In this document: positions 1 through 64,000 of the stretch, one piece after another
How positions within the stretch are numbered: the first letter of the stretch is position 1
Layout of the letters: the number at the start of each line of letters is the position of its first letter
Origin: Rhodovibrio salinarum DSM 9154
GTDB taxonomy: Bacteria > Pseudomonadota > Alphaproteobacteria > Kiloniellales > Rhodovibrionaceae
Assembly (NCBI RefSeq): GCF_000515255.1
Contig: NZ_KI911559.1
Location: 1,525,548-1,589,547, forward strand
DNA: 64,000 bases
Direction of reading: 5' to 3'
Translations under genes and position numbers: made by a program
Notes under the pieces: model-generated
The model's database searches: none
Seen by the model: the letters and a program-made list of their open reading frames with translations, nothing else
Told to the model about the DNA's origin: nothing

Positions 1-1
1 G

Positions 2-328
2 GTGCTGATCATGACCCTCTATCCGGTGTTGTCGGTGATCGGTCAGGAAATCGTGTTCCGCCCGCTGTTCTTCCGGCGCTACGGCCATTTGATAGGCGGG
101 CCGGTGATCCGTGTTGTGCTGAACGCCGGCGTGTTCTCGCTGGCGCACCTGTTCTATCAGAACTGGGTCGCCCTGACCCTGACCTTCCTGGGCGGGATCG
201 CCTTCGGCTACGCCTACGAGCGCAGCGGTTCGTTCCCCCTGGTCTTCCTGATGCACACGCTGGCCGGCCAGGCGCTGTTCACGCTCGGGCTCGGCGCGTT
301 CTTCTATCATGGGTCGATCCCCGGCTAG
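2..328 (+). CDS. CPBP-family intramembrane glutamic protease, C-terminal part (5' partial)
   Basis: Membrane-embedded protein of the CPBP (CAAX protease / bacteriocin-processing) family. The fragment has the family's first motif as QEIVFRPLFFRR (E-x3-R), a second motif with a histidine in SLAHLFY, and a third segment LMHTLAGQ. At least three hydrophobic helices are visible. Family members are normally 200-300 residues, so only about the last third is present and the frame is open to the window edge; the apparent GTG at base 2 is probably internal. The substrate cannot be inferred. Confidence 0.75.
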   Translation: MLIMTLYPVLSVIGQEIVFRPLFFRRYGHLIGGPVIRVVLNAGVFSLAHLFYQNWVALTLTFLGGIAFGYAYERSGSFPLVFLMHTLAGQALFTLGLGAFFYHGSIPG

Positions 329-390
329 CCGTCCCGGGATCGGTCGCCGGTGCCGTTCGGCAGGCGGCTTGGGCTGTTCGTAACGCGAAA

Positions 391-422
391 CAGGGCCCAC
401 CGCGGAGAGGCGGCGGGCCCTG
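391..422 (-). terminator. Hairpin terminator of the SDR gene
   Basis: Arms CAGGGCCCACCGC and GCGGCGGGCCCTG pair with one mismatch around a six-base loop, about 30 bases past the SDR stop codon on the minus strand. The following minus-strand bases (TTTCGCG) give only a weak U-tract. Confidence 0.6.
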
Positions 423-453
423 TTCGACGTTTGAGGTTGGCCGGCTGGGTCGG

Positions 454-1200
454 TTACACGGGCTGGACCGTTGGGCGGAACAGGATCTCGTTCACGTCCA
501 CGTTGTCCGGCTGGGAGATCGCGAAAGCGACCATATCGGCCATGGTTCCGGCCGGGACGCCGATCTTGCTGACCACGTCGCGCACCGTATCGCCGACGCC
601 GGGTTCGGTGATGTGGCTGGTCAGCTCCGTATCGACTGCGCCCGGGGAGATCACGGTGACGCGGACGTTGTAGTCCTTGACCTCCTGGCGCAGTCCTTCG
701 GACAGCGAGCGGACCGCGTGCTTGGTGGCGCAGTAGACGGCGCCGGTCTCGACGGTCTTGTGCCCGTAGACCGACGAGACGTTGATGACGTGGCCGGACT
801 TCTGCTCCTTGAAGATCGGCAGCGCGGCGGCGATGCCGTAGAGCGTGCCCTTCACGTTCACGTCGATCATCTGGTTCCACTCGTCGATCCGCAGGCTTTC
901 CAGCGGCGATAGCGGCATCAGGCCGGCATTGTTGAAGATCACGTCAACTCGGCCGAAGCTGTCCTTGGCGGTCTGCACCAGCTTCTGGACGTCTTCCAGC
1001 TTGGTCACGTCGGTAGAGACGGACACGGCCTCGCCGCCAGCTTTGGTGATCTCCTTCGTCAGCGTCTCGAGCCGGTCGGTCCGACGGGCGCCGAGCACGA
1101 CCTTGGCGCCCTTGGCTGCCAGGTCGTGGGCGGTCGCTTCGCCCATGCCGCTCGAGGCGCCGGTGATGACGACGACTTTTCCGGTGATGTTATCGGTCAT
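454..1200 (-). CDS. SDR family NAD(P)-dependent oxidoreductase
   Basis: Classical short-chain dehydrogenase/reductase of 248 residues. The dinucleotide-binding motif TGASSGMG is at residues 13-20, the structural NNAG motif at 90-93, the catalytic serine in VSSV (142-143), and the catalytic pair Y156 and K160 in YCATK. Arginines after the second strand (GARR) favour NADP. The length is typical for a soluble cytosolic enzyme. Overall wording resembles the YdfG-like serine 3-dehydrogenase branch, but the substrate cannot be assigned. It is monocistronic, with its own hairpin terminator. Confidence 0.9.
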
Positions 1201-1318
1201 GACTTTCTCCTACTGTGTTTGCGCTCCGCGGCCGTTTCGCCGGCAGCGGAAGGGGTCGGTTCGCGGAGGGCAGCGCGACGCGCGCTTCTGATCGGGAAGA
1301 ATTTTCAAGGCCGTGCGC

Positions 1319-1672
1319 TCACTCGGCCCGTTCGATGCGCACCGGAAAGGCGCCCTTCTGGAGCAGGGCATCGATCGGCCCATCGAAGGCGCCGAGCCGG
1401 ACCAGGCCGGCTGCGGCCTGGAAGGGCTTGTAGAAGATCGCGAGGTTGCCCCAGGGGGCGTAGAGCGTGATGTCGCCGGCCTTGGCCGCGTAGCGCGACG
1501 GCGCGTCGGTGATGTCGAGCTTGCGCGGCAGGTCCGCGATCTTCTCGACCCCGTGATAGTCGCTCAGCTCCAGCTCCAGCGGCAGCAGGGCAGCGAAATC
1601 GCGCCCGGCCGGCGTGTCGTCGAGCGTCGCCGGCAGAACCCGGTCTGCGACGCGGATGTTGATTCGGGTCAT
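1319..1672 (-). CDS. Cyclophilin-like fold protein
   Basis: Small protein of 117 residues matching the bacterial cyclophilin-like domain family. The recognisable core is a mid-protein stretch GDITLYAPWGNLAIFYKPF followed by a GAFDGP turn. The family has the beta-barrel fold of cyclophilins, but peptidyl-prolyl isomerase activity is not established for it. No signal peptide is visible. It is transcribed away from the oxidoreductase-cupin operon across a dyad-rich spacer and may share control with it (inference). Confidence 0.7.
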   Translation of the reverse strand: MTRINIRVADRVLPATLDDTPAGRDFAALLPLELELSDYHGVEKIADLPRKLDITDAPSRYAAKAGDITLYAPWGNLAIFYKPFQAAAGLVRLGAFDGPIDALLQKGAFPVRIERAE

Positions 1673-1753
1673 GGTGGGCCTCCGGTCTTCGTTCGCTCAA
1701 AGAGTTAAGCGTCAAAGCGCGAGGGAATTATCCCTTGTGTTGTACTGGCACCC

Positions 1754-1768
1754 ATGAGCCGAACTCAT
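1754..1768. promoter_or_regulatory. Dyad ATGAG-N5-CTCAT in the divergent spacer
   Basis: A perfect 5-bp dyad (ATGAG CCGAA CTCAT) about 80 bases upstream of the cyclophilin-like gene. Its half-site is the core of the longer dyad at 1885-1909, so the same regulator may bind both. No cognate regulator gene is in the window. Confidence 0.35.
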
Positions 1769-1884
1769 AAATCGAACGAATGCGACGTGCCGAATTCCGG
1801 TCGATTGGGACCGATACGGACTGGCGTTTTGATCCCGCGAGATGGCTGCACGTGACCCTCGTATTCAGGCGGACGCGAGAGGGC

Positions 1885-1925
1885 ATGAGCATTCGTGAAT
1901 AATGCTCATAAGTCTTTTGAGCATT
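1885..1925. promoter_or_regulatory. Candidate operator: ATGAGCATT dyad plus a third half-site
   Basis: ATGAGCATT (1885-1893) and AATGCTCAT (1901-1909) form a perfect 9-bp inverted repeat with a 7-base spacer. A third copy, TGAGCATT, follows at 1918-1925. The array lies about 145 bases upstream of the oxidoreductase-cupin operon in the 396-base non-coding spacer 1673-2068. The rest of that spacer shows no gene. Confidence 0.5.
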
Positions 1926-2068
1926 CTGACCGTTAAGCGCCATGGATGACCCGCTATCTCTAACGTGTGGCGATGAGATCGCCTGTAACCGGCGTTGTTT
2001 TCCAGAAACGGCGATACCGCAGCCAAGCTGGCCCGGCCGCCGGCCTGGAAGACCGCGAGGAGACACGG

Positions 2069-2707
2069 ATGAAGATCGGCATTCTCGGATCGGGCCTGAT
2101 GGGCGGCAAGCTGGGCAAGTTTTGGGCCGCCTGCGGGCATGACGTGACCTTTGCCTATGCCCGCAGCCAGGCCAAGCTCGCACGCCTGGCCGCGGAATGC
2201 GGCGGCGCTGACGGCTCGGTCGCCGAAGCCGTCGACGGCGCGGAGGCGGTCCTGCTGTCCGTGCACTGGTCGCGCATCGACGACGTTCTGGCGCAGGCGG
2301 GCGACCTGGCCGGCCAGGTCGTGCTCAACTGCTGTGTCCCCTTGAACGACAGCAATAGCGACCTTGTGCTGGGCCCGACCACCTCCGGCGCGGAGGAACT
2401 GGCCGCCCTGCGACCGAAGGCCCGCTGGGTCTCCTGCTTCAACACCAGTCCGTCGGAAAGCTTCGCCCCGGTGTTTGCCCGCAAGGGCACGGACACGCCG
2501 CCACAGCTCCTGGTCTACGGCGACGACGTCGGGGCCAAGGACGTTGCGGCGGGTCTGATCCGCGACATCGGCTTCGAGCCATTGGAGACCGGTGGTCTGC
2601 GGACCGGGCGCTTCGCCGAACCGTTCGCCTTGGTGACCGCGGAACTGGCGTACGACCAGCCCGGCGGCCCGGCACTCACCTACCGTTTCGACAAGCTGCG
2701 CGGTTAA
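2069..2707 (+). CDS. NADPH-dependent F420-reductase-like oxidoreductase (NAD(P)-binding)
   Basis: A protein of 212 residues with an N-terminal Rossmann motif, MKIGILGSGLMGGKLG, characteristic of the F420-oxidoreductase / NADP-oxidoreductase coenzyme-F420-dependent domain. Many bacterial members act on substrates other than F420. The start is set by the GGAGA ribosome-binding site just upstream and by the motif beginning at Met1; a longer open frame from 1967 adds only unconserved sequence. It is followed after 30 bases by the cupin gene, so the two likely form an operon and may act on related small molecules (inference). Confidence 0.75.
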   Translation: MKIGILGSGLMGGKLGKFWAACGHDVTFAYARSQAKLARLAAECGGADGSVAEAVDGAEAVLLSVHWSRIDDVLAQAGDLAGQVVLNCCVPLNDSNSDLVLGPTTSGAEELAALRPKARWVSCFNTSPSESFAPVFARKGTDTPPQLLVYGDDVGAKDVAAGLIRDIGFEPLETGGLRTGRFAEPFALVTAELAYDQPGGPALTYRFDKLRG

Positions 2708-2737
2708 ACGCACAACGCTCAGAATAAGGAGACGACC

Positions 2738-3148
2738 ATGAAGATCATCCGCTCAGGCAGCAGCCCCTCGACCCCGGGGCCGGAAGACTATTTCACCGGA
2801 ACGGTGCGCATCGACCCGCTGTTTCAGGCCGAAGAACCCGGCCGCGCCAGCGGGGCTCACGTCACCTTCGAGCCGGAAGCCCGGACCGCGTGGCACACCC
2901 ATCCGGCGGGCCAGACCCTGATCGTCACCTTCGGCCGCGGCCGCGTGCAGCGCGAAGGCGGGCCGATCGAGGAGATCAGCCAGGGCGACGTCGTCTGGTT
3001 CCCCGCCGGCGAGAAGCACTGGCACGGGGCGTCGCCCGAGACGGCGATGAGCCACATCGCCGTCCAGGAAAGCATCGACGGCAGCCCCGTCACCTGGATG
3101 GAGAAGGTCTCGGATGAGGACTATTTCGGGGAAGGTGGTGAGCGCTGA
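2738..3148 (+). CDS. Cupin with hydroxynitrile-lyase-type metal site
   Basis: Single-domain cupin of 136 residues. The metal ligands appear as H53, H55, Q59 and H94, within WHTHPAGQ and KHWHGA. From memory these are the same residues and numbers as the manganese ligands of the small cupin (R)-hydroxynitrile lyase from Granulicella; A40 and V42 also coincide with known active-site positions there. The family is usually annotated carboxymuconolactone-decarboxylase-associated cupin, and its physiological substrate is generally unknown. A strong AAGGAG ribosome-binding site precedes the start. It is second gene of the oxidoreductase-cupin pair. Confidence 0.8.
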
Positions 3149-3365
3149 GCGCCAAGCCGGGCCACCTTGCAAGACCCGCTACGCCATGCGGCCCGCAAAC
3201 GCTCGGGTCATCGTTAAGCTGCGGTTCCCTGCAATCTGGCTCCGGAGTCTATGCGCCTGCGCTTTCTTCACCCGCTCCGACAGGGCGGGGCGTCTGCGCC
3301 GTGCGCCTGTAACCGCCACTGGGCCGCCCGGCCACCAGCCGATGTCTCTGCTCTTAATCGTTGGG

Positions 3366-3445
3366 GCGCCGTGCAAGCCGCATCAATAATGCAGAACACC
3401 TGAACGCTTGTTCTTTCCCGCATTATTGACGCTCAGGCACGGCGC
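3366..3445. repeat. Large interrupted inverted repeat in a non-coding spacer
   Basis: Outer arms GCGCCGTGC (3366-3374) and GCACGGCGC (3437-3445) enclose inner arms TCAATAATGC (3383-3392) and GCATTATTGA (3420-3429). All are perfect. The result could fold into an 80-base two-tier stem-loop. It sits in the 396-base spacer between the cupin gene and tRNA-Ala, where I see no convincing gene. It could be a structured RNA, a decayed mobile-element end pair or an operator. Confidence 0.55.
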
Positions 3446-3544
3446 AGCGAGGGCCGCTATTGCGGCACGCTCCACCATCAGGGCAGAGGCGTTTCCTCTG
3501 ACTAAAAAAAAGCAGAACGGTTTGGTGCTTTTCAAAGGATAGCT

Positions 3545-3620
<76 letters not shown>

Positions 3621-3883
3621 ATCCTGAAGCGACGGCGGCTGGGTGCGATCCGTGTGAATCGCCGTGTGCCGTCGCCACGGAACCTAAGAAGCGTGGTCCC
3701 CGGTGACAAGAGAAAACTGAGGACGCTCCTGCATCGATTTTCCGGTCCGGTTCGGCGTCGATCGTCTGGCCGAACAGGTCCGCCTGCGCGGGATCTGGTC
3801 CGGCGAGGTTGACCGGCGGGCCGCCGCTTGAGCTGGTCAGCGGCCTTGGCCCGCCGTCAGGTCGCAAGACCCGTTGAGATCGG

Positions 3884-4246
3884 TTAGTTGTCTTCCTGGT
3901 CGTCGTCGTCGACGACGTTGCTGAACGCGGTGTCGTCGCCGCCCAGGTCGGAGCTGTCGTCGATCTCTTCGCTGCTGTCTTCCTCGTAGCTGGTATCGTC
4001 GTCCAGGCCCGTGTCCTCGGTATCTTCGCCCAGGACGGCTTCCTCTTCGGCCGGTGCGGCCGCTGCGGCCGGAGCAGCCTTGCTGCGGCTGCTGTCCTTG
4101 CTGCGGCTGCGCCGGCTTTTGGCCGGCGCTTCAACGTCGACCGTTTCGCCGCACGACGGGCAGGCCGGCGGGTTTTTCCGTAGGTCGTAGAACTTCGTGC
4201 CGCACGACGGGCACAGGCGCTTCTTGCCCCACTCGGGCTTGGCCAC
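3884..4246 (-). CDS. TIGR02300 family protein (FYDLN acid protein)
   Basis: About 120 residues. The N-terminus starts [22 protein letters not shown] and has two CxxC pairs (CPSC and CPSC) forming a zinc-ribbon-like knuckle. A basic, serine-rich linker and a long acidic tail ending DDDDQEDN follow. This matches the alphaproteobacterial FYDLN-acid family, whose function is unknown. I chose the GTG at 4246 because GGGGGAGCG precedes it and family members begin at this lysine-rich segment; the upstream ATG would add 25 unconserved residues. It is divergent from aroA and beside tRNA-Ala, a neighbourhood I associate with the family. Confidence 0.85.
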
Positions 4247-4468
4247 GGTTCGCTCCCCCGTTGCTGCGTGCTTGGCGTTGACTGCGTACCGCGTTCGAGG
4301 CGACGCCCCGCGAGTGGACATCTGCCGCGCGCCGCCGCCCCCTGGCGGTTGGCGACGGCAATTGCCACGCCCTGGCTGGACCTGTCAAAAGGAAAAGGCC
4401 GGGCCGTCCGGCTTTCTCGCCCCGACCCAAAGCCGCCCGCTGGTGCGGCCATAACGCTCTCAGGACTC

Positions 4469-5824
4469 ATGACCGATCCCACCGCGCTTCCACGTCCGCT
4501 GACCGCCCGCCCGGCTGGCGGGCTATCCGGCCGCGTCGCCGTCCCGGGCGACAAGTCGATCTCTCATCGCGCCTTGATGCTGGGCGCGCTGGCGGCCGGG
4601 GAAACCACGATCGACGGCCTGCTGACCGGTGCCGACGTGATCGCGACGTCGGATGCGATGGAAGCCTTGGGGGCTACGGTGCACCGCGGCGGCGAGGGGG
4701 AGAGCTGGCGGGTCTGGGGGCGTGGCGTGGGCGCGCTGATCGAGCCGGACCAGGTGCTCGACCTCGGCAACTCCGGCACCAGCGCCCGGCTGCTGATGGG
4801 GGTTTTGGCCGGTCACCCGGTGCGCGCAACGATGACCGGCGATGCCTCGTTGCGTCGGCGCCCGATGGGCCGGGTGATCGAGCCGCTGAGCCGGATCGGC
4901 GCGCAGATCGCCGCCCGCACCGGCGGCCGGATGCCGCTGACGGTCACCGGCACCGCCGATCCGATGCCGATCGCGTACGAACTGCCGGTCGCCTCCGCCC
5001 AGGTGAAATCGGCCATCCTGCTCGCCGGCCTGAACGCGCCGGGCGAGACCAGCGTGATCGAGCCCGAGGATACCCGCGACCACACCGAATTGATGCTGCG
5101 CGCCTTCGGCGCGGAGGTTCGGGTTGACCGGACCGAGCGCGGCCGCCGGTCGATTCTGGTGGGCGAGGCGGAGCTGACCGGCCGGCCGGTGCGTGTGCCG
5201 GCTGATCCCTCCTCGGCGGCTTTCCCTTTGGTCGCGGGGCTGCTGGTGCCGGGCTCGCGGGTCGAACTGCCAGCGGTCGGCATGAACCCGCATCGCACGG
5301 GGCTGCTGACCACCCTGCGCGAGATGGGCGCGGCACTTACCATGCAGAACGAGCGCACCGAGGCCGGCGAGCCGGTGGCCGATCTGATCGCCGAGGCGGG
5401 GCCGTTGCAGGGGGTCGAGGTACCGGCACATCGGGCGCCGTCGATGATCGACGAGTATCCGGTCCTGTGCGTTGCGGCCGCGCTTGCCGAGGGGCGGACG
5501 GTGATGCACGGCATCGGCGAATTGCGGGTAAAGGAGAGCGACCGCCTGGATGCGATGGCCCGTGGGCTGGAAGCTTGCGGCGTCACGGTGGAGGAGGGCG
5601 CTGATTGGCTGGTCGTCCACGGCACTGGCGGCCGGCGGCCGGAGGGGGGCGCCACGCTTGATGCCCGCCTGGACCATCGGATCACGATGAGTTTCCTCGT
5701 GCTGGGTCTGGTCAGCGAGGCCGGGGTGGCGATCGATGACGCGCGGCCGAGCGAGACCTCCTTTCCCGGTTTCGATCGGCTGATGGCGGCGCTGGGTGCG
5801 GATCTCCGGCCTGGCGTCCTCTAG
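4469..5824 (+). CDS. aroA: 3-phosphoshikimate 1-carboxyvinyltransferase (EPSP synthase)
   Basis: EPSP synthase, sixth step of the shikimate pathway, transferring enolpyruvyl from PEP to shikimate-3-phosphate in the cytosol. The protein has 451 residues, with the phosphate-binding motif GDKSISHR at 27-34, the [10 protein letters not shown] signature, LRVKESDRL near the C-terminal domain and the DHRITMSF motif. Length and motifs are normal for the family. The in-frame region upstream of the chosen ATG overlaps the divergent TIGR02300 gene and is unconserved. The frequent downstream partners cmk and rpsA are absent here; an ABC binding-protein gene follows instead. Confidence 0.96.
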
Positions 5825-5952
5825 CACGGCCCGCGCGCCCTTCCGTCATTGTCCCCGCCCATTGCCGCCGCCAGCGCGGAGCGTGCCGACGCGCCTGAAC
5901 TTTCGCGTGTGGGGTTAACGGAACCGGGGTGGCGTTGATACCGTTTATTCGC

Positions 5953-6009
5953 CCGGGCGGCAAAAGCGCCCCAAGAAGGCGCCCCCTTTGGACGGGGATG
6001 ACCGCCCGG
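5953..6009 (+). other. Possible structured leader upstream of the binding-protein gene
   Basis: Arms CCGGGCGG (5953-5960) and CCGCCCGG (6002-6009) enclose a partly self-complementary segment in the 254-base spacer after aroA. It could be a terminator for aroA or a folded 5' leader; no U-tract follows. I recognise no riboswitch class. Confidence 0.3.
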
Positions 6010-6078
6010 TGGGGGTAACCGGCGAGTGACGTGAACGCGCGTTTGCCCAAAAAGCACGACAGCAAGGGAGGCTCACAG

Positions 6079-7428
6079 ATGAGCGACACCAAGCGCAGTC
6101 ACGCGAGCACCACCCAGGCGATCAACCGCCGCGGCTTTATTAAGACCGCCGGGGTTGCAGGCGGTGCGCTCGCGCTGAGCGGAATCGGCGCCCCACGCGT
6201 GCGCGCGCAGGCGGCCAAGGTGAAGGTCGGCCAGATCGCGCCGATGACCGGCTCCGCGGCCGAGTTCGGGCCGTTCTACCGCGATGGCGCGCGCCTCGCG
6301 ATTCAGCAAATCAACGAGGCGGCGAAGGAGGTGTTCGGCCAGGAGATCATCGCCGAGCATATCGTCGAGGACACCAACACCCTGCCGACCCCGGCGATCG
6401 AAAGTGCACGCAAGTTGGTCGAGGCCGACGGCGTCGCGGCCATGATCGGCGCCTGGTCGTCGGGCGTGACGGTGGCGACCGCGACGTCCGTGTCGATCCC
6501 GAACGGGGTGTTGCAGATCTCCAACGGTTCGACCTCGCCGCTGATCTCGGTGCTGCCGGAGGATGCCGAGGCCGACCTGCTGTTCCGCACCACCTCCTCC
6601 GATGCGCTGCAGGGCGTGGTCGCCGCCCAGCTCGCCGCGGGCGAGATCATGGACGACTATTCCAACAAGACCGCCTCCACGATCTTCGTGAACAACCCCT
6701 ATGGTCAGGGGCTGTCGAACGCTTTTGCACGCTCCTTCCAGCTGCGGGGCGGTACGGTGCACGCCCAGGTTCCGCACCCCGAGGAGGTGCAGCCGACCTA
6801 CAAGTCCCAGCTCGCCGTCGCGCTCAAGGACGAGCCGGATATCCTGGTCTGCTGTTCCTATCCGGGGCACACCGCCACCTTCCTGAAGGAGGCGCGCGAC
6901 GTCTTCGGCTTCACCAACTGGCAGTTCGTCGACGGCAACAAGTCCGAGAAGGTGCTGAATGCCGTCGGCGCAGAGGATCTGGCCGGGAAGATGGGCACCG
7001 CCCCCGGCTCCGATCCGAGCCTGCCGGCCTACCAGAACTTCGAAAGTGCCTTTAAGGCGCAGTTCGACCACGACCGGATCGTGCCGTTCACCAACTCGGC
7101 CTACGATGCGGGGGCCGCGATCGGTCTGGCCGTGGCGCGTGCGATCGCCAATGGCGCGGGCGAGCTCGACGGTCGCACCATTCGCGACAACCTGCGGCCG
7201 GTGTCGAATCCGGACGGCACGCGGATCGATGGCGGCAAGCCGGAGAACTTCGCCAAGGCGATGGAGATGCTCCGCAACGGCGAGGACATCAACTATTCCG
7301 GCGCTGCGGGCGCGTGCGACTTTGACGACAACGGTGACGTCAAGACACCGATCGCGCTGTGGCGCTTCACCAAGGATGGTACCGAGACTACGCAGATCCA
7401 GGGGGCCACGGACATTCCGTCCGAGTAA
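6079..7428 (+). CDS. Branched-chain amino acid-type ABC transporter substrate-binding protein
   Basis: Periplasmic binding protein of the Leu/Ile/Val-binding (type I) family, 449 residues. The N-terminus is a Tat signal with RRGFIKT at 17-23, a hydrophobic stretch and a likely cleavage near RAQA (43-46). The mature protein begins KVKVGQIAPMTGSAAEFG, the usual first strand of amide/urea/amino-acid binding proteins. GGGAGG precedes the chosen ATG. No permease or ATPase gene lies nearby, so it is an orphan component or works with a transporter encoded elsewhere. The ligand cannot be told from sequence. Confidence 0.88.
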   Translation: MSDTKRSHASTTQAINRRGFIKTAGVAGGALALSGIGAPRVRAQAAKVKVGQIAPMTGSAAEFGPFYRDGARLAIQQINEAAKEVFGQEIIAEHIVEDTNTLPTPAIESARKLVEADGVAAMIGAWSSGVTVATATSVSIPNGVLQISNGSTSPLISVLPEDAEADLLFRTTSSDALQGVVAAQLAAGEIMDDYSNKTASTIFVNNPYGQGLSNAFARSFQLRGGTVHAQVPHPEEVQPTYKSQLAVALKDEPDILVCCSYPGHTATFLKEARDVFGFTNWQFVDGNKSEKVLNAVGAEDLAGKMGTAPGSDPSLPAYQNFESAFKAQFDHDRIVPFTNSAYDAGAAIGLAVARAIANGAGELDGRTIRDNLRPVSNPDGTRIDGGKPENFAKAMEMLRNGEDINYSGAAGACDFDDNGDVKTPIALWRFTKDGTETTQIQGATDIPSE

Positions 7429-7490
7429 CCCTGGCAAACGGCCGGCATCTGGCCGCTTACGAGGCTGTCTGGTCCGCCGGGCGGGAAAGG

Positions 7491-7528
7491 CCCGTCGCCG
7501 CATAACCGCGGCGGCGGGTTCTTTCTTA
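7491..7528 (+). terminator. Intrinsic terminator after the binding-protein gene
   Basis: CCCGTCGCCGC and GCGGCGGCGGG pair with one mismatch around ATAACC, followed by TTCTTTCTTA. Confidence 0.75.
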
Positions 7529-7591
7529 TGTGGGCTTCTGTTACGCGGGACGCGGTATGCTGTGGGCGCTTACCGGTGGTATCCAGCACCT

Positions 7592-8146
7592 TCATCCGCA
7601 CAGGCACGATAATTTTGCCTGCACGGACTGCACGAGCTGCGGCGTGGGTGTCAGGCCATCAAGCCGCAAGATCGGCGCAGACTGTTTACGCAGCCAAGAT
7701 TCATGTTTTGCGAGGTTGCGCCCGGGCACGGTCGGGTTTTCATAACGTGATGCCCAGTCACGGAAGGCCAGGTGGGCTTCGTGCATATCCCCGCCCGGCA
7801 ATATCCGCGCGCCGTAACGGGCGGTTTCACGCTGGTCGAGGCGTTGAAGCCGTGTGGCGGTGGGCGTGTAAATGAAAACGATCAGATCGACGGCGCGGAT
7901 CAGGGTGTCTCCCCAGCTCATACACGAGCCTGTCAGAATCCAGCCCGCCGTCTCATCCTGTCGTCTCCCGATCAGGCTGATCCGATCTTCGATTGGCCGC
8001 TTGATCCTGAACGGGGGATCGGTCGGCATCCAGTAGAAATCATCGACATCTATCTGGGGAACGGTGAGCTGTTCGGCCAGGGCCGCGCCGAGCGTTGAGA
8101 CACCGGCGCAGGACCCGCCTGTGATGTGGATTTTTCGCCCAGTCAT
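7592..8146 (-). CDS. P-loop NTPase, adenylate/shikimate-kinase-like
   Basis: Small ATPase of 184 residues from the chosen ATG. The Walker A motif GGSCAGVST is at 10-18, followed by a VDDFYW segment like the substrate side of small-molecule kinases and FlaR/topology-modulation-type proteins. An arginine-rich lid (ATRLQRLDQRETARYG) is present. The substrate is unknown. A TTG 21 bases upstream could extend the frame, but the ATG at 8146 has AAGG suitably placed. It is convergent with the preceding binding-protein gene. Confidence 0.65.
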   Translation of the reverse strand: MTGRKIHITGGSCAGVSTLGAALAEQLTVPQIDVDDFYWMPTDPPFRIKRPIEDRISLIGRRQDETAGWILTGSCMSWGDTLIRAVDLIVFIYTPTATRLQRLDQRETARYGARILPGGDMHEAHLAFRDWASRYENPTVPGRNLAKHESWLRKQSAPILRLDGLTPTPQLVQSVQAKLSCLCG

Positions 8147-8246
8147 GACCTGCGCCTTACCACCCAAGTCGAGCGGGGATTGCCAGCCTGCGGAATCGTG
8201 CGTGTGAACTGTCTGCTGTGTCCCGCAGCCAACCCTGGGCAGCGGT

Positions 8247-8951
8247 TTATCTGCGGCTGGCCAGCAACCCCGGGAGCAGCGCGGGAATTTCGGTGAACGA
8301 GCTGACGACTGCGTCCGCGCCGAGGTCGGCGGCGGGCTGGGCGGTATAGCCGTAGTCGACCAGCACGATTGGCACGCTGGCGTCCCGCGCGGCGTCCAGG
8401 TCGGTTCGGCTGTCGCCGATCATGACTGCCCGCTCCGGATCGCCGCCGGCAAGTTCGATCGTTGCGGTGATGTGGCCGCCGTCCGGCTTGCGGACTTTGA
8501 AGCGGTCACCGCCGGCCACCGCCGCGAAGTAGGGCATCAGCGCCAGTTCGCGCAGGATCTTGTCGCTGGGAACCTGCGGTTTGTTGGTGCAGACCGCCAG
8601 CGTATGCGTTTCCGACTGCCAGCGCGCCAGCGTGTCGAGGACGCCGGGGTAGGGGCTGCTGTGGCTGACCGGATCGCGTTCGTAGATGTCCTTGTACGCC
8701 TGGACCAGCTCGGGCAGTTGCTGGCCGTCGGGGCGCCCGCCCGCTGCCTCGATCCCCCAGGCCACCAGTTGGCCGACGCCGCGTCCAACCAGCTTGCGCA
8801 CGGTCACTTCGGAGAGCGCACAGAGATCGAGGCTCGCGAGCAGGCGGTTCAGCGCGGTCGTCAGATCGGCGACCGTGTCGACCAGGGTTCCGTCGAGGTC
8901 GATGATGAGAGTGGCAGGTGCGTCCAGACGGTCAGCGGTTGGATCGGACAT
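8247..8951 (-). CDS. gph: HAD family phosphatase, phosphoglycolate phosphatase type
   Basis: Haloacid dehalogenase superfamily phosphatase of 234 residues. Motif I DLDGTLVDT is at 18-26 with nucleophile and acid aspartates, motif II is the threonine in VCTNK, and motif III/IV comprises the KPDGG lysine and MIGDSRTDL. An alpha-helical cap follows motif I, as in 2-phosphoglycolate phosphatase, which salvages 2-phosphoglycolate to glycolate. The start was moved to the internal ATG because the upstream 36 residues are unconserved and arginine-rich. Other small phosphoesters remain possible substrates. Confidence 0.82.
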   Translation of the reverse strand: MSDPTADRLDAPATLIIDLDGTLVDTVADLTTALNRLLASLDLCALSEVTVRKLVGRGVGQLVAWGIEAAGGRPDGQQLPELVQAYKDIYERDPVSHSSPYPGVLDTLARWQSETHTLAVCTNKPQVPSDKILRELALMPYFAAVAGGDRFKVRKPDGGHITATIELAGGDPERAVMIGDSRTDLDAARDASVPIVLVDYGYTAQPAADLGADAVVSSFTEIPALLPGLLASRR

Positions 8952-9151
8952 CGAATGAGTGGGTCTCCGGATGGGGTGTGGGCGCGCGAGCGGCACAGGT
9001 GTGCGGCGCGGGGCCACGCTTTTGACACGGTCGCCCCGGCTTGTGTGTTCACGGCCCACGCAAAAAGTAGCGGTGTGGGGCGGGATGCTAGCCTAACTAC
9101 GCTGGCCGTGCATCCCGTCAGTGGCTGACCTGAAACGAAAGGATGCATGCC

Positions 9152-9529
9152 ATGACCTCGATCGAGCCGTTTGAGACGCAGACGCCCCGCTCCACCCGCC
9201 TGGATATCGCCAAGCGCCTGGGCGCGGGCTTGATGGCGGCTTTCCTGTTGGCCGGGACGACCGCGCCCGCCTTGGCCGCTGGCAGCGACAGCGAGACCAG
9301 CGCTGGCAAGGCCGAGCAGACCAGCGATATGACCATCGACCAGGCCTGGGCCAATGCGAAGGAAGACTGGCGCGAACTGCAGGAGGCCAGCGGCGACGCC
9401 TGGAACGATGCCCGTGACGAGTTCGAGGAATCCTGGAGCCGCTTGCAGCGTATGATGTCCGAGGAGGAGGGCAGCGCTCCGCCGCCGGACAATCCGGAGG
9501 CGCTGGAGCAGAAGGAAAGTCAGCAGTAA
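9152..9529 (+). CDS. Small secreted acidic helical protein, function unknown
   Basis: About 125 residues. A signal peptide runs from the start through a hydrophobic segment (LGAGLMAAFLLAGTTAPALA), so the mature protein is periplasmic or exported. The mature part is rich in Glu, Asp and Trp and looks alpha-helical, with spaced tryptophans (AWANAKEDWRELQEAS, AWNDARDEFEESWSRL) giving two amphipathic helices, then a proline-rich acidic tail. AAAGGA precedes the second in-frame ATG, which I prefer over 9143. I do not recognise a family. Confidence 0.6.
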   Translation: MTSIEPFETQTPRSTRLDIAKRLGAGLMAAFLLAGTTAPALAAGSDSETSAGKAEQTSDMTIDQAWANAKEDWRELQEASGDAWNDARDEFEESWSRLQRMMSEEEGSAPPPDNPEALEQKESQQ

Positions 9530-9561
9530 ATCGGCCTCGACCGATCTGCTATGGCGTGCTT

Positions 9562-9592
9562 CCGGCCCGGCGGGGTTAACCCGCCGGGCCGG
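9562..9592. terminator. Strong GC hairpin between the small secreted gene and glmU
   Basis: A perfect 13-bp stem (CCGGCCCGGCGGG / CCCGCCGGGCCGG) with a loop of about five bases, 30 bases past the stop codon. The downstream U-tract is poor. Confidence 0.65.
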
Positions 9593-9714
9593 CTTGCGTG
9601 TGGCGATGCAACATGATGAAACAAGGCTTGAATTGCGGTTCGCGCGTCAACTTGGCTGAATCCGGCCAACGTTATAGCCGCAAGTTTTCAAGCCATCCAC
9701 GAAGCCGAGAGACC

Positions 9715-11133
9715 GTGAGCGCCGAACCGACCGAGTCCCCAGCTATTTCCTCAAGCCCCCGTCCCTTGGGTATCGTCGTCCTGGCCGCGGGGCAGGGCAC
9801 GCGGATGCGCTCGAGCCGGCCCAAGGTGCTGCATCAGGTCGCCGGCAAGGCGATGCTGCGTCACGTCCTGGACGCCGTGGACGCGCTCCAGCCCGAACGC
9901 TGTGTGGTCGTCGTCGGTCCCGGTCAGGGCGAGGTTGCCAAGGCCGCCGCGCCCCATGCCACCGCCGAGCAGACCGAGCGTCTGGGGACCGGCCATGCCG
10001 TGCAGGCCGCGCACGCCGCCCTCGGCGACCTGGCGGCCGATCCGCAGGCGGAGGTGCTGGTGACGTGCGGCGACACCCCCTTGCTGACGGCGGAGACGCT
10101 GGCCGGCCTGCGGCGCGCGCGGGTCGCGCAGGATGCCGGCATGGCGGTGCTGGGCTTCCAGGCGGCGGACCCGGGGGCCTACGGCCGGCTGGTGATGGAC
10201 GATACGGGGTTGTTGCAGCGGATCGTCGAGGCCAAGGACGCGAGCGCGTCCGAGCGCGCGATCGATCTGTGCAACGCCGGCGTTCTGCTGGCGCGCGCGG
10301 ACATCCTGTTCGAATCCCTGGCCCGGGTGACTAACGACAACGCCAAGGGCGAATACTACCTGACCGACGTCGTCGGGATCGCCCGGGGCGACGGCGAACG
10401 CGTCGCCGTCGCGCTGGCGGCGGAGGCCGAGATGCAGGGCGTGAACAGCCGGGCCGACCTCGCCGCCGCGGAAGCCGGGATGCAGCAGCGTCTGCGCGCC
10501 GCGGCGATGGCCAGTGGGGTGACCTTGAGCGCGCCGGAGACGGTCTTCCTGTCCCACGACACCGCGCTCGCTGCGGACGTCATGGTCGAGCCGCACGTCG
10601 TTTTCGGCCCCGGCGTCGAGGTTGCGGAAGGCGCGACGATCAAGGCGTTCAGTCACCTGGAAGGCGCGCGTGTCGGCGCGGGCGCCCAGGTCGGCCCATA
10701 CGCCCGCCTGCGTCCGGGCACCGTGCTCGGCAGCAACAGCCGAATCGGCAATTTCGTCGAGACCAAGAACACCGAACTCGGCGCCGGCGCGAAGGCCAAT
10801 CACCTCACCTATCTGGGCGATACGGTGGTTGGCGCGGCTGCTAACATCGGCGCCGGGACGATCACCTGTAATTACGACGGCTTTCTGAAACACCGCACGC
10901 AGATCGGCGAGGGCGCCTTTATCGGCTCCAACAGCGCGCTGGTCGCCCCGGTCAGTGTCGGGGCCGGGGCGATCGTCGGGGCCGGCAGTACGCTGACGCA
11001 GGATGTCGACGCCGACGCGCTGGCGGTTGCGCGCGGGCAGCAGAAGACGGTGGCTGGCGGCGGCGCGCGGTTCCGCGCCTCCCGCCAGGCGGACAAGGCG
11101 CGCCGCGACGGCGCGGGCAAGCACGGGAGCTAG
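9715..11133 (+). CDS. glmU: Bifunctional GlmU: GlcNAc-1-P uridyltransferase / GlcN-1-P acetyltransferase
   Basis: Makes UDP-GlcNAc for peptidoglycan and lipopolysaccharide in two steps. The N-terminal nucleotidyltransferase domain has LAAGQGTRMR at about 23-32, RPKVLH just after, and the CGDTPLL metal/nucleotide motif. The C-terminal half is a left-handed beta-helix with hexapeptide repeats and the acetyltransferase motif region NHLTYLGD and NYDG. The protein has 472 residues from the GTG at 9715, the best-placed start; the open frame extends further upstream but without similarity. It is four bases from glmS, so the two successive pathway genes form an operon. Confidence 0.96.
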   Translation: MSAEPTESPAISSSPRPLGIVVLAAGQGTRMRSSRPKVLHQVAGKAMLRHVLDAVDALQPERCVVVVGPGQGEVAKAAAPHATAEQTERLGTGHAVQAAHAALGDLAADPQAEVLVTCGDTPLLTAETLAGLRRARVAQDAGMAVLGFQAADPGAYGRLVMDDTGLLQRIVEAKDASASERAIDLCNAGVLLARADILFESLARVTNDNAKGEYYLTDVVGIARGDGERVAVALAAEAEMQGVNSRADLAAAEAGMQQRLRAAAMASGVTLSAPETVFLSHDTALAADVMVEPHVVFGPGVEVAEGATIKAFSHLEGARVGAGAQVGPYARLRPGTVLGSNSRIGNFVETKNTELGAGAKANHLTYLGDTVVGAAANIGAGTITCNYDGFLKHRTQIGEGAFIGSNSALVAPVSVGAGAIVGAGSTLTQDVDADALAVARGQQKTVAGGGARFRASRQADKARRDGAGKHGS

Positions 11134-11136
11134 GCC

Positions 11137-12960
11137 ATGTGCGGCATCATCGGCATCGTTGGACGGGAGCGGGTCGCCCCGCTGCTGCTCGACGCGTTGC
11201 GGCGCCTGGAATATCGGGGCTACGACTCGGCCGGGATCGCGACCCTGGTCAACGGCAAGATCGATCGCCGCCGGGCGCAGGGGAAGCTGCGCAATCTGGC
11301 CGCCCGGCTGGAGGAAGCGCCGATCGAGGGCACCACGGGGATCGGCCATACCCGCTGGGCGACCCACGGCCGCCCCAGCGAGGGCAATGCCCACCCGCAT
11401 GCCAACGCTCATGTTGCGGTCGTGCACAACGGCATCGTCGAGAACTTCCACGAGCTCAGGCAGGAGCTCGAAGCCGACGGCGCGGTGTTCGAGACTGAGA
11501 CCGACACGGAAGTGATCGTCCATCTGATCACCCAGGAGCTGAAGCGTCAGGCCTCGCCCAGCGCGGCGACGGCGGCGGCGCTCAAGCGGCTGGAGGGGGC
11601 GTTCGCGCTGGCGGTGCTGTTCGCGGGGCGGCACGACATGATGATCGGCGCCCGCCGGGGCAGCCCGATGGCGGTCGGCTACGGCGACGGGGAGATGTAC
11701 GTCGGGTCGGACTCGCTGGCGCTGGCGCCTTTGACCAATCGGATCACCTATCTGGAGGAGGGCGACTGGGTCGAGCTGACGGCCGAGGGCGTCACCATCC
11801 ACGACGCGGATGACGCGGTGGTGGAGCGGCCGGTAAAGCAGACGTCCGTCTCGGGCGCGATGATCGGCAAGGGCGATTACCGCCACTTCATGCAGAAGGA
11901 GATCCACGAGCAGCCGTCGGTGATCGGTGACACGCTGCACGCCTTCCTGAACCCGCTGCAACGCGCGGTCACGCTGCCGGACCTGCCGTTCGATCTGGGC
12001 AAGCTGCCGCGCGTGACGATCACCGCCTGCGGCACGGCCTTCCTGGCCGGCTGGGTCGCCAAGTACTGGATGGAGCAGGTTGCCCGCCAGCCGGTTGAGC
12101 TCGACCTCGCCTCCGAACTGCGCTACCGCGCCCCGCCGATGCCCGACGGCGGCCTCACGACCGTGATCTCGCAGTCGGGCGAGACGGCGGAGACCCACGG
12201 CGCCCTGCAGTACGCCCGCGAGCAGGGGCAGCGCACGCTTTCGATCGTCAACGTTGCGGAAAGCGCGATCGCGCGCGACAGCGAGGCGGTGCTGCAGACG
12301 CTGGCCGGGCCCGAGATCGGTGTCGCCTCGACCAAGGCGTTCACCACCCAATTGACCGTCCTGGCCGCGCTGTCGATCGCGATCGGCCGGGCCAGGGGCA
12401 CGATCGATCAGGCGACCGAGGCGCGTCTGACCGACGCGCTGATCGAGGTGCCAGCCCGCGCGAGCGAGGTGCTGAACCACGACGGCCACATCGCCGAGAT
12501 CGGGCAGTGGGTCGCGGAGGCGCGCGACGTGCTCTATCTCGGCCGCGGCAACCTCTACCCGATCGCGCTGGAAGGCGCGCTGAAGCTGAAGGAGATCTCC
12601 TACATCCACGCCGAGGGCTATGCCGCCGGCGAGATGAAGCACGGTCCGATCGCGCTGATCGACGAGCACGTGCCGGTGATCTGCTGCGCCCCCTCAGGCC
12701 CGCTGTTCCCGAAGATGGCGAGCAACGTGCAGGAGGTGATCGCGCGCGGCGGCCGGGTGATCCTGCTGTCCGACAAGCAGGGCCTCGAACGCGCCGGCGC
12801 GGGCGCGGAGTACACCATCGAACTGCCCGAGGTGGACCCGTTCGTCGCCCCGCTGCTCTATTCCATCCCCGTCCAGCTGCTCGCCTACCACACCGCCGTG
12901 TTCAAGGGCACCGACGTCGACCAGCCGAGGAACCTGGCGAAGTCGGTCACGGTGGAGTAG
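11137..12960 (+). CDS. glmS: Glutamine-fructose-6-phosphate aminotransferase (isomerizing)
   Basis: Produces glucosamine-6-phosphate from fructose-6-phosphate and glutamine, the first committed step of amino-sugar synthesis. The protein has 607 residues starting MCGIIGIVG, so Cys2 becomes the N-terminal nucleophile after Met removal. The glutaminase domain shows TRWATHGRPSEGNAHPH. Two SIS sugar-isomerase domains follow, with SQSGETAET and STKAFTTQ, and the protein ends DQPRNLAKSVTVE as usual. No glmS ribozyme-like leader is present; it is cotranscribed with glmU. Confidence 0.97.
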   Translation: MCGIIGIVGRERVAPLLLDALRRLEYRGYDSAGIATLVNGKIDRRRAQGKLRNLAARLEEAPIEGTTGIGHTRWATHGRPSEGNAHPHANAHVAVVHNGIVENFHELRQELEADGAVFETETDTEVIVHLITQELKRQASPSAATAAALKRLEGAFALAVLFAGRHDMMIGARRGSPMAVGYGDGEMYVGSDSLALAPLTNRITYLEEGDWVELTAEGVTIHDADDAVVERPVKQTSVSGAMIGKGDYRHFMQKEIHEQPSVIGDTLHAFLNPLQRAVTLPDLPFDLGKLPRVTITACGTAFLAGWVAKYWMEQVARQPVELDLASELRYRAPPMPDGGLTTVISQSGETAETHGALQYAREQGQRTLSIVNVAESAIARDSEAVLQTLAGPEIGVASTKAFTTQLTVLAALSIAIGRARGTIDQATEARLTDALIEVPARASEVLNHDGHIAEIGQWVAEARDVLYLGRGNLYPIALEGALKLKEISYIHAEGYAAGEMKHGPIALIDEHVPVICCAPSGPLFPKMASNVQEVIARGGRVILLSDKQGLERAGAGAEYTIELPEVDPFVAPLLYSIPVQLLAYHTAVFKGTDVDQPRNLAKSVTVE

Positions 12961-13011
12961 GGGCGCACCACGCCGCTATTTCACGAAGATCGATATGTGT
13001 CGGGGGCTGAC

Positions 13012-13086
13012 TGGTGCCGCCGGTAGGAATCGAACCTACGGCCTCACCCTTACCAAGGGTGCGCTCTACCCCTGAGCTACGGCGGC
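13012..13086 (-). tRNA. tRNA-Thr (anticodon GGT)
   Basis: The reverse complement folds as a 75-base tRNA: acceptor GCCGCCG/CGGCGGC, anticodon stem CACCC/GGGTG with loop TTGGTAA (anticodon GGT, codon ACC), T-arm GTAGG TTCGATT CCTAC, and an encoded CCA end. It is convergent with glmS. Confidence 0.97.
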
Positions 13087-13294
13087 ATCCGGTCTGTGGC
13101 GGGCGGGGCATCAACAAGGCCCCGGCGCCAGCGCGGCGGAAAATGCCAGCCGGCGCGCGCGATGGCAAGGACGATTCGCGCACGTCCGATGGGTGAGCCC
13201 CATGGCTGCTGGTGCAGACAGGCGCGAGAGGGCGCTAGCTCTTGACCGGAGCCTCTTGACGGGGCGCCATCGCGCCCACGACCTTGGCGTCCCA

Positions 13295-13324
13295 GGCGCC
13301 CGCGTTTGGGGCGCCCGCGTTTGG
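13295..13324. repeat. Tandem duplication of a 15-bp unit
   Basis: Two adjacent exact copies of GGCGCCCGCGTTTGG lie just upstream of the small basic protein gene. If the longer frame from 13284 were translated it would give APAFG twice. Confidence 0.6.
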
Positions 13325-13352
13325 CGCGGCACGCAACAGGACCGATCCGGAG

Positions 13353-13556
13353 ATGAGCGAGCGTAAGCGTCCCCAGGTCCGCCGCGAGACGGCGGCCGAG
13401 CAGCAGGCCCGTGAGGAGCGGCTGGCCCAGCAGCTCCGCGCCAACCTGCGCAAGCGTAAGCGCCAGCAACGCGGCCGGCAGGCGGACGACGGCGCACCCG
13501 ATGGCACCGCAGCCGGCGCAGGGCAGGGCAAGCCCGGCCCGGAGGGGAGCGACTAG
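13353..13556 (+). CDS. Small basic conserved-type protein
   Basis: A 67-residue, strongly basic protein starting MSERKRPQVRRETAAEQQAREERLAQQLRANLRKRK and ending in a Gly/Asp/Pro-rich tail. The repeated Arg/Lys/Glu/Gln heptad-like pattern suggests one long helix. Small basic proteins of this wording occur near murA or tRNA genes in alphaproteobacteria, but I know of no function. A longer start at 13284 would read through the 15-bp tandem repeat and is less likely. Confidence 0.55.
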   Translation: MSERKRPQVRRETAAEQQAREERLAQQLRANLRKRKRQQRGRQADDGAPDGTAAGAGQGKPGPEGSD

Positions 13557-13744
13557 CGCCGCGTGCATCTCGGCGCTTCCTTGCCGGTAGGCTGACGTCA
13601 GGCTTGTTTCGCTGTTCGGCGCCGAACCTGTGGCTTGGCTGCGCCAATCGCTCGAATCCCCGGTCTTTTTCTGGCGCGGTTTGCGTTTGCTGATCGTTCC
13701 GCGCGCAGCGGGCGCATCGTTGACTGGACGCGGCGTGTCCAGCG

Positions 13745-14650
13745 TCAGCCAGATTGCTGGGCGGCACCGTCCGGCGTCCGCCGTTCCAGTTCCGAGTTCA
13801 ATTCGGCGCCGAACAAGACGCAGAAAGTCGATAGCCAGAGCCACAGCATCAGGATGATCACGCCGGCGAGCGAGCCGTAGGTCTCGTTATAATTGCCGAA
13901 ATTCTGGATGAAGACGGAGAACAGCGCCGAACCTACGAGCCATAGGAGCGTGCCGAATAGGGCACCCGGCGTGATCCAGCGCCAGTGCGCGTTCCGGCGG
14001 TGCGGGCCGAAACGGTAGATGACCGCGAAGCTGAGGATCGTAAGAAGCGCGAGGATGGGCCAGCGCACAAAGGCGATCAGAAAGCCGAACGTCGACGCCA
14101 GCCCGATGGCCTGCAGTAGCAGAGGGACGACGGCCACGACCGCGAGGCCCAGCATGGCGATTCCGATCAGCACCAACGTCAATGCCACGCCCACGGCGTT
14201 CCTTTTCAGGACCCCACGCGTCTCCTCGACCTGGCAGGCGATGTTCAGCCCATCCATCAGGTTCTTCGTGCCGGAGGAGGCGCTATAGAGCGTCAGCACG
14301 AGGCTTGCCAGGGCGATCCACCCAACGCTTTCGCCGCCCGAGGCGATAGCTTGGGCCTGCCCTCTCAGAAGGCTTGCCGTCTCCTGGGGAAGGGACGCGG
14401 CGAAATACCCCATCTGATCAGCCATCGCTTGCGGATCGATCGCCAACCCGGCGATCGACACCATCGCGGCAATCAGGGGGAAAACAGCCAGCATGAACCA
14501 GAAAGCAATCCCGGAGGTCACGATCGGAATGTTGTCGCGCTCGATCCTGCCCTTGATGTTCTTGAATACCTGCAGCCAACCTTTCGCAGAAATGCCCTTT
14601 AGGTGGGACAAGCGCGGTTCACCGATTTCCCGTGAGATCGCATTCAGCAT
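13745..14650 (-). CDS. YihY/BrkB-family inner membrane protein
   Basis: A 301-residue polytopic membrane protein of the YihY/virulence factor BrkB family, once misannotated ribonuclease BN. About six transmembrane helices are visible, with the family pattern SGIAFWFMLAVFPLIAAMVS in helix 1 and GSLAGVIILMLWLWLSTFCVLFGAELNSE at the C-terminal end. GGAAGGAA lies upstream of the chosen ATG, and the longer frame adds an unconserved arginine-rich stretch. Its biological role, possibly transport or envelope maintenance, is not established. Confidence 0.85.
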   Translation of the reverse strand: MLNAISREIGEPRLSHLKGISAKGWLQVFKNIKGRIERDNIPIVTSGIAFWFMLAVFPLIAAMVSIAGLAIDPQAMADQMGYFAASLPQETASLLRGQAQAIASGGESVGWIALASLVLTLYSASSGTKNLMDGLNIACQVEETRGVLKRNAVGVALTLVLIGIAMLGLAVVAVVPLLLQAIGLASTFGFLIAFVRWPILALLTILSFAVIYRFGPHRRNAHWRWITPGALFGTLLWLVGSALFSVFIQNFGNYNETYGSLAGVIILMLWLWLSTFCVLFGAELNSELERRTPDGAAQQSG

Positions 14651-14871
14651 GGTTGCTTCCTTCCGACGGTCTTGTCGGCTGGACGTGTTGGCCGGCCGCA
14701 AGGGGCGGGCGCGCCGGTCCGCGGAATCGCCTGCCGCCATCTACCGGCGAGACGAAGTCTCCGCATGGGGCCCGGGACCGGAAGGAGCAGGCCGGCGCGC
14801 CGTGCGGCCTCCCCTATCGTCGGCTCCGCGTTTTTTAGGGGCATTACCTGGGCTCACCGTGGCGGTGAGTC

Positions 14872-15249
14872 TTGGGCCCCATACCCGTGCTTTCTTTCCA
14901 GGGGGCAGGAAAAGAAGACCATGCAGCGGCCGGATTTGTTCCCAAGGTCCGAGCTCAGATCACAGAAGTCACATCTGCGCTGCGCTGCGATGCATGCGGG
15001 ACACTGCTGTCGTTCGAGTTGCGTGTTCTGATCCCCAATTGCGCGCCTCGTTGTATCGATGGCCCGTTCGAGGATACGGTCGTCTCCGCACAGATCTGCC
15101 CGTTCCGGCTGGGGTGCCGGTCAGGTTTTCGGCGGGGCAATGAAATTCCCGTTGTCCTGCATACCTGCGAGCCATTCAGCGTGGTTGGCCTGCTGGACGC
15201 GTTCCATTACAACCGCATGCCGAACGCCGTCGTACAGGCTGTGCGGTGA
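14872..15249 (+). CDS. Doubtful cysteine-rich reading frame in a 766-base gap
   Basis: The span 14651-15416 between the YihY gene and murA contains no convincing gene. The best candidate runs in this frame with no good ATG (TTG or GTG starts only) and encodes about 100-125 residues with CDAC and several further cysteines, ending LLDAFHYNRMPNAVVQAVR. Third-position GC looks intermediate. No family is recognised and no ribosome-binding site is convincing. It may be a decayed gene. Confidence 0.2.
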   Translation: MGPIPVLSFQGAGKEDHAAAGFVPKVRAQITEVTSALRCDACGTLLSFELRVLIPNCAPRCIDGPFEDTVVSAQICPFRLGCRSGFRRGNEIPVVLHTCEPFSVVGLLDAFHYNRMPNAVVQAVR

Positions 15250-15416
15250 GCGTTGGGCCGCATCCGATGGACGCAAGCCCGCCATGCATGTGCCATGAAA
15301 TCGGCGCATCTGCGCGCCACCAAGCGCTGCAGCACGTCGGGGGACGGCTTTCGGGCGGCCCGAGGATATCCCACAGCTAGGGCACGCGCGCCTGCGCGCG
15401 GCTTCGAAGGAGACGC

Positions 15417-16715
15417 ATGGACCGCATCAAGATCCAAGGCGGCCGGCCGCTCAACGGCGAAATCGCCATCTCGGGGGCAAAGAACGCCGCCTTGCCGCTG
15501 ATGGCCGCGTCGCTGCTGACGGAGGCGCCGCTGCGCCTGTCCAACCTGCCGCATCTGGCCGATATCACCACCCTCGCCAACGTGCTCTCGCAGCACGGGG
15601 TCGAGCTGCACATGGATGGCGGCGCGGCGGGCGGTCACGCCGGCCGGGTGCTGGAACTGACGGCCGGCAAGGTGGTCAATGTGCGTGCGGCCTACGACCT
15701 GGTGCGGCGGATGCGCGCCAGCGTGCTCGTGCTGGGGCCGCTGCTCGCGCGCGAGGGCTACGTCGAGGTGTCGATGCCGGGGGGCTGCGCGATCGGCACC
15801 CGTCCGATCGACCTGCACCTGAAGGCGATGGAGGCGCTGGGCGCGCGGATCGAGCTGCAGGACGGCTACATCGAGGCGCACGCCCCTGGCGGCCTGTCCG
15901 GCGGCGAGGTGGTGTTCCCCAAGATCTCCGTCGGGGCGACCGAGAACGCGCTGATGGCGGCCACGCTGGCCAAGGGGACGAGCCGGATCGTCAATGCCGC
16001 GCGCGAGCCCGAGATCGGCGATCTGGCCGAATGCCTGAACAAGATGGGCGCGCGGATCACCGGCATCGGCACCGACACCCTCGTCGTCGAAGGGGTGGAC
16101 CGTCTGAACGGTGCGGAGCACGCGGTGATCGGCGACCGGATCGAGACCGGGACCTACGCCATGGCCGCCGCGATCACCGACGGCGATCTGGAGCTGGTCG
16201 GCGCCAACAGCAAACACCTGCGCGCTGCACTCGACAAGCTGAGCCTGGCCGGGGTCGCATGGCGGGAGACCAATCGCGGCATCCGGGTGTGCCGCGCCAA
16301 TGGCCCGCTCCAGGGCACGGATGCGCAGACCGAGCCCTATCCCGGCTTCCCGACCGATCTGCAGGCGCAGTTCATCGCCACCATGGCGACGGCCGAGGGC
16401 GCGTCGATGGTGACCGAGACGATCTTCGAGAACCGCTTCATGCATGTGCCCGAGTTGATGCGTATGGGCGCGGATGTGCAGATTGACGGGTCGAGCGCCA
16501 TGGTGCGCGGGGTCAAACGGCTGAAGGGCGCGCCGGTCATGGCGACCGACCTGCGCGCGTCGGTCAGCCTGGTGCTGGCCGGCCTCGCCGCGGAGGGTGA
16601 GACCGAGATCAACCGGGTCTACCACCTCGACCGCGGCTACGAACGACTGGAAGAGAAGCTGAGCGCTTGCGGCGCCGAGATCGTGCGCGCCCGTGCGCAG
16701 GAGGATGACGCGTGA
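15417..16715 (+). CDS. murA: UDP-N-acetylglucosamine 1-carboxyvinyltransferase
   Basis: First committed enzyme of peptidoglycan synthesis, transferring enolpyruvate from PEP to UDP-GlcNAc in the cytosol; target of fosfomycin. The protein has 432 residues, with K22 in [11 protein letters not shown] and the active-site cysteine C124 in [12 protein letters not shown], so it is the fosfomycin-reactive Cys form. GAAGGAG precedes the ATG. Its last bases overlap the GTG of the DUF2948 gene, opening a long alphaproteobacterial cluster of cell-wall, histidine, translation and RNA genes. Confidence 0.97.
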
Positions 16716-17377
16716 GCAACCCCATCGCCAAACTGGTGTCCGGTGTGTTCGGCAAGCGTGGCGGCAGCGTCGCGCCCGATAACAAGCCGCTCAAGCTGCG
16801 CGCCTACGACAAGGAGGATTTTGCTGTCGTTTCGTCCGTGTTGCAGGACGCGCTGGTGCCGGTGATCGACATGGATTGGCTCAGCGAAGACAAGCGCTTC
16901 GCCCTGGTGGCCAACCGCTTCCGCTGGGAACGGCGCGCGCCGGTCGGCGACTTGCCGGACCAGCCGGCCGCAGGCGCGCCGAGCGCGGAGACCGAGACGC
17001 AAAGCAGCGCCGATTCCGGCCAATTGCCGCAGACCGCCGAGGAGCCGGACGCCCGCTTCGAGGACGCGCCGCTGTACGAGCGGGTGCATTGCGGCATTAC
17101 GTTCGACCGGGTCGAGCAGGTGGCCTACCGCGGCTTCACCAAGGAGGCGAGCGGCCAGGTGCTCGAACTGCTGGCGGTGGTTGCCGACGATCGGGGACTG
17201 ACCGTCACCTTTGCGGGGGATGCGGCGCTGCGCTTGCAGGGGGCCAACATCGTCTGCCATCTGGAAGACCTTGGCGAACCCTGGCCGACGCAGTGGCGCC
17301 CCAGCCACGAGCGCACCGAGCCGGAACAGCAGAGCGATCAAGACGCCGCTACCAATCGCAACGGGAACAAGCCGTGA
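16712..17377 (+). CDS. DUF2948 family protein
   Basis: A 221-residue protein. The core [48 protein letters not shown] and the later [25 protein letters not shown] match the alphaproteobacterial DUF2948 family, which is nearly always found between murA and his genes. An insertion rich in Ala, Glu and Gln between the halves (about 75-120) and a hydrophilic tail are additions of low complexity. The GTG start overlaps the murA stop (GTGA), and the stop overlaps the hisG start the same way, indicating translational coupling. Function unknown. Confidence 0.85.
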
Positions 17378-18039
17378 CGCCCGCGAATGAAAACCTGGTG
17401 CTGGCGCTGCCCAAGGGCCGCATCCTGAAGGAAGTGATGCCGCTGTTGAAGGCGGCCGACATCGTCCCCGAAGCCGCATTCGAGGACGACGATTCCCGCC
17501 AGCTGCGATTTCGCACCAACCATCCCAACCTGGACATCATCCGGGTGCGCGCCTTCGACGTGGCGACCTTCGTCGCCTTTGGCGCCGCGCATTTCGGCGT
17601 CGCGGGCAATGATGTGGTGATGGAGTTCGACTACCCCGAACTCTATGCGCCCGTCGATCTGGGGATCGGCAAGTGTCACCTCGCGGTCGCCGAGCCGAAC
17701 GATCTGGTCAAGCGCGACGACCCGACGCGCTGGAGCCACGTGCGCATCGCGACCAAGTATCCCGGCATTACCAAGCGCCACTTCGCCGCGCGCGGCGTGC
17801 AGGCGGAGTGCATCAAGCTGAACGGCGCGATGGAGCTGGCGCCAAAGCTCGGGTTGGCGCGGCGGATCGTCGATCTGGTATCCACCGGCACCACCCTGAA
17901 GGCGAACGACCTGGTGGAGATCGAGCGGATCGCCGAGGTCACCAGCCGCTTGATCGTCAACCGCGCCGCGCTGAAGACCCGCCCGCACGACGTGGGCCGT
18001 TGGGTCGAGACCTTCCGGGAGGTCGCAGATGCCGCATAA
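17374..18039 (+). CDS. hisG: ATP phosphoribosyltransferase catalytic subunit, short form
   Basis: Catalyses the first step of histidine synthesis, condensing ATP and PRPP. It has 221 residues and lacks the C-terminal regulatory domain, so it is the HisG-S form, which in known systems needs the HisRS-like partner HisZ; no hisZ is in this window. Visible motifs are [16 protein letters not shown] at the N-terminus and the PRPP-binding loop [14 protein letters not shown]. The GTG start overlaps the DUF2948 stop, and the 3' end overlaps the hisD ATG by 11 bases. Confidence 0.94.
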
Positions 18040-19324
18040 GCTGGACGCGCGCCAGGCCGATTTCGAGCGGGCCTTCGCCGATTTCCTCGATGTCCGGCGC
18101 GCGGAGGAGGCCGACGTCGACCGCACCGTGCAGGGCATTCTGGCGGATGTGCGCGCCCGCGGCGATGCCGCGTTGCTCGACTATACGGCCAAGCTGGACC
18201 GCTACGAGACCACGGCCGCCGGCCTGAAGGTCACGCACGAAGAACTCGAGGGCGCGGTCGCGCAGTGCGATCCGGATACGGTGGAGGCGCTGCAACTCGC
18301 GCGCCAGCGTATCGCCGCCTTCCATGAACATCAGAAACCGGCGGATCTGGATTACACCGACGCGGACGGTGTGCGCATGGGGCATCGCTGGACCCCGATC
18401 GACGCGGTGGGGCTGTATGTTCCCGGCGGCACGGCGGCCTATCCCTCCAGCGTGCTGATGAACGCCGTGCCGGCCAAGGTCGCGGGCGTCGAACGCGTGG
18501 TCATGGTCGTGCCCGCGCCGGATGGCGTGCTGAACCCGCTCGTGCTCGCGGCCGCGCGGATCGCGGGGATCGACGAGGTCTACCGGATCGGCGGGGCGCA
18601 GGCGGTGGCCGCGCTCGCCTATGGCACGGAGACGATCGCCCCGGTCGACAAGATCACCGGTCCGGGGAACGCCTATGTCGCCAGCGCCAAGAAGCAGGTG
18701 TTCGGCACGGTCGGCATCGACATGATCGCGGGCCCGTCGGAAGTGTTGATCGTCGCCGACAAGGACAACGATCCCGCGATCGTCGCCGCCGACCTGCTGG
18801 CGCAGAGCGAGCACGACGTCAACGCACAGTCGATCCTGATCACCGATGACGCCGATTTTGGCGAGGCGGTCGAGCGGGCGGTGCAGACCCATCTGCAGCG
18901 CCTGCCGCGCAGCGAGATTGCCGGCGAGAGCTGGCGGCGCCACGGCGCGGTCATCCAGGTCGGGCAGATCGAGGAGGCTGGCCGCCTGATCGACCGCGTG
19001 GCGCCGGAGCACCTGGAGCTGCAAGTCGCCGATCCGGATGCCTTGCTGCGGACCTTCCGCCACGCCGGTGCGATCTTCATGGGGGGACATGCCCCGGAGG
19101 TTCTGGGCGACTACGTTGCCGGGCCGAACCACGTCCTGCCGACCGGGCGCAGCGCGCGCTTTTCCTCCGGTCTGTCGGTGCTCGATTTCATGAAGCGGTC
19201 TTCGCTGCTGCAGAGTTCGCCCGCCGGTTTCGCCAAGATCGGCCCGGCGGCGGTCGCGCTCGCCCACGCCGAGGGCTTGGACGCGCACGCGCTCTCCGTC
19301 AAACTCCGTCTGAACGAGGGGTAG
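18029..19324 (+). CDS. hisD: Histidinol dehydrogenase
   Basis: Zinc- and NAD-dependent enzyme for the last two steps of histidine synthesis (L-histidinol to histidine). It has 431 residues, with the typical [24 protein letters not shown] segment, [16 protein letters not shown], the IAGPSEVL motif, the QSEHD zinc/substrate site and [14 protein letters not shown] near the C-terminus. It is translationally coupled to hisG. Other his genes are not in the window, so the pathway is split across the genome as usual in this class. Confidence 0.97.
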
Positions 19325-19451
19325 GGCCCGAGTGCACGCATGCGGCGTGCGCCCCGTCCAACGACCACGGCAGTCGGTCGCTTCCCTTCGAGGCAGTGGG
19401 GACGAAAATGGTCGCCCCAAGTGCGTAAGCGCAGGAAGAGACGGTAACGCG

Positions 19452-19982
19452 GTGAGCGAGGACGAGAACGCCAGGCTCGACGACGGGTCCAGTCAAGAGC
19501 AGGCCGGCGGGAGCCGGCGCAACCAGATCGTTGACGTCACGCTGGACGAACGGACGGTCAAGCGGCGCCACCCCGACATCGAGCACGAGCGGGCGGTGGC
19601 GATCTACGATCTGCTGGAAGACAACCGTTTCGCGCCGTTCGGCGATTACCAGGGGCCCTACCGCTTGCATTTGCGGCTGGAGGAGAGCCGGCTGGTCCTC
19701 GACATCGCCAGTGAGGATCACCAGCATTTGGGGTCGATCGGGATTTCGATCTCGCCGTTCCGACGGATCGTCAAGGACTACTTCACGGTCTGCGAGAGCT
19801 ATTTCGAGGCGATCAAGACCGCCAGCCCATCGCGTATCGAGGCCATCGACATGGGGCGGCGCGGTCTGCACGACGAAGGTTCGGAACTGCTGCTCGATCG
19901 CCTGAAGGGCAAGGTGGACCTGGACTTCGACACCGCGCGGCGGCTGTTCACCCTGCTGTGTGTCCTGCACCTCCGCGCCTAA
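19452..19982 (+). CDS. UPF0262 family protein
   Basis: A 176-residue protein. The conserved core starts [33 protein letters not shown] and continues through [26 protein letters not shown] to [17 protein letters not shown], matching UPF0262, a family found in alphaproteobacteria next to hisD. The GTG start is supported by AGGAAGAGACGG upstream. About 20 extra hydrophilic residues precede the core. Function unknown. Confidence 0.85.
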
Positions 19983-20027
19983 GGCGCGCGGCCACGGGCG
20001 AGAGAGGGGCCTTGAAGGCGCCAAGCC

Positions 20028-20471
20028 ATGCGCGATCTGCCCGACAGCGTGCTGTTCTCCTGCACCCACAACTCCGTCCGCTCGGCGATGGCGGAAGGGC
20101 TGCTCAAGCATCTGCTCGGGCATCGTCTGTATGTCGATAGTGCGGGGGTGCGTGAAGGCGAGATCAATGGCTTCGTCATCGCGGTGATGGACGAGCTCGG
20201 CATCGACCTGTCGAAGCACCGCGCCAAGACGTTCGATCAACTGACCGACACCTCATTCGACCTGATCATCACGCTGTCGCCGGAGGCCCAGCACCGGGCG
20301 GTCGAGATGACCCGCACGATGGCCTGCGACGTCGAATTCTGGCCGACCTTTGATCCGACCTTGGTGGAGGGGGCGCGTGAGCAGCAGCTTGAGGCTTTCC
20401 GCCAGGTGCGCGACGACCTGCTGCAGAAGTTGAAGGCGCGTTTTCCACTCGACTTGAAACCGGTGCCCTGA
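20028..20471 (+). CDS. Low-molecular-weight phosphatase / ArsC-like family protein
   Basis: A 147-residue protein with the CX5R phosphate-binding loop at C12-R18 (CTHNSVR) near the N-terminus and a DP pair in WPTFDPTLVEG, as in low-molecular-weight protein tyrosine phosphatases and thioredoxin-type arsenate reductases. The cluster position between UPF0262 and infA is standard in alphaproteobacteria. The redox cysteine pair needed for true arsenate reduction is not evident, so a phosphatase role is as likely. Confidence 0.82.
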   Translation: MRDLPDSVLFSCTHNSVRSAMAEGLLKHLLGHRLYVDSAGVREGEINGFVIAVMDELGIDLSKHRAKTFDQLTDTSFDLIITLSPEAQHRAVEMTRTMACDVEFWPTFDPTLVEGAREQQLEAFRQVRDDLLQKLKARFPLDLKPVP

Positions 20472-20777
20472 CGGCGCATCTCGATAACGATAGCCAGGGG
20501 GCGGCCCGCCATGCGCACCGCGTGGATCGGGGCGAGTGAATCTTGCGTTTGTTGCACGGCGGGCCATCCCGTATGATCCGCGCGCCGCGCGGAGATGGGT
20601 CCGGGGCCCGATCGCCCGCGTCTCGAGACAATGACCGGCACGCCTTTGCCGATGGCGGGCGTGCCGCGGCACATCCGGGAGCGCCCCTAGGCGCCCCCGG
20701 GCCATCATGCGCGCGCTCTCAAGCGACGTGGCGCGCGCATCTGACGACACACCGACCGGAGGTCAACGCAGGAACGC
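20472..20777 (+). other. Non-coding spacer upstream of infA
   Basis: A 306-base stretch without a supportable gene. It is GC-rich and contains short self-complementary pieces such as GGGGGCGCC/GGCGCCCCC-like runs around 20685-20700. It presumably carries the infA promoter and leader. Nothing specific is recognised. Confidence 0.4.
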
Positions 20778-20996
20778 ATGTCGAAAGAAGATCTGATCGA
20801 ATTTCAGGGCACCGTCAGGGAGCTGCTGCCCAACGCGATGTTCCGCGTGGAACTGGACAACGGCCACGAGGTTCTGGCCCATACCTCGGGCAAGATGCGT
20901 AAGAACCGCATCCGCGTGCTCGCAGGCGACCGGGTCAACGTCGAGATGACCCCTTACGACCTGTCCAAGGGCCGCATCACCTTCCGCTACAAGTAG
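20778..20996 (+). CDS. infA: Translation initiation factor IF-1
   Basis: A 72-residue single OB-fold protein that binds the 30S A site during initiation. The sequence is textbook: [29 protein letters not shown], then [19 protein letters not shown] and a [14 protein letters not shown] end. The usual length and the cluster position before maf leave no doubt. Confidence 0.98.
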
Positions 20997-21040
20997 CCGC
21001 ACCGGTTCCGCGCGTCGGATGCCAAGGAGGGCCTCGCGCC

Positions 21041-21715
21041 GTGAGTTCGGCCCCGCAGACAGCCCGCACGGTTGCTGACGCCGCCGCGCCCGAGGCGCCT
21101 GCCGATGCGCGGGCGCCTGAGGGGATGTTGGTGCTTGCGTCCGGTTCGCCCCGGCGGGTCGATCTGCTGGGGCAGGTGGGCGTCGTCCCGTCGGAGATCG
21201 ATCCCGCCGATCTCGACGAAACGCCGGGGCGGCGTGAGACGCCGCGCGCCTATGCCGCGCGCATGGCACGCTCGAAAGCGCATGCCGTCGCACAGCGGCA
21301 TCCAACCTGTTACGTGCTGGCCGCGGATACGGTGGTGGCCGCCGGTCGACGTATTTTGGACAAGCCGGCGGATGCGCGCGAGGCACGCCAGCGTCTGGAG
21401 ATGCTCTCCGGCCGGCGGCACTGTGTCTACGGCGGTGTCTGCCTAGTCGCGCCCGACGGCCGGGCGGCCGAACGTCTGGTCCAGACCAGCGTGCGCTTCA
21501 AGCGTCTGCACGATGTGGAGATCGCCGGCTACGTCGCCGGTGGCGAATGGCAGGGCAAGGCCGGCGGTTATGCCATCCAGGGCGCGGCGGCGGCGTTCGT
21601 GCCCTGGATCAACGGCTCCTACACCAACGTGGTCGGCCTGCCGCTTACTGAAACCCTGGCGCTCTTGGACGGGATGGGGGTGCCCCGGCCGCCGGTAGGG
21701 GCAGCGTCGGCATGA
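21041..21715 (+). CDS. maf: Maf family nucleoside triphosphate pyrophosphatase
   Basis: Hydrolyses non-canonical or dispensable NTPs (dTTP/UTP-type substrates in the family) to monophosphates. The motif LASGSPRRVDLLGQVG follows an Ala/Pro-rich N-terminal extension of about 28 residues. AADTVVAAGRRILDKP carries the catalytic acid, and YAIQGAAAAFVPWINGSYTNVVGLPL is the C-terminal family motif. The GTG start gives 224 residues; an internal ATG at 21125 would remove the extension and is a fair alternative. The stop overlaps the ribonuclease gene start. Confidence 0.92.
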   Translation: MSSAPQTARTVADAAAPEAPADARAPEGMLVLASGSPRRVDLLGQVGVVPSEIDPADLDETPGRRETPRAYAARMARSKAHAVAQRHPTCYVLAADTVVAAGRRILDKPADAREARQRLEMLSGRRHCVYGGVCLVAPDGRAAERLVQTSVRFKRLHDVEIAGYVAGGEWQGKAGGYAIQGAAAAFVPWINGSYTNVVGLPLTETLALLDGMGVPRPPVGAASA

Positions 21716-22893
21716 CTGTCCGGCGCGGGCGCGCGCTGGTCGACGGCTGGCCTGGGGAGACGCGCGCGGCCGTGCTGGCGCCCGCGCCCGATGGCGACGA
21801 GGCTCTTGTCGAGTTGCTGGTCCTGCGCGCCGACAAGCCCAGCTACGCCGGCAACCTCTATCTGGGCCGGGTCAGTGCGCTGGACCGCGGGCTGAATGCG
21901 GCGTTCGTCGAACTCGGGCTGGCGCGCTCGGGCCTGTTGCCGCTCAAGACCGCCCCGGCCGGCCTACAGGAAGGTGCGGCCGTATCTGTGCGCGTCGTGC
22001 GCGAGCCATCGGCGGGGAAGGGCGCGAAGTTGGCGCACGCTCCCGACGGGGGCGAGTCGCACGTCAAGCCGCCCGCCTTGTTGGCAGAGGCGACACCGCT
22101 GCTCGACTTGCTGCGTCGCGTCGATCCCGAGCGCATCCTCGTCGAAGGGGCGGAGCGGCGCCGGGCTCTGGCGGACACCGCCCCCGATCTGCAGACGCGG
22201 ATCGAGGGGTATACCGGGACCAAGCCGTTGTTCGAGGAAGCTGGCCTGAATGCCGAGATCGAGGCGTTGCTGGAGCCCGAAGTGCCGTTGGCCGGCGGTG
22301 GGCAACTGCTGATCGAGCCGGTGCGTACCCTGACCGCGATCGACGTGGACGCGGGCCGCGCCGATGCGCGGGGCGGCCGGACCCGGCAGGCGTTGGAGGT
22401 GAACCTCGATGCCGTGCGAGAGATCGCGCGGCAATGCCGGCTGCGGGCGTTGTCCGGGCTGATCGTGGTGGACTTTCTGGAACTTGAGACCAAGTCGGAA
22501 CGGCAGCAGGTGGCGAACGCGCTGCAGGCGGCGTTCGCCGACGATTCCGTCGCCGTCAGCATCTCCCCGATGCGTGCCAGTGGGCTGGTCGAGATCGCAC
22601 GGCAGCGCGCCCGCCCGCCGTTGCACGAATTGCTGAGCGAACCGGTGGGCCGTGCCGGACGGATCGCGGACACGTTGAGCCTGGCCTACGATCTCTTGCG
22701 CCGGGCTTGGGCGGAAGCCCTGGCGAACCCGGGGCGCACGCCTGTACTCAAAGCGCATCCCGACGTGCTGGCCGAACTCGATGGCCGCGCGGACGCGGCG
22801 CATGCCGCGCTGACGCGTGCTCTTGGCCGGCGGCCGGAACGCTGCGGCGACCCGACGCGCCCGCGCACGGTGCTCGACATTCTGCTAGCCTGA
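21712..22893 (+). CDS. Ribonuclease E/G family protein, short form
   Basis: A 393-residue member of the RNase E/G family, the compact type found after maf in alphaproteobacteria. The N-terminal S1-like part includes GNLYLGRVSALDRGLNAAFVELGLARSGLLPL. The catalytic DNase-I-like subdomain has the metal aspartates in LTAIDVDAGRA and LIVVDFLEL, and MRASGLVEIARQRARPPL follows. It lacks the long degradosome scaffold of RNase E and is shorter than E. coli RNase G, so exact substrates are uncertain. ATG overlaps the maf stop (ATGA). Confidence 0.88.
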   Translation: MTVRRGRALVDGWPGETRAAVLAPAPDGDEALVELLVLRADKPSYAGNLYLGRVSALDRGLNAAFVELGLARSGLLPLKTAPAGLQEGAAVSVRVVREPSAGKGAKLAHAPDGGESHVKPPALLAEATPLLDLLRRVDPERILVEGAERRRALADTAPDLQTRIEGYTGTKPLFEEAGLNAEIEALLEPEVPLAGGGQLLIEPVRTLTAIDVDAGRADARGGRTRQALEVNLDAVREIARQCRLRALSGLIVVDFLELETKSERQQVANALQAAFADDSVAVSISPMRASGLVEIARQRARPPLHELLSEPVGRAGRIADTLSLAYDLLRRAWAEALANPGRTPVLKAHPDVLAELDGRADAAHAALTRALGRRPERCGDPTRPRTVLDILLA

Positions 22894-22903
22894 GAAATAC
22901 GAG

Positions 22904-23122
22904 ATGACGGACAAGAAGCATCAAGATCGCGTGGGGACGACCGGCACGGCGCGCGGCGCCAGTTGCCCGATGTGCGGCAAGGCCGCGGCCGAGCGTCATC
23001 ACCCCTTCTGCTCGAAGCGTTGCCAGCACCTGGATCTGGCACGTTGGCTGGACGGCAGCTATCGCGTGCCGACCGACGAGCCGGCGGACCTGAGCGATCT
23101 ACCGCGGGAGGATGAGGAATGA
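22904..23122 (+). CDS. yacG: DNA gyrase inhibitor YacG
   Basis: A 72-residue zinc protein. Four cysteines, C21 and C24 (CPMC) then C36 and C40 (CSKRC), with HPFCSKRCQHLDLARWLDGSYRVP, are the YacG signature. In E. coli YacG binds GyrB and inhibits gyrase. An acidic tail follows the zinc knuckle. It lies 10 bases after the ribonuclease gene, and its stop overlaps the protease start. Confidence 0.95.
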   Translation: MTDKKHQDRVGTTGTARGASCPMCGKAAAERHHPFCSKRCQHLDLARWLDGSYRVPTDEPADLSDLPREDEE

Positions 23123-24078
23123 GGCGACTTCTGCCGGCCCTTTTGACGGGTCTGCTGCTGCTGGGGGGGCTGACACAGCCCGCTGGCGCGTTCGAGCGCG
23201 CGGTGATCGAATCGGTGGTCGCCGTACTGCGCCCCGAACCGGCCCAGCAGGTCGAGCCGCAGCGCGAGTCCGACTACCGTCCGCTGGAGCCGGAAGGCAG
23301 TGCGGTTGCCCTGGCGCATGGTCTGTTCGTGACGGCCAACCACGTGCTGGGGTCGGGCGACCGGGCGTTGCTCCGCCTGGACGATGGCCGCGTCTTCGAG
23401 GCCAAGGTGACGGCGCGCGCCCCGGCGGCGGATCTGGCGCTGCTGGAAAGCGCCGCGCCGGCACGGCCGATGCAGTGGGGCGAAACCCCGCTGCTGGGCG
23501 AGGAGGTGTGCGCCGTTGGCAACGCCTTCGGCCTGGGAATCTCCGTGGCCTGTGGGGTGGTGTCGAAGAAGCATGTCACCCACGCCGGCTTCAATCCGGT
23601 GGAGGACTATCTGCAGACCGACGCCGCGACCAACCCCGGCATGTCCGGGGGCGCGCTGGTCAACGAGAAGGGCAAGCTGGTCGGCATCCTCTCGGCGATC
23701 TTCACCAAGAGCAACGATGCCAACATCGGGGTTAACTTCGCGGTTTCCGGCGTTTTGACGCGCCGTGTCGTCGCCGACCTGAAGGACGACGGCAAATTCA
23801 CCCGCCCCGCGATCGGCGCGTCACTGCAGGAGCAACCGCGCCTGGCGCCGCGCGATCAGGCCGGCGCGCGTGTCACCCGGGTGGACCCCGAAGGGCCGGC
23901 CGCCAAGGCCGGTCTGCGCGAGGGCGACCTGCTGGTCGCCTTGGCCGGTCGGTCGGTGCAGCGGCCAAGCGACGCGGTCGCCGCGCTGGCGCTGGCCGAG
24001 CGCGGCACCACGATCCAGGCGCGCGTGCAGCGCGGCGACAGCCAGGAGACCGTGGAGATCGATCTGCCGTCGAGCTAG
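23119..24078 (+). CDS. Periplasmic trypsin-like serine protease with PDZ domain (DegP/HtrA type)
   Basis: A 319-residue exported protease: a signal peptide (about 1-24) precedes a trypsin-like domain with catalytic triad H75 (VTANHVL), D105 (AADLALL) and S176. The serine loop reads NPGMSGGAL, with Met in place of the usual Asn of GNSGG. A single PDZ domain covers roughly 235-310 (ARVTRVDPEGPAAKAGLREGDLLVALAGRSV). It is shorter than DegP, closer to DegS-like single-PDZ enzymes. ATGA overlap with yacG suggests cotranscription, an unusual partner for the end of this cluster. Confidence 0.88.
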   Translation: MRRLLPALLTGLLLLGGLTQPAGAFERAVIESVVAVLRPEPAQQVEPQRESDYRPLEPEGSAVALAHGLFVTANHVLGSGDRALLRLDDGRVFEAKVTARAPAADLALLESAAPARPMQWGETPLLGEEVCAVGNAFGLGISVACGVVSKKHVTHAGFNPVEDYLQTDAATNPGMSGGALVNEKGKLVGILSAIFTKSNDANIGVNFAVSGVLTRRVVADLKDDGKFTRPAIGASLQEQPRLAPRDQAGARVTRVDPEGPAAKAGLREGDLLVALAGRSVQRPSDAVAALALAERGTTIQARVQRGDSQETVEIDLPSS

Positions 24079-24359
24079 CCGCCGCGCTCCTGCCGGGGCG
24101 GGGCCCCGGGCTGTCGGGCGCGGATATCATGCAGGATCTCCAGATTGGCCGCGAAGCCGATCAGCATCGCCCCCGCGAATCCGGCAAGCGCGCCCAGCGT
24201 CAGCAGCAGGGTGCCGGTCGCCGTGTCGTGCACCACCGTGCCCAGACCCAGCAGCATGCCGGTGCCGGGTAGGGCCAGGGCGATGCCGCCGAGCACGGCG
24301 ACCGCGCCCAGGGCGCGGAACACCGGGATGCAGCGCGGGCGTGGGATATCCTCGTTCAT
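24075..24359 (-). CDS. Small two-TM membrane protein
   Basis: About 94 residues with two hydrophobic helices (ALGAVAVLGGIALALPGTGMLLGLG and TGTLLLTLGALAGFAGAMLIGFAA) and a short charged C-terminus. It is convergent with the protease gene, the stops overlapping by four bases. No family is recognised and no clear ribosome-binding site is seen, so the start is uncertain. Confidence 0.5.
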   Translation of the reverse strand: MNEDIPRPRCIPVFRALGAVAVLGGIALALPGTGMLLGLGTVVHDTATGTLLLTLGALAGFAGAMLIGFAANLEILHDIRARQPGAPPRQERGG

Positions 24360-24547
24360 ACCCACAGGCTAGCGCGTCGCCCCCGGTAGACGCCAAGAGG
24401 TGGCTGTATACGTTGGGTGTGACAGCGGGCCGTGGTCGATCGGCGTGGAAAGCGTCGCCGCAGGGCTGGACACGACTCGCTGTGATCGCTATACACCGCA
24501 CCGCATCGCGTAGCGGCCCTGTTCGAGCGCCGCTGCCTGTACCCGGT

Positions 24548-24623
24548 GCCCAGGTAGCTCAGTTGGTAGAGCATGCGACTGAAAATCGCAGTGTCGGAGG
24601 TTCGAATCCTTCCCTGGGCACCA
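24548..24623 (+). tRNA. tRNA-Phe (anticodon GAA)
   Basis: A complete 76-base tRNA: acceptor GCCCAGG/CCTGGGC, D-arm GCTC..GAGC, anticodon stem TGCGA/TCGCA with loop CTGAAAA (anticodon GAA), T-arm GGAGG TTCGAAT CCTTC, and an encoded ACCA end. Its 3' 50 bases recur at 26647-26696, marking it as an integration target. Confidence 0.98.
24574..24623 (+). repeat. attL-like copy: 3' half of tRNA-Phe
   Basis: Fifty bases from the anticodon stem to CCA, repeated at 26647-26696 with one mismatch (G at 24593, A at 26666). This is the arrangement left when an element integrates into a tRNA 3' end and restores the gene. Confidence 0.85.
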
Positions 24624-24671
24624 CTTTTTCTGCGGGTTTCAGCGTTTTCCGGCTTAAATCAGTGGCACTTC

Positions 24672-24986
24672 GGGTAACACGTCGGGTAACAAGCGTTACC
24701 CAGGATTAGCCTATGCGACTTCCGCGCGCCGACGAAATTGACCAGGACACCCCAGCGCACGAACTCCATTTCGTGCGGTACAGCGGCTCGTCAGACGCAG
24801 CACAACTGGCAAAAGCGGAAGCCGAGCTACAGCGGCGCCAACAATCGCACGATGCGGAGATAAGCCGTCGGCAAGAGCGCGCTGCTTGGGCGGCTGCTAT
24901 AGCTGCTGGCCTATCCGCGCTCGCCACCATCGGCTTGGTAATCGTTTCGGCCATACGTTTATAAGCGTTACCCAAGACCGTTACCC
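24672..24986. repeat. Five GGGTAAC/GTTACCC copies flanking a small gene
   Basis: GGGTAAC occurs at 24672-24678 and 24684-24690, GTTACCC at 24695-24701, 24967-24973 and 24980-24986. The second and third form a perfect dyad GGGTAAC-AAGC-GTTACCC. The 12-mer AAGCGTTACCCA is exactly repeated at 24691-24702 and 24963-24974, on either side of the 83-residue gene. They look like binding sites for one protein. Confidence 0.7.
24713..24964 (+). CDS. Small C-terminally anchored protein of the tRNA-Phe element
   Basis: An 83-residue protein. A soluble N-terminal half precedes a charged helical stretch likely to coil (AAQLAKAEAELQRRQQSHDAEISRRQERA), then one transmembrane helix at about 59-81 ends the protein (WAAAIAAGLSALATIGLVIVSA). 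It resembles many small phage or island membrane proteins, but no family is recognised. No strong ribosome-binding site is seen. It is bracketed by GTTACCC repeats on both sides. Confidence 0.5.
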   Translation: MRLPRADEIDQDTPAHELHFVRYSGSSDAAQLAKAEAELQRRQQSHDAEISRRQERAAWAAAIAAGLSALATIGLVIVSAIRL

Positions 24987-24989
24987 GAT

Positions 24990-25229
24990 ATGACACCCGA
25001 CCAACGCCTGCGCCTCGACTATCCCCACGTCGCCGATCTGCCGGAGCGGCCGGGCGGCTGGGGCCACGACTACGACCGCGTACACGAATGGCTCTGTGAG
25101 CGCCTAGGAGGGCCACTCAGCGGGCGTTGGTATCTGCTTGGGCTAACGTGTGCCTACTTCGCCAGCGAGGTGGACTGTGCGGCGTTCTGTAAGGCTTGGG
25201 TAGCTACAAATAATCCGGTGTATGAGTAG
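24990..25229 (+). CDS. Small hypothetical protein of the tRNA-Phe element
   Basis: A 79-residue soluble protein, rich in Trp, Tyr and Cys (RPGGWGHDYDRVHEWLCERLGGPL, GRWYLLGLTCAYFASEVDCAAFCKAWVATN). Base composition is near the host's, unlike the next gene. It starts four bases after a GTTACCC copy and has no obvious ribosome-binding site, so it could be leaderless or spurious. Function unknown. Confidence 0.45.
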   Translation: MTPDQRLRLDYPHVADLPERPGGWGHDYDRVHEWLCERLGGPLSGRWYLLGLTCAYFASEVDCAAFCKAWVATNNPVYE

Positions 25230-25297
25230 ATTCGCCGTTGCAACCAACGCGCGCACACCCGTAACGTGACGCGTCATAGATAGACTTCGGAGCAATA

Positions 25298-26329
25298 ATG
25301 TTGCGAGAAGAATCCATTCGACTGGCATGGCAAAGTTTGAAATATCCGCTCTTGGGCTTTGCAAACCTAGTAGCTCTTACTGTCGGAGCTGTTGGTGGCG
25401 TTGCTGGTGTCCTTCCGCTCTTTAGTGCCTCACAAGCCATCAACGAAATTGTTCAATCTGCGGCGTTGGCAATCATTGCGATCGCAGCATTGGGGGCCTT
25501 CGGTGTACGTGAAGTTACATTTTTGAAGAGAAGGAGGGTCGCCAATACCGTAAATGAACAGCGCGCTGCATCCGAAACTTTGAGAGACCTGAGCACTTAT
25601 CTTGATAATGTGCTAACTGACCACCATGAAGGGCGTTCGCTCTCATATCGAGAACAAGACTGGGCTGTTGAAGAATTTTGTGGATTACTCGACTATTATT
25701 CTCGGATGTTCTCAACAATTACCTCAACTCGGTGCCGGGCGACAATTAAGCTGATTTTTGTCGAGAATCATGAACTCTACGTTTACGCGCTTGCGCGGGA
25801 TAAAATCTCGTCTCACGAAATGAGCACTCGTGATGAACGACGATTGGAATTAAGGCATGATCGTTTGGAAGATAATGAAGATTTCAAAAAACTGTTCCTG
25901 CCGGATTTTGCTGACTCTGGATTTTACTTAAACAACTATCTGCCATATATGAACTCTTACGAGTCATCTAGTTTAACGTTTTGGCAAGAAATTGAGGGCG
26001 ACAATTCAGAGTGGCCATTGCCCTACAGAAGCACCGTCGTATGGCCAATACGGCAAGATCAACGACGTTCTATTGGCGAAGACGAGTCGCTTTGTATTGG
26101 ATTTTTAGCGGTAGATAGTGACTCTACAGGCGTTTTTGACCAAAGATGGACGGTACCTATTGGAAAAACACTGGCAAATTCATTATATCACGTGTTATTG
26201 TTATACAATGAGTTGACGCTGGCTACGCAGCCCTTAGTATCAAACCCGTCAAACGGGGAGGTGCCCGATCATGGACAAGAGTGCCAAGAGCAGTCCGCTC
26301 CGGAGGGCGAAAGCTCGGAGTGTGGGTAG
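25298..26329 (+). CDS. Two-TM protein with GAF-like C-terminal domain
   Basis: A 343-residue protein, strongly AT-rich relative to its surroundings. Two transmembrane helices lie near 22-43 and 53-72, then a basic, helical linker (KRRRVANTVNEQRAASETLRD). From about 125 to 315 the sequence has the texture of a GAF-type sensor: a strand KLIFVENHELYVYAL, then STVVWPIRQ, CIGFLAVDSDSTGVFDQRW and a closing helix IGKTLANSLYHVLLLYNEL. No catalytic motif is seen. Such membrane-anchored sensors would detect a small molecule or stress at the membrane (inference). The 3' end overlaps the next gene by 59 bases, suggesting coupled expression. Not a known named family to me. Confidence 0.75.
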   Translation: MLREESIRLAWQSLKYPLLGFANLVALTVGAVGGVAGVLPLFSASQAINEIVQSAALAIIAIAALGAFGVREVTFLKRRRVANTVNEQRAASETLRDLSTYLDNVLTDHHEGRSLSYREQDWAVEEFCGLLDYYSRMFSTITSTRCRATIKLIFVENHELYVYALARDKISSHEMSTRDERRLELRHDRLEDNEDFKKLFLPDFADSGFYLNNYLPYMNSYESSSLTFWQEIEGDNSEWPLPYRSTVVWPIRQDQRRSIGEDESLCIGFLAVDSDSTGVFDQRWTVPIGKTLANSLYHVLLLYNELTLATQPLVSNPSNGEVPDHGQECQEQSAPEGESSECG

Positions 26330-26492
26330 GTCAGTCGGGCTTCGAGCTGAGCACGTCGACAAAAACAACCGCGTTGAAGTTAAAGTTTCTAATGGTGAGT
26401 ATGCGGGTGAGCGGTTCAAGGTACTCGCTACACCTCCCACGGCCGCATACTTTAAGGAGCGTTCGCGGAAGGGCAAGAAAGAAAAAGCGTAG
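26271..26492 (+). CDS. Small basic protein overlapping the GAF-like gene
   Basis: A 73-residue, lysine/arginine-rich protein (MDKSAKSSPLRRAKARSVG at the start, FKERSRKGKKEKA at the end) with a central beta-like stretch RVEVKVSNGEYAGERFKVLAT. It begins inside the 3' end of the 343-residue gene in another frame, with an excellent GGGGAGGTG ribosome-binding site nine bases before the ATG, which argues it is translated. It probably works with the upstream protein; nucleic-acid binding is possible from charge alone. No family recognised. Confidence 0.6.
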   Translation: MDKSAKSSPLRRAKARSVGRSVGLRAEHVDKNNRVEVKVSNGEYAGERFKVLATPPTAAYFKERSRKGKKEKA

Positions 26493-26495
26493 TGT

Positions 26496-26526
26496 CGCCC
26501 CGCCGACGCGGAACGCCGACGGGGCA
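26496..26526 (+). terminator. Possible hairpin ending the element's operon
   Basis: GCCCCGCCGACG and CGCCGACGGGGC pair with two imperfect positions around CGGAA, just after the small basic gene. No U-tract follows. Confidence 0.35.
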
Positions 26527-26646
26527 AGCATGGTGCGGGCGTGCCTTACTCGGCGGCCTGCTGTTGAGGGGCAAAGCCTCCAAGCTGCTCAATTTCGGCA
26601 AGCGCGCGGTACTCTAGCTTGTCGGCCGGCGTGGTCGGTTCGTTAC

Positions 26647-26696
26647 TGCGACTGAAAATCGCAGTATCGGAGGTTCGAATCCTTCCCTGGGCACCA
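26647..26696 (+). repeat. attR-like copy of the tRNA-Phe 3' end
   Basis: Fifty bases matching 24574-24623 except one base. There is no acceptor 5' strand or D-arm upstream, so this is not a tRNA gene. It marks the distal boundary of the inserted element. Confidence 0.85.
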
Positions 26697-26808
26697 TTCA
26701 GCCGGTTTTTCAAGCGTCGGGCAGAACGACCTTCCCCCTCACATCGCTGACTTGAAGCCCACGCCTTGGCATAAAGCAGCCGCTCGTGCGCGATGGGGCG
26801 AACGGCTA

Positions 26809-27856
26809 GAGCATCGGACCCGCTCATCGAATCAGGGATTCCCTTCGGCGCTGCTGTGTGATTCACCGTCGTAGGAGGTGAATCATGAGCGGTGCGCATT
26901 CCAAGGACCTGCGCGAGCGGGTGGTGCAGTACGTCGAGGCGGGTGGCAGCAAGCGGGCGGCTGCCCGGCACTTTCGGATCAGCCCGAGTTCGGCGGTCAA
27001 GCTGGTAAAACGCTGGTCGCAGACTGGTCGGATTGCGCCGGATGCGCGAGGACGTCCGGGCGGTGGTGGCAAGCTGGCCGGCCAGTTCGACTATCTGCGG
27101 GCGTGTCTGGCCGAGCGGCCAGACCTGACGATGCCCGAGCTCGCGGACAAGCTGGCGCGCGAACGCGGCGTGTCGGTCGCGCCCGCATCTGTGTCCCGCT
27201 TCCTGTGCCGCAACGGCATCACTTACAAAAAAAGGCGCTGACGGCCGCCGAGCAGCGCCGCCCGGACGTGGCCGCCGCGCGGCGCGTCTGGACCGGGCTG
27301 CGCCAAGCCCGGATGCGCGCGCAGCCCAGGCGCCTGGTGTTCGTCGACGAGACCGCGACCTCGACCAAGCTGACCCGCCTGCGCGGCCGGGCGCCGCGGG
27401 GCACGCGGGTCGACGCCAAGGCGCCGGCCGGGCGCTGGGCGACCCAAACCTTTATCGCCGGCCTACGCTGCGACGGCCTGACAGCGCCTTGGGTGATCGA
27501 CGGGCCGCTCAACCGCGAACGCTTCGAAGCCTACGTCGAGCACCAGCTCGCCCCGACACTGCGCCCGGGCGACGTCGTCATCCTGGACAACCTGTCCGCC
27601 CACGACAGCGCTCACGCCAGAGCGCTCCTCGCCGAGCGCGGCGCTTGGTTCCTGTTCCTGCCGAAATACTCGCCGGACCTAAACCCAATCGAACTGGCGT
27701 TCTCCAAGCTCAAGGCACATCTCCGGGCCGCCGAGGCGCGCACCTACGACGCCCTCTGGCGACGCACTGGCGACATCTGCAACCTGTTCCAGCCAGAGGA
27801 ATGCTGGAATTTCTTCCGCCACGCAGGCTATGTGCACGAATAAAAGTCTGATGCTC
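26809..27856. mobile_element. IS630-family insertion sequence with TA target duplication
   Basis: Terminal inverted repeats GAGCATCGGAC (left) and GTCTGATGCTC (right, one mismatch) end exactly at TA dinucleotides on both sides (26807-26808 and 27857-27858), the hallmark target duplication of IS630/Tc1-mariner elements. The 1,048-bp element encodes a single transposase in two overlapping frames. It lies about 110 bp outside the attR-like repeat, so it is a separate insertion. Intact ends and frames suggest it is recent and possibly active. Confidence 0.88.
26885..27843 (+). CDS. IS630 family transposase, made by programmed -1 frameshift
   Basis: Frame A (26885-27241) encodes 118 residues with a helix-turn-helix domain (KRAAARHFRISPSSAVKLVKRW) and ends TYKKRR. 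Frame B continues to 27843 in the -1 frame with the DDE catalytic core: VFVDET, VILDNLSAHDS and LPKYSPDLNPIELAFSKLK. The switch site is a run of seven A (27227-27233) read as A-AAA-AAG, as known for IS630 members. GGAGG precedes the ATG. The product cuts and pastes the element at TA sites. Confidence 0.88.
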
Positions 27857-27940
27857 TAGATGATGCCTGCTCAGAATTGCTTTACACGCGCGGGTTTCTG
27901 TAGCTGGCTCACGGGAAAGCATCTATCCGGTGGCATATCC

Positions 27941-28567
27941 ATGGAATTTCACGTCTGGCTCGCGTTCGCGTCCGCTTCCATCCCCCTTCTTATGATCCCG
28001 GGGCCGACCGTGCTCCTGGTTCTGAGCTATGCCATCAGCCAGGGACGACGGGTCGCGCTGGCGACGGTCGTGGGGGTCGCGCTCGGGGATCTGATCGCCA
28101 TGTCGGCCTCCTTGGCAGGGTTGGGGGCCTTGGTCCTGGCGTCCGCCAAGCTGTTCGTGCTGCTCAAATGGGTCGGGGCGGGGTATCTCGTCTACCTTGG
28201 CATCAAGTTGTTTCGCAGCGCCCCTGAGGCCGCTTTAGGGCGGCTCGACGAGGCGCCGTCGGTCTCGCCGCGGAAGGTCTTCGTGCATGCGGCCGCGGTG
28301 ACGGCCCTCAACCCGAAGTCGATCGTTTTCTTCATCGCGTTCGTGCCGCAATTCATTGACCCGAATGCTGTCCTGGCGCCGCAGTTCGGCCTGCTCATCG
28401 CGACGTTCGTGGGCTTCGCCGCGATCAATACGCTGGCCTATGCCCTGCTTGCCGACACGTTGCGCCAGAAGATCGTGCGCCCGTGCGTGCTGCCGTTCTT
28501 GACCCGACTGGGGGGTGGTGTGCTCGTCGCGATGGGGGTCGCCACGGCGACGATGCGGCGCGCTTGA
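27941..28567 (+). CDS. LysE family amino-acid/metabolite exporter
   Basis: A 208-residue inner membrane protein of the LysE/RhtB family. About six hydrophobic helices are visible, with the signature MIPGPTVLLVLSYAISQGRRVALATVVGVALGD near the N-terminus and ALNPKSIVFFIAFVPQFI in the middle. Members export amino acids or homoserine-lactone-like compounds; the substrate is not deducible. I chose the ATG before EFHVWLAFA since the longer frame reads out of the IS end. Confidence 0.88.
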   Translation: MEFHVWLAFASASIPLLMIPGPTVLLVLSYAISQGRRVALATVVGVALGDLIAMSASLAGLGALVLASAKLFVLLKWVGAGYLVYLGIKLFRSAPEAALGRLDEAPSVSPRKVFVHAAAVTALNPKSIVFFIAFVPQFIDPNAVLAPQFGLLIATFVGFAAINTLAYALLADTLRQKIVRPCVLPFLTRLGGGVLVAMGVATATMRRA

Positions 28568-28785
28568 GCCTGTTCCGCGCCGTCCGTTTCGCGGGGCGGC
28601 GCGGGCGTCGTTCGTCTGTGGGACGTCGGGACGCAGGGCACGCGCTGGCTGTGGCGGCGAGCGATGGGTTGTGTCGCGGCACCTGACGCGGCTATCTCTT
28701 GCGGTATCAAGCGGGGCCGTAGGTAGGGGGCATGCTGCCGGCGATACGGTCCGCCGGTGTCGGTCGACGATGAGAGGGATCGGAG

Positions 28786-28917
28786 ATGATCACCAAGCGC
28801 AATGTTGTCGCCACGGTCGCCGCGCTGGCGGTGATGGGCGCGATCGCCGCAGTCGTGTTGATGGCCTGGCCAGAGTCGTCCGAAGCGGCCCGATTGGGCG
28901 GGGCCTTGCTGGACTGA
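28786..28917 (+). CDS. 43-residue single-TM peptide
   Basis: A short frame starting MITKRNVVATVAALAVMGAI and continuing through a hydrophobic helix to a polar tail ending LGGALLD. GAGGGATCGGAG supplies a ribosome-binding site before the ATG. A hairpin follows directly after the stop, so gene, ribosome site and terminator-like stem agree. It would be a small membrane protein of unknown role; no family recognised. Confidence 0.45.
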   Translation: MITKRNVVATVAALAVMGAIAAVVLMAWPESSEAARLGGALLD

Positions 28918-28920
28918 GGT

Positions 28921-28952
28921 CGCAGGTCCCCTGCTAAGCACCTGGGACTGCG
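28921..28952 (+). terminator. Hairpin after the 43-residue gene
   Basis: CGCAGGTCCC and GGGACTGCG pair over nine positions with one bulged G, four bases past the stop. The downstream sequence TCAAATTGAAA is only weakly U-rich. Confidence 0.45.
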
Positions 28953-28969
28953 TCAAATTGAAACGTCAA

Positions 28970-28998
28970 GCGGCCGGGCCCGTTGGGGCACCGGCCGC
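28970..28998 (-). terminator. Hairpin after the cytochrome c' gene
   Basis: GCGGCCGG and CCGGCCGC form a perfect 8-bp stem about 35 bases beyond the cytochrome c' stop. The minus-strand sequence after it, TTGACGTTTCAATTTG, is moderately T-rich. Confidence 0.5.
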
Positions 28999-29033
28999 GT
29001 CGTCGCGCGCCAGGATCGGCTTACGCCGCTGGC

Positions 29034-29519
29034 TCAGTCTTCACGGTAGGTGTCGTGACATTCCGAGCAGGCGTCGGTGGTCTTCTTGAAGGCCGCCGCG
29101 TAGGCCTGCAGGTCCTCGTTCTGCGCGGCCTGGATCATCTCGCGGGCGTGCGTCTCCATCGGCTCGAAGCCCTGCACGAAGGTATCGTAGTCGTCCCAGA
29201 TCTTGGGCAGGGCGGTGGTGTCCGCCTCTGCGTCGGGGAACGGGCCCTCCTGGAAATGTTGCGGGGCCATGCGCGCGGCATGCGCGATCGCACGGGCCTG
29301 CAGACCGAGGTAATCGAACGCCCGCGGGCAGCCTTCGCCCTTCAGCGCGCAGGCCACGGATTTGGTCGCCGCCGCCGCAGAGGCGAGATTGTCCTGGCGG
29401 TCCTGGATCCACTGCTCCGGGCTTTTGTCGCCTTGTGCGGCGGCGGGCGCGAGTGTCCCCGCAGCCGCGACGGCCAGCGTCGCGGCGGCAAGAGTGGTCT
29501 TGATTAGGGTCATCCTCAT
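29034..29519 (-). CDS. Cytochrome c' (class II cytochrome c)
   Basis: A 161-residue periplasmic heme protein. A signal peptide ends near AAAQG, and the four-helix-bundle mature part ends with the heme motif CSECHDTY at the extreme C-terminus, as in all cytochromes c'. Members bind NO and are linked to nitric oxide protection in purple bacteria. A CALKGEGC pair could form a disulfide. The start is the ATG following GGGAGGAG. It is divergent from a cytochrome b561-type gene, a pairing known for c' loci. Confidence 0.9.
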   Translation of the reverse strand: MRMTLIKTTLAAATLAVAAAGTLAPAAAQGDKSPEQWIQDRQDNLASAAAATKSVACALKGEGCPRAFDYLGLQARAIAHAARMAPQHFQEGPFPDAEADTTALPKIWDDYDTFVQGFEPMETHAREMIQAAQNEDLQAYAAAFKKTTDACSECHDTYRED

Positions 29520-29680
29520 GGCAGGCAAACTCCTCCCTATCATCGTGTCTTCAATCCGGTGAGGCCCCATCGTCGGACACGGGACGAATCCGGGGCGGAT
29601 GGGGATTGTGCGGTGCACCTATACGATTAAAGTTCATGTTATGTGACGTGCAACCGCGTCTCTGAGTCGCGTCATATTCA

Positions 29681-29741
29681 CTTGCGCTAAAACGTCCTGG
29701 GGCGCTACCAAAAACCTTTGGTGGCGCAAAGTTGACGCAAG
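29681..29741. promoter_or_regulatory. Nested palindrome between the cytochrome c' and b genes
   Basis: An inner dyad GCGCTACCAAA / TTTGGTGGCGC (29702-29727, one mismatch, loop AACC) sits inside outer arms CTTGCG (29681-29686) and CGCAAG (29736-29741). It lies between the divergent starts and could be a shared operator or fold in the b-gene leader. Confidence 0.5.
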
Positions 29742-29796
29742 CACTCTGAACGATGTGCATCAACGAACCAAGCGAAGCTAGTCTGGAGTGGCAGGC

Positions 29797-30534
29797 ATGG
29801 TCGAACGAACGGCGGACACGGGCAACGCCGCGCCGGCGAGCGGGCGCGAAACGGGAATGGGGATGGCTGGGCAGCAGCGCCTGAAGGTGTGGGACCCGTG
29901 GGTGCGCGCCTTCCACTGGCTGTTGGTGATCGGCCTCGTGCTCGCCTGGTATTCGGCCGAATACGGCTTCGGTGAGCTGGGCAAGGTCTGGCATATGCGC
30001 ATCGGTACGGCCGTGCTGGGACTGATCGTCTTCCGCGTCCTGTGGGGACTGGTCGGCAGCCAGACCGCGCGGTTCAGCCAGTTCGTGAAGGGGCCGGGCG
30101 CGGTGCTTGGCTACCTCAAGGCGCTGCCCCGGCGCGCGCCGACGCCGATCGGGCACAACCCGCTGGGCGGCTGGGCCGTCGTCGTGTTGCTGCTGCTGGC
30201 GGCGGCACAGCCGATCACCGGCCTGTTCGCCAGCGACGACATTCTGTCCTCGGGCTATCTCGCCAACGACGTGCCGGCGGCGGTCCAGGACGCGATCGGC
30301 GGGCTGCACAAGGACCTCTTCTGGGTACTGCTGGGTTTTGTCGGGCTGCACGTCGTCGCAACGTTCGCCTACCTGCCGCTGAAGCGTGAGAACCTGATCC
30401 GCTGGATGATCACCGGTCGTCGCCCCGCGCCGGCCAGCTGGCGGGAGCCCTGGTTCGCCAGTCCGGGGCGCGCGCTTGTGTGCATCGCGGTGGCGGCCGG
30501 CGTCGCGGTCGCGATCCCACAGATCTGGGGCTGA
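29797..30534 (+). CDS. Cytochrome b561-type / hydrogenase cytochrome b family protein
   Basis: A 245-residue inner membrane di-heme protein. After a hydrophilic N-terminus, KVWDPWVRAFHWLLVIGLVLAWYS begins a bundle of four or so helices, with candidate heme-ligand histidines in AFHW, VWHMR, LHKDLFW and LHVVATF. This fits the cytochrome b561 / Ni-hydrogenase b-type family, which passes electrons from quinol to periplasmic acceptors. The probable partner is the divergent cytochrome c'. GGAG precedes the chosen ATG by eight bases. Confidence 0.87.
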   Translation: MVERTADTGNAAPASGRETGMGMAGQQRLKVWDPWVRAFHWLLVIGLVLAWYSAEYGFGELGKVWHMRIGTAVLGLIVFRVLWGLVGSQTARFSQFVKGPGAVLGYLKALPRRAPTPIGHNPLGGWAVVVLLLLAAAQPITGLFASDDILSSGYLANDVPAAVQDAIGGLHKDLFWVLLGFVGLHVVATFAYLPLKRENLIRWMITGRRPAPASWREPWFASPGRALVCIAVAAGVAVAIPQIWG

Positions 30535-30628
30535 GCTGAGCGCCTGCGTGCTGGTGCCTCCCTTCCCTGGGCGCGGGGGCTGCGACAGGATGGCGCAGCA
30601 CATGGCTTTTAGTTTAGAGGTCTCTTAT

Positions 30629-30644
30629 ATTCATAGATACGAAT
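30629..30644. promoter_or_regulatory. ATTC-N8-GAAT dyad (SqrR/BigR-type operator) before the DUF2892 gene
   Basis: ATTCATAGATACGAAT matches the ATTC-N8-GAAT motif reported for the persulfide sensor SqrR of Rhodobacter. It overlaps a TATATT (30626-30631) that could be the -10 and sits 18 bases upstream of the ATG, ideal for repression. No ArsR-family regulator is in the window. Confidence 0.65.
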
Positions 30645-30662
30645 TTATAGGAGGCTTGCCCG

Positions 30663-30866
30663 ATGTCGATCGACCGTATCGTCTTACTGTTCGCTGGCCT
30701 GATGGTGCTGCTCGGCCTCGGCCTGTCGCAGGTGCATAACCCCGCTTGGCTGTGGCTGAGCGCCTTCGTCGGCGCCAATCTGGCGCAGGCATCGGTGACC
30801 GGTTTCTGTCCGCTGGCGTTCATCGTCAAGAAACTGGGCGCCAAGCCGGGGCAGGCGTTCGGCTGA
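30663..30866 (+). CDS. DUF2892 membrane protein (YgaP-like)
   Basis: A 67-residue protein with two hydrophobic helices, IVLLFAGLMVLLGLGLS and WLWLSAFVGANLAQASVTGF, then CPLAFIVKKLGAK. This is the DUF2892 family, corresponding to the membrane part of rhodanese YgaP. Family genes are frequently controlled by BigR/SqrR regulators and sit in sulfide-detoxification operons. AGGAGG lies nine bases before the ATG. Here it is alone, but an ATTC-N8-GAAT site precedes it. Confidence 0.85.
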   Translation: MSIDRIVLLFAGLMVLLGLGLSQVHNPAWLWLSAFVGANLAQASVTGFCPLAFIVKKLGAKPGQAFG

Positions 30867-30894
30867 ACGTACCCGCGCGAAACGGACCGCCCGC

Positions 30895-31659
30895 TCAGCG
30901 CGGAGACAGGTTACGCGTGAAGAAATCGATCAGACGCGTGTGAAACAGGTTCTCCGCAGGGGTGCTGAGCAGGTGATCCTCCCCCTCGAAGTAGTGCACT
31001 TCCGGTTTGCGGCCCGCGGCGATAAGGCGGGCCTCTAACCGCCGCGTCATCTCGACGCTCCACATGGTATCGGCGGTGCCGTGGCTGATGAACAGCGGTC
31101 CGCCGTAGCGCTCGATCTCGATCGGTGTCGTGGGCAGCAGGTCGTCGGATCGCCCGCGCCACGTCCAGGCGCGCTCCCCCGGATCCCAGACCTGCCATCC
31201 GGGATCGCCGCGATCGCGCCAACGTCGCGCGTCGAACGCGCCGCAGACGACGTCTGCGGGGCTGTGTACGGCGATGGCGTCCGGCGGCATGTTCACGCCG
31301 TCGCGCAGCATCAGGCTGGCCATCAGAAGCGCATGCTCCGCGCCCCGAGAGGCTCCGAACAGCCCGACCCTGTGCGCCGCCAGCTCGTGGTCGCGCAGCG
31401 CCTGCAGCGCGTCCACGGTCCGGTCGATCGGCACGTCGCGGATGTTTCCGGCGTTCCAGGCGTTGCCGTCCCGGGAATAGGCAAAGGGCATGGCGCAGAA
31501 CCCGTGGGCGGCCAGCAGCACCGCGGTGCGATGGCTCCAGCCGGAGGCGCCGCCTTCGGACCCGTGTAGGACCAGGAGTGCGGGGAACGGTCCATCGCCC
31601 GGCGGCGCGTAGGCGATTGCGACTTCCGGGATCAGGTGCCGAACGATTTTCAAGGTCAC
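30895..31659 (-). CDS. Alpha/beta hydrolase, dienelactone hydrolase / acyl-thioesterase-like
   Basis: A 254-residue cytosolic hydrolase. ALLVLHGSEGGASGW provides the oxyanion region, the nucleophile elbow is GLFGASRGAEHAL, and the acid and histidine probably lie in HGTADTMW and GEDHLL. The GASRGAE elbow resembles BAAT-type acyl-CoA thioesterases as much as dienelactone hydrolases. The substrate is unknown. It starts with GTG. It is convergent with the DUF2892 gene and lies downstream of the RND operon on the same strand, 88 bases away. Confidence 0.75.
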   Translation of the reverse strand: MTLKIVRHLIPEVAIAYAPPGDGPFPALLVLHGSEGGASGWSHRTAVLLAAHGFCAMPFAYSRDGNAWNAGNIRDVPIDRTVDALQALRDHELAAHRVGLFGASRGAEHALLMASLMLRDGVNMPPDAIAVHSPADVVCGAFDARRWRDRGDPGWQVWDPGERAWTWRGRSDDLLPTTPIEIERYGGPLFISHGTADTMWSVEMTRRLEARLIAAGRKPEVHYFEGEDHLLSTPAENLFHTRLIDFFTRNLSPR

Positions 31660-31747
31660 TGAAGCATGTCCACAGGGTGCTGACGGTTCGCTTCAGGGAT
31701 ACTGCCACAGCGACGCCTGAGCGCGAATTGTGGCTGTGCGCGGGCGA

Positions 31748-33214
31748 TCAGAACCCGATTCGCGCGGCCACGAACGCGTTGGAATTGTCCCTGAGCTGAC
31801 CGAACCGGGTGTCGTCGTCCGCGCCGAACAGCCAGTTGACGCCGGCCTCCAGGGTCCAGCGGTCGGTGGGACTCCAGCTCACCCGGGGACGCAGGTAGCC
31901 GTCCTGATCGGTCGGGGAGTAGAAGGCGAACAGGGTGGCGGTGACCTGTTCTCCCGGCCAGTCTTTCTGCAGCTTGACCGTCCAGAGGTTGCGCCGGTCA
32001 TCGCGGGCCGGCGGATCGTCAAGGCGCTGGGTGCGCAGGAACTGCACCGCGCCGGTCAGGTTGGCGACGATCTCCCGCTCGTAGCCCAGCAACACGCGGA
32101 CCTCCCGGTTCGGCACGGTGGGGTCGGTGCCGTCGCGGTCGTCCAGACTGTCGTAGTAGGCCACTTCGGCGTTCGCGATGCCGCCCAGGCCGCCAGGCAT
32201 CGGTCCTTCGACACTGGCGCCATAGCTGCGCAAGCGTGGGAAGGTCGCCCGCTGGCTGCCTGGCAGCTGGCCTTCCGGGCTTTTCCAGTAGCCGTCGTAG
32301 AAATAGAGCGCGCTGTCGTAGCGCCCGATCGGCCGGTGCAGGCGCGCCGCCCATTCGTCGTTCGTGAAGGGCGTGTCCGGCTGGCGCACGTCGAGCGGCG
32401 TGCTGTCCCCGACGATGCGGTGCGCGAACGGGTTGAAGTAGCTCAGCCGGTCACCGTCGATGTAGCGGTCGGCGTCGAACTGCGGGGTATAGACCAGATC
32501 GAGGTTGGCGATATCGGTATAGAGGCTGGTCTTCAGCGCGTCCGACGGCGCTTTCAGCATGGTGTCGCGCCGGCCGATGAAGAAGGAGGGATAGTCCTTC
32601 GGAAAGAGGTCGTTCAGGAAGACGAAATCCCCAGTCCCCCAGGTAAGGATTTGCCGGCCGGCCTTAACATCAAGGAAATCGGTGGCGCGCCACAGCACGT
32701 TCGCCTCGCGCAGGTCCAACGCGCCGTCGCCAGACTGCAGGTCGGGCTCGTGCTGCTCCGCCACCGCGTCGGCCAGCAGGTGCGCGCGCACGGTCGCGGT
32801 GACGCCTGGCCAGCTCCGCACGGCCTTCAGCTCCGCGCGTGTTTCGGCGAGGGCAAAGCGCTCCTGATCCGTTCGCGCGCCCAGGCGCGGGCCGGCGCGG
32901 CTGTCGATGTAGCCGCCCAGCCGCCAGTCGCTCAGCAGGCCGAAAACGGGGGTGTCGTCCGGTGCCTCGGGCGTGGCCTGAAGGCCGCCGTCGGATGATT
33001 CGCCAGTCCCGGAGTTGCCGAGATCTTCCGGCAGCGCCGGACCGCCGCCGTCGTTGCCGAGGCCCTCGGGAAGCGACGGGCCGCTGGGTCCGTCCTCCGC
33101 CGCCGCATTGTCGTCGCCAAGCCCCTCCGGCAGGGCCGGCTGGGCGTACGCGGTCCCGGCCAGCAACGCCAGGATCGCGACGGTCGAGGCCAGGAGGCGC
33201 CAATATATGGTCAT
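31748..33214 (-). CDS. Outer-membrane beta-barrel protein of the RND export operon
   Basis: A 488-residue exported protein: a signal peptide to about AYAQ, a low-complexity linker with three related units LPEGLGDD, LPEGLGND and LPEDLGNS, then a barrel-like region of alternating strands (LGGYIDSRAGPRLG, DVKAGRQILTWGTGDFVFLNDLF, TATLFAFYSP) ending in a terminal strand AFVAARIGF with C-terminal Phe. It fits outer-membrane porin-like families of the DUF1302 or alginate-export style. The ATG overlaps the stop of the LolA-like gene. Likely exit channel or receptor for the exported substrate (inference). Confidence 0.75.
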   Translation of the reverse strand: MTIYWRLLASTVAILALLAGTAYAQPALPEGLGDDNAAAEDGPSGPSLPEGLGNDGGGPALPEDLGNSGTGESSDGGLQATPEAPDDTPVFGLLSDWRLGGYIDSRAGPRLGARTDQERFALAETRAELKAVRSWPGVTATVRAHLLADAVAEQHEPDLQSGDGALDLREANVLWRATDFLDVKAGRQILTWGTGDFVFLNDLFPKDYPSFFIGRRDTMLKAPSDALKTSLYTDIANLDLVYTPQFDADRYIDGDRLSYFNPFAHRIVGDSTPLDVRQPDTPFTNDEWAARLHRPIGRYDSALYFYDGYWKSPEGQLPGSQRATFPRLRSYGASVEGPMPGGLGGIANAEVAYYDSLDDRDGTDPTVPNREVRVLLGYEREIVANLTGAVQFLRTQRLDDPPARDDRRNLWTVKLQKDWPGEQVTATLFAFYSPTDQDGYLRPRVSWSPTDRWTLEAGVNWLFGADDDTRFGQLRDNSNAFVAARIGF

Positions 33215-34017
33215 TCCGTACTGGTCAGCTGGCCGCGCGGCGGGTTGCGCAGGTAGCGTTCGGTGAAGATATCCGCCGACAGACCGACGTCGTAGTCCAC
33301 CTGGGTGTAGGTCAGGGTGGATTTTCCGCCTTCCTGCAGGGCTTCCATGGTCGACTGGGCGACCGTCGGATAGCCCTCGATGGTCTCCACCTTGTTGACG
33401 GTGTATTGCCGGTACTTCGTGCCGTCGGCCTTGAAGTACTGCACCTGGACCGGGATGAAGGTCTGCTTGTGGATGTAGGAGACGTAGTGGTCGAACTCGA
33501 CCAGTTCCGGACGCTTCGGCACGGAGCGCAGGACGTAGTACTGCTCGGTCGTCTCCTGCAGGGTGTGTGCGTCCTCGTTTGACCCGCGCCCGGAGACGTC
33601 CTCGTAGAAGTAGTCCGAGCCGACGAAGGAGGAACGCTCGTCCTCCGCCGCGATCCGGCGCACCAGGTCGAGCGCCGGCAGGTAGAGCCAGCGGTCGTCG
33701 TTGGCATCGGGGTGCTTGTGCACCATGAACACCGTGTCGCGGATGTCCGCCGGCTCGTGGAAGTAGACGTAGAAGCGTTGATGGCCGGTCTGCTCGCCGC
33801 CGTCCATCATGTCGTGGCGTAGGATCGTCATCGTACGTGCGCGGCTGCGCCTCTGGGGATCGATGATCTCCATCTGCACGCGCGCCCGGCCGTCGTCCGC
33901 CTGGTAGTAGGCGGCCTGCTCCGAGCGATCGGCGATCTCTTGGGCGCTGAGCTGCGCCTTAGCGGCGGCCGGCGCCAGCAGCAGCGCCGCCAGCAGGACT
34001 GCGGGAACGGCTCGCAT
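33211..34017 (-). CDS. Outer-membrane lipoprotein-sorting protein (LolA-like)
   Basis: A 268-residue periplasmic protein with a signal peptide ending near AKAQ. The mature part has the LolA-like half-barrel signature of the family: SRARTMTILRHD, FYVYFHEPADIRDTVFMVHKHPD, DRWLYLPALDLVRRIAAEDERSSFVGSDYFYED. Proteins of this family regularly accompany MMPL/RND transporters and are thought to carry lipids across the periplasm. Its start lies inside the 3' end of the RND gene (59-base overlap), so expression is coupled. Confidence 0.85.
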   Translation of the reverse strand: MRAVPAVLLAALLLAPAAAKAQLSAQEIADRSEQAAYYQADDGRARVQMEIIDPQRRSRARTMTILRHDMMDGGEQTGHQRFYVYFHEPADIRDTVFMVHKHPDANDDRWLYLPALDLVRRIAAEDERSSFVGSDYFYEDVSGRGSNEDAHTLQETTEQYYVLRSVPKRPELVEFDHYVSYIHKQTFIPVQVQYFKADGTKYRQYTVNKVETIEGYPTVAQSTMEALQEGGKSTLTYTQVDYDVGLSADIFTERYLRNPPRGQLTSTE

Positions 34018-36436
34018 CGCGCGTCTCCTTCTTGAACAGGTGGTGGGGGAACAGGCTGACCAGGGCCGGCAGGATCAGCAGGGTGGCGAGCCCTGCCAGC
34101 ACCAGGATCGCCGAGATCAGCGTGCCCACCGTCTTGTATGGCACCAGTGAAGAGGCCAGCAGCGGCAGGAAGCCCACACCCAGGACAATGATGTTGCGGG
34201 TGATCGCCCGGGCCGGCTCCTCGAAGATTTCCGGCAGGGTGCGGGCCCACGATTGGGTGCGGGCGAAGATCTGCCGGCTGCGCGCCAGGAAGTGAATGGC
34301 GTAGTCGACCGCCAGCCCCAGGCTGAGCGACGACAGCACCGCCGTGGGCATGTCGTAGTCCTTCCCGATCCAGCCGACGATGCCATAGATCGTGACCACC
34401 GTGACGGTGAGCGGCACCATCGCCAGCAGGCCCCAACTGGGCGAACGGAACAGCACGATGACCAAGACCAGCACCACCGCGAACGAGCCGAGCAGCGCTT
34501 CGGCCATGCCGGTCACCATCCGCTCCTGCCAGACCAGATTGATGTAGGTGAGGCCGAACCAAGTCTTGTCCATCGCGACCGGCGGCGGGGTATCGGCCAG
34601 GTAGGCGTCGACCGCCTGGACGACGCTCTGCATGTCCTTGTTGTCGCCGCTGTTGAGCTGCAGCCACAGGTTGGCGCGGTCGTAGTCGGTCGTGGTGAAG
34701 TTCCAGACGGTGTCCGGGTCGTGGCTGTTTTCGTAGGTCAGGATGGTCTGTGCGACCGCCTGCGGGCTGTCGGGGATGCGGAAGGCTTCCGGGCTGCCGA
34801 GCAGTTCCCGGTGCACGGTCTTGATGATGTCGGGCAGGGCGGTGACCTTGCCGACGGTCGGAACCTCGGCTTCGAGATGCCCTTGCAGACCGGCGATCCA
34901 GCGCAGCATCTCCGGCTGCTTGAATGGCTGGTCGCCGGCGGACCCAGGGGTGGCCGGTTGCAGGGCTAGGTAGGCCATGTAGCTGCCGGCGAAGTGATCG
35001 TTGATCACCCGGTCCGCCACGCGGATCTCGTGGTCGCTTTCGAACCAGCGGATCGGGTTGTCGTTCACCTCGATCTTGGTGATGCCCCAGACGCTGAGCG
35101 CCAACACGACCGCGCTGCCGGCCAGGATCAGCTTGCCGTTGCCGGCCGCGAAGCCGCCCAGGACCCGCAAGCCTCCGGCAAGCGCGCCGCCCGGGCGTTC
35201 GGTATCTGCGCCCTTGGCTTTCTGCGCGGTGCCGAACTTGGCCAGCGTGGCGTCCGAAACGACCATCAGGTAGGCCGGGCGCAGCGTCACCGTGACGAAC
35301 CAAGCCGCCAGCACGCCGATCGCGACGAATGCGCCGAACACCTGCACCGGCGGGTTCGGGGTCAGGACGAGCGAGGCAAAGCCGGCGATGGTGGTGAGCG
35401 AGGTGAACAGCATCGGCCGCCAGAGTTCGCCCATCACCTCCTGGATGATCTCCAGCCGCGGCCGGTCGGGCGTATAGCGGTCGTGGAAGTCGGACAGGAT
35501 GTGAATGTCGTCGAGGATCGCGATCGGGATGATGAAGATCGGGATCATCGACGACATGATGTGCACGGTGAAGCCGCACACCACGAGCAGGCTCATGGTG
35601 AAGGCCACTGCGATCATCGCGGTGACGAGCGAGAACAGCACCAGCTTCACGTTGCGGAAGAAATAGAGCAGCAGCAGGAAGACGCAGAGCATCGCCAGCG
35701 GGGCGGAGACGGCCATCTGGAAGAACATCTCCGCGCCGAAGCGGTCCTCGGCCACCGGCAGGCCGGTGATGTGGTATTCGGCCCCGGTGTCCGCGAAGCT
35801 GTCGATCTCGTGGCGCAGTTCCTGCTCGACGGCGTGGCTGATCTGCTTGTGGGTGATCGGGAAATAGAGCGCGAGCGCCTTGCCGTCGGCGCTGACCAGC
35901 GTGCCGCGGTACATCGGGATGTTCTGCGCCCGCGTACGCACCTGGACAGCTTCCGCCGCCGTCTTGGGCACGCGCGGCATCAGGTAGGAGAAGTCGACCG
36001 CGCCGATCCCGCTGGTCTCGATGTTGTCGACTTCGCCGGGGGCGATGATGTCCTCGGCGACCACGCGGGCGGTCACCGGCTTTCCGTCCACCGTGATGTC
36101 GAACTTCAGGCTCTTCGCCGTTGCGGTCAGTTGGGCGATGTTGGCGAGGTCCTGCGGATTGAACACGCCCTCCGCGTGGCTGTCGTTGATCACCCCGACG
36201 ACGACGAACTCGTCCAGCCCGAAGATCTGCTTCAGCCGGTGGTGGTCGACGCGGACCGGCGCATCGTCGGCCAGCATGTTTTCCGGGTCGGTGTCGATTG
36301 TCAGCGCCTGCAGCAGCGGCGCGCGGGGGAACAGCGTGCCCGCGACGGCCAGCAGCATGAGGGCGAAGGTAAGCGCCAGCACACTCCAGAAGTAGCCACG
36401 CCGGTGCGTCGCGGCGTGTTCGGACAGCTTGCGCAT
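33959..36436 (-). CDS. RND/MMPL family transporter
   Basis: An 825-residue inner membrane exporter, first gene of the three-gene operon. The N-terminal helix is followed by a periplasmic loop (TIDTDPENMLADDAPVR), then two sets of transmembrane helices with SSD-like texture (FIIPIAILDDIHILSDFHDRY and SLSLGLAVDYAIHFLARSRQ), each with the acidic residues expected for proton coupling. It resembles hopanoid or lipid exporters of the HpnN/MMPL group rather than tripartite drug pumps; no adaptor gene is present. GGGGAGGAG precedes the ATG. A canonical promoter and SqrR-type dyad lie just upstream. Confidence 0.9.
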   Translation of the reverse strand: MRKLSEHAATHRRGYFWSVLALTFALMLLAVAGTLFPRAPLLQALTIDTDPENMLADDAPVRVDHHRLKQIFGLDEFVVVGVINDSHAEGVFNPQDLANIAQLTATAKSLKFDITVDGKPVTARVVAEDIIAPGEVDNIETSGIGAVDFSYLMPRVPKTAAEAVQVRTRAQNIPMYRGTLVSADGKALALYFPITHKQISHAVEQELRHEIDSFADTGAEYHITGLPVAEDRFGAEMFFQMAVSAPLAMLCVFLLLLYFFRNVKLVLFSLVTAMIAVAFTMSLLVVCGFTVHIMSSMIPIFIIPIAILDDIHILSDFHDRYTPDRPRLEIIQEVMGELWRPMLFTSLTTIAGFASLVLTPNPPVQVFGAFVAIGVLAAWFVTVTLRPAYLMVVSDATLAKFGTAQKAKGADTERPGGALAGGLRVLGGFAAGNGKLILAGSAVVLALSVWGITKIEVNDNPIRWFESDHEIRVADRVINDHFAGSYMAYLALQPATPGSAGDQPFKQPEMLRWIAGLQGHLEAEVPTVGKVTALPDIIKTVHRELLGSPEAFRIPDSPQAVAQTILTYENSHDPDTVWNFTTTDYDRANLWLQLNSGDNKDMQSVVQAVDAYLADTPPPVAMDKTWFGLTYINLVWQERMVTGMAEALLGSFAVVLVLVIVLFRSPSWGLLAMVPLTVTVVTIYGIVGWIGKDYDMPTAVLSSLSLGLAVDYAIHFLARSRQIFARTQSWARTLPEIFEEPARAITRNIIVLGVGFLPLLASSLVPYKTVGTLISAILVLAGLATLLILPALVSLFPHHLFKKETRDASRSRSPAGGAAAGAGRR

Positions 36437-36481
36437 GGACGGCGCTCCTCCCCTTGGCCGGTCGTCTTGACGGCGAATCGT

Positions 36482-36535
36482 ATTCGTTCGACCGAATATG
36501 TAAGCTTATACTAATATGCGTTTTTGATAAATCAA
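36482..36535 (-). promoter_or_regulatory. Promoter of the RND operon with ATTC-N8-GAAT operator
   Basis: On the minus strand, TTGATT (36535-36530) and TAGTAT (36513-36508) are spaced by 16 bases. ATTCGTTCGACCGAAT (36482-36497) follows about 11 bases downstream of the -10, near the expected transcript start, matching ATTC-N8-GAAT. A second small palindrome TTGATAAATCAA (36524-36535) overlaps the -35. Confidence 0.65.
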
Positions 36536-36663
36536 TGGCTCAGTCCGCGTACGGCGGGTGTCGGGCGGGGAAGGGCCGGACAGGCCACAAGCCCTGAACA
36601 AGGGGCACGCCCCTGCGACAGACGGTTGCACCCAATTGAATATATCGGGCGTTGTGCTTTTAT

Positions 36664-36684
36664 AGTTATATGAGCGATATAACT
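36664..36684. promoter_or_regulatory. Perfect dyad AGTTATAT-N5-ATATAACT upstream of the Rieske gene
   Basis: Eight-base perfect arms around GAGCG, in an AT-rich island about 75 bases before the Rieske start, within the 324-base spacer to the divergent RND operon. It is a likely operator. The NsrR-like Rrf2 protein encoded at 40.6 kb is one candidate binder. Confidence 0.5.
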
Positions 36685-36760
36685 TTAGGGCCCGCAGCGG
36701 CGCCCGTCACGACGCCAGCCCTCGGGTCCGAACCTGTTAGGAACGGAGGTGACATGAATC

Positions 36761-37333
36761 ATGACATCCACAACGAAGAGCCTTCGGCCGCTCGATCCCC
36801 AGGGCGCCGGCGGCGGGCAGGCGGTCGGTCGCCGGGATTTCCTGGTTCTGGCAACCGGAGCCACCGCCGCCTTCGGCGGCGCTGCTGCGCTATGGCCGTT
36901 CATCGATCAGATGAACCCGAGTGCGTCCAAGATGGCGTTGGCCAGCATCGAGGCGGACCTTTCGCCGGTGCAGGAGGGCATGGCGATCAGCGTGATGTGG
37001 CGTGGCCGGCCGGTCTTTCTGCGCAAGCGCACCCAGGCGGAGATCGAGCAGGCACGCAGTGTCGATCTGGACGCGTTGCCGGATCCCGAGTCGGATGCGG
37101 CGCGGGTCCAAACCCCAGAATGGCTCATCGTCGTCGGCGTCTGCACGCACCTTGGCTGTATCCCGCTGGGCAACAAACCGAGTGACCCGCGTGGCGACTA
37201 CGGCGGCTGGTTCTGCCCGTGTCACGGCTCGCACTACGATACCGCGGGGCGCATCCGGAAAGGACCGGCACCGAGCAACCTGGTGGTTCCGCCCTACACG
37301 TTTGGCGACGGCAACACCGTGACGATCGGCTAG
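36761..37333 (+). CDS. Rieske iron-sulfur protein, bc1-type subunit, without partners
   Basis: A 190-residue Tat-exported Rieske protein: twin-arginine [11 protein letters not shown] at 23-33, a membrane anchor, then the [2Fe-2S] ligands C128 and H130 (CTHLGC) and C152 and H155 (CPCHGS), with the disulfide cysteines C133 and C154. It fits the ubiquinol-cytochrome c reductase iron-sulfur subunit (PetA/FbcF). Neither cytochrome b nor c1 follows; instead a NapC-type cytochrome and a small cytochrome c do. It could be a second copy of the bc1 subunit or serve a different quinol-oxidising complex. GGAGGT lies ten bases before the ATG. Confidence 0.9.
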
Positions 37334-37451
37334 GCCCGTCGACGGTCTGGTCTGCGCCGGGCGCATGCCCCGTCCCGCATGCGTTGGTTGCGTGGATGGG
37401 GGCGCCCGGCTACAGAGGGTGTGGGCGGCGGAAAAATTAGGGTAGGAACGC

Positions 37452-38006
37452 ATGACCACGCCTGGCGCGCGCCGTTGGACGCCGCTGGCCGTCGTCGGTC
37501 TACTCGCCGCCGGTGGCCTGGCTGGGTTGCTCGTGGCGGGAGGCGGCGCGGTCGCGGTGCATCAGACGAACAAGACCGAGTTCTGCACCAGCTGCCACGT
37601 TTACGATCAATTCGCGGCCAACTTTCGGCAATCCACTCACGGTACCAATCCCGTCGGTGTTCGAGCTGACTGCGTGGACTGCCACGTGCCGGACAACAAC
37701 CTGGTCAACATGCTGTGGACCAAGGCAAGGTCCGGCGCGCAGGCTTACTGGGCCTATTATATCGAGGGCATCGATACACCCGAGGAGTTCGCGGAGGTCC
37801 GTCCGGAACTTCAAGAGGAGGTGCACGCCTGGTTTAAGTCACACGACAGCCAGACCTGCCGCTCCTGCCATTCCGTTGAGGCCATGCAACTGGATCAGCA
37901 GCCGCCTGCTGCGCGCGCCTCGCACCAGTCGTTGAGCGCCGGTAGCGGGATGACCTGTGTGGACTGCCATGTGGGCGTGCCGCACGGCCGCGCGTCGGAT
38001 GGCTAA
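37452..38006 (+). CDS. NapC/NirT/NrfH-family tetraheme cytochrome c
   Basis: A 184-residue membrane-anchored quinol dehydrogenase. One N-terminal helix (about 11-35) precedes four heme motifs: CTSCH (45-49), CVDCH (74-78), CRSCH (136-140) and CVDCH (169-173). Family members move electrons from the quinol pool to periplasmic reductases or cytochromes. No terminal reductase gene (nap, nrf, nir, tor) is adjacent; the next gene is a small cytochrome c, the likely acceptor. Confidence 0.92.
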   Translation: MTTPGARRWTPLAVVGLLAAGGLAGLLVAGGGAVAVHQTNKTEFCTSCHVYDQFAANFRQSTHGTNPVGVRADCVDCHVPDNNLVNMLWTKARSGAQAYWAYYIEGIDTPEEFAEVRPELQEEVHAWFKSHDSQTCRSCHSVEAMQLDQQPPAARASHQSLSAGSGMTCVDCHVGVPHGRASDG

Positions 38007-38041
38007 GCAGTGATTCGCCACGCAGTTCAGGAGATTTTGCG

Positions 38042-38350
38042 ATGACTCGTGCCTTGCTCGCGGCCGGTGCCCTGTGCTTGATGACAGTCGGGGTCCAGGC
38101 CGCCGATGGTGATCCGGCCGTCGGCGAAGAATTGGCTCAACGCGCGTGTGCGATGTGCCATAAGCTGCCTGACGGGAGCGGCGTTGCGGTCGGTCCGGCG
38201 TTCGCCGGGATCGCGGCCAACCAGGCGCCTTTGGGGGCCGAAGCGCTCGTCGAGGTCTTGAACCAGCCCCAGCATGCACCGGCGAAGGCGCAAGTCACCT
38301 TGCCGGGCGACGCGCATGATCTGGTTGCGTATCTAAACGGGCTGAACTAG
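38042..38350 (+). CDS. Small class I cytochrome c without an evident Met axial ligand
   Basis: A 102-residue periplasmic protein with a signal peptide (1-20) and heme motif CAMCH at 36-40. The C-terminal helix DAHDLVAYLNGLN is typical. No methionine occurs after residue 38, so the usual distal Met ligand is absent. The segment where it normally lies reads QPQHAPAKAQ, making H78 a candidate ligand. GGAG precedes the ATG; the gene is 35 bases after the tetraheme gene, and a strong terminator follows. Confidence 0.85.
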   Translation: MTRALLAAGALCLMTVGVQAADGDPAVGEELAQRACAMCHKLPDGSGVAVGPAFAGIAANQAPLGAEALVEVLNQPQHAPAKAQVTLPGDAHDLVAYLNGLN

Positions 38351-38362
38351 CACTCGGAAACA

Positions 38363-38391
38363 AGCCGTCAGGCCCTCGGGGCCTGACGGCT
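38363..38391. terminator. Bidirectional terminator between convergent genes
   Basis: A perfect 13-bp stem (AGCCGTCAGGCCC / GGGCCTGACGGCT) with a three-base loop, between the cytochrome c gene and the PCu(A)C-like gene. Confidence 0.8.
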
Positions 38392-38426
38392 GTACCTTCT
38401 GCTCAATAGACGGGTTTGTGGCCGCT

Positions 38427-38960
38427 TTACTGGCTGAAGCCTTGGCCTTGCATTTGGCCACGGCGGGGTTTTGCGACGCCTTCGACCTTGAGGGGGACGG
38501 TCTTGGTACTGCCGTCCTCGAACGTCAGGGTCAGCGGAAACTCGGCGCCCAGCCTGAAGCGCTCGTTGGTGCCCGTCATGCACAGATGGCGGCTGCCGCG
38601 CTGCAGCGTGACCGTGCTTCCCGCCGGAATGGCGAGCGGCCCTTCGGCCGGCGCGGAGCGCTGGCGTTGCATGCCCTGGCCTGGCTGCATGCCGCTTGGA
38701 CCCATACAGCGGTCCAACGATACCGTGCTCGCGACCGGGACCGAGGCGGCGGTGATGACGGCAGGGCCGTCGCCGGCGTTGCGGAGAGTCATGAAGACGC
38801 CGCCGCCTTCGTGCATCGGTGAGACGAGGGCGTGGGCACCGGAGACTTGCACCTGCTCGGCTTGCCCAGCGGCCGCAGCGGGTCCTGCAGTCGCAATCAG
38901 GCATCCGGAGATCACGGTCGCCACCGCGCTATAGACGCATAACATCCGTCGGTTGTTCAT
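38427..38960 (-). CDS. PCu(A)C-like periplasmic copper chaperone with altered motif
   Basis: A 177-residue protein with a signal peptide to about 31. The fold pattern is that of PCu(A)C/DUF461 (GGGVFMTLRNAGDGPAVITAASVPVAS, IPAGSTVTLQRGSRHLCM, FPLTLTFEDGS), proteins that bring copper to cytochrome oxidase CuA sites. The usual first-ligand histidine position reads SLDRCM (D83) and the usual H-x-M reads H125-L-C127-M128. Extra methionines (M86, M91, M97) and a Met/Gln-rich tail are present. Copper binding may therefore use a different ligand set. Confidence 0.78.
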   Translation of the reverse strand: MNNRRMLCVYSAVATVISGCLIATAGPAAAAGQAEQVQVSGAHALVSPMHEGGGVFMTLRNAGDGPAVITAASVPVASTVSLDRCMGPSGMQPGQGMQRQRSAPAEGPLAIPAGSTVTLQRGSRHLCMTGTNERFRLGAEFPLTLTFEDGSTKTVPLKVEGVAKPRRGQMQGQGFSQ

Positions 38961-39075
38961 GGTCCGCCTCCATCCGTGCCAATTGGACCTACAATTGCAT
39001 TTTATAGAATAGGTATGGGGCTGTTCGGGCGGTAGGGCCTGGTTGGGTGCTGTAGTGTCGCACCTGACGCGCGCG

Positions 39076-39549
39076 TCAGGCTGTCTTGCGGCCCCACCAA
39101 CGCCGGGTGTGCCGGCAATAGTCGGTGTAGGGGCGGCCGAACATGTGGGTCAGATGTCGTTCTTCGCGCACGATCACGTAGCGGTCGGTGACCAGCACGG
39201 CCAGGGGAACCATGATCAGTGCCCACGGCAGGTCCGCCGCGATCGCGGCGCCAGCGGTCATCAGCGTCAGCGACACGTACATCGGGTTGCGGGTGTACGC
39301 GTACGGACCGTGCGTCACCAGATTGCGCGCCGGTTCCCAGGGTTCGATCGCGGTGTCCGCGCGCCGGAAGGTGAGCAGGGCCCAAAGCGCCAACCCGACG
39401 GCCGGCAGGGCGAGCGCGCCCGCCAGCATCCAACGCGTGGGCCCGTCGAACGCGCTCCAGGGAATGAGGCGGTCGATCCCCAGGCCGATCAGGAACGCAC
39501 CGGCGTAAATTATCGGCGGGGGCAGCTTGACGTTGGGCTTGTCGGACAC
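39076..39549 (-). CDS. Isoprenylcysteine carboxyl methyltransferase family membrane protein
   Basis: A 157-residue integral membrane methyltransferase of the ICMT/PEMT type, with about four helices and the SAM-binding signature HGPYAYTRNPMYVSLTLM followed by VREERHLTHMFGRPYTDYCRHTRRW. Bacterial members methylate lipids or unknown small molecules; the substrate is not known. It lies between the PCu(A)C-like and DUF2141 genes on the same strand. Confidence 0.85.
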   Translation of the reverse strand: MSDKPNVKLPPPIIYAGAFLIGLGIDRLIPWSAFDGPTRWMLAGALALPAVGLALWALLTFRRADTAIEPWEPARNLVTHGPYAYTRNPMYVSLTLMTAGAAIAADLPWALIMVPLAVLVTDRYVIVREERHLTHMFGRPYTDYCRHTRRWWGRKTA

Positions 39550-39566
39550 GGGGCGCTTCCGTCGGG

Positions 39567-40010
39567 TCAGTAGTTGAGCGGGACTTCGATCACCGGCGCG
39601 GCGGCAGGTAGCTCGAACGCGGCGGGATCGAAGTCAGGCGGACCGCTGATCTCCGGATCGTTCGACAGGCCCCAGGCCTCCGTCGGCATCATGCCGAAGA
39701 AGCGGTCGAGTTCGCCGTCACCATCTTCGTCGTGATAGGCGATGATGGCATAGCGCCCGGCGTCCAGGTCGCGGAAGGTGATCTCGACCGCCCCGTCGCG
39801 GGCCGGGGTCGTGCCCTCCCGGGCGGTGCGGGTCCAATCCCGGAATCCGTCCGTGCCCCGCCAAAAGGCGACGTGGATCGTGCCGTCGCCGCCGCGTACC
39901 CCGGTGACACGGACCGCGAGGTCGCTCGCATGCGCCGGTCCGGCCAGCGCCGCGACCATCGTCGCGGCGAGCCATGCCGGTGCCCATCGTCTCCTGATGG
40001 TGCCGCTCAC
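39567..40010 (-). CDS. DUF2141 domain-containing exported protein
   Basis: About 147 residues from the GTG that overlaps the rhodanese stop. A signal peptide ends at AHASD. The mature part shows the DUF2141 pattern: LAVRVTGVRGGDGTIHVAFWRG, then ITFRDLDAGRYAIIAYHDEDGDGELDRFFGMMPTEAWGLSND. The GELDRFFGMPxE-like segment is the family signature. A small beta-sandwich exported protein of unknown role. Confidence 0.82.
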   Translation of the reverse strand: MSGTIRRRWAPAWLAATMVAALAGPAHASDLAVRVTGVRGGDGTIHVAFWRGTDGFRDWTRTAREGTTPARDGAVEITFRDLDAGRYAIIAYHDEDGDGELDRFFGMMPTEAWGLSNDPEISGPPDFDPAAFELPAAAPVIEVPLNY

Positions 40011-40393
40011 TGCTGCTGACCGCCAACGATGTGCTGTCCGCCGCTGGCGGGGTCGATCGCGACGTACGGCAGGCCGGCCTGTTTCCAGGCGCCGAAGCCG
40101 CCTTCCAGGTGTGCGACCCGCTCGAATCCGGCCTGGACGCACGCTTCCGCCACCCGCCGGGAGCGCACGCCGGAGCCGCAGTGAAACACCAACTTCTTGC
40201 CCTGCTGCGCGGGCAGCATGCGCGCCTCGAAGGTCGACAGGGGCGCCAGCAGGGCGCCCTTGATGTGCTCGAAGGCGAACTCCTGGGGCGTGCGCACGTC
40301 GATCACGGCGACATCGCCGCGTTGCATGGCGTCGTACAGCTCCTTCGGACCCCATTGCTCCAGCGTCGCGCCATTCAGCTCGATCGTCTCCAT
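40007..40393 (-). CDS. Single-domain rhodanese-like protein
   Basis: A 128-residue sulfurtransferase-type protein. VAVIDVRTPQEFAFEHIKGA and the active-site loop HCGSGVRSRR with C72 are clear. No signal peptide, so it is cytosolic and could handle persulfide or protect against cyanide/sulfide. GAGGAGG precedes the chosen ATG. The stop overlaps the DUF2141 start, and the gene is divergent from the NsrR-like regulator, which may control it. Confidence 0.88.
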   Translation of the reverse strand: METIELNGATLEQWGPKELYDAMQRGDVAVIDVRTPQEFAFEHIKGALLAPLSTFEARMLPAQQGKKLVFHCGSGVRSRRVAEACVQAGFERVAHLEGGFGAWKQAGLPYVAIDPASGGQHIVGGQQQ

Positions 40394-40588
40394 CGCGGGC
40401 GTCCTCCTCGTCGTCATGGTGGCGGTGGGCCTGGGGCGAGCGCGTGACGTCGCCGCCCGGCTATCATTTAAGGTAACAGTGATATGAGTAACGGCGATAC
40501 GGGGCTTGGGCAAAGCGATATTGCGGATTTAACTTATAGAGATCGACGATGGCCCCAAGCGTCACCGGAATCGGGGAGGGCAAGGACG

Positions 40589-41053
40589 ATGCGGCTCAAG
40601 AACTACACAAACTATGCCCTGCGCACCCTGCAGATGGCGGCTTTGCGCGCGCCCGCGCTTACCCAAGTGGATCAGGTCGCCACAGCGCACGGAATCTCGC
40701 GCGCGCACATCATGAAAATCGTCCACGAACTGGGGAGGGCCGGCTATGTGGAGACGGTGCGCGGGCGTGGCGGCGGCTTCCGGCTGGCGCGCGACCCGGC
40801 GGAAATCACGTTGGGCGAGGTCGTCCGCCTGACCGAAGCGCCGATCGAACTGGTGGAGTGCTTCAATGACGACACCAACAGTTGCCCGCTGATCGGCATC
40901 TGCCGCCTGTCGACGGCCCTGGACGCCGCGCTGGAGGCTTTCTTGCAGGTGTTGGACGGCATCACGGTCACCGACCTCGCGGGCAACCGCCGCGATCTGG
41001 TCGCCCGCCTGGGCCCCGTCGCCGAAGCCCCCGCGCCGGAACCCACGGGATAG
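40589..41053 (+). CDS. Rrf2 family regulator, NsrR-like
   Basis: A 154-residue winged-helix regulator beginning MRLKNYTNYALRTLQMAAL. The sequence GISRAHIMKIVHELGRAGYVETVRGRGGGFRLARDP and ELVECFNDDTNSCPLIGICRL are close to NsrR, the nitric-oxide sensor. Three cysteines, C91, C99 and C105, could ligate the Fe-S cluster, as in NsrR proteins. AAGGA precedes the ATG. It is divergent from the rhodanese-DUF2141 pair and downstream of the cytochrome cluster, so NO or redox control of these genes is plausible but unproven. Confidence 0.85.
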   Translation: MRLKNYTNYALRTLQMAALRAPALTQVDQVATAHGISRAHIMKIVHELGRAGYVETVRGRGGGFRLARDPAEITLGEVVRLTEAPIELVECFNDDTNSCPLIGICRLSTALDAALEAFLQVLDGITVTDLAGNRRDLVARLGPVAEAPAPEPTG

Positions 41054-41101
41054 CAGGGGTGGAAACTCGCAGGTAGGCCGCTTGCAACTCCGGAGCCTGG
41101 C

Positions 41102-41722
41102 TCAGTCGGCCTGCTTTTCGAGGATGTAGACGGTCGATTTCGAGCCGAGCTTGACCAGATGGTCGCCATGCTCCTGGAAGCGCTCGGCGACCTTCCCGGT
41201 CTCGATTGCCCGCGCGAGACGCGATGTGTACGCCGGCTCGGCCAGCGTATGGTCGTTGTAGGAGAGCGCCAACAGCCCGCCTGGGACGAGGCGGTCGAGC
41301 AGGGTATCCAGATAGTAGGCCGGCGCGGCGCCCGGCGAGAGGGCGCCGATCGCTGCGATCGCCGCGTAGTCGCCGGGCGCGGTGTCGGGGGCTTCGTCGG
41401 GCGCGAGTTTGAAAAGATGGCGATAGATGCCGCGTGTCCGGGCCGTCTCCAGCATCGGCCCGGAGAGGTCGCAGCCGTCGATGACCGAAAACCCCTCGGC
41501 GGCGAGCGCTGCGCCCGAAAGTCCCGTCCCGCAGGCGAAATCGAGGATCGGTGTGTTGGGGGTCGGCAGATGTGCCGCCAGCGCTGCCGCGACGCGGCCC
41601 GGCGTCATGTAGCCGTTACCCGTCACGTCGGTGTCGTACGTGCCCGCCCAATCGTTGTAGAGCGTCTCGACCGCGTCCTGCGCCGTCGTGCGGTAGACTT
41701 TGTCAAAGAAGTCGCTTGCCAT
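41102..41722 (-). CDS. Class I SAM-dependent methyltransferase
   Basis: A 206-residue protein with motif I ILDFACGTGLSG, followed by VIDGCDLSGPMLETAR at the second strand, and a later LVPGGLLALSYN. The N-terminal AVETLYNDWAGTYDTDVTGNGYMTP is like the family of small-molecule methyltransferases related to WBSCR27. No substrate can be named. Convergent with the NsrR-like gene, 49 bases apart. Confidence 0.82.
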   Translation of the reverse strand: MASDFFDKVYRTTAQDAVETLYNDWAGTYDTDVTGNGYMTPGRVAAALAAHLPTPNTPILDFACGTGLSGAALAAEGFSVIDGCDLSGPMLETARTRGIYRHLFKLAPDEAPDTAPGDYAAIAAIGALSPGAAPAYYLDTLLDRLVPGGLLALSYNDHTLAEPAYTSRLARAIETGKVAERFQEHGDHLVKLGSKSTVYILEKQAD

Positions 41723-41755
41723 GCAGGTGAGGCTACCCCGCCCGCGGTGCGAGGT

Positions 41756-42166
41756 CTAGCGCGCCTTCTCGCTCAGCGGAGCTTCGGTCACCAGGGCCAG
41801 CAGGTCGCGCAGGGAGAGCATGGCGAACGGTTCGCCGCTGGCGTCGACCACGGGCAGGTGCCGAAAGCCGCCGTCGCGCATCCGGGCCACGGCTGTCTCC
41901 ACCGGGTCGTCGACGGTGATGGTCGCGACCTCGGTGGTCATCACCTCCGCCACGGCGGTCGCCGTGGCATCCCGTCCCGCGGCGGCGACCTTCACCAGCA
42001 GGTCGCGTTCGGTGAAGATCCCGGACATGCTGCCATCCTTGACGGCGACCACCGCGCCGATCCGCTGAGCCGCCATCAGCGTTGCGGCTTCCGCGACGGT
42101 CAACTGGTCGTTCACCACTGCAAGCGCGCGGTGCTCGTGCATGCCGGGAACGTCGGCGATCCGCAT
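41756..42166 (-). CDS. Two-CBS-domain protein
   Basis: A 136-residue protein consisting of a CBS pair: first repeat with TVAEAATLMAAQRIGAVVAVKDGSMSGIFTERDLL, second with VDDPVETAVARMRDGGFRHLPVVDASGEPFAMLSLRDLL. Such stand-alone Bateman modules bind adenine nucleotides and regulate partners. No partner is evident in the neighbourhood. Confidence 0.88.
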   Translation of the reverse strand: MRIADVPGMHEHRALAVVNDQLTVAEAATLMAAQRIGAVVAVKDGSMSGIFTERDLLVKVAAAGRDATATAVAEVMTTEVATITVDDPVETAVARMRDGGFRHLPVVDASGEPFAMLSLRDLLALVTEAPLSEKAR

Positions 42167-42338
42167 GAGGGCTCCTTGTAGGCGAGCGCGTGGTTCGACG
42201 GGCCATCTCTCGTCGTAAAACTAGGGCGTGTATGCGACAGGTCCATGACGCGGCTTTCATCCGGGGGGCGGGTGCCCATAGGTTAAAGGCGTGGTGCTTG
42301 TCGCCTTCACAGTTTTTGTCCCTGCGTAACGGAATCCC

Positions 42339-43670
42339 ATGGCCACCCCCGATCGATACCTCCCCGCCGCCCGAGCGTTGTTCGAACAGATCGCCCGCGA
42401 CGCCGATCTGCCGCTGCAGGTCGAACTGTGGGACGGCAGCCGGGTGGCGCTCGGCGCCAATGCAGGCGGGAACGCGGCGCCGGCGCTCGCCCTCTCGGAC
42501 GCGGGCGTGTTGCGCCGCCTGCTGCGCCGGCCGACGTTGGAGACGGTCGCGCGCCTGTACGCCGACGGGCGGATCGCCGTGGTCGGGATGGACCTGTTGG
42601 GCTTCGTCGAACGCGCCCGGCAGCACAAGGTCAGGCTGCGCCTCGGCGACCTCGACAAGTGGGCGCTGGTCAAGCGGGCCTGGCCGCTGCTGTTCGCGCC
42701 GGACCGGCCGGAGCACCTGACCCACGTATATGCCGGAGACGCGACCGGGCGCGCCCAGACGAAGCGGGACGAGCGCGCGTTCATCCAGTTCCACTACGAC
42801 GTCTCGAACGCCTTCTATCGGCTCTTCCTCGACCCGGAAATGCAGTACTCCTGCGCCTACTTCACGGCTTGGGACAACGGCATCCAGCAGGCCCAGCACG
42901 ACAAGCTGGAGATGATCTGCCGCAAGCTGCGCCTCAATCCGGGTGACCGGTTCCTGGATGTCGGCTGCGGCTGGGGCGGTCTGATCTGCCATGCCGCCCG
43001 GCACCACGGCGTGCAGGCCCACGGTGTGACCCTGTCGAAGACGCAGTACGATTGGGCGCTGGGCAAGATCGCCGCCGAGGGGCTGCAGGACCGCGTCACG
43101 GTCGAGCTCAAGGACTATCGGGAGCTGACCGGGCCGTACGACAAGATCGCCTCGATCGGAATGTACGAGCACGTCGGCATCCAGAACTATCCCGATTACT
43201 TCAGCCAGCTGAACCGGCTACTCGCCGACCGTGGCCTGCTGCTCAATCACGGCATCACCCGCGGGGCCAAGAAGTCGGCCCGGCGGTTCAACCGGATCCG
43301 TCCGGAGAACCGGCTGATCCGCAAGTACATCTTCCCCGGCAGCGAGTTGGATCATATCGGCCATACGCTCTCGGTGATGGAGGCACACCGTTTCCAGGTC
43401 CATGATGTCGAAGGCTGGCGCGAGCACTACGCTTGGACGACGCGGCTGTGGTACCGCGCGCTGATCGACCGCGAAGCCGCCGCCCGCGCGGAGGTTGGGG
43501 ACGAGAAGTACCGCATGTGGATCGCCTATCTGGCGGGCGTGTCCCTCTCCTTTCAGGACGGCTCGCTCCGGATCTTCCAGACGCTCGCCAGCAAGCATAA
43601 GGGCAAGGGACCGAGTGGCTTGCCGCCCACCCGGGCGGACCTCTATCGCGATGCGCCCGGTGGCTTGTAG
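42339..43670 (+). CDS. cfa: Cyclopropane-fatty-acyl-phospholipid synthase family protein
   Basis: A 443-residue SAM-dependent enzyme that adds a methylene across cis double bonds of membrane phospholipids. The C-terminal methyltransferase domain shows FHYDVSNAFYRLFLDPEMQYSCAYF, LDVGCGWGGLICHAA and SIGMYEHVGIQNYPDYF, ending with the family's LWYRAL and FQDGSLRIFQTL. The N-terminal half is the usual lipid-binding domain. Single gene upstream of ygfZ. Confidence 0.92.
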   Translation: MATPDRYLPAARALFEQIARDADLPLQVELWDGSRVALGANAGGNAAPALALSDAGVLRRLLRRPTLETVARLYADGRIAVVGMDLLGFVERARQHKVRLRLGDLDKWALVKRAWPLLFAPDRPEHLTHVYAGDATGRAQTKRDERAFIQFHYDVSNAFYRLFLDPEMQYSCAYFTAWDNGIQQAQHDKLEMICRKLRLNPGDRFLDVGCGWGGLICHAARHHGVQAHGVTLSKTQYDWALGKIAAEGLQDRVTVELKDYRELTGPYDKIASIGMYEHVGIQNYPDYFSQLNRLLADRGLLLNHGITRGAKKSARRFNRIRPENRLIRKYIFPGSELDHIGHTLSVMEAHRFQVHDVEGWREHYAWTTRLWYRALIDREAAARAEVGDEKYRMWIAYLAGVSLSFQDGSLRIFQTLASKHKGKGPSGLPPTRADLYRDAPGGL

Positions 43671-43750
43671 CCGCCTCATTGCGGGGTTATCTGCGCTAGG
43701 TGGATGAGCCACGGTATCGTCCCTCTTCTGAAAGAACACCGCGGAACACC

Positions 43751-44641
43751 ATGAGCGAACAGCCCACCGCCGTCCCGTTGCCGAGCCGTGCGCTGATGCG
43801 CCTGTCGGGTGAGGACGCTAAGTCCTTCCTGAACGGCGTGGTCACCAACGACGTCCATCAGGTGACGGCCGAGCAGGCGATCTGGTCCGGCTTCCTGACC
43901 CCGCAGGGCAAGTTCCTGCACGAGTTCTTCCTGGTCGAGGGGCCGGACGGTGCGCTGTGGCTGGACTGCGAGGGGGCCCGGCGGGCGCACTTCAAGAAGC
44001 GGCTGGCGATCTACAAGCTACGTGCCAAGGCCGAGATCGCGGAGGCCGACGAGCTGTGCGCCTATGCGTTGCTCGGCATCCGGTCGCTGGGGCTGCTCGA
44101 CCTGCCGGCGCTGGAAGGCTATGCGCGGCCGCTGGGCGACGGCGTGGCGTTCACCGATCCGCGCCTGAGCGGGCTCGGCGCACGCGCCCTCCTGCCGCGC
44201 GAGACGGCCGAGGCGACGTTGCGGGAGGCCGGCTTCCAACTTGGCGAGACGGCCGCGTTCGAGCGCCTGCGCTTCTCCCTCGGCGTGCCGGAGGGCAGCG
44301 GCGACCTGGAGCCCGAAAAGGCGACCCTGATCGAAAGCGGCTTCGACGAGCTGCACGGGATCGACTGGGACAAGGGCTGCTTCCTGGGCCAGGAGCTGAC
44401 CGCGCGGATGAAGTATCGCGGGCTCGCCAAGAAGCGGCTGGTGCCGGTCGAGATCGACGGCCCGACACCGCAGGCGGGCGCGGAGATCCGCACCGACGGC
44501 AAGCCGGCGGGCACGCTGCGCTCGGCGGTCGATGGGGTCGGCCTGGCGCTGCTCCGCCTGGACAAGCTCGCCGCCGGCACCCCGATGACGGCCGGTGAGG
44601 CCACCGTGACCCCGCGCAAGCCCGACTGGGTGAATTTCTGA
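43751..44641 (+). CDS. ygfZ: Folate-binding protein YgfZ (Fe-S cluster assembly/repair)
   Basis: A 296-residue GcvT-like protein. The diagnostic motif KGCFLGQE is present in DWDKGCFLGQELTARMKYRG. YgfZ/IBA57 proteins use tetrahydrofolate in maturation or repair of [4Fe-4S] enzymes such as MiaB. The start follows a GAACACC stretch without a strong ribosome site; the upstream frame is unconserved. Confidence 0.92.
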   Translation: MSEQPTAVPLPSRALMRLSGEDAKSFLNGVVTNDVHQVTAEQAIWSGFLTPQGKFLHEFFLVEGPDGALWLDCEGARRAHFKKRLAIYKLRAKAEIAEADELCAYALLGIRSLGLLDLPALEGYARPLGDGVAFTDPRLSGLGARALLPRETAEATLREAGFQLGETAAFERLRFSLGVPEGSGDLEPEKATLIESGFDELHGIDWDKGCFLGQELTARMKYRGLAKKRLVPVEIDGPTPQAGAEIRTDGKPAGTLRSAVDGVGLALLRLDKLAAGTPMTAGEATVTPRKPDWVNF

Positions 44642-44691
44642 CCAGCCGGGCGCTGTGAGTCTCACCTGAACAGAATCGCAGGAGTCCCCCG

Positions 44692-45039
44692 ATGGACGAC
44701 CCGCTGCGCCGGCTGATCGCGTTCGTCGCCGGGGTGGCCGTGGAGGGCCACCAGGCCGAGGGCGTGTTCGACTTCGAGGTTGGCAGCCGCTTTCCCGTCT
44801 CCGGCACGATCCAGGGGAACGAGGTCGCGGTCACCGACGAGACCTCTGGGGTCGTGCTGACCGGCCGTTTGCCCAATCTGCAGACCGCCGATGGCAAGCC
44901 GGTATCGCTCAATCTCGCCGGCGATGCCTTCGACGGTGCGGACGAGGGCAGCGGTCACGCCTTCGCGGGTGAGGTCTCTGGGCGCAATATCGACCTCACC
45001 GACAAGAAGACCGGGATCGACTACACCTACTGTTTGTGA
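44692..45039 (+). CDS. Hypothetical beta-rich protein after ygfZ
   Basis: A 115-residue acidic protein with alternating strand-like segments: GVFDFEVGSRFPVSGTIQGNEVAVTDETSGVVLTG, then VSLNLAGDAFDGADEGSGHAF and ISGRNIDLTDKKTGIDY-type repeats. No signal peptide or membrane helix. CAGGAG lies nine bases before the ATG. It follows ygfZ by 50 bases and may be cotranscribed. No family recognised. Confidence 0.6.
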   Translation: MDDPLRRLIAFVAGVAVEGHQAEGVFDFEVGSRFPVSGTIQGNEVAVTDETSGVVLTGRLPNLQTADGKPVSLNLAGDAFDGADEGSGHAFAGEVSGRNIDLTDKKTGIDYTYCL

Positions 45040-45042
45040 GCG

Positions 45043-47100
45043 CTACCGCCCGAGCGGCGCCGTCTCGCCGGCCAGCCAGCGCGCCGTGTCCGCGTCGAGA
45101 TGCGGGGTCAGGGTGTCGCGCACGCGGCTGTGGTAGCTGTCGATCCAGGCAAGCTCGTCTGCCGTCAAGAGTGCGGGATCGATCAGCGCCCGGCAGTAGG
45201 GGGCCAGCGTCAGCGTCTCGAAGCCCAGCATGGAACGGCTGTCAGGCCCGCTACCTTCGTGCGCGGTGACGGCCACCAGATTCTCGATCCGGATGCCGTA
45301 GGCGCCGGTCTTGTAGTAGCCGGGTTCGTTCGAGCAGATCATGCCGGGCGCGAGCTTGATCGAGCTGGGGTGCTTGGAGATCCGCTGTGGCCCTTCGTGC
45401 ACCCCGAGGTAGCTGCCCACGCCGTGCCCGGTACCGTGATCATAGTCCAGCCCGGCCGACCACAATGGCCGGCGGGCCAACGCGTCGATCTGGCTGCCGG
45501 TGGTGCCGTCGGGGAAGCGTGCGAGCGAGAGGGCGATGTGACCCTTCAGCACCAGGGTATAGCGCGCGCGCTGCTCGCCAGTCGGCGTGCCGACGGGCAG
45601 GGTGCGGGTAATGTCGGTCGTGCCATCCAGGTACTGGCCGCCGGAATCCACCAGATACAGCTCGCCCGTCTGGAGCGCGCGGTTGCTGCTGTCGTCGACC
45701 CGGTAGTGCACGATCGCGCCGTGCTCGCCCGCGCCGGAGATGGTGTCGAAGGCGTGATCGCGGAACAGCGGATCGGCCCGGCGGAACGCGGCCAGCGCCT
45801 CGGCCGCCTCGATCTCGGTAATCGGTTCGCCGCGGTCCGCGCGTTCCGGAGCGCGGCTCTGCAGCCAGCAGAGGAAGCGGGTGACGGCCGCGCCGTCGCG
45901 GACATGGGCATTCCGCGCGCCCGCCAGCTCGGTCGCGTTTTTGCGGGCCTTGGGCAGCTGGCAGGGGTCGGCGTCGCGCGCTACGCGCCCGCCAGCGGCC
46001 TCGATCCGCTGGACGATCGCGGCCGGCGCCGTGGCCGCGTCCACCCGCACGGGCTTGCCGGCCTGTGCCAGCCTATCCAGCGCTTCGAGGAACAGTTCGG
46101 GTGCGTGCAGTTGGACGGTGTCGTCCAAACCGGCGCAGACGTCCGAGGGAACCTTGCGCGGATCGACGTACCAGTCGAGCCGGCCGTCGGCGTTTAGTAC
46201 CGCGAATGACAGAACGAGCGGCGTGTGCAGCACGTCGCGCCCGCGCACGTTGAGCAGCCAGCAGATTGAGTCCGGCAGGTTGAGCACGGCGGCCGCCTGA
46301 CCCGCGTCCGCAAGCGTGGTGGCGACCCGCGCGCGTTTCTCCGTGGAGGGTTCGCCGGCGTAGGCCAGGTCATGAATATGTGCTGGCGTCAGCGGAGCTG
46401 GCGGCTGATCCGGCCAGACCGCGTCCAGCGGGTTGTCCTCCACGGGCGCGAGGCTGCCGCCGGCGCGCTCGACCGCCTGCTGCAGCCGCTGCACGCCCTC
46501 GGCCGTGTGCAGCCAGGGGTCGTAACCCAGCACGCCGCCATCCAGATATTCCGCGATGAAGTCCGCCGGCGGCGCATCGCTCAGGTGACGCGGCTCGACC
46601 AGGGAGGCGTCCACCTCGTTTGCCACCTGCAGGGTATAACGCCCGTCGACGAAGATCGCGGCGACATCCTTGAGCACGACGGCGACGCCGGCCGACCCGG
46701 TGAAGCCGGTCAGCCAGGTCAGGCGCTGGGCGTGCGGCGGCGGAGCCTCCAGCTGGTGGGCGTCGGCCCGGGGCACCACGAACCCGGCGAGACCACGGCG
46801 ATCCAGTTCGGCACGCAATGCGCTGATCCGTGCCGCGCTGGCAGGGCTGCCGGCCGACAGGCCGCCGTCGACCGATTGAGCTCGCACGGCCCGCGCGACC
46901 CAGGCCTGCAGGTCCGCGTCGAGGTTGGTACCAAACAGGGACATCCACGCCGTCGGCGCATCGGCGACGGGGGAGGCGGCGATGCCGGCCAAAAGCCGGT
47001 CTAGGGCCTCCGCCTCGAGTCCGACCCCGGCTTCTTGCAACGCCTGGGTAAGGCCGGACAGGTCGAGGGTATCGGAGGTTGGGTCGAGCGCGTTGGGCAT
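45043..47100 (-). CDS. Xaa-Pro aminopeptidase (M24B) with N-terminal extension
   Basis: A 685-residue metallopeptidase that removes N-terminal residues before proline. The core has two creatinase-type N-terminal domains (ISALRAELDRRGLAGFVVPRADAHQ and LTWLTGFTGSAGVAVVL) and the pita-bread domain with metal ligands in LVDSGGQYLDGTTDITRT (two Asp), HGTGHGVGSYLGVHEGPQ (His), CSNEPGYY and GIRIENLV (two Glu). About 85 residues precede the usual start (SGLTQALQEAGVGLEAEALDRLLAGIAAS), a helical segment not typical of the family. GGAAGGG supports the ATG at 47100. Confidence 0.9.
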   Translation of the reverse strand: MPNALDPTSDTLDLSGLTQALQEAGVGLEAEALDRLLAGIAASPVADAPTAWMSLFGTNLDADLQAWVARAVRAQSVDGGLSAGSPASAARISALRAELDRRGLAGFVVPRADAHQLEAPPPHAQRLTWLTGFTGSAGVAVVLKDVAAIFVDGRYTLQVANEVDASLVEPRHLSDAPPADFIAEYLDGGVLGYDPWLHTAEGVQRLQQAVERAGGSLAPVEDNPLDAVWPDQPPAPLTPAHIHDLAYAGEPSTEKRARVATTLADAGQAAAVLNLPDSICWLLNVRGRDVLHTPLVLSFAVLNADGRLDWYVDPRKVPSDVCAGLDDTVQLHAPELFLEALDRLAQAGKPVRVDAATAPAAIVQRIEAAGGRVARDADPCQLPKARKNATELAGARNAHVRDGAAVTRFLCWLQSRAPERADRGEPITEIEAAEALAAFRRADPLFRDHAFDTISGAGEHGAIVHYRVDDSSNRALQTGELYLVDSGGQYLDGTTDITRTLPVGTPTGEQRARYTLVLKGHIALSLARFPDGTTGSQIDALARRPLWSAGLDYDHGTGHGVGSYLGVHEGPQRISKHPSSIKLAPGMICSNEPGYYKTGAYGIRIENLVAVTAHEGSGPDSRSMLGFETLTLAPYCRALIDPALLTADELAWIDSYHSRVRDTLTPHLDADTARWLAGETAPLGR

Positions 47101-47498
47101 AGCGGGATGGGCCCTTCCGGCGGCGGTCAGGAGGTTCAGAGCTAGGACGCTAGGCGTGTGGACCCAGGCACACAAGACCCTGGCGCAAGGTCGGCGCATC
47201 AGGGCCTGCAAGAAGGGCAGGGAGCTATGCGTCACAGCTCTGAAATCGTACTTTAACCCCTTTTAAACCAATAGTTTAAGCTATGCGCGCCTGGCAATAC
47301 TGCGGTGCGGAATCGCCGTTATCGCCCGCGCGTGAAGAAGGCTATGTCTTTGGCATGGACGACGGCAAAAAGCTGGTTTGCGCCAGCGTGTTTGACCGGT
47401 CGTTCGCGGAGTTCGGCCACGCAACGGCGGGCCGAAGCCCGGTTCGTGAACCACGCAACCTGACCGCAACACCCACTAGATCCAGAGGAGTTTCCCTT
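47101..47498 (+). other. Non-coding spacer with AT-rich promoter-like dyad
   Basis: A 398-base region between the divergent aminopeptidase and DUF1127 genes. It includes TTAAAC-CAATA-GTTTAA (47263-47279) in a locally AT-rich stretch, likely promoter or operator sequence. A frame open from 47283 runs into the DUF1127 gene, but its first 72 residues look non-coding. Confidence 0.4.
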
Positions 47499-47996
47499 AT
47501 GACCCGCATGATCGATCCGACTGAGCTGTCGGGTGCGCGGGCCGGGCAGCGGTCCCAGGAGCGCCGGCCGGATACTGCCGACGTCTACCTGCTTGCCCGG
47601 CAGATGCAGGCTGATGCCATTGCCCGCACCACCCAGATGGTCGTCTCCAAGCTCGCCGAACTGGTTGGCCGCGGCATTCGCGGCGCGCGTTCGGCGTTCG
47701 CCAAGCATCGCGCCCGCCGGCGCACGGTCGCGGAGTTGAGCCAGCTTGACGCGCGCTCGCTCGCCGACATCGGCATCAACCCGCACGACATCACCGGCGC
47801 GGTTGATCGCCTGTTCGCGCAGCAGCAAGCCGAGGCCGCCGGGGCGACGGCAACTGGCCACGACTTTGGCGAGACGCTGCGTCCCGTCGAGGAAGACATG
47901 GCTCCGGTGCACGCGCGCACGGCGTCTGCCACGCTCGAGCGCCCGGCACCTGCGAATAGTCAGGATGATGCGCGCCCGCAGCGTCGGGCAGCGTAA
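47499..47996 (+). CDS. DUF1127 domain-containing protein
   Basis: A 165-residue protein. The DUF1127 motif is RRRTVAELSQLDARSLADIGINPHDI at about 95-120, preceded by helical sequence with ARTTQMVVSKLAELVGRGIRGARSAF. DUF1127 proteins are small arginine-rich alphaproteobacterial proteins, some of which bind RNA or tune phosphate/carbon responses; this one has a long unconserved tail. AGAGGAG precedes the ATG, and a strong intrinsic terminator follows. Confidence 0.85.
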   Translation: MTRMIDPTELSGARAGQRSQERRPDTADVYLLARQMQADAIARTTQMVVSKLAELVGRGIRGARSAFAKHRARRRTVAELSQLDARSLADIGINPHDITGAVDRLFAQQQAEAAGATATGHDFGETLRPVEEDMAPVHARTASATLERPAPANSQDDARPQRRAA

Positions 47997-48033
47997 GGCG
48001 CGCGCCACCGTGCGCGCCCACGCGGCCTGTTTG

Positions 48034-48082
48034 AAACCGCCCGTTGGCCTCCCGATCCGGCCAGCGGGCGGTTTTGTATGTT
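48034..48082 (+). terminator. Intrinsic terminator of the DUF1127 gene
   Basis: AAACCGCCCGTTGGCC and GGCCAGCGGGCGGTTT form a long stem (one G-U-type mismatch) around nine bases, followed by TGTATGTT. Confidence 0.8.
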
Positions 48083-49010
48083 AGCCCTGCGTCAGGCTAG
48101 GCCCGCCGTGTGGTGGGCTCATGACCCGGCCGGCAGGCTGTCGCAACACCAATGTGGTCCAGTCGCCGATCCGTCGGCGGCGCAGCAGCACCAGTCCCTG
48201 CGCGCGGTGGCGCAGCAGGACCTTGCGTGCCTGGTGGTTCAGTAGGCCCGATAGGATCGCGATGCCACCCGGGGCCAGTGCCTTGTCCAGATCGCGCGCC
48301 ATCTGTGTCAGCGGCTCGGCCAGGATGTTGGCGCAGATCAGGTCGTAGGGCGCGTTGGCCTGTAGCCGTAAGTCGGCGTAGCCGTCGCTCATCAGGCTGG
48401 TGACCCAGGGGGCGACGCCGTTGATCTGAGCGTTCTCGGCACAGATCCGCACCGAATTCGGGTCGTTGTCGGCTGCGATCACGGGGCGGCGCCACAGCCG
48501 CGCGACCGCGAAGGCAAGCAGCCCACTGCCCGCCCCCATGTCGAGCGCGCGGCGCATCGGGAAGCCGGTCTTCGCCAGCCGCTCGATCTCCAGCAGACAT
48601 CCCAGCGTGGTCTCGTGCCGGCCGGTGCCGAAGGCTTGGTTCGCCTCGATGTGGAAAGCGATCGAGCCGGCCGGGCGCGGCTTGTCCCTGTCGTGCTCGC
48701 CGTAGACCCAGAAACGCCCGGCGTGGATCGGCGGCAGCCCCTCGTAGGCCTGCTGCACCCAGTCGACGTCGGGCAACGGTTGGCTCTCCACGGCCGGCTG
48801 CGGCACGCCGGCCGCCATCGCGGCGGTGGCCAGGCGTGTATCCAGGTCGTCCGGGTCCGGCGCCGTAGCCAGATAGACGTCGACCGGGATTTGACCCTCG
48901 GCGTTCGCCTCGCCGGTCACGATCGCCGCGTCGAATCCTTGCAGCGCCGCCTCGAAGGTCGCCAGCGCCGATTGCGGCACGTCCAGGTGCAGATGGTGCC
49001 CGCTGCTCAT
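48081..49010 (-). CDS. prmA: Ribosomal protein L11 methyltransferase
   Basis: A 309-residue cytosolic methyltransferase that trimethylates L11. Landmarks are AFGTGRHETTLGCL, the SAM motif ALDMGAGSGLLAFAVARL, and DLICANILAEPLTQMARDLDKALAPGGIAILSGLL with the NI(L)A-type catalytic motif. Length is normal. Its stop lies at the edge of the DUF1127 terminator, so the two genes converge on it. Confidence 0.93.
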   Translation of the reverse strand: MSSGHHLHLDVPQSALATFEAALQGFDAAIVTGEANAEGQIPVDVYLATAPDPDDLDTRLATAAMAAGVPQPAVESQPLPDVDWVQQAYEGLPPIHAGRFWVYGEHDRDKPRPAGSIAFHIEANQAFGTGRHETTLGCLLEIERLAKTGFPMRRALDMGAGSGLLAFAVARLWRRPVIAADNDPNSVRICAENAQINGVAPWVTSLMSDGYADLRLQANAPYDLICANILAEPLTQMARDLDKALAPGGIAILSGLLNHQARKVLLRHRAQGLVLLRRRRIGDWTTLVLRQPAGRVMSPPHGGPSLTQG

Positions 49011-49097
49011 GAAACTCCTCGCCCCCGTGGATGCGGGCGCGGGTTATAGCCGCCCGGACGCGTTCTGGCAAAGCGGGTGTCCTGGCGCGGCAAGGTT

Positions 49098-49133
49098 GCC
49101 GCCCCTCTTCCTCGTGTGGGCAAGAGGGGCGGC
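49098..49133 (-). terminator. Hairpin after the acyl-CoA dehydrogenase gene
   Basis: A perfect 12-bp stem, GCCGCCCCTCTT / AAGAGGGGCGGC, with a 12-base loop, five bases beyond the stop codon. It has no good U-tract. Confidence 0.65.
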
Positions 49134-49137
49134 CGGA

Positions 49138-50931
49138 TTACAGCAGCTTCTCGTCCAGCGCGAGCGTGCTTGCCGCCCCCTGGCGGACCTGGGCGGCGGC
49201 GGCGTCCGCGCGCGGCAGCAGGTTGTCGGCATAGAACCGAGCGATGGCCAGTTTGGCGCGGTGCTGGTCGGGCGCGGATTCCTGCGCCGCCATCTGCTGG
49301 GCGGCGACGCCGGCCTGCTGGGCGAGCAGGGCGCCCGCCACCACCGTGCCGGTCAGTTCCAGGAAGGGGTCGGCAACCGCGGCGGATTGGGCGATGTCGT
49401 CCCGCGCGAGGGAGATCAGCGTCTCTCCGGCGGCCTCCAACTGGTCCAGGCCGCGGGCGACCGCCCGGCGGATCGCGGTCAGGTCATGGTCGCTGATGTC
49501 ATCCAGATCGCTCAAGCCAGCGCGCAGATCAGCCAGCAGGGCGTGTAGTCCCGCGCCCTCGTCGCGCAGGACCTTGCGGCCCATCAGGTCGAGTGCCTGG
49601 ATGCCGTTGGTGCCCTCGTAGATCGGCGCGATCCGGGCGTCGCGATAGTGCTGGGCGACGCCACCCTCCTCGATGAAGCCCATGCCACCCAGGATCTGCA
49701 CGGCCGTCGAGGCGACCTCGACCCCGTGGTCGGTGCACCAGGCCTTGACCACCGGAACCAGCAGATCGACCCGGGTCTTCATGCGGGCACGCTCGTCGGC
49801 GTCCTCCGCCTGCTTGGCGCGATCCATGGCGTTGCCAGCGTAGAGCGCCAGCGCCCGGCCGCCTTCGGTGAGTGCCCGCATCGTCAGCAGTTTGCGGCGG
49901 ATGTTGGGGTGCCGGACGATCGGCACGGACTCGTGGCCGCCGTGGATGTCGTGCGCCTGCATGCGCTCGAAGGCATAAGCGCGGGCATCCTGGTACGCGC
50001 GCTCCGCGATGCCGATCCCCTGCACGCCGACGGCCAGCCGGGCGTTGTTCATCATCGTGAACATGCCGGTCAGGCCGCCGTGCTCCTTGCCGATCAGGTA
50101 GCCGACCGCCCCGCCGTCGTCGCCGTAGCTCATCGTGCAAGTGGGGCAGGCGTGGATGCCCATCTTGTGCTCCAGGCCGGTGCAGCGCACGTCGTTGCGC
50201 TGACCCGGATTGCCGTCGGCGTCCGGCAGGAACTTGGGCACCAGGAACAGCGACAGGCCCTTGGTGCCGTGCGGGGCGTCCGGCAGGCGGGCGAGCACCA
50301 TGTGCACGATATTCTCCGACAGATCGTGCTCGCCCCAGGTGATGTAGATTTTCTGGCCGGTGATCCGGTAGCTGCCGTCGTCCGCGCGCTCGGCCTTGCA
50401 GGAGATTTGGCCCAGGTCGCTGCCGGCCTGCGGCTCCGACAGGTTCATCGTGCCGGTCCACTCGCCGGTAATCAGCTTGGGCAGGTAGGTCGCCTGCTGC
50501 TCCGGCGTGCCGTGGGCCTGCAGCAGCTCGACCGCGCCGATCGTCAGCATCGGGTTGAGCGCGAGTGAGGTGTTGGCGCTGTGCCAGACCTCCATCAGCG
50601 CCAGCGCCAGCGTCCAGGGCAGTCCCTGGCCGCCCCACTCCGGATCGAACGGCAGGGTGTTGAAGCCGCTGTCGACGTAGCTGCGGTAGGCGTCCTGGAA
50701 GCCTTGGGCGGTGCGCACCAAGCCGTTGTCCAGGCGCACGCCTTCCTGGTCGCCGGAATGGTTCAGCGGCGCCCAGACCTCCGCGGCGACGTTGCCGGCT
50801 TCCTCGACGATCTGATCGACCAGTTCGGCATCGACCTCGGCGAACGCGGGCAGGGCATGCAACGCTTCCAGCCCGCCGGAGGTGCGCAGCGCGAAGTCAA
50901 GGTCGGCAAGCGGCGCGCGGTAGTCGGCCAT
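49138..50931 (-). CDS. Acyl-CoA dehydrogenase, long form with C-terminal extra domain (DmdC-like)
   Basis: A 597-residue flavoprotein. The signatures GTMNLSEPQAGSDLGQISCKAE and KIYITWGEHDLSENIVHMVLARLPD bind FAD and acyl-CoA. The C-terminal ARIAPIYEGTNGIQALDLMGRKVL contains the catalytic glutamate (YEGTNG). A further helical domain of about 130 residues completes the 600-residue subtype that includes 3-methylmercaptopropionyl-CoA dehydrogenase (DmdC) and general acyl-CoA dehydrogenases. Chain length or sulfur substrate cannot be decided here; no dmd neighbours are seen. Confidence 0.9.
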   Translation of the reverse strand: MADYRAPLADLDFALRTSGGLEALHALPAFAEVDAELVDQIVEEAGNVAAEVWAPLNHSGDQEGVRLDNGLVRTAQGFQDAYRSYVDSGFNTLPFDPEWGGQGLPWTLALALMEVWHSANTSLALNPMLTIGAVELLQAHGTPEQQATYLPKLITGEWTGTMNLSEPQAGSDLGQISCKAERADDGSYRITGQKIYITWGEHDLSENIVHMVLARLPDAPHGTKGLSLFLVPKFLPDADGNPGQRNDVRCTGLEHKMGIHACPTCTMSYGDDGGAVGYLIGKEHGGLTGMFTMMNNARLAVGVQGIGIAERAYQDARAYAFERMQAHDIHGGHESVPIVRHPNIRRKLLTMRALTEGGRALALYAGNAMDRAKQAEDADERARMKTRVDLLVPVVKAWCTDHGVEVASTAVQILGGMGFIEEGGVAQHYRDARIAPIYEGTNGIQALDLMGRKVLRDEGAGLHALLADLRAGLSDLDDISDHDLTAIRRAVARGLDQLEAAGETLISLARDDIAQSAAVADPFLELTGTVVAGALLAQQAGVAAQQMAAQESAPDQHRAKLAIARFYADNLLPRADAAAAQVRQGAASTLALDEKLL

Positions 50932-51071
50932 GGGTCACTTTCTCCTGGTGAGTCGCTTCTGCTTCGACCCCTACGCTGCCACGACCGCCTGCCGGGCGCC
51001 ATCCGACATGGGCGCACAGCAGGGCTGCTCACCTGTCTAGGCCGGCTTGGGGCCGGTCCGGCCGGGAAAGG

Positions 51072-51359
51072 TCAGTGGCTTTGCGCGAACTTGGCCTTCT
51101 GTTCGGGCGTGGCCTCGGTCTGGTATTTGGCCTTCCAGTCGTCGTAGGGCATGCCGTAGACGATCTCGCGGGCGTCGTCATAGGAGAGCTCGACCCCCTG
51201 CTCTTCGGCCGCTGCGCGGTACCACTTGGACAGGCAGTTGCGGCAGAAGCCGGCCAGGTTCATCAGGTCGATGTTCTGCACGTCGGTGCGCTCGCGCAGG
51301 TGCTGCACCAGGTCGCGGAACACCTGCGCCTCGATCTCGGTGCGGGTTTTGTCATCCAT
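51072..51359 (-). CDS. DUF1244 domain-containing protein
   Basis: A 95-residue soluble protein with the full family signature: VFRDLVQHLRERTDVQNIDLMNLAGFCRNCLSKWYRAAA and EIVYGMPYDDWKAKYQTEAT. Helical fold; CRNC is conserved in the family. Function unknown. It is upstream of the acyl-CoA dehydrogenase gene on the same strand but 140 bases away. Confidence 0.92.
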   Translation of the reverse strand: MDDKTRTEIEAQVFRDLVQHLRERTDVQNIDLMNLAGFCRNCLSKWYRAAAEEQGVELSYDDAREIVYGMPYDDWKAKYQTEATPEQKAKFAQSH

Positions 51360-51428
51360 GGCTGTTTTTGCTCCCCTTTCAGCGGACTGTCGGGAGATAT
51401 GACCCGACCGGCGCGAACGGTAAAGCGG

Positions 51429-52565
51429 CTAAACACCGATCAGTGTCTCGCGTGCCAGCATGTCGACCACCTGCTGCAGGGCCGTGTGCGTGTCCGCGCC
51501 CTCGGCGAGCGCGTCGTGGTAGACCTTGAGCTGGCGGTGGGCGCTGGTGCCGTGGCGGACGATCTCGCGGGCGTGGCTTACCTCGGCCAGCACGCCCATC
51601 TCCTCCGCTTCGGGGCGGATCAGGTCGAGCAACTCTTCCAAAAGCTCGCTGTACGGCAGCAGTTCGCCCCGGCCGAAGTCGACCAGGCCCTCGTCGAAGC
51701 CGTAGCGCTGCGCCCGCCAGCGGTTCTCGCGGACCAGGATGTTGGCGTAGCGCCGCCAGCGCTGATTGTTGCGCTTCAGGCGGTAGAGCATGCGCAGCAG
51801 GCACACGAAGATCGCCGCGATGCAGATGCCGTCGTCCAGGCGCGGCGTGACATCGGTGATCCGCAGTTCCAGCGTCGGGAAGCGCGCGGAAGGGCGGACG
51901 TCCCACCAGATCTTGCTGGCGTCCTCGATCAGCCCGGCCTCGACCATCATGGCGAGGTGGCGCTGGTATTCCGACCAGCTTTCGAACATCTCCGGCAGGC
52001 CGGTGCGCGGCAGCTCGTCGAACACCGCCAGACGATAGGACTTGAGCCCGGTATTCTCGCCCCGCCAGAACGGCGAGGAGGTCGACAGCGCCAGCAGGTG
52101 CGGCAGGAAGTAGGCCGCCTGACCCATCAGATCCATGCGCAACTCGTCGTCCTCGATGCCGACGTGAACGTGCATGGCACAGATGATCATCCGCCGCGCG
52201 ACCGCCTGCATGTCGCGGGCGAGGACGTTGTAGCGCTCCTTGTCGGTGTGCTTCTGGCTGGTCCAGGCGGCGAACGGGTGGGTCGAGGCCGCGATCGGCG
52301 CGAGGTCGTAGGCGTTCACCACATCAGCCACCGTGCGCCGCAGCTCGCGCAGTTCCTCGCGGCAGCCGTGCAGCGTATCGTTGACGCCGGTGCCGACCTC
52401 GATCTGGCAGCGCAGGAATTCCGGACTGACCCGGCTCTTCAGCCGGCGTTCGCATTCCGCCATCAAGGCGTCCGGGACTTCAGTGACCAGATCGCGGCTC
52501 TGCCGTTCGACCAGCAGGTATTCCTCCTCCACGCCCATGGTGAAGGAGGGGACGGTCTGGCTCAT
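51429..52565 (-). CDS. Glutamate-cysteine ligase-like carboxylate-amine ligase (YbdK/GCS2 family)
   Basis: A 378-residue ATP-grasp-like ligase of the GCS2/YbdK family. It starts PSFTMGVEEEYLLVE, the glutamate-binding motif, then CQIEVGTGVND, AMHVHVGIEDDELRMDLM and PTLELRITDVTPRLDDGICIAA. YbdK has weak glutamate-cysteine ligase activity; family members may join other amines and acids. GGGAGCG supports the ATG. It is adjacent to an N-formylglutamate amidohydrolase gene, 169 bases upstream on the same strand, a common pairing. Confidence 0.9.
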   Translation of the reverse strand: MSQTVPSFTMGVEEEYLLVERQSRDLVTEVPDALMAECERRLKSRVSPEFLRCQIEVGTGVNDTLHGCREELRELRRTVADVVNAYDLAPIAASTHPFAAWTSQKHTDKERYNVLARDMQAVARRMIICAMHVHVGIEDDELRMDLMGQAAYFLPHLLALSTSSPFWRGENTGLKSYRLAVFDELPRTGLPEMFESWSEYQRHLAMMVEAGLIEDASKIWWDVRPSARFPTLELRITDVTPRLDDGICIAAIFVCLLRMLYRLKRNNQRWRRYANILVRENRWRAQRYGFDEGLVDFGRGELLPYSELLEELLDLIRPEAEEMGVLAEVSHAREIVRHGTSAHRQLKVYHDALAEGADTHTALQQVVDMLARETLIGV

Positions 52566-52734
52566 GCGCGTGCGCTCCCGGCTCCGACGGCGGTTGGCTG
52601 TACAAAGTTTGCCCGCCGCGCGCCCAGCTTGCAAAGACTGTGGGCGATGAACGCGGATGATTCAGCGTCGTGAGCGGCTGATTGGGAGCCAGGCGTCTCG
52701 GGGGCTCTCCGCCCGTCGGCAGGCGCGAAGCGCG

Positions 52735-53556
52735 TTACTGCCGATACGGTTTGTACAGCTCGGGATCGTCGAGCAGCGGGCGCAGCAGCTCGACCATCTC
52801 GTCCGCCCAGGCACGCTGGCCGCGCTGGGTGTCGATCAGGTCCTGGCGAATCTCGACCAGCGCGTTGGCGAGGCCGCGCTTGTCGCCGTGGACGTGCTGG
52901 GTATAGCCGTGGCCGTCACGCGCGGAGTAGGGCTCGTTATCGCCGACCTGCCAGCCCCGCGCGCGGGCCCGGCGCATCAACGGCACCGGCAGGCGGGGGT
53001 CGTAGTCCCACAGCACGCCGATCTGCCACGGCCGCTCCCGCCCCCGCAGGATGGGGGTGAAGGAGTGCATCGAGACCAGCACGGGCGCCCGGCCGCGCGC
53101 GGTCATGGCGTCCAGCTGCCGGGCGACCGCGCCGTGATAGGGCCAGAAGAAGCTCTGCAGCCGCGCTTCCAGCGCGTCCGCCGAAAGCTCGCGGTTGCCG
53201 GGCACCACCGTCTCGTCGGCGATTGCGGGGGTCAGCGTGGGGTCGTCCAACTGCCGGTTGGGGTCCACGATCAGGCGCGAGAAGTGCGAGAATACGGCGG
53301 GCGCGTTCAGCGCGTCCGCCATCATCCGGGTGACCGGCGCGATCCCGATGTCGTAGGCGATGTGCCGTTCCAGCGCGCGCGCCGGCACGCCCAGGCCATC
53401 CAGCGCGCGCGGCACGAAGTTCGCCGCGTGGTCGCAGACCAAGAGCAGGTCGCTCTCCGCCTCGGCGTTGTAGGTCCAGAAGGGCGCGGGCTCGTCGTCG
53501 GCGAGCAGCGGGCACGCGGCCGTGTCGGTATCTTGGGTGTCGGGGGAGCGCGTCAT
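52735..53556 (-). CDS. N-formylglutamate amidohydrolase family protein
   Basis: A 273-residue hydrolase. The family markers are LLLVCDHAANFVPRAL at the N-terminal part, HIAYDIGIAPVTRMMAD, FSRLIVDPNRQLDDPT and VLVSMHSFTPIL. In histidine degradation the enzyme makes glutamate from N-formylglutamate; no hut genes are close. Proximity to the YbdK-type ligase suggests a joint role in an amide/peptide metabolite (inference). Confidence 0.88.
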   Translation of the reverse strand: MTRSPDTQDTDTAACPLLADDEPAPFWTYNAEAESDLLLVCDHAANFVPRALDGLGVPARALERHIAYDIGIAPVTRMMADALNAPAVFSHFSRLIVDPNRQLDDPTLTPAIADETVVPGNRELSADALEARLQSFFWPYHGAVARQLDAMTARGRAPVLVSMHSFTPILRGRERPWQIGVLWDYDPRLPVPLMRRARARGWQVGDNEPYSARDGHGYTQHVHGDKRGLANALVEIRQDLIDTQRGQRAWADEMVELLRPLLDDPELYKPYRQ

Positions 53557-53670
53557 CGCGCGCGATCATAGACCAGGGCTGCGTAACAGGGAAACGGGGT
53601 CCGTTCTGCCAAAGCCGCATGGCACCGTTTCGTCATTGACCCGTGATGAGTGCGGTCGCCTAATTGGCGC

Positions 53671-54681
53671 ATGCGGATCGGACAGCCCAACACCTTCTTC
53701 TGCATCGACGGGCACACCTGCGGCAACCCGGTTCGGCTGGTGGCCTCGGGCGGGCCCAGGCTCGACGGCGCCACGATATCCGAGCGCCGGCAGGACTTCC
53801 TTGCCCGCTACGACTGGATCCGCACCGGCCTGATGTTCGAGCCGCGCGGCCACGACATGATGTCGGGGGCGATCCTCTATCCGCCGACCACGCCCGACGG
53901 CGACATCGGCGTGCTGTATATCGAGACCAGCGGCTGCCTGCCGATGTGCGGCCATGGGACGATCGGCACGGTGACCTTCGCGCTGGAACGCGGGCTGGTG
54001 CAGCCGGCCACGCCCGGCGTGCTGCGTCTGGACACGCCGGCCGGACGGGTCACCGCCGACTACCGCGTGCAGGGCGACAAGGTTGCGGCGGTCAAGATCA
54101 CCAACGTCCCGGCCTTCCTATACGCCCAAGGCATCGAGATCGCGGTGGACGGGCTGGGCCGGCTGACGCTCGACGTGGCCTACGGCGGCAACTTCTACGC
54201 CATCATCGAACCGCAGGCGGCCTTCGGTGGGCTGGAGACGATCGGCGCGGCGGATGTGCTGGCCTGGTCGCCCAGGGTGCGGGACGCGGTCAATGCCGCC
54301 CTCGACGCCGTCCATCCCCAGGACCCGACGATCCGCGGGGTCAGCCACGTGATGTGGACCGGCACGCCGCAGACCGAGGGCGCGCACGCTCGCAACGCCG
54401 TCTTCTACGGCAAGCGCGCGATCGACCGCAGCCCCTGCGGCACCGGCACCAGCGCGCGCATGGCCCAGCTCGCCGCCCGGGGTGACCTCCGGCCGGGCGA
54501 TGCCTTCGTGCACGAGAGCATCATCGGCTCGCTGTTCACCGGGCGGGTCGAGGCGGCCACCGAGGTCGCCGGCACCCCCGCGATCCAGCCGTCGATCGAG
54601 GGCTGGGCGGTGATCACCGGCTTCAACACGCTCTTCCTGGACGAGTCCGACCCCTACGTGCGCGGGTTTACGGTGGGGTAG
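53671..54681 (+). CDS. 4-hydroxyproline 2-epimerase / proline racemase family protein
   Basis: A 336-residue cofactor-independent racemase/epimerase. Both catalytic cysteines are present: C93 in PMCGHGT and C256 in DRSPCGTGTSAR, so it has the epimerase rather than the dehydratase (Thr/Cys) pattern. The N-terminal FFCIDGHTCGNPVRLV is typical. The substrate is probably trans-4-hydroxy-L-proline or a similar imino acid. No dedicated catabolic operon is attached here. Confidence 0.9.
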   Translation: MRIGQPNTFFCIDGHTCGNPVRLVASGGPRLDGATISERRQDFLARYDWIRTGLMFEPRGHDMMSGAILYPPTTPDGDIGVLYIETSGCLPMCGHGTIGTVTFALERGLVQPATPGVLRLDTPAGRVTADYRVQGDKVAAVKITNVPAFLYAQGIEIAVDGLGRLTLDVAYGGNFYAIIEPQAAFGGLETIGAADVLAWSPRVRDAVNAALDAVHPQDPTIRGVSHVMWTGTPQTEGAHARNAVFYGKRAIDRSPCGTGTSARMAQLAARGDLRPGDAFVHESIIGSLFTGRVEAATEVAGTPAIQPSIEGWAVITGFNTLFLDESDPYVRGFTVG

Positions 54682-54765
54682 GGGCTACTCAAAAACGAAG
54701 ATCGACGTCCTGCTGAGCAGGGCGCGTAAGGCCCGTGTCGCCCATGTCCGGTGGCGATCCCCGCG

Positions 54766-55488
54766 TTACGACCGCCCCTGCCACCGGGCGATCTCTTCCC
54801 GCCAGAAATCGCGGTCGGCGTACTCGGTCGGATCTTCCACGCCGGCGTCGTGCAGCGCCTCCAGGCGCTCGACGCAGGTGCCGCAGCGCCCACAGTGCAC
54901 CGCCTCGCCCTTGTAGCAGGACCAGGTCTCCGCGATCGGCACGCCGAGGCGGCCGGCTTCGGCGGCGATGTCGGTCTTCGACCAGTGGATGAACGGGGTT
55001 TCCAGGTTGATCGACGCGACGCCGTCGAGCGCGGTGTCCTCCATCGCCTGGAAGGCGTCGACGAAGGCCGGGCGGCAGTCGGGGTAGATCACGTGGTCGC
55101 CGGTGTGCATCGCCGCCGCCACGCGCGCAATCCCGCGCCCACCGGCGAGCGCGAAGGCGGCCGTCAGCATCAGCGGGTTGCGGTTGGGCACGACGGTGAC
55201 GGCCATCGTTTCGGACGAATAGTGCCCGTCCGGGACGTCTTCGCTGTCGGTGAGCGCGCTGCCGGCGATCCGCCGGCCGACATCGGAGAGATCGATCACC
55301 TCGTACGCCACGCCCAGGCGCTTGGCGCAGCGGGCGGCGAACTCGATCTCCTTGCGATGGCGCTGGCCGTAATCGAAGGTCACCAGGGCGGCCACGCCGC
55401 CCGGTTCGGTCGACAGGCGATGGGCGAGCGTCACCGAGTCCAGACCGCCGGAACAGACCACCAGTGCCGGGCCCGGGTCGGCGGTCAT
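54766..55488 (-). CDS. queC: 7-cyano-7-deazaguanine synthase
   Basis: A 240-residue ATP-dependent enzyme making preQ0 in queuosine synthesis. The PP-loop SGGLDSVTLAHRL is at 13-25, DYGQRHRKEI follows, and zinc cysteines near the C-terminus are in TWSCYKGEAVHCGRCGTCVER. Its ATG overlaps the stop of the upstream VUT transporter gene, forming a queuosine operon. Confidence 0.95.
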   Translation of the reverse strand: MTADPGPALVVCSGGLDSVTLAHRLSTEPGGVAALVTFDYGQRHRKEIEFAARCAKRLGVAYEVIDLSDVGRRIAGSALTDSEDVPDGHYSSETMAVTVVPNRNPLMLTAAFALAGGRGIARVAAAMHTGDHVIYPDCRPAFVDAFQAMEDTALDGVASINLETPFIHWSKTDIAAEAGRLGVPIAETWSCYKGEAVHCGRCGTCVERLEALHDAGVEDPTEYADRDFWREEIARWQGRS

Positions 55489-56075
55489 GCCGGGGCGAGG
55501 CCGATCTTGCGGTCGCGCCGGCGCAGCAGCAGGACGCAGGGCAGGGCCAGGAGGGTCATCCACAGCTTGCCGAGGACTTGGCCCCACAGGTGGTCCAGGC
55601 CGCCGAAGGCGAGCTGCAGGAACACCAGGCTGTCGATCGTGAGGCCGACCAGGCCGCTCAGGAACACCGCAAGCACCAGGCGCCGGCGCTGCAGCGGGGT
55701 ATAGACCGCGAAGTCCGCCAGTTCGGAGAACAGGAAGGCGGCCGTGGAGGCGATCACCAGCGCGCCCGGCGAGACCAGGGCCGACAGGCCGGCGCCGACC
55801 GTGATCGCGGCCAGCGTCCACAGCTTGCCCAGGCGCCGCTGCACCATGTCACGCATGACGAGCGCGATCCCGATCATCAGCACGCCCGAAGGCGCCATGA
55901 TCGGATCGCCCAGCAGGCCCGGGGCGACCGGGATCAGGCACGGACCGTTCGGCACGCAGGTCGTGCCGAGGTTGCCGATCAGCCAGTTCGCCAAGGGCAC
56001 GCAGGCGCAGAAGGCGACCAGGAAGGCCGCGCCCTCGATCCGTCGTTGCCGGGATGTCACGGGTGTGTCGGTCAT
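55485..56075 (-). CDS. VUT family queuosine-precursor transporter (YhhQ-like)
   Basis: A 196-residue membrane protein with about six helices. The segment STAAFLFSELADFAVYTPLQRRR is the family hallmark of VUT/YhhQ carriers, which import preQ0 or preQ1. Coupling to queC (four-base overlap) supports this. The ATG at 56075 was preferred over a longer frame with unconserved sequence. No preQ1 riboswitch is recognisable upstream. Confidence 0.87.
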   Translation of the reverse strand: MTDTPVTSRQRRIEGAAFLVAFCACVPLANWLIGNLGTTCVPNGPCLIPVAPGLLGDPIMAPSGVLMIGIALVMRDMVQRRLGKLWTLAAITVGAGLSALVSPGALVIASTAAFLFSELADFAVYTPLQRRRLVLAVFLSGLVGLTIDSLVFLQLAFGGLDHLWGQVLGKLWMTLLALPCVLLLRRRDRKIGLAPA

Positions 56076-56247
56076 CGCGACAAGGGTGCTACACGATGCG
56101 GGGTGCAAGGGGCAAGACGGCTGATCGTCGGGACCTGCGGCCGTGCCCGGCTGTCCCGGAACGTTGACCGGCCCGGCGGCCACGCCTTAAACCCGGTGGT
56201 CCATCAGACAATTGCGACCGCACCGCGCGAACGGCGAAGAAACCGAG

Positions 56248-57879
56248 ATGACCAGCGACCACCGCGTCCACTTTTACGACTGTACGCTGCGCGACGGGCA
56301 GCAGACGCAAGGCGTCGATTTCTCCGTCGCCGACAAGCGTACGCTCTCGCTGGCGCTCGACGAGCTTGGCGTCGATTATATCGAGGGCGGCTGGCCGGGC
56401 GCGAACCCGACCGATGATGCCTTTTTCGATGAGCCCCCGCAGCTGACCAACGCCAAGCTGGTCGCCTTCGGTATGACCCGGCGGATCGGCCGGTCGGCGG
56501 ACAACGACCCGGGCATGGCCGCGCTGCTGAACAGCCGCGCCGATGGTCTGACGATCGTGGGGAAGACCTGGGATTACCATGTCGACCTCGCGCTCGGCGC
56601 CGACCGGGACGACTACGTCGAGGTGATCGCCGACAGCGTGCGCATTGCCCGGGAGCGCAAGGGCGAGGCGATCTTCGACGCCGAGCACTTCTTCGACGGC
56701 TACAAGGCGAACCCGGACTACGCGCTGCGCTGCCTGGACGCGGCCTACCAGGCGGGCGCGCGCTGGATCGTGTTGTGCGACACCAACGGCGGCACCCTGC
56801 CGCACGAGGTCAGCCGGATCGTAGGCGAGGTCGCGCAGCGCATCCCGGGCCAGCAGCTCGGCATCCACACCCACGACGACACCGGCAACGCGGTCGCCAA
56901 TTCGCTAGCCGCGGTGGAAGCCGGCGTGCGGCAGGTGCAGGGCACGCTGAACGGGCTGGGCGAGCGCTGCGGCAATGCCAACCTGATCTCGGTGATCGCC
57001 TCGATCGCGCTCAAGACGGATTTTAAGACGCGGATCACCGATCAGCAGCTCAAGGAGTTGACCCCGGTCTCGCGGCTGCTCGACGAGCGGCTGAACCGCG
57101 CGCCCTCGCGCGGCGCGCCCTACGTCGGGGAGAGTGCGTTCGCGCACAAGGGCGGGTTGCACGTCTCCGCGGTCGAGAAGGACCCGCGCACCTACGAGCA
57201 CATCGATCCCGCGCGGGTCGGCAACCAGCGCCACATCGTCGTCTCGGATCAGTCGGGGCGCTCCAACATCCTGGCGCGGTTCCGTGAGATCGGCATCGAG
57301 ATGGACCCGAACGATCCGGCCGTGGCCGATCTGGTCGAGCGGGTGAAGGCGCGCGAGTTCTCGGGCTATGCTTATGACGGGGCGGAGGCGAGCTTCGAGC
57401 TGATGGCCCGCCGGGCGCTCAAGCAGGTGCCCGACTACTTCGCGCTGTCCCGCTTCCGGGTGATGGACGACCGCCGCTGGAACGCGCGCGGGGAGCTGGT
57501 GACGGAGTCCGAAGCGACCGTGACCACCGAGGTTGCCGGGCGCGAGATGATGACGGTCGCCAACGGCAACGGTCCGGTGAACGCGCTGGACAAGGCCCTG
57601 CGCAAGGCGCTCCTGGAGTTCTACCCGCAGCTCGAGGACATGCGCCTGAGCGACTACAAGGTGCGTATCCTCACCCCCCAGGCCGGCACCGGCGCGGTCA
57701 CCCGTGTGATGATCGAAAGCGCCGACGGGCAGGGGCGGAGCTGGACCACCGTGGGGGTGTCGACCAACATCATCGACGCCTCCTTCAATGCCCTACACGA
57801 CGGCCTGACCTGGAAGCTGTACCAGGAAGGCGCCCACCAGGCGCAGACCCCGCGCCGTCCGCACGCGCTCGAGGAGTAG
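56248..57879 (+). CDS. cimA: Citramalate synthase
   Basis: A 543-residue enzyme of the alpha-isopropylmalate synthase family. It condenses pyruvate and acetyl-CoA to (R)-citramalate, opening a threonine-independent route to isoleucine. Motifs are FYDCTLRDGQQTQGVDFS at the N-terminus, GIHTHDDTGNAVANSLAAVEAGV, and the C-terminal regulatory domain LSDYKVRILTPQAGTGAVTRVMIES. Length and the RDGQQ(T)QG form fit CimA rather than LeuA. The next gene starts immediately after the stop. Confidence 0.92.
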   Translation: MTSDHRVHFYDCTLRDGQQTQGVDFSVADKRTLSLALDELGVDYIEGGWPGANPTDDAFFDEPPQLTNAKLVAFGMTRRIGRSADNDPGMAALLNSRADGLTIVGKTWDYHVDLALGADRDDYVEVIADSVRIARERKGEAIFDAEHFFDGYKANPDYALRCLDAAYQAGARWIVLCDTNGGTLPHEVSRIVGEVAQRIPGQQLGIHTHDDTGNAVANSLAAVEAGVRQVQGTLNGLGERCGNANLISVIASIALKTDFKTRITDQQLKELTPVSRLLDERLNRAPSRGAPYVGESAFAHKGGLHVSAVEKDPRTYEHIDPARVGNQRHIVVSDQSGRSNILARFREIGIEMDPNDPAVADLVERVKAREFSGYAYDGAEASFELMARRALKQVPDYFALSRFRVMDDRRWNARGELVTESEATVTTEVAGREMMTVANGNGPVNALDKALRKALLEFYPQLEDMRLSDYKVRILTPQAGTGAVTRVMIESADGQGRSWTTVGVSTNIIDASFNALHDGLTWKLYQEGAHQAQTPRRPHALEE

Positions 57880-58689
57880 ATGGCCCGCGAAAAGCCGCTG
57901 CCCGTGCCGGATGGGCCGCAGCCGGCGATTGTGCTGGTGCGCCCGCAGTTGGGCCAGAACATCGGTATGGCCGCGCGCGCGATGTTGAACTGCGGCCTGT
58001 CCGACCTGCGCCTCGTGGCCCCGCGTGATGGCTGGCCGAACGCGGACGCGCAGGCCGCCGCGGTGAACGCCCGCGCCGTGGTCGATCAGGCCCGGGTCTA
58101 CGACAGTACCCACGAGGCGGTGGCGGAGATGGCGCGCGTCTATGCCACCACCGCCCGCGCGCGCGATCAGGTGAAATGGGTGCTGACCCCGCGAGCGACC
58201 GGTGCCGATCTGCGTGCGGCGGTACGCGACGAGGGGCCGGCGGCGGTGTTGTTCGGTCCGGAAAAGCAGGGGTTGGAGAACGACGAGGTCGCGCTGGCCG
58301 ACACGCTGATCCGAGCCCCGCTCAACCCCGGCTTCACCTCCCTCAACCTGGCGCAGGCGGTGTTGATGATCGCCTACGAATGGTGGACGGCGGAGGAGGC
58401 CAGTCCGGCGGTCAAGCTGGTCAGCGGCCGGCAGAACAGCGGCCGGGCGGCACGGGTGGAGGAGTTCGACAACTTCATGGCCCGGCTGGAAGCGCGGCTG
58501 GAAGCGGCCGGCTATTTCAACATCCCGGAGAAGCGCCCGGCGATGGTGCGCAACCTGCGCAACATCTTCGCCCGCGCCCGCCCGACGGCGGCGGAGATCG
58601 ATAGCCTGCACGGCATGGTCAAGGCGCTCTGGGAAGCCCCCAAGGTGACCCGTCGCCCGCGCGAGCAGGAGCGCGAGACCGACGATTGA
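57880..58689 (+). CDS. trmJ: tRNA (cytidine/uridine-32-2'-O)-methyltransferase, TrmJ type
   Basis: A 269-residue SpoU/SPOUT-class RNA methyltransferase. IVLVRPQLGQNIGMAARAMLNCGLSDLRLVAPR, then VLFGPEKQGLENDEVALAD and LNPGFTSLNLAQAVLMIAYEW, are the three knot motifs of TrmJ/TrmH proteins. It likely methylates the ribose at tRNA position 32. Its ATG directly abuts the cimA stop, so the pair is cotranscribed. Confidence 0.88.
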   Translation: MAREKPLPVPDGPQPAIVLVRPQLGQNIGMAARAMLNCGLSDLRLVAPRDGWPNADAQAAAVNARAVVDQARVYDSTHEAVAEMARVYATTARARDQVKWVLTPRATGADLRAAVRDEGPAAVLFGPEKQGLENDEVALADTLIRAPLNPGFTSLNLAQAVLMIAYEWWTAEEASPAVKLVSGRQNSGRAARVEEFDNFMARLEARLEAAGYFNIPEKRPAMVRNLRNIFARARPTAAEIDSLHGMVKALWEAPKVTRRPREQERETDD

Positions 58690-58732
58690 CCGTCGGAGTG
58701 CCGCGCCAGCAGCGCGCACGCGACAGCTTTAC

Positions 58733-58760
58733 TTGACAAGCCGACGTTCAGCCGTAGTGT
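58733..58760 (+). promoter_or_regulatory. Sigma-70-type promoter of rpsD
   Basis: TTGACA (58733-58738) and TAGTGT (58755-58760) spaced by 16 bases, about 200 bases upstream of rpsD. This leaves a long leader, as expected for a ribosomal protein gene under possible autogenous control by S4. Confidence 0.6.
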
Positions 58761-58959
58761 CCGCCGCACTTCCTGGGAACGTGGGTCGACCTTCGAGGGT
58801 CGGGCCCCGCCCGTCTCCGGGGCGCAGTGCTGCAAACGCGAAGCGTCCGGATGATCGTTAGTGCGGCATCCAGCAAAACGGAGCGATCGGGCCTACCGGG
58901 ACATCAACGCGCGTCACAGCGCGGCCATTCCCGCTTAAGCGACGGAGAAAGCTCGCAAA

Positions 58960-59574
58960 ATGAGCAAGCGTAAGGCTTCGAAGTACAAGATTGACCGACG
59001 CCTCGGCGTCAACCTCTGGGGCCGTCCGAAGAGCCCGTTCAACAAGCGCCCGTATGGCCCCGGCCAGCACGGCCAGCGCCGCAAGAAGGTCTCCGACTAC
59101 GGCCTGCAGCTCGCCGCCAAGCAGAAGCTGAAGGGCTACTACGGCTCGATCGGCGAGAAGCAGTTCCGCAAGTACTACGAGGAGGCCACGCGCCGTAAGG
59201 GCGATACCTCCGAGAACCTGATCGAGCTGCTGGAGCGCCGTCTGGCGACCGTGGTCTACCGCTCGAAGTTCGTGCCAACCGTGTTCGCCGCCCGGCAGTT
59301 CGTGAACCACGGCCACGTGCTGGTGAACGGCAAGCGCGTCAACGTCCCCTCCTACAAGGTGCAGGACGGCGACGTGGTGCAGGTCGACCCGAAGAAGAAG
59401 GACATGCAGCTCGTGTTCGAGGGCCAGGAGTCCAGCGAGCGCGATCTGCCGGACTACATCGAGGTCGACAGCAACGACCTGAAGGCGACCTTCCAGCGCG
59501 GCCCGAAGCTGGCCGACGTGCCGTACCCGACGACGATGGAACCGAACCTTGTCATCGAGTACTACTCACGGTAA
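58960..59574 (+). CDS. rpsD: 30S ribosomal protein S4
   Basis: A 204-residue primary 16S rRNA-binding protein of the small subunit. The S4 domain [55 protein letters not shown] is intact. It is the cysteine-free form, with the [17 protein letters not shown] segment near the N-terminus. A monocistronic unit with its own promoter and terminator, separate from the alpha operon as usual in alphaproteobacteria. Confidence 0.98.
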
Positions 59575-59602
59575 ACGCGGTTTTCCGCGCGGAAGATGGA
59601 TC

Positions 59603-59636
59603 ACGCCCCGGAGGCCAAGCGCTTCCGGGGCGTTTT
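59603..59636 (+). terminator. Intrinsic terminator of rpsD
   Basis: ACGCCCCGGA and TCCGGGGCGT form a perfect 10-bp stem around an 11-base loop, followed by TTTCGTG. Confidence 0.8.
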
Positions 59637-59683
59637 CGTGTGTCTATACCTGACTAGCATCGGGCTCATAGGCTCCCCGGGCG

Positions 59684-60856
59684 TCAGCCCCAGAGCAGGT
59701 AGGTGCCGTAGCCGACCAGCAGGGCCGGGACGCCGCTGTAGATCGTGGCGATGAACGCGGCCCTGGGCGCGATCGCGAGCGCCGGGAACAGGGCGTCGCC
59801 GTCGTTGGAGATCGCGTTGCCAAGTTGGCCTGACAGCGGCATCGCGCCGGTGATGTAGAGCGTGGTGACCACGATCTGCGGCCCGCAGCCGGGCAGGAAG
59901 CCGACCAGCACCGCCAGCGCCGGGATCAGCGGGGCCCAGGTGTCGAAGAGGGCAGCGAGGTCGACGCCGGTGAAGTGCACGCCCAGCTCGTAGATCAGGA
60001 AGCCGACGATCACCCAGACGGTGACGAAGTTGGTCGCGTCCACCGTGCGCACGAACGGTCCGCCCGCCCGCGACACGCCGGGATCGAACCGCAGCTCCGG
60101 ATCCAGCGTCCACATCGCGAACGCGAGCAACGCGCCGGTGACACCGATGATCTGCGTCGGGTCATGCGCCGCGAACGGGCCGAACAGGGCATTGGTGTTG
60201 ATCGTCATCAGATCCAGCGTGCCCAGGACCAGCCCCGGTAACAGCAGGACCGCCCAGAGCGGGCGCAACCGATTCAGCCGCGGCAGTGTCTTGCGCGGCA
60301 TATGATCCGGCACTTCCGCATGATCGGCGCGCAGGAAGTCCTGTCCATGGATCGCGTCGATCGTATAGCCGGTGATCGTCCCGACCAGCATGCCGATCGC
60401 GAACACCATCAGGCCGGTGGTTGGTTCGGCCGCCAGTAGCAGGAAGGCCGCGTCGCCCATCGTCGCCGTCAGGACGGCGACCAGCGAGCCGAACGAAATC
60501 GCGCCGCGGACGTACTGCGTGACCACGGCGACGGCAGCGCCGCAGCCGGGCAGGGCCCCCAGCAGGGCCGCCACCGGCACCTGCCAGCGTTGGTACTTGC
60601 GCAGCACCGCGCTGACGTCGACGTCGAAGCGGTGCTCCAAATAGTAAATCGCGCCCAGCGTCGCCGCGACGAACACGCTGACCTGAAGGTAGGCATCCGA
60701 CAGCGCGGCGAAGATGATCCCGCGCGTTTCTGCCGAGGTGAACAGCAACAGACCGAACACGGCGGCGAGCAGCAGCAACTTCGCCACACCCAGCTGGCGC
60801 AGGTATCTGCCCACGTCCCAAAGACTGCTCTTCGCGTTTGCCGCTAGGGTCGTCAC
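59684..60856 (-). CDS. Putative 10-TM heavy-metal exporter (ArsP_2 / putative manganese transporter family)
   Basis: A 390-residue membrane protein with about ten helices and an internal duplication: GALPGCGAAVAVVTQYVRGAISFGSLVAVLTATMGDAAF in the first half and GFLPGCGPQIVVTTLYITGAMPLSGQLGNAISNDGDALF in the second. Each LPGCG loop carries a Cys and is followed by a GDA/GDALF acidic motif. This is the pattern of the putative heavy-metal exporter family (ArsP_2), annotated putative manganese transporter. Metal specificity is unproven. It is divergent from an MFS gene. Confidence 0.85.
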   Translation of the reverse strand: MTTLAANAKSSLWDVGRYLRQLGVAKLLLLAAVFGLLLFTSAETRGIIFAALSDAYLQVSVFVAATLGAIYYLEHRFDVDVSAVLRKYQRWQVPVAALLGALPGCGAAVAVVTQYVRGAISFGSLVAVLTATMGDAAFLLLAAEPTTGLMVFAIGMLVGTITGYTIDAIHGQDFLRADHAEVPDHMPRKTLPRLNRLRPLWAVLLLPGLVLGTLDLMTINTNALFGPFAAHDPTQIIGVTGALLAFAMWTLDPELRFDPGVSRAGGPFVRTVDATNFVTVWVIVGFLIYELGVHFTGVDLAALFDTWAPLIPALAVLVGFLPGCGPQIVVTTLYITGAMPLSGQLGNAISNDGDALFPALAIAPRAAFIATIYSGVPALLVGYGTYLLWG

Positions 60857-61125
60857 GTCGCCGGTCTCCCATGTGCCTTAACTGCGCGTGGGGCTTTGTC
60901 GCAGGTCAATCTTAGCCATGGCTTAATTCATGTGACAAGGCTCGAATTTCAAGGGGGCTACGCGCGATGGTGACTGTGTCCACGGCGCCGACGCGCTCGG
61001 TCGCCGTGAACGATGGGTGTCGCGCAACCAGCCCCTCGGCGCGAGGGTGTCGAACGGTATAAGATGGGGGCACCACGCCGTCGTTCGCTTGTTGTCCCCT
61101 CTCGAGACGAGCTTCCGTCAGCCCC

Positions 61126-62349
61126 ATGCTCAAGACTCTCGCGCCCGTCGTGGCGCTGCTCGTTTCGGTCGCGCTGTTGCTGATGGGCAACGGGCTGCAG
61201 GGCACGCTTCTGCCCCTGCGCGCCCAGTTGGAAGCGTTCGGGGCGCTGCAGATCGGCTGGCTGGGATCGGCCTATTTCGCCGGTTTCGCGCTCGGCAGTT
61301 GGGCGGGACCGCGATTCGTTCGGCGGGTCGGGCACATCCGGGCGTTCACGGCGTTGGCGGCAATCGCCTCGGCGACCGTGTTGGGCCACGCGTTGGCGAT
61401 CCAGCCGGACGTCTGGTTGCCGTTGCGGGCCGTAACCGGTTTTTGCCTGGCCGGTTTGTACGTCGTCATGGAAAGCTGGCTGAACGCGCAGGCGACCAAC
61501 GCCACCCGTGGGGCGATCCTGTCGGTCTACACCACGATCAACCTGACGGTGATCACGCTGGGCCAGCTGCTGGTCGCGGTGCTGGAGCCGCAGACCTTCG
61601 TGCCGTTCGCCGTTGCGGCGATGCTGATCGCGTTGGCCGGCGTGCCACTCGCGCTCACCACCTCCAAGCCGCCGGCTGGGCCGACGGCAACCGGCATCCG
61701 GCCGCTGTGGCTTTACCGCATTTCGCCGGTCGGGTTGGTCGGTTGTTTCGCTGTGGGGCTTGCCAACGGGCCGTTCTGGACGCTCGCGCCCGCGTTCGCC
61801 GTCGCCAATGGGCTGGACAGCGGCGGGGTCGGGCTGTTCATGGCTCTGGTGGTTCTGGGGGGCGCGGTCGGGCAGTGGCCGGCCGGACGGCTGTCGGACA
61901 AGCTCGACCGTCGCTACGTCATCCTGGGCACGTGCATCTTGGCGGCCGGGGCCGGGATCGCGTTGGTCGCCGCGGCGCTACACCGGCCGGCGTTGCTGCC
62001 CTATGCGGGGCTGGCGTTCGGTGCTTTTGCGATCCCGCTGTATGCGCTGTGCGTGGCGCATACGAACGACTTCGTGCCGTCCGGTCAGTTCGTTCAGGCG
62101 TCCGCTGGTTTGCTGCTGGCGAGTGCACTCGGCTCGGCGTTCGGCCCGGCCCTGGCATCGTTCGTGATGGCGCAGGCAGGCAGTGTCAGCCTGTTCGCTT
62201 TCTCCGCCGGCGTGCATCTGCTGCTCGCCGCGTTCGTGTTCGTCCGCCTGCGCACGCGCGCCGCGCCGGAGGCGAAGGCCCCGTTCGTGGCCGTGCCGCG
62301 GACCTCCACGGGGTTGAGCACGCTGGACCCACGTGCTGGCAAGCGTTAG
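61126..62349 (+). CDS. MFS transporter (YcaD-like)
   Basis: A 407-residue major facilitator with 12 likely helices. It starts MLKTLAPVVALLVSVALLLMGNGLQGTLLPLRAQLEAF, and FCLAGLYVVMESWLNAQATNATRGAILSVYT is the helix 4-5 region of the UMF/YcaD subfamily. The substrate is unknown. It is followed 77 bases later by a second, unrelated MFS gene. Confidence 0.87.
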   Translation: MLKTLAPVVALLVSVALLLMGNGLQGTLLPLRAQLEAFGALQIGWLGSAYFAGFALGSWAGPRFVRRVGHIRAFTALAAIASATVLGHALAIQPDVWLPLRAVTGFCLAGLYVVMESWLNAQATNATRGAILSVYTTINLTVITLGQLLVAVLEPQTFVPFAVAAMLIALAGVPLALTTSKPPAGPTATGIRPLWLYRISPVGLVGCFAVGLANGPFWTLAPAFAVANGLDSGGVGLFMALVVLGGAVGQWPAGRLSDKLDRRYVILGTCILAAGAGIALVAAALHRPALLPYAGLAFGAFAIPLYALCVAHTNDFVPSGQFVQASAGLLLASALGSAFGPALASFVMAQAGSVSLFAFSAGVHLLLAAFVFVRLRTRAAPEAKAPFVAVPRTSTGLSTLDPRAGKR

Positions 62350-62425
62350 CGGGCGCGTCCTCTTGTGCCGCGGCGTGGCGGCGCACTAGCCTTCGACGCG
62401 TTCGGCCCTACGAAACGAGTTCCCG

Positions 62426-63685
62426 ATGACCCAGTCCGCCAACCAAACGGGCGTGTCGCCCGCGCGCGTCACGCTGCGTGCGATTTTGACCGTGTTCCTG
62501 CCGTTCGCCGGTGGCTATTACCTGAGTTACCTGTACCGCTCGGTGAACGCGGTGATCGCCGATACGTTGACGGCCGACGTCGGCCTGAGCGCGAGCGACC
62601 TGGGTCTGTTGACCAGCGCCTACTTCGTCGCCTTCTCCGCCTTCCAGATCCCCTTGGGGCTGCTGCTCGACCGCTACGGCGCGCGCAGAGTGCACGGTCT
62701 GTTGTTGCTGCTGGCCGCCGCCGGTGCGCTCGGCTTCGCGTTGGGGGAGGGGTTGTTGCAGCTGTGGCTGGCGCGCGCGCTGATCGGCCTGGGGGTCGCC
62801 GGTGGGCTGATGGCCGCGTTGAAAGCGATTACGCAGTGGTTTCCGGAACACCGGTGGCCAGTGGTTAACGGCTGCTTTCTGGCGATGGGCGGGGTGGGCG
62901 CGATGTCGGCGACCGCGCCGGTGGAATGGCTGCTGCAGGTGACCGACTGGCGCGGCATTTTCGCGGGTCTTGCGGCGGCGACGTTGGCGGTGGCGGTGTT
63001 GATCCTCTCGATCGTTCCGGACCGGCGGGACACGCATTTTCCGCAGTCGTTAAGCGAGCAACTGACGGGCGTGCGTCATGTGTTCGCCGACCGTTTTTTC
63101 TGGCGTTTGGCGCCGATGGCGTTTTTGTGCATGGCCACCAGCCTGTCGATCCAGGGGCTATGGGCTGGTCCTTGGCTGCGCGACGTTGCCGGTTTCGATC
63201 ACGCGGGCGTGGCGCAGACGCTCTTCATGCTGGCTGCGGCGGTGACGGTCGGCTACGTCTTTTGGGGTACGGTGGCGGATTGGCTGAGCCGGCACGGCGT
63301 GCCGTTGACGCGCACGCTTGGCATGGGCGTGGCGCTGTTCCTGACCGCGCTTGGCTGCATCACCTTCGAACTCGACCGCACCGCCCTGTGGCCCTGGCTC
63401 TTCCTGGGTCTGATGGGGAATGTCACTGCGCTCAGCTACACCGTGGTGTCCCGGCACTTTCCGCTGGCGCTGTCAGGCCGTGCGACCACCGCGCTCAATC
63501 TGCTGGTGTTTCTCGGGGCCTTTGGGGTGCAGTCGGCGATCGGTGGCATCATCGACCTGGTCGCGGCGGGCCAGACGGACCCTTATCCGGCCGCCGCGTA
63601 CCAAGTCGCGTTCGCCACCTTCCTGGCGCTCTGTTTGCTGGCGTGGCTGTGGTACCTGCTTGCCGCCCGTTTCGCGCGGGCGTAG
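62426..63685 (+). CDS. MFS transporter (second)
   Basis: A 419-residue major facilitator with 12 helices. Start FAGGYYLSYLYRSVNAVIADTL and helix 2-3 loop GLLLDRYGARRVHGLLLL show the family loop motif; GLGVAGGLMAALKAITQWFPEHRW follows. It resembles sugar-phosphate/anion or nitrate-type antiporters in the N-terminal wording, but no specific substrate can be named. Confidence 0.87.
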   Translation: MTQSANQTGVSPARVTLRAILTVFLPFAGGYYLSYLYRSVNAVIADTLTADVGLSASDLGLLTSAYFVAFSAFQIPLGLLLDRYGARRVHGLLLLLAAAGALGFALGEGLLQLWLARALIGLGVAGGLMAALKAITQWFPEHRWPVVNGCFLAMGGVGAMSATAPVEWLLQVTDWRGIFAGLAAATLAVAVLILSIVPDRRDTHFPQSLSEQLTGVRHVFADRFFWRLAPMAFLCMATSLSIQGLWAGPWLRDVAGFDHAGVAQTLFMLAAAVTVGYVFWGTVADWLSRHGVPLTRTLGMGVALFLTALGCITFELDRTALWPWLFLGLMGNVTALSYTVVSRHFPLALSGRATTALNLLVFLGAFGVQSAIGGIIDLVAAGQTDPYPAAAYQVAFATFLALCLLAWLWYLLAARFARA

Positions 63686-63701
63686 GCAGCCCGATGGTGC
63701 C

Positions 63702-64000
63702 TTACGCCTCTTCGGCCAGTGGGTGGTACTGGTAGAGCCAGGTTTCGGTCAGGACCTGATCGTCGGTACGCAAGTAGCAGCGCAGTTCGATCGGGTCGGC
63801 GCCGTCGATCGTCAGGTCGAACATGGTGCGCCAGTGGCCCGGTACATCGTTCGGCACCGCTTCCGTGCGCTGGTTCGAGAAGCTGCCGCGCGAGGCGGTG
63901 AGCACCGGCTCCGGGATCGTGCCCTTGGGCAGGTCCTCCAGTGGGCCGCCCTTGAACTCGACCACGAACTTGCGTTTGTCCTTGGGGTTCGCCCGGCCAG
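63702..64000 (-). CDS. Periplasmic glucan biosynthesis protein, OpgD/OpgG family, C-terminal part
   Basis: The last 99 or so residues of a protein that continues past the window edge. Visible sequence: GRANPKDKRKFVVEFKGGPL, then TASRGSFSNQ, VPGHWRTMFDLTIDGADPIELRCYLRTDDQVLTETWLYQYHPL. These match the immunoglobulin-like C-terminal domain of OpgG/OpgD (MdoG/MdoD), involved in osmoregulated periplasmic glucan backbone formation. Which paralogue cannot be decided from this part. Convergent with the MFS gene, 16 bases apart. Confidence 0.85.
   Translation of the reverse strand, partial: GRANPKDKRKFVVEFKGGPLEDLPKGTIPEPVLTASRGSFSNQRTEAVPNDVPGHWRTMFDLTIDGADPIELRCYLRTDDQVLTETWLYQYHPLAEEA

Follow-up and report, generated by a model that had tools for sequence, protein, structure and literature searches.

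The genome of Rhodovibrio salinarum DSM 9154 comprises 4,176,524 bases on one contig and is 99% complete. The window analysed here, a stretch of 64,000 nucleotides (1525548-1589547 of that contig), contains a single tRNA-Phe gene (anticodon GAA) according to ARAGORN, located at 24548-24623 on the forward strand. All 76 nt are identical in G001, a relative of the same family. The gene is the apparent target of an integration: its 3′ two thirds, from the anticodon stem to the CCA (24574-24623), recur on the same strand at 26647-26696, with 49 of 50 bases identical and a spacing of 2,073 bp. These coordinates agree with the earlier note, which had described a 50-base repeat carrying a single mismatch. 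The first copy is referred to as the attL core and the second as the attR core. The second copy scores 26.4 bits in Rfam, under the gathering cut-off of 29, and is therefore read as a displaced tRNA-Phe 3′ fragment rather than a gene.

A match of 49/50 vastly exceeds chance expectation; the 19 further direct-repeat families listed for the 8-kb region have identities of 70-89% over 18-39 nt. The 2.1-kb segment occurs once in the R. salinarum genome. Among the matches listed, the two cores are the only high-identity tRNA-Phe 3′ copies, the other tRNA matches being tRNA genes of 77-81% identity.

Between the cores are four plausible open reading frames (ORFs) of 83, 79, 343 and 73 aa and no integrase, just as had been reported for an interior of about 2 kb with four small or mid-sized genes. 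The description of this interior as partly very AT-rich holds relative to the host and not otherwise, since the interior has a GC fraction of 0.526 and ORF3 one of 0.463, compared with 0.67 in the window. At codon position 3, ORF3 has a GC of 0.44 compared with 0.84-0.87 in three flanking genes outside insertion sequences. Outside the element, approximately 190 bp to the right of attR, an IS630-type transposase is encoded in two frames (26885-27843, forward strand). The first frame matches HTH_Tnp_IS630 and the second has no Pfam match.

Cargo genes

None of the four ORFs reaches the cut-off of a Pfam or NCBIfam family. The best PHROG match has an E-value of 0.089 and none is listed for PADLOC up to E 5, which leaves the idea that the element carries phage-defence or competition genes unproven. 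All four ORFs lie on the forward strand. ORF1 (24713-24964; 83 aa) has one C-terminal TM-like helix, and its best NCBIfam match (E 0.0035) scores 17.8 bits, below the cut-off of 45. No homologue of ORF2 (24990-25229; 79 aa) was found: it is present in its own genome only (1/385) and is unmatched in the phage, plasmid and viral collections. ORF4 (26271-26492; 73 aa) overlaps the end of ORF3 by 59 bases and has no homologue in viral contigs, plasmids or phages.

The largest gene, ORF3 (25298-26329; 343 aa), encodes two TM-like helices and a conserved C-terminal region, and its composition and homologues point to a low-GC accessory gene. Genome contigs, viral contigs, plasmids and phages yielded no homologue; the searches of genome and viral contigs began from exact short peptides and reach close relatives only. 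ORF3 is absent from the other 60 genomes of the order and from a further 384 genomes sampled across the class; thus relatives that keep the same gene at this place without the repeat, named in the earlier note as counter-evidence, were not seen in the order. The phylum sample contains a homologue in one of 397 other genomes (G768). With a two-sequence profile, 5 of 248 relatives of G768 were matched, G768 included. ORF3 and four near full-length homologues share 30 invariant columns, the fifth match being a fragment. Three of these four homologues are single genes with a GC of 0.39-0.44 in stretches of 0.53-0.54, and their neighbours appear host-like by eye. In the fourth case (G945), an integrase gene adjoining tRNA-Arg lies at a distance of about 3.4 kb. 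The family is rare, patchy and low in GC, a pattern which would be that of mobile accessory cargo, and represents a candidate accessory function that can be tested directly.

Crude hydropathy gives two TM-like helices for ORF3 and two of the homologues, and one for the other two. An AlphaFold model of ORF3 alone is poor (mean pLDDT of 40.5). The C-terminal motif is, presumably, GAF-like in appearance; assignment as a GAF-type protein was rejected, as Pfam GAF matches neither the C-terminal region nor any of the five members. Sequence searches of the PDB returned nothing, or matches of E 0.27 and worse. SLATT_6 (E 0.089) and SieB (E 0.069) each match one of the five ORF3-family members and are not significant.

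Arm sites at the left end

The DNA behind the tRNA-Phe gene contains a GGGTAAC doublet, with copies starting at +49 and +61 from the tRNA end, followed by an inverted GTTACCC at 24695. Together these form the P′ arm sites of attL (24672-24701, forward strand), and like distances are seen at the loci L051, L052, L055-L059 and L061. A second doublet, inverted (24967-24986, reverse strand), ends 3 nt before the start of ORF2. It is similar to the arm found ahead of integrase genes and has the same placement as in L053 and L054 (compare also L063).

Seven copies of GGGTAAC are present in the window where 2.6 are expected, a number reached in 2 of 100 shuffles, and five of the seven fall inside 315 bp at the element. 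The whole genome contains three GGGTAAC doublets (crude independence estimate 0.024), two of which are inside the element and one beside a tRNA-Arg gene. This tRNA-Arg arm site also looks like a remnant, because no repeated tRNA-Arg 3′ end follows over approximately 59 kb behind it.

Contigs of 84,980 species were scanned with a pattern of TGGGCACCA, 38-58 nt and the doublet. Seven loci were recovered: five with tRNA-Phe, one with a tRNA-Phe 3′ half and one unrelated (L060), which is without a tRNA and has its doublet at +57. In the six tRNA-Phe loci, from five genomes, the doublet begins at +47 to +50 with a spacing of 12 nt (+47-50/+59-62, compared with +49/+61 here). Five of them come from four metagenome bins and one from a complete chromosome, and the groups named in the record titles are presumably all alphaproteobacterial. 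At L061, the P′ arm stands directly behind the tRNA-Phe 3′ half, as in a tandem array.

Motif and spacing identify the left end as a genuine attL. This result is new relative to the earlier note, whose claim of site-specific integration into tRNA-Phe gains strength from arm sites that follow the left copy at a distance matching that in other elements. The locus is almost certainly the footprint of such an integration. Fragments of tRNAs also arise by other duplications, and the second copy could in principle be an independent pseudogene or a chance host duplication with no att site. This is extremely improbable: identity is 49/50, the copy starts exactly at the anticodon stem, the composition between the copies is foreign and the attL arm sites lie at the usual distance. 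An independent tRNA pseudogene is rejected in view of this identity, the boundaries and the arm sites. The geometry of a doublet some 48 bases behind a tRNA is of wider use, as it detects the site side of an element without the enzyme and helps to distinguish a true attL from repeats that arose by chance.

The tRNA-Phe site in relatives

A query of the flank and tRNA was compared with 58 genomes, R. salinarum included, of which 57 matched, not all of them to tRNA-Phe. Matches to the 3′ half only of tRNA-Phe were listed in at least 5 of the 58 (R. salinarum, G028, G029, G033 and G037). No genome of the same genus appeared among the relatives compared, and a strict empty site was therefore not observed. 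Upstream, the arrangement RNase G - YacG - tRNA-Phe is conserved in the family relatives G001 and G002. They have no second tRNA-Phe copy among the matches listed and no GGGTAAC doublet within 400 bp of the gene. In G006, the gene after YacG encodes an S1C protease, the arrangement also found in the window, with tRNA-Phe 2.7 kb further on. Among 29 tRNA-Phe loci of order relatives, one of which (L032) ends at the tRNA, the doublet is found in 0 of 28 up to 400 bp.

The right end and the recombinases of the genome

In integrase-bearing reference elements a second arm lies about 140-150 bp inside the core, adjoining the integrase start. The corresponding region here (26493-26646) has no such P arm next to an integrase start, and GGGTAAC within one mismatch is absent from 25205 to the right core. 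On the motif scan, the right end would therefore not be a good attR, having a core and no recognisable arm.

A search for PF00589 recovered four proteins from the R. salinarum genome, none inside or near the element, which thus lacks the integrase of its own that marks an autonomous tRNA island or IME. From their context these are presumably XerC, XerD, a recombinase encoded next to an IS91-like transposase, and a DUF6538 protein of 679 aa. The Arm-DNA-bind_3 domain is absent from all four.

Two other candidates were considered and rejected. A decayed integrase at the right end (reverse strand, 26549-26644) is unmatched in phages and plasmids up to E 5. A gene across the junction of a circular form would have to be the one ORF of at least 40 aa there, which has 43 aa.

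A direct repeat of CGCCGACG at 26501 and 26514 was noticed by eye at the position expected of a right arm. It is a motif other than GGGTAAC and may be part of a hairpin.

Similar arms and integrases elsewhere

Among viral contigs, a pattern scan identified two IMG/VR contigs in which the doublet lies at +48/+60 behind tRNA-Thr. At the other end, both encode a tyrosine integrase with an Arm-DNA-bind_3 domain, the ATG of which comes directly after such a doublet. The arm type is found in viral contigs as well as cellular genomes. In all, a like doublet precedes an Arm-DNA-bind_3 integrase in three elements, intact or seen in part. The third belongs to G443, where tRNA-Phe carries a GGGTAAC attL (L055). 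The arm of its integrase consists of one exact GGGTAAC and one GGGTCAC, at distances of 150 and 139 bp from a copy of the tRNA-Phe 3′ end; this integrase is on a different contig from the attL.

Ten Arm-DNA-bind_3 loci are present in four of the five genomes with this attL and none in the fifth. A tRNA-Phe 3′ copy with GGGTAAC arms accompanies one of the ten; the other nine are without such a copy, L070 having a 21-base match only. As one locus in ten qualifies, the link between attL and integrase comes from G443 and the two viral contigs.

Other arm motifs occur at the same target. G037, from the same order, contains a 17.4-kb tRNA-Phe element with an integrase and a different arm motif at +48/+59 and -150/-139. 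A third motif, AGGCAAC, is found twice beside the integrase start in G029. In G028, a 3.8-kb tRNA-Phe interval has no visible integrase and encodes a TIR-nSTAND1-FGE protein and a 185-aa protein; its ends share no arm of more than 9 bases. The TIR-nSTAND1-FGE protein has a partial PADLOC match, best over the TIR region (E 9e-10). By the company of this interval, a defence role for the R. salinarum cargo is only suggested.

Inverted GTTACCC doublets followed by an ATG occur in 6 of 385 class genomes, R. salinarum included, and in four of the other five the site is within about 100 bp of a tRNA. The reversed-pattern control gave 0 among the matches listed. As an integrase finder the pattern was rejected: out of 113 matches from the viral and class loci combined, 4 mark the start of an integrase as recognised by a five-seed HMM. 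These 4 include the two viral contigs described above, one of which is a seed of the HMM. The remaining matches mostly resemble simple repeats or start short ORFs.

The helper-dependent alternative is a mini-satellite mobilised in trans, a 2-kb unit which retains all the sites it needs and relies for excision, packaging and integration on the integrase of a helper phage or island that likewise uses tRNA-Phe. An authentic P′ arm, near-identical cores, tRNA-Phe 3′ copies next to integrases elsewhere in the order (G037 and G029) and, in G028, a second tRNA-Phe interval with no visible integrase would be in keeping with it. However, the right end has no GGGTAAC arm, no Arm-DNA-bind_3 recombinase is among the four found in the genome, and the best PHROG E-value is that given above. 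In addition, ORFs 2-4 are unmatched in the phage, plasmid and viral collections, and no other locus with this ORF set was encountered, tblastn of the four ORFs on the compared loci giving one weak match to ORF1 (E 0.062). The mini-satellite is thus an unlikely explanation, and the mobilisation in trans envisaged in the earlier note is not borne out.

Origin of the element

The locus is probably a remnant, rearranged and no longer autonomous, that functions in the manner of a cis-mobilizable element (CIME). A larger integrative element, be it a prophage, satellite or mobile island, would have entered tRNA-Phe by means of one of those tyrosine recombinases that recognise GGGTAAC doublets. The crossover would have been in the anticodon loop, with the element's own copy restoring the 3′ half of the tRNA. 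An integrase may once have been present inside and been removed by later deletion and rearrangement. The inverted doublet before ORF2, together with the missing right arm, is read as the integrase-side arm, displaced when the integrase was lost. Deletion plus inversion, or fusion within a tandem array, may have been the route. What would be left is 2 kb of cargo bounded by a good attL and a core-only attR. Such an element would be immobile by itself and could perhaps move only with a compatible element integrated beside it.

Several observations stand against a remnant. Plain decay would not usually leave a short interior in which all four ORFs are open and show no visible breaks. Integration may be recent, given that a single base distinguishes the two cores. 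The second doublet lies exactly before a start codon, the placement known from integrase genes, and deletion alone does not account for this.

Fusion, in which a deletion joined the GGGTAAC-bearing left end of one tRNA-Phe element to the right end of another, is one route to a remnant and overlaps the preferred reading; it is put forward tentatively. The two ends differ here in arm motif, while in four elements with both ends (G037, the two viral contigs and G443) the motif is shared, and the tandem-like arrangement at L061 offers a precedent. On the other side, no second element, third copy of the core or intermediate is present, and the G028 interval, also lacking a shared arm, indicates that matched arms are not universal.

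Comparison with known systems

If the remnant reading is correct, the closest parallel would be the CIME, described as an element that has lost its integration and transfer genes and kept attL and attR (PMC5704250). As in a CIME, att cores flank the element in a tRNA gene and no integration or transfer genes are recognised, no ORF reaching a family cut-off. Both cores and the attL arm are present. Unlike a CIME, the right att site has no recognisable arm, no accretion is seen and the parent may have been a phage or satellite rather than a conjugative element.

Fifteen of the Dehalococcoides genomic islands at ssrA are reported to be without integration modules and were suggested to be cis-mobilizable elements (PMC3146451). 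They share with the present element an integrase-less cargo at an RNA gene. They differ in their target gene and, as portrayed in that report, in being adjacent or tandem, with no tandem partner here. For tRNA islands of the Islander type, the anticodon loop is given as a known crossover subsite (PMC4383910). This subsite, and ends marked by a regenerated tRNA and a displaced fragment, are features in common; Islander, as presented in that paper, needs an integrase gene between the copies and none is present here. CIMEs and integrase-less islands have thus already been described, while the placement of the arm sites in R. salinarum is unusual. Finders that require an integrase miss integrase-less tRNA islands.

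Phage satellites (PICI, P4-like and PLE) are small, reside at tRNA genes and carry accessory cargo, as does this element. They also typically possess their own integrase and genes for satellite replication, regulation or packaging. In R. salinarum no integrase, replication or packaging family is recognised.

A further idea, which is highly improbable, is that the arm sites have been turned into operators of the cargo, so that the integrase of an incoming tRNA-Phe element would bind them and switch the cargo, namely two small ORFs and the protein with two TM-like helices. It arises because ORF1 starts 11 nt after a GTTACCC site and ORF2 starts 3 nt after a GTTACCC doublet, in the position of an integrase start. 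If true, the element would be a tiny resident sensor of competing elements. A related arrangement is reported for KplE1, where IntS and the directionality factor TorI repress an integrase promoter that overlaps attL (PMC2951348).

Other intervals at tRNA genes

In the genomes of order relatives, other intervals are found at tRNA-Phe. One of these (L040 of G028:C54, 24-3940) spans 3.8 kb and is bounded by tRNA-Phe and a 47-nt copy of its 3′ end. Only two convincing long ORFs lie in this interval: one encodes a TIR-nSTAND1-FGE protein of 900 aa, the other a product of 185 aa. No integrase was seen inside it. Another relative contains an integrase-bearing element of 17.4 kb at tRNA-Phe (L039 of G037:C54, 56-17572), each end of which carries an AGGTACC doublet. 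Among its large ORFs, several resemble, by eye, methyltransferase, McrB-like and primase-like genes.

A homologue of ORF3, the 343-aa cargo protein of the 2.1-kb element, is encoded together with a 338-aa integrase in a region adjoining tRNA-Arg in G945 (L198 of contig C69, 1-7807). The same region encodes a 524-aa protein, helicase-like by eye, which may on inspection be part of a relaxase.

The GGGTAAC doublet, a putative integrase arm site, also occurs outside the window in the R. salinarum genome, near 698869 of its contig (G000:C1; L048 1501-1669), where tRNA-Arg is followed by the doublet and a single inverted site. No second copy of the tRNA-Arg 3′ end was found in the ~59 kb behind the gene, and this doublet is probably the solo remnant of a separate integration event. 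In G070 (L185 of contig C21, 1380-1660), a short stretch between an apparent partial tRNA-Thr, identified by eye, and a full tRNA-Thr holds the arm doublet and little else; it is perhaps a minimal scar.

A neighbouring IS element and a possible recombinase gene

The attR copy is adjoined by an IS630-type element (window 26806-27860), the transposase of which is split over two frames. Its ends, read by eye, are CTAGAGCATC and GATGCTCTAG. Elsewhere in the R. salinarum genome (G000:C1:2220151-2220582; L038, L080), a protein of 679 aa contains DUF6538 and matches tyrosine recombinases weakly.
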